Part shown: in pieces, positions 1 to 6,676 of the stretch | Numbering within the stretch: the first letter of the stretch is position 1 | Layout of the letters: the number at the start of each line of letters is the position of its first letter | Source: Promethearchaeota archaeon | GTDB taxonomy: Archaea > Asgardarchaeota > Lokiarchaeia > Sigynarchaeales > SOKP01 | Direction of reading: 5' to 3' | NCBI GenBank assembly: GCA_016839845.1 | Contig: JAEOTL010000280.1 | Location: 1 to 6,676 of the forward strand | DNA length: 6,676 bases | Notes under the pieces: generated by a model | What the model was told of the DNA's origin: nothing | Databases searched by the model: none | What the model saw: the letters and a program-made list of their open reading frames with translations, nothing else | Program-made: the position numbers and the translations under genes

Positions 1-1454
1 TAATGATAATACCCTATTCCACAAATGCCGATCGAAATTCCTGCAGGGATGACGGTACCTAATCCATCCCCCAGACTCCAGTCAATAAGTTGATCTCCAG
101 CCCAAACTGAAGTTGTGTATTTTGAAACGTTTGAATATCCTGCTCTTGTAAAAAATACAATTTCGCTTTGCTTCTCCATTTCTTGAACTGCTTCCAAATT
201 AACTTGGGCAAAAATAACAGGATATTTATTATGGAATGTTTCAGGACTTTCTTCAGAATGCAATACTGAATCAACTGGTAAATATTCTCCATAATCAGCC
301 ATCCAGCCGGATAATCCAATATTTATCATGTTTTCTTTTATAATCTCTTTAAACCACTTGATTGTATCAGGATTTGAAAGATCAAGAAGTGCTTTTTCTC
401 CACTATCAGTAATAATTTTGTAATGGTTTCCGTTTTTGTTTTTTACGCATAATCCCTTTTTAATAGCATCCTCATATTGTTCAACACCTTTGGCCAACAT
501 AGAGTTATTATACCCGAGAAATTTTATTCCTTTTTGATTTAATTGTTTTATAAAAGAGGGTAAATCCGGGTATAATTCTTCATCATATTTCCAATTCCAT
601 ATTAATCGTTTTTGTTGGCCTTGCATATGAATCCCTTGCCAGTCTTGGCACCAGACTGCTACGACTTTAACACCGCCTTCCAAGCATACATTAATCTTTT
701 GTTCTACGATTTCATGACCACCCTGAATTCCAAGCCATACACCATCATAAACCCAATCAGGTAGAACTGGTTGTTTTCCTAGTAAATTTGTTAAGTTACT
801 TACTGTCTCGAGAGTAGTATTAAATTTCCCTATTATAATTTCGTCAGGAATACTCCAAATATATAACTCATGATATTTCTTATTTGTAAAATTAAATTTC
901 GCATAACTTGTACTTGTACAGTGGCAATAGTAATTCTCAGATGAGACAAAAGTCGGTTGAGGATGATACGTGCTATACCAGTACCCTGTAATTGGAGGAT
1001 CACCCCTTCCAACTCCTTGTTCTTCAACAAACAGAGGGACTTCTTTTCCTCTAAAATTCACTTCAGAGAACTGTTCACCTAACCCAAATATCGCTTCATC
1101 TTCGGTAGCTTGAATTCTGATCCAAAATCTATTTATTTCAGGATAAGAACAATAAAAATTTAATTTTAATGTATCATCTTCTATTAGGATAACAACTTTA
1201 AGCTTTTCTACTTCCGTATTTTTGAATTCTAACTCTATTTCATTTTCTCCATTAATTACTATCTCAAATCTCTGTAAGGGAATTTTTATGATTATTTTCT
1301 CTCTAATTTTAAATTTTCCATAATGCATTTTGTATTTAGCTTTTCCTTTACCAATTGTAAAACACGGATCTTTTTGATTGTGTTTTAGAAATGGATAATC
1401 CTTAAAATAAATTGTAAATCCATCACCAAGTTCGTCATACTGTAATCTTAACAT
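1..1454 (-). CDS. Sulfoquinovosidase, GH31 family (3' end cut by window edge)
   Basis: This retaining alpha-glycosidase should release sulfoquinovose (6-deoxy-6-sulfoglucose) from sulfoquinovosyl glycerol or sulfolipid. Seen: 484 codons are open from ATG at 1454 to the edge; E. coli YihQ has about 678 residues, so roughly the last 190 are missing. An N-terminal beta domain (about 1-225) contains GLGEQFS (124-130) and QGVGR (146-150), followed by the catalytic barrel. From recalled YihQ numbering, the equivalents are Q262=Q244, Q288=Q270, R301=R283, W304=W286 (sulfonate and sugar contacts), nucleophile D405=D387 in GWMADYGEYLP, and acid/base D472=D454 in WAGDQ. Every spacing is identical. The C-terminal sulfonate-contacting Tyr (Y508) would fall outside the window. 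No signal peptide is visible, so the enzyme is probably cytoplasmic. It lies 18 nt after the isomerase stop, with AGGTAAA upstream as a weak ribosome site. General alpha-glucosidase or xylosidase is unlikely given the QQRW set. Confidence 0.9.
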   Translation of the reverse strand, partial: MLRLQYDELGDGFTIYFKDYPFLKHNQKDPCFTIGKGKAKYKMHYGKFKIREKIIIKIPLQRFEIVINGENEIELEFKNTEVEKLKVVILIEDDTLKLNFYCSYPEINRFWIRIQATEDEAIFGLGEQFSEVNFRGKEVPLFVEEQGVGRGDPPITGYWYSTYHPQPTFVSSENYYCHCTSTSYAKFNFTNKKYHELYIWSIPDEIIIGKFNTTLETVSNLTNLLGKQPVLPDWVYDGVWLGIQGGHEIVEQKINVCLEGGVKVVAVWCQDWQGIHMQGQQKRLIWNWKYDEELYPDLPSFIKQLNQKGIKFLGYNNSMLAKGVEQYEDAIKKGLCVKNKNGNHYKIITDSGEKALLDLSNPDTIKWFKEIIKENMINIGLSGWMADYGEYLPVDSVLHSEESPETFHNKYPVIFAQVNLEAVQEMEKQSEIVFFTRAGYSNVSKYTTSVWAGDQLIDWSLGDGLGTVIPAGISIGICGIGYYH

Positions 1455-1472
1455 CAATTTACCTATAGCTTT

Positions 1473-2798
1473 TTATTTAATTACTTTCCAACCTTTAATT
1501 TTAGCAAATATTTCTAATGGTTGTGTAAAAACATCATATACTACAGAAATATGGTGTGCTATTCCATTATTTATTATTTTCATTAAAACATCTTTTACGT
1601 GATTTTCAAAAATCACTTTAGCATAAGTACCTTTTAGTTCTTTTTCCATAGGAATTATCTTTCCCTTCTGTAAAAAGAGACGATACTCTCCAGGAGCGTA
1701 ATCAATTCTTAACAAAGAAACCAGTCCAGATTTCATAACGAAATCTGCTGTCACTCCTTTCCCTCCGGCAAAATAAGTGTCTAATGAACGGTTACATTTT
1801 CCATCCCAAAGATTACAAGGAGCTACTCCACAGTGCCATAATAAGGCAAAATTATGCTTAAGATCTATTTGAGAAAAATCTGCTAAATAAGGAGTTTCTG
1901 CTCCGATAGCCGCATGGGCTAACATAGAAAGACTTCCGAGTATATCTCCTTCACAAGTTAATATTTTTCCTTCTGATTGTAATATTGACATTGCAGCACA
2001 GGGAGCAATGCCAAAATCGGCAGCAAATTCCGGCCAACATCTTATAGTTAAAGCATCTAAATGATTCAATTCCATAAATTTGTCAAATTTGCTTGTAAGT
2101 TCTGCAACTTTAAATAGTTGTTGTTCAGATATTTCAGATACATCAAAAACGTTTTTAACTTGTGTTATTCTTTCCTTAATTTTATCTAAGTCAACTTCAA
2201 AGTTATAGATTTCACTTAATTCGAAATGTTCAATTAGAACTCCAAGTTCTTTATACAAATCCAGTTCGTCAATATCTAGATTAAAAAATCCCTTCGCCCT
2301 ATAACCCAAAATCCCTATTTTTCTTGTCGCGAATGCCTTAATTATTCGTAATGCATCTAACCAATCTTCATCTACATCGCTTCCAATTACAACTTGATAA
2401 TTTTTTACTCCCGCTTTATACAAGTTACTGGAATTCAGATTGATCCCACAGATAGAGTTGAGTCTAATTTTGCCTCCATCGTAAGGTAATTCCTCTAAAC
2501 CCCATAATAAAATTGGCTTTTGAATTATTTTATTTAATTCTAAAATCAAATTTCCCAATGCGAAAGTTCCACTTATACAAATTATCCCATCAATATTTTT
2601 AGCTTTAAATTCCTGAGCTGTTGTTATGACATCTTCAATTTCAATTATAAGCTCTGGCTGAATTTCCCAATCAACATTTTCAATCACTTCTAAGTTAGAT
2701 TGAATCTTTTCAAAAATACCTCTTGCCGCATTATAATCAAAAGTTTTTCTTGCTAAGCATACAACTCCAATCTTAATTTTCACTTTCAATGTTTTCAC
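1473..2798 (-). CDS. L-fucose isomerase-fold sugar isomerase, probable sulfoquinovose isomerase
   Basis: This 441-residue aldose-ketose isomerase is of the FucI/AraA-like fold (COG2407 type). Seen: a Rossmann-like N-terminal half (IGVVCLARKTFD near 10-21; an internal IGILGYRAKGFF at 161-172), then the metal site. CEGDILGSL (282-290) gives E283, ADFSQID (306-312) gives D307, WHCG (321-324) follows, and HH at 415-416 near the C-terminus should supply the histidine. The 24-residue E-to-D gap matches E337/D361 of E. coli FucI as I recall it. From memory, SQ isomerases of the sulfo-transaldolase and sulfo-transketolase pathways (SftI/SqvD, SqwD) belong to this superfamily, whereas YihS does not. 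Because the sulfoquinovosidase follows by 18 nt, SQ to sulfofructose is the inferred reaction; fucose, arabinose or another sugar remains possible. The chosen start is GTG at 2798: an in-frame TAA lies two codons upstream and the ATG at 2800 is out of frame. TTG (codon 4) and GTG (codon 6) are alternatives. Confidence 0.78.
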   Translation of the reverse strand: MKTLKVKIKIGVVCLARKTFDYNAARGIFEKIQSNLEVIENVDWEIQPELIIEIEDVITTAQEFKAKNIDGIICISGTFALGNLILELNKIIQKPILLWGLEELPYDGGKIRLNSICGINLNSSNLYKAGVKNYQVVIGSDVDEDWLDALRIIKAFATRKIGILGYRAKGFFNLDIDELDLYKELGVLIEHFELSEIYNFEVDLDKIKERITQVKNVFDVSEISEQQLFKVAELTSKFDKFMELNHLDALTIRCWPEFAADFGIAPCAAMSILQSEGKILTCEGDILGSLSMLAHAAIGAETPYLADFSQIDLKHNFALLWHCGVAPCNLWDGKCNRSLDTYFAGGKGVTADFVMKSGLVSLLRIDYAPGEYRLFLQKGKIIPMEKELKGTYAKVIFENHVKDVLMKIINNGIAHHISVVYDVFTQPLEIFAKIKGWKVIK

Positions 2799-2840
2799 AT
2801 TTTATATTTATTTTAAAAATTGAAATAATTGATGTTTCTA

Positions 2841-2854
2841 AATTATTTTTAAAA
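2841..2854 (-). promoter_or_regulatory. Possible TATA element for the isomerase-glycosidase operon
   Basis: The minus strand reads TTTTAAAAATAATT, giving a start near 2820-2825 and a leader of about 25 nt before GTG at 2798. A second candidate (TTTAAAAT at 2810-2817) would start transcription inside the annotated N-terminus, favouring a later start codon. The region is so AT-rich that both are weak calls. Confidence 0.25.
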
Positions 2855-2882
2855 CAAAAAATAAACCTTTTGAAAAAACTGA

Positions 2883-2897
2883 TTTCCGCACTGGAAA
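2883..2897. promoter_or_regulatory. Inverted repeat TTTCC-N5-GGAAA, possible operator
   Basis: Two perfect 5-nt arms flank GCACT, in an otherwise AT-rich spacer upstream of the isomerase operon and about 30 nt beyond its better TATA candidate. The arms are short, so chance is possible. It does not match the palindrome at 4532-4547. Confidence 0.2.
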
Positions 2898-2946
2898 ATT
2901 GAGCTTTCTCATTTATTTCATCTTAAACCAAAGTTATTTCTAATAT

Positions 2947-2966
2947 AAAATAAAAAAAGAAAAAAA
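2947..2966 (-). terminator. T-tract terminator after the transporter gene
   Basis: On the minus strand, about 11 nt after the transporter stop, the sequence reads as two T7-like runs separated by single bases and followed by more T. Such T-rich tracts without a hairpin are typical archaeal terminators. It separates the transporter transcript from the isomerase operon. Confidence 0.5.
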
Positions 2967-2977
2967 GGTTAAAAATA

Positions 2978-4450
2978 TTAAAATCCGAGTTCTTTCATCT
3001 TAGCTTTGTTACTTAATACCCTTTCTTGAGTTAGGGGGAAAAACTTCCACATAATTAGGATACCCACTAGTAAAACTAATGCTGGAATGACACCTTGTAT
3101 AAGGCGGATACCTATAAGTACTAAATTCATATCACCACCTGCAAGTGTAACTGCGTTTAACATTTCCGCATAAGTATCATTACCTGCTATAAACCCAGTG
3201 ATATCGTGAACACCCGCAAAAATAGTCTCGTCAATAAATGCAACAAATCGAAGAAGCATTGCAGAAATTCCGAAGAGAATCCCTTTTTGATTTTTCCCCA
3301 TCTTAACAATAACATCCTCATTTACACTTGGACTGATTATAGTGTATATGTATGAGTTTAAGCCTCCCTGAGCGAGACCGAGAATGAATGCCATGATTAT
3401 GATATCACTTAAGCCCTGAAAGAATGTCAATGGAAATGTCGCAGCACATGATAAGAGCCCCGCAACCACGAACGCTTTCTTATTATTGTTTATTTTCCTA
3501 ATGTATCTGAGCCATATAGGAATAGATATCAAAGTACCTACGAGATTTAAACCTAAAATAATAAGAAACATATCACCACTAACCTGTAAGACAAAAGTTG
3601 TTGTATATAACATGTTTGTTATGACAAGGGCTATCCATATTCCATTACATACATTAAATATAATCCATACCACGTAACTTTTCGTTGTTATAGCTTCTTT
3701 AAGGACTTTTAAGAATTTCGCTCGCTTCACAGAATCAGGTGAATAATACTTATCAATCATTATTTTATCCTCACGGTTACCAGGAAGAGACAAAATAGCG
3801 AAAAAAAGAGCTATTACGGCGAGTATCACTGCCATCATGCTATAACTGGCAAAGGCATCGCCAGGTATCATATCAGTAAAAAGAGGAGGTAATAACATCC
3901 CAAGGAGAATAGCTAAGATGTCCATAGGGGCATAATATTTTGAGAATCTATTACGCTCGTGCTCTGTCCGAAATTTTTCCATTTGAATTGCCTTGAAGTT
4001 AACACCCACTAGCGTGCCAAAGGTATCAATTAAAACCAATGATAATAATAGCCACCCAAAAGCAGGCAAAATATAGGGATCTAAAAGGCTACCAAAGCTA
4101 TCTTTTGGTAGATTTGGGGCTGAAAAGAGAAGAACGACAGATAAGACCCAAGGGACGATGCCTATGACGATCCAAGGAAATCGTCTTCCCCATTTTCTCG
4201 TGAATCTCAAATTCCGATCGATTAAAAAACCAATAATAGGGTCATTAAGTCCGTTATATATCAGAAAGATAAACATGGCGATAGCGATATATGTTGCATT
4301 TAATCCAACAACGGCTTCATAATAGAAAAGCGTAAACCCTTGAATAGCACCTATTAATGTAGCGCAAAGTAGACCGAAAGCATTGGAAAGAAAGGTCCAT
4401 TTTGAATGTCTTGTTTCAAGAGATTCAGTATAATTAATAGTTTCATTCAT
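2978..4450 (-). CDS. GPH-family (MelB/YihO-like) sugar:cation symporter, probable SQ or SQ-glycoside importer
   Basis: This is a 490-residue inner-membrane secondary transporter of the glycoside-pentoside-hexuronide branch of the major facilitator superfamily, with about 12 hydrophobic segments. Seen: the family signature NDPIIGFLIDR at 69-79 and RKWGRRFPWI at 85-94 in the loop after TM2. MelB cation-site residues N58 and D59 correspond to N69 and D70, but the MelB D55 position is N66, which would fit proton rather than sodium coupling (inference). E. coli YihO and YihP, tied to SQ-glycoside and SQ uptake, are GPH members, so the neighbouring sulfoquinovosidase and isomerase suggest SQ or SQ-glycerol as substrate. 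Substrate cannot be read from sequence. ATG at 4450 is preferred over TTG at 4459 because a TTTAAATA box sits at 4469-4476, placing transcription start near the ATG. It is separated from the isomerase by 179 nt and a T-tract, so probably a separate transcript in the same regulon. Confidence 0.83.
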   Translation of the reverse strand: MNETINYTESLETRHSKWTFLSNAFGLLCATLIGAIQGFTLFYYEAVVGLNATYIAIAMFIFLIYNGLNDPIIGFLIDRNLRFTRKWGRRFPWIVIGIVPWVLSVVLLFSAPNLPKDSFGSLLDPYILPAFGWLLLSLVLIDTFGTLVGVNFKAIQMEKFRTEHERNRFSKYYAPMDILAILLGMLLPPLFTDMIPGDAFASYSMMAVILAVIALFFAILSLPGNREDKIMIDKYYSPDSVKRAKFLKVLKEAITTKSYVVWIIFNVCNGIWIALVITNMLYTTTFVLQVSGDMFLIILGLNLVGTLISIPIWLRYIRKINNNKKAFVVAGLLSCAATFPLTFFQGLSDIIIMAFILGLAQGGLNSYIYTIISPSVNEDVIVKMGKNQKGILFGISAMLLRFVAFIDETIFAGVHDITGFIAGNDTYAEMLNAVTLAGGDMNLVLIGIRLIQGVIPALVLLVGILIMWKFFPLTQERVLSNKAKMKELGF

Positions 4451-4468
4451 TTTAATCAAATTTTTTTT

Positions 4469-4476
4469 TATTTAAA
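4469..4476 (-). promoter_or_regulatory. TATA box for the transporter gene
   Basis: The minus strand reads TTTAAATA here, matching the archaeal TATA consensus. Its centre is about 22 nt from the A of the ATG at 4450, so transcription would begin at or just inside the start codon region. With no Shine-Dalgarno match in between, a leaderless or very short-leader mRNA is likely. A second AT-rich element (TATATA near 4494) is a weaker alternative. Confidence 0.5.
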
Positions 4477-4531
4477 TATTTGGTTGTAATAGTATATAAT
4501 ATTATGTTTTTGAGAATAGATTTGGTTAAAA

Positions 4532-4547
4532 TCCATTTTTAAATGGA
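4532..4547. promoter_or_regulatory. Perfect 16-bp palindrome, candidate operator in the divergent promoter region
   Basis: TCCATTT-TT-AAATGGA has two perfect 7-nt arms separated by TT. It ends 13 nt before the plus-strand TATA box and starts 55 nt beyond the minus-strand one, so a dimeric regulator bound here could influence the plus-strand gene directly and perhaps both genes. No regulator gene is in the window. Confidence 0.4.
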
Positions 4548-4560
4548 CAATGGCAATAGC

Positions 4561-4568
4561 TTTAAATA
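4561..4568 (+). promoter_or_regulatory. TATA box for the SCP2-ferredoxin gene
   Basis: TTTAAATA is an exact match to the archaeal TATA consensus. Transcription would start near 4590, leaving a leader of about 30 nt before the ATG at 4621. The leader contains AAGGGAT at 4611-4617, a poor Shine-Dalgarno match at best. Confidence 0.5.
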
Positions 4569-4620
4569 TTAATTTAGATTTTGGATAATAACTAATGTTA
4601 AAACGAAGTTAAGGGATATT

Positions 4621-5787
4621 ATGGTGGAAAAACGAGAAATCGAATCAGCATTTTTAGAAATGTTGAAAGATCAAGAGAAAAAAGCACCGAATGACAAAAT
4701 TTATGAGAAAGATATGGAAACTATTGGGGAACTACACGTCCAATGGAAACTACCTTTTAAAATTCGAGGATCTCAAATCTTTAAGAAAGATTCAATATCT
4801 TACAAGTTCGGAGAAAATTTAGAGAACCCCGATATTTCTTTGGTAATCAGGAATAAAGAATTAGCACTTCGATTCTTAAGAGGGGAAATCTTTGATTTTG
4901 ATTACGGTCCGGGTTATAAGGGAGATTTCAAAGTATATTACACAGATTCATGGAAGGTGATCGAAACAGAAACAGGAAAAAAGAACGTAAGAATTAATAA
5001 GCCTTTTATAACCATTCGATTTAATAAAGAGAGGGAATATCATCCTTATATGGTATCAAAATTACCCATTTTTCGAAAATTGGTGGCAACACGAATGTCT
5101 GAGGAGGATATTGGATATTTCATCCCAATCAATCAGTCGCTTGGAACGTATGAAAACCAAGTTATACCGTATGTAGTCTTTAAACACTTCATTGATAAAG
5201 CGAGCAACATCGTCATTTTGAATAAATGTGGCTGTAGAGTCAGTAAAAACTGTCAACATCACGATCATTCGATAGGATGCCTAAACATGGGCGATGACAC
5301 ATTGAATTTGCCGATTGATAAAGAAAGAAAGCACGTTGCAACAAAGGAAGAAGCCTTGGAACTTGTGAAAAAGGCTATTGATGATGGTTTGATTCCACTA
5401 CTTGGAAGAGCCATGGATGAGGCTGTAGGGGCTGGTATTGAAGATACAGGAAAATTTATGTCTGCATGTTTTTGTTGTCCTTGCTGCTGTGTCGATATTC
5501 CAATTCTGAAACATGCCACAAATGAGCTTAAATTTATAAAAAAAATCGAAGGGCTTAATGTGGTGGTTGATGACGACGCTTGTATTGGATGTGAAGATTG
5601 TATTGACGCTTGCGTTTGGAATGGGAATGAAATGATAGAAGGTATAGCACATATTACGGACCGATGTCTAGGTTGTGGAAGGTGTGTGGAAGCTTGCCCT
5701 AGCGATGCAATCTCTATAACTTTCAATGACTCAAGTAATATTGATGCGTTAATTAAAGAATTAAATGCCCATGTTACAGTAGACTAA
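4621..5787 (+). CDS. SCP2-like domain fused to cysteine-rich di-[4Fe-4S] ferredoxin-type protein, function unknown
   Basis: I cannot name this 388-residue protein. Seen, in order: a region at about 30-135 resembling a sterol-carrier SCP2 fold (ENPDISLVIRNKELALRFLRG, 68-88, then YKGDFKVYY, 99-107); a middle domain with IPINQSLGTYENQ (168-180) and the cysteine set C203, C205, C211, C220 (GCLNMG); a cluster CFCCPCCC at 283-290 with six cysteines in eight residues; and a C-terminal pair of ferredoxin motifs, C321-x2-C324-x2-C327-x3-C331 and C349-x2-C352-x2-C355-x3-C359-P. The last two should bind two [4Fe-4S] clusters; the other cysteines could hold another cluster or metal. It has no membrane segment or signal peptide, so it is probably a cytoplasmic electron-transfer protein, perhaps with a lipophilic ligand in the SCP2 part. 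It is divergent from the SQ transporter, which may mean shared control. A homologue lies downstream in reverse orientation. TTTAAATA at 4561-4568 supports the ATG at 4621. Confidence 0.8.
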   Translation: MVEKREIESAFLEMLKDQEKKAPNDKIYEKDMETIGELHVQWKLPFKIRGSQIFKKDSISYKFGENLENPDISLVIRNKELALRFLRGEIFDFDYGPGYKGDFKVYYTDSWKVIETETGKKNVRINKPFITIRFNKEREYHPYMVSKLPIFRKLVATRMSEEDIGYFIPINQSLGTYENQVIPYVVFKHFIDKASNIVILNKCGCRVSKNCQHHDHSIGCLNMGDDTLNLPIDKERKHVATKEEALELVKKAIDDGLIPLLGRAMDEAVGAGIEDTGKFMSACFCCPCCCVDIPILKHATNELKFIKKIEGLNVVVDDDACIGCEDCIDACVWNGNEMIEGIAHITDRCLGCGRCVEACPSDAISITFNDSSNIDALIKELNAHVTVD

Positions 5788-5799
5788 TCTAGGATTAGT
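5783..5799. repeat. Short hairpin over the stop codon of the SCP2-ferredoxin gene
   Basis: ACTAATC-TAG-GATTAGT forms a 7-bp stem with a 3-nt loop and includes the TAA stop (5785-5787). It stands 22 nt before the T-tract at 5822-5832, too far for a classical bacterial intrinsic terminator, but could stabilise the mRNA 3' end. Confidence 0.3.
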
Positions 5800-5821
5800 T
5801 AAAACAACTGATAAGACATAA

Positions 5822-5832
5822 TTTTTTTTTTT
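5822..5832 (+). terminator. T11 tract, terminator for the SCP2-ferredoxin gene
   Basis: Eleven consecutive T residues lie 34 nt after the stop codon. They are followed at 5832-5850 by a 6-bp inverted repeat (TAAACT-N7-AGTTTA). The T-run is in the right orientation to end the plus-strand transcript. No comparable tract is seen for the opposing minus-strand gene, apart from AAAA at 5801-5804 on this strand. Confidence 0.5.
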
Positions 5833-5878
5833 AAACTCCTCTAAAGTTTATAGTGGGCTGCTCTTGCTTGTCATCCTT

Positions 5879-6676
5879 CTAAGTGACGTCAACGTGGGAT
5901 TCTATGCGAGCTATCATTCTATCCACTCCACCATCCTCAATGTTAATAGTTATCGCTCCAGTCGGGCAAACCCTTTCACACCTGCCACAGCCTTTGCAGC
6001 GATCCTTGCCCTCCCGGTCTATCACGGCTTTGTTGTCAATGACCTCCATTCCACCGTATATACACACCTCTAGACATTCTTGTTCGCATCCCTTACAAAG
6101 ATCCGAATTAACAGTGACGGACACACCCTCCATCTTTTTATGCCACCCCTTCAGATACTTCGGTGAATCCTTACCACTCGCCTCGACACAGCAACAAGGG
6201 CAACAAAAGCAGATGTGCATCAGATCGCCCTGCTCAGGCAGTGCCCTATAGACGATCGTATCGGCTTTGACTCTACCCAGAGAAGGCAGGAGACCTGCTG
6301 CAACAGCCTTTCGTGATCGTTCCAATGCCTCTTCTTTAGTACCGATCCTTCCAAAAGTATTCATCCTCAGGGCTCCCTTACCCAGGGCCATGCAACCGAT
6401 GGATGGGTCATAATTCTTGCAATTGGCCATCGATCGACAGGGACACATAGAGAAGATATAGACGTCACTTGCCTTGTTTATGAAGTATTCGAGAACTGCG
6501 AGAGGTATCGATTGGTTCTCGTACGTGCCCAATGACTCATTGATTGGAATCCGAACGTCGTTCGAGTTCTCGGGATCTGTGGTTCGCACCATGACTGGTC
6601 TAAAAATGGGAATTCTCAGTAGGCGAGAAGACAATCTTCTTTGCTTGGGGGAGTCATTATCTTTTGTAGTACTCAA
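5879..6676 (-). CDS. Cysteine-rich di-[4Fe-4S] ferredoxin-type protein, homologue of the 4621-5787 product (5' end probably cut)
   Basis: The 265 visible residues align with about residue 125 to the end of the plus-strand neighbour: IPINESLGTYENQ (43-55), CPCR (78-81) with C86 and GCMALG (94-99), CFCCPCCCV (156-164), then two ferredoxin motifs. The first is spaced C194-x2-C197-x3-C201-x3-C205, one residue longer than standard; the second is classical (C227, C230, C233, C237-P). A cytoplasmic electron-transfer role is inferred; the specific function is unknown. The frame is still open at the last base, where TTG could be a start. The only early ATG (codon 29) would cut into the conserved IPIFR region, so the true start is TTG at 6676 or, more likely, outside the window. 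An SCP2 domain upstream is therefore possible. Codon use differs from the neighbours: CTG occurs eight times (about once in the homologue) and AAG outnumbers AAA about 11 to 6. This suggests a separate origin or a donor with higher GC. Confidence 0.8.
   Translation of the reverse strand: MSTTKDNDSPKQRRLSSRLLRIPIFRPVMVRTTDPENSNDVRIPINESLGTYENQSIPLAVLEYFINKASDVYIFSMCPCRSMANCKNYDPSIGCMALGKGALRMNTFGRIGTKEEALERSRKAVAAGLLPSLGRVKADTIVYRALPEQGDLMHICFCCPCCCVEASGKDSPKYLKGWHKKMEGVSVTVNSDLCKGCEQECLEVCIYGGMEVIDNKAVIDREGKDRCKGCGRCERVCPTGAITINIEDGGVDRMIARIESHVDVT

What the first reader, a model, noticed from the sequence alone, without database searches (positions are those of the whole stretch)
1..4450. 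Sulfoquinovose uptake and processing cluster in a probable archaeon
A GH31 enzyme with the full sulfoquinovosidase signature, a fucose-isomerase-fold isomerase and a GPH symporter sit on one strand. Established knowledge: GPH transporters and GH31 SQases occur together in bacterial SQ operons, and isomerases of this fold act in sulfo-TAL and sulfo-TK pathways. The characterised SQ pathways I know are bacterial, so an archaeal version would extend sulfolipid-sugar turnover to archaea, possibly as scavengers of plant or algal debris in sediment.
Basis: partly seen in the sequence, partly recalled or inferred. Interest (0 to 1): 0.85.

Follow-up and report, generated by a model that had tools for sequence, protein, structure and literature searches.

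The report
Sulfosugar-degradation genes in Lokiarchaeia
A DNA fragment from a Lokiarchaeia-type archaeon (an Asgard, the group closest to eukaryotes) carries two adjacent genes for breaking down the plant and algal sulfonated sugar sulfoquinovose, and related genomes carry the next enzyme of the pathway, a job so far characterised only in bacteria.

Summary
In detail: a GH31 gene (3..1457, cut by the contig end), a fucose/arabinose-isomerase-fold isomerase (1473..2798) and a GPH-type transporter (2978..4459) lie on the minus strand. The GH31 matches solved sulfoquinovosidases far better than other GH31s and has the Gln/Gln/Arg/Trp sulfonate-site residues and the catalytic acids. The fifth signature residue lies beyond the contig end and is Phe, not Tyr, in the nearest relatives. 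The contig is Asgard (Promethearchaeota). Of 24 Asgard genomes with this isomerase, 21 hold the GH31 and 18 a transaldolase that groups with the structurally solved Bacillus sulfofructose transaldolase, apart from ordinary transaldolases; against 7 and 2 of 203 genomes without it. The best reading is a sulfo-transaldolase sulfoglycolysis pathway in Lokiarchaeia. The transaldolase is not in the window; no activity has been measured. The transporter is the weak part: its orthologues in three relatives sit on contigs other than the isomerase's, with iron-sulfur proteins. The fate of sulfolactaldehyde varies: a reductase-like gene in some genomes, possibly a tungsten aldehyde:ferredoxin oxidoreductase in others. 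A 2026 review states that no archaeal sulfoquinovose pathway has been characterised.

The parts
3..1457 (-). GH31 sulfoquinovosidase-like gene, 485 codons readable, 3' part beyond the contig end; the likely start is the ATG at 1454 next to the TTG at 1457
   Evidence: NF007746 540.8 bits on a truncated read, cut-off 553; YihQ 5aed 422 bits, next GH31 type 73 bits
597..608 (-). codons of the R301 (606-608) and W304 (597-599) equivalents, sulfonate-pocket residues of YihQ (roles recalled)
93..296 (-). codons of the catalytic D405 (294-296) and D472 (93-95) equivalents, and of E408 (285-287)
1473..2798 (-). sugar isomerase of the L-arabinose/L-fucose isomerase fold, SftI/SqvD-like; its stop is 18 bp before the GH31 ATG
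1878..1952 (-). codons of E283 (1950-1952) and D307 (1878-1880), 24 residues apart as recalled for E337/D361 of L-fucose isomerase; putative metal ligands (recalled, not mapped structurally)
2941..2977 (-). T-rich tract directly after the GPH stop; possible archaeal terminator that would separate GPH from isomerase-GH31 (inference)
2978..4459 (-). GPH/MFS_2-type transporter; an SQ role is not supported by relatives
   Evidence: (TIGR00792 98 bits, cut-off 231)
4621..5787 (+). 4Fe-4S protein FD1, divergent from GPH; flanking, probably not part of the SQ system
5879..6676 (-). second 4Fe-4S protein FD2 of the same family, cut by the contig end; flanking

Best explanation
The isomerase-GH31 pair is the entry part of a sulfo-transaldolase (sulfo-TAL) sulfoglycolysis pathway in a Lokiarchaeia-type archaeon. 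The GH31 releases sulfoquinovose (SQ) from alpha-sulfoquinovosides such as sulfoquinovosyl glycerol. The isomerase turns SQ into 6-deoxy-6-sulfofructose. A sulfofructose transaldolase, seen in relatives but not in this window, moves the glycerone unit to glyceraldehyde-3-phosphate, giving fructose-6-phosphate for central metabolism and sulfolactaldehyde. Sulfolactaldehyde is then disposed of as dihydroxypropanesulfonate or sulfolactate, depending on lineage. Shown by sequence: families, active-site residues, linkage, co-occurrence, Asgard origin. Inferred: substrates, direction, the presence of the transaldolase in this organism, import and export.
For: GH31: matches YihQ (422 bits), E. rectale SftG 6pnr (396) and A. 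tumefaciens SQase 5ohy (308); the next GH31 scores 73; QQRW plus DED residues. Isomerase: NF048012 'sulfoquinovose isomerase' is its only NCBIfam hit at E<=0.001; bacterial relatives sit in clusters whose representatives are split transketolase, RpiB, TauE, Fe-ADH and ABC genes, i.e. sulfo-TK type. Transaldolase: L001 TAL 300 bits to BmSF-TAL against 167 to the next; one clade with BmSF-TAL, 100/100, apart from 8 generic transaldolases; 14 clade-specific residues including R138W, and the Schiff-base lysine K89 in 21 of 21 rows. Co-occurrence in 227 genomes of the phylum: isomerase 24; of these 18 have SF-TAL and 21 the GH31, against 2 and 7 of the 203 others. Origin.
Against: The transaldolase is not in the window; in the three closest isomerase relatives (L001, L002, L089) it lies directly upstream of the isomerase, where the window has GPH. 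Six of 24 isomerase genomes show no SF-TAL, and 7 genomes have the GH31 without the isomerase. The isomerase is far below the SftI cut-off (239 of 700 bits). The Tyr508 position is Phe in the window's GH31 subclade. No SLA enzyme was recognised among the neighbours scanned in the window-type loci (not every ORF was scanned). The reductase-like gene of other lineages scores higher as tartronate semialdehyde reductase than as SLA reductase. GH31 and isomerase of the window have different nearest relatives (L004/L007 and L001). Nothing is measured.
Confidence: 0.78

Rival explanations
1. The genes handle a different sulfosugar or sulfonated glycoside (for example archaeal N-glycan SQ or sulfofucose) rather than plant or algal SQ. 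The chemistry would be the same, the substrate source different.
For: SQ and sulfofucose occur in archaeal glycoconjugates (passages of PMC12890257; PMC12421959). The GH31 pocket varies: R301 is Gln in 10 of the 18 rows of the main Asgard clade, and Y508 is Phe in the window's subclade.
Against: The window's own GH31 has R301 and W304. GH31 SQases are described as alpha-specific, while N-glycan SQ is beta-linked (PMC10755693 passages). E. coli and Agrobacterium SQases are inactive on alpha-sulfofucoside (PMC12421959 passage).
Confidence: 0.12
2. A non-sulfonated sugar pathway: the isomerase acts on fucose, arabinose or a similar sugar and the GH31 is an ordinary alpha-glycosidase.
For: Pfam gives only Fucose_iso_C, just under its cut-off, and GPH transporters are generic. 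The fold is that of L-arabinose and L-fucose isomerases.
Against: The GH31 scores about 350 bits better against YihQ than against the next GH31 type. SF-TAL co-occurs in 18 of 24 genomes. None of the five window ORFs is a kinase or aldolase.
Confidence: 0.06
3. The contig is bacterial, or a very recent bacterial insert in a mis-binned MAG.
For: The isomerase family is widespread in Spirochaetes and Clostridia, so the origin is probably an old transfer from bacteria. One FD1 relative at 52% is labelled Proteobacteria (P0196).
Against: Best named relatives of isomerase, GPH and FD1 are Promethearchaeota/Lokiarchaeota. 24 of 25 Asgard-set isomerases group together (SH-aLRT 87) and 18 of the 19 Asgard GH31s put into the tree form one clade (100).
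Confidence: 0.03

Closest known systems
Sulfo-TAL (sulfo-SFT) pathway of Bacillus megaterium/aryabhattai and Eubacterium rectale (SftG, SftI/SqvD, SftT/SqvA)
   Same: Same three enzyme types: GH31 SQase, fucose-isomerase-fold SQ isomerase, and in relatives an SF-TAL inside the clade of the solved BmSF-TAL
   Different: Asgard archaeon; isomerase far from the SftI equivalog (239 against 700 bits); no SF-TAL in the window; no member of the DUF4867/SftX cluster in the Asgard loci compared; SLA step varies
Sulfo-TK clusters of Spirochaetes and Clostridia
   Same: Same isomerase family (bacterial loci kept: 53-63% identity), often with a GH31
   Different: They carry split transketolase, RpiB, Fe-ADH, TauE and ABC importers (representatives); these clusters had no member in the 20 archaeal loci
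GH31 sulfoquinovosidases YihQ (5aed) and SftG of E. rectale (6pnr)
   Same: Overall sequence, catalytic acids; with YihQ also Q262/Q288/R301/W304
   Different: Tyr508 position is Phe in the window's relatives; truncated in the window
GH188 NAD+-dependent sulfoquinovosidases, reported in a small number of archaea (PMC10755693, passages)
   Same: Earlier sequence hint of SQ glycoside use in archaea
   Different: A different glycoside hydrolase family and mechanism; the passages seen report genes in archaea, not an archaeal pathway

Membership tests
GH31 sulfoquinovosidase | Closer to solved SQases than to other GH31s | tested here: met
   305-427 bits for the six YihQ-type chains (8r56 labelled only as GH31) against 73 for the next
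GH31 sulfoquinovosidase | Catalytic D405 and D472, and Q262/Q288/R301/W304 (roles of the latter recalled) | tested here: met
GH31 sulfoquinovosidase | Tyr508 of the sulfonate pocket (recalled) | tested here: inconclusive
   beyond the contig end; Phe in 7 of 7 other members of the window's subclade
GH31 sulfoquinovosidase | Hydrolysis of SQ glycosides | not testable with these tools
   needs an assay
SftI sulfoquinovose isomerase (NF048012 equivalog) | Score over the curated cut-off of 700 bits | tested here: not met
   239 bits; 8 relatives of the same family score 187-238. Not filed as SftI; it may still work like one
Arabinose/fucose isomerase-fold aldose-ketose isomerases | Fold | tested here: met
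Sulfo-TAL pathway | Sulfofructose transaldolase | tested here: inconclusive
   absent from the 6.7 kb window; present in 18 of 24 Asgard genomes with the isomerase
Sulfo-TAL pathway | SLA reductase or dehydrogenase | tested here: inconclusive
   none in the window; reductase-like gene between SF-TAL and isomerase in G017, G018, G020, G110, G161; AFOR orthologue in 5 of 24
GPH symporter (TIGR00792) | Score over cut-off 231.35 | tested here: not met
   98 bits; the broader Pfam MFS_2 is met
Asgard archaea | Nearest relatives and tree position | tested here: met

The most novel reading that the evidence does not exclude
Lokiarchaeia run a ferredoxin-coupled sulfo-TAL pathway: sulfolactaldehyde is oxidised to sulfolactate by a tungsten aldehyde:ferredoxin oxidoreductase, the sulfolactate is racemised by a nickel-pincer (LarA-like) isomerase and exported by an AEC-family carrier. 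The reduced ferredoxin feeds the electron economy of an Asgard archaeon, instead of the NAD(P)-linked SLA enzymes described in bacteria. Basis: the genes Fer4, AFOR, LarA-like and AEC stand in this order upstream of the isomerase in G013 and G016 (in G016 with a methyltransferase-like gene between AEC and isomerase), and Fer4-AFOR-LarA stand together in G144 and G011 too.
Probability: 0.2. Interest if true: 0.85.

Novelty: new member of a known kind. Interest (0 to 1): 0.65.

Why it matters
[quoted passage not shown] A sulfo-TAL gene set in roughly one in ten genomes of the Asgard phylum sample (24 of 227 with the isomerase) would bring the archaea nearest to eukaryotes into sulfolipid turnover, give a concrete plant or algal carbon source for Lokiarchaeia, and name enzymes that can be assayed now.

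Tried and rejected
Rejected: bacterial contig; ordinary fucose/arabinose pathway (and SF-TAL co-occurrence). Weakened: GPH as SQ importer. Led nowhere: own-genome search (no genome held); PDB sequence search with the isomerase (0 hits at E<=0.001); search for SF-TAL structure papers (0 papers). The sulfopyruvate/phosphonopyruvate-decarboxylase-like gene after the GH31 in L001 (below cut-offs) is not seen at that place in the related L089 locus and was not pursued. The SLA-reductase substrate site was not checked.

Literature: prior archaeal or Asgard SQ catabolism was sought (25 of 110 papers listed; 7; 0; 25; 0; 6). By title and abstract listing, none of the 7 and 6 papers is on SQ catabolism in Asgards (not opened for this). 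Papers were opened only as passages: PMC12890257, PMC13219744, PMC12330013, PMC13372026, PMC11659671, PMC9594981, PMC12965863, PMC10755693, PMC12421959. PMC11968277 was seen as passages and sections 4 and 5. Only open-licence PMC full texts are held, no preprints.
Full report
What is in the window. Five ORFs matter: on the minus strand a GH31 gene 3..1457 that runs off the window start, an isomerase 1473..2798 and a transporter 2978..4459; then a 4Fe-4S protein FD1 4621..5787 on the plus strand and a related FD2 5879..6676 on the minus strand, cut by the end. Isomerase stop and GH31 ATG are 18 bp apart, so these two are probably co-transcribed (inference). The transporter is followed by about 180 bp with a T-rich tract, which may end its transcript before the isomerase (inference). 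No tRNA was found.

GH31. The 485 readable residues match YihQ-type chains best: 8r56 427 bits (labelled only GH31), E. coli YihQ 5aed 422, 6pnr 396 and 5ohy 308, the last two named as SQases of E. rectale and A. tumefaciens in PMC11968277 section 5; the next GH31 scores 73 bits. NF007746 (YihQ model) gives 540.8 bits against a cut-off of 553 on the truncated read; full-length relatives pass it, e.g. 800 bits in G001. In YihQ numbering (roles of Q262, Q288, R301, W304, Y508 and D472 recalled; Asp405 is called catalytic in PMC11968277 section 5) the window has Q262, Q288, R301, W304, D405, E408 and D472; Y508 lies beyond the contig end. In the GH31 tree (quick method), 18 of the 19 Asgard rows put in form one clade (SH-aLRT 100); L070 falls outside. 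The window lies in an 8-row subclade (99) with L001, L002, L004, L005, L007, L089 and L108. All seven of these have R301 and Phe at 508. The other 10 rows of the Asgard clade have Gln at 301, as do many bacterial relatives. Eleven of the 29 phylum matches were not put in the tree.

Origin. Best named relatives of isomerase, FD1 and GPH are Promethearchaeota/Lokiarchaeota; most hits are unnamed, and one FD1 relative at 52% (P0196) is labelled Proteobacteria. In the isomerase tree (quick method, 85 rows), 24 of 25 Asgard-set rows group together (SH-aLRT 87, not starred); the exception, L067, is titled Bathyarchaeota though its genome (G018) appears in the phylum search of G001. The window's smallest starred set is L001, L002, L089 plus itself (100). 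Three proteins in the lists share a longest contig of 27,843 bases (P0009 isomerase, P0122 FD1, P0258 GPH) and two share 66,586 (P0031 isomerase, P0257 GPH), so the window's arrangement probably recurs. This rests on contig length alone, and a 2,099-base coincidence (P0023, P0307) shows that short lengths can match by chance.

The missing step found in relatives. Directly upstream of the isomerase in L001, L002, L004, L006, L007, L010, L055 (with a reductase between) and L089 lies a roughly 222-aa transaldolase-family gene. L001's copy hits BmSF-TAL (8bc3, 8bc4, 8bc2) at 296-300 bits and the next structure, 1vpx, at 167. In a 29-row tree, 17 Asgard genes, three bacterial neighbours and BmSF-TAL form one clade (100/100) apart from six generic Asgard transaldolases and two PDB ones. 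The tool warned of long branches meeting at one generic row, L094. Fourteen positions are invariant in the 21 SF-TAL rows and differ in all 8 generic rows, among them W138 for R; K89 is present in all 21, and in the generic rows too. PMC12890257 (passage) names Lys89 as the Schiff-base residue.

Co-occurrence. Among 227 genomes of the phylum of G001: isomerase in 24 at E<=1e-60; SF-TAL in 20, all at 401.9 bits or more, the next match being 201 (78 genomes have some transaldolase match at E<=1e-30); GH31 in 28 at E<=1e-100, with none in the 14 control genomes of the tool. With isomerase: 18 of 24 have SF-TAL, 21 of 24 the GH31. Without: 2 of 203 (G120, G160) and 7 of 203. Fisher p is 1e-19 and 1e-20; genomes are related, so these p-values overstate. 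Missing SF-TAL: G003, G005, G012, G014, G019, G114. Missing GH31: G015, G020, G114. Completeness of the MAGs is not given. Isomerase and GH31 are neighbours in 15 of 24 loci (one, L006, with an LRR gene between); of the other nine, five end within 0.35 kb downstream of the isomerase (L013, L033, L071, L091, L092) and four have another gene there (L016, L025, L067, L090).

Fate of sulfolactaldehyde. A reductase-like gene of the HIBADH/SLA-reductase superfamily lies between SF-TAL and isomerase in G017, G018, G020, G110 and G161. Three Asgard members score 152-173 bits to the SLA reductase model NF012005 (cut-off 348) but 183-211 to tartronate semialdehyde reductase models, also below cut-off, so the substrate is open. 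G013 and G016 instead have Fer4, AFOR, LarA-like and AEC genes in this order upstream of the isomerase, in G016 with a methyltransferase-like gene between AEC and isomerase. AFOR's best structure is 1aor, 450 bits; the LarA-like protein of L033 passes NF052515 (462 against 400 bits). The AFOR orthologue is in 5 of 24 genomes at E<=1e-150, with Fer4 and LarA in G144 (same contig as the isomerase) and G011, and with Fer4 alone in G008. No sulfonate is proven as substrate; lactaldehyde/lactate is an equally formal reading of AFOR plus LarA. The review's main text holds no word beginning 'ferredoxin'.

The transporter. The GPH model is well under its cut-off (98 of 231 bits). Window-GPH orthologues of 78-83% identity exist in G001, G003 and G004, each on a contig other than the isomerase's. 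In G003 and G004 they are next to FD1 and FD2 homologues (59-86%), in G001 near a 42% family member. MAG contigs are fragments, so this weakens but does not exclude linkage. Different GPH paralogues lie on the isomerase contig in G001, G003, G004, G007 and G144 and in runs next to SF-TAL in L006 and L010. GPH carriers are therefore plausible importers in general, but this one is not shown to belong.

Novelty. [quoted passage not shown] PMC10755693 (passages) reported GH188 SQase genes in a small number of archaea, so an archaeal hint existed. Searches for Asgard SQ catabolism found nothing relevant by listing. The kind of system is known; its home is new.

Verdict. An archaeal sulfo-TAL gene set is well supported across Lokiarchaeia; the window holds two of its genes. 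Function is inferred from sequence only.

Noticed in passing
L003, L006, L008-L012, L055, L110, L111 (GH31 genes): R301 of the SQase sulfonate pocket is Gln in 10 of 18 rows of the main Asgard GH31 clade and in many bacterial homologues beside the same isomerase; the window's subclade has Arg. Substrate consequence unknown.
   Followed up: partly
L081 4510-16296; L084 6234-15081: Arrays of seven (L081) and six (L084) proteins of 437-480 aa, with 10-14 predicted membrane spans in L081, near AEC between SF-TAL and the isomerase end of the cluster in G008 and G009; two members scanned (L081:4510, L008:1277) had no Pfam match.
   Followed up: no
L103 7771-19471; window 4621-6676: A cysteine-rich 4Fe-4S protein family (FD1/FD2) with seven members in one Loki region, around the window-type GPH transporter.
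   Followed up: no
L082 11456-15105, L083 10969-14566, L104 5379-8929, L106 4952-8601: Conserved Fer4-AFOR-LarA three-gene module in four Loki genomes, inside the sulfosugar cluster in two of them.
   Followed up: partly
L090 584-6538: In G114 the isomerase and AEC gene are next to GlcF-like (CCG domain) and GlcD-like (FAD) genes, hinting at 2-hydroxy-acid oxidation.
   Followed up: no
L001 13430-14629: Phosphonopyruvate/sulfopyruvate decarboxylase-like gene next to the GH31 (TIGR03297 202 bits, TIGR03846 174 bits, both below cut-off).
   Followed up: no
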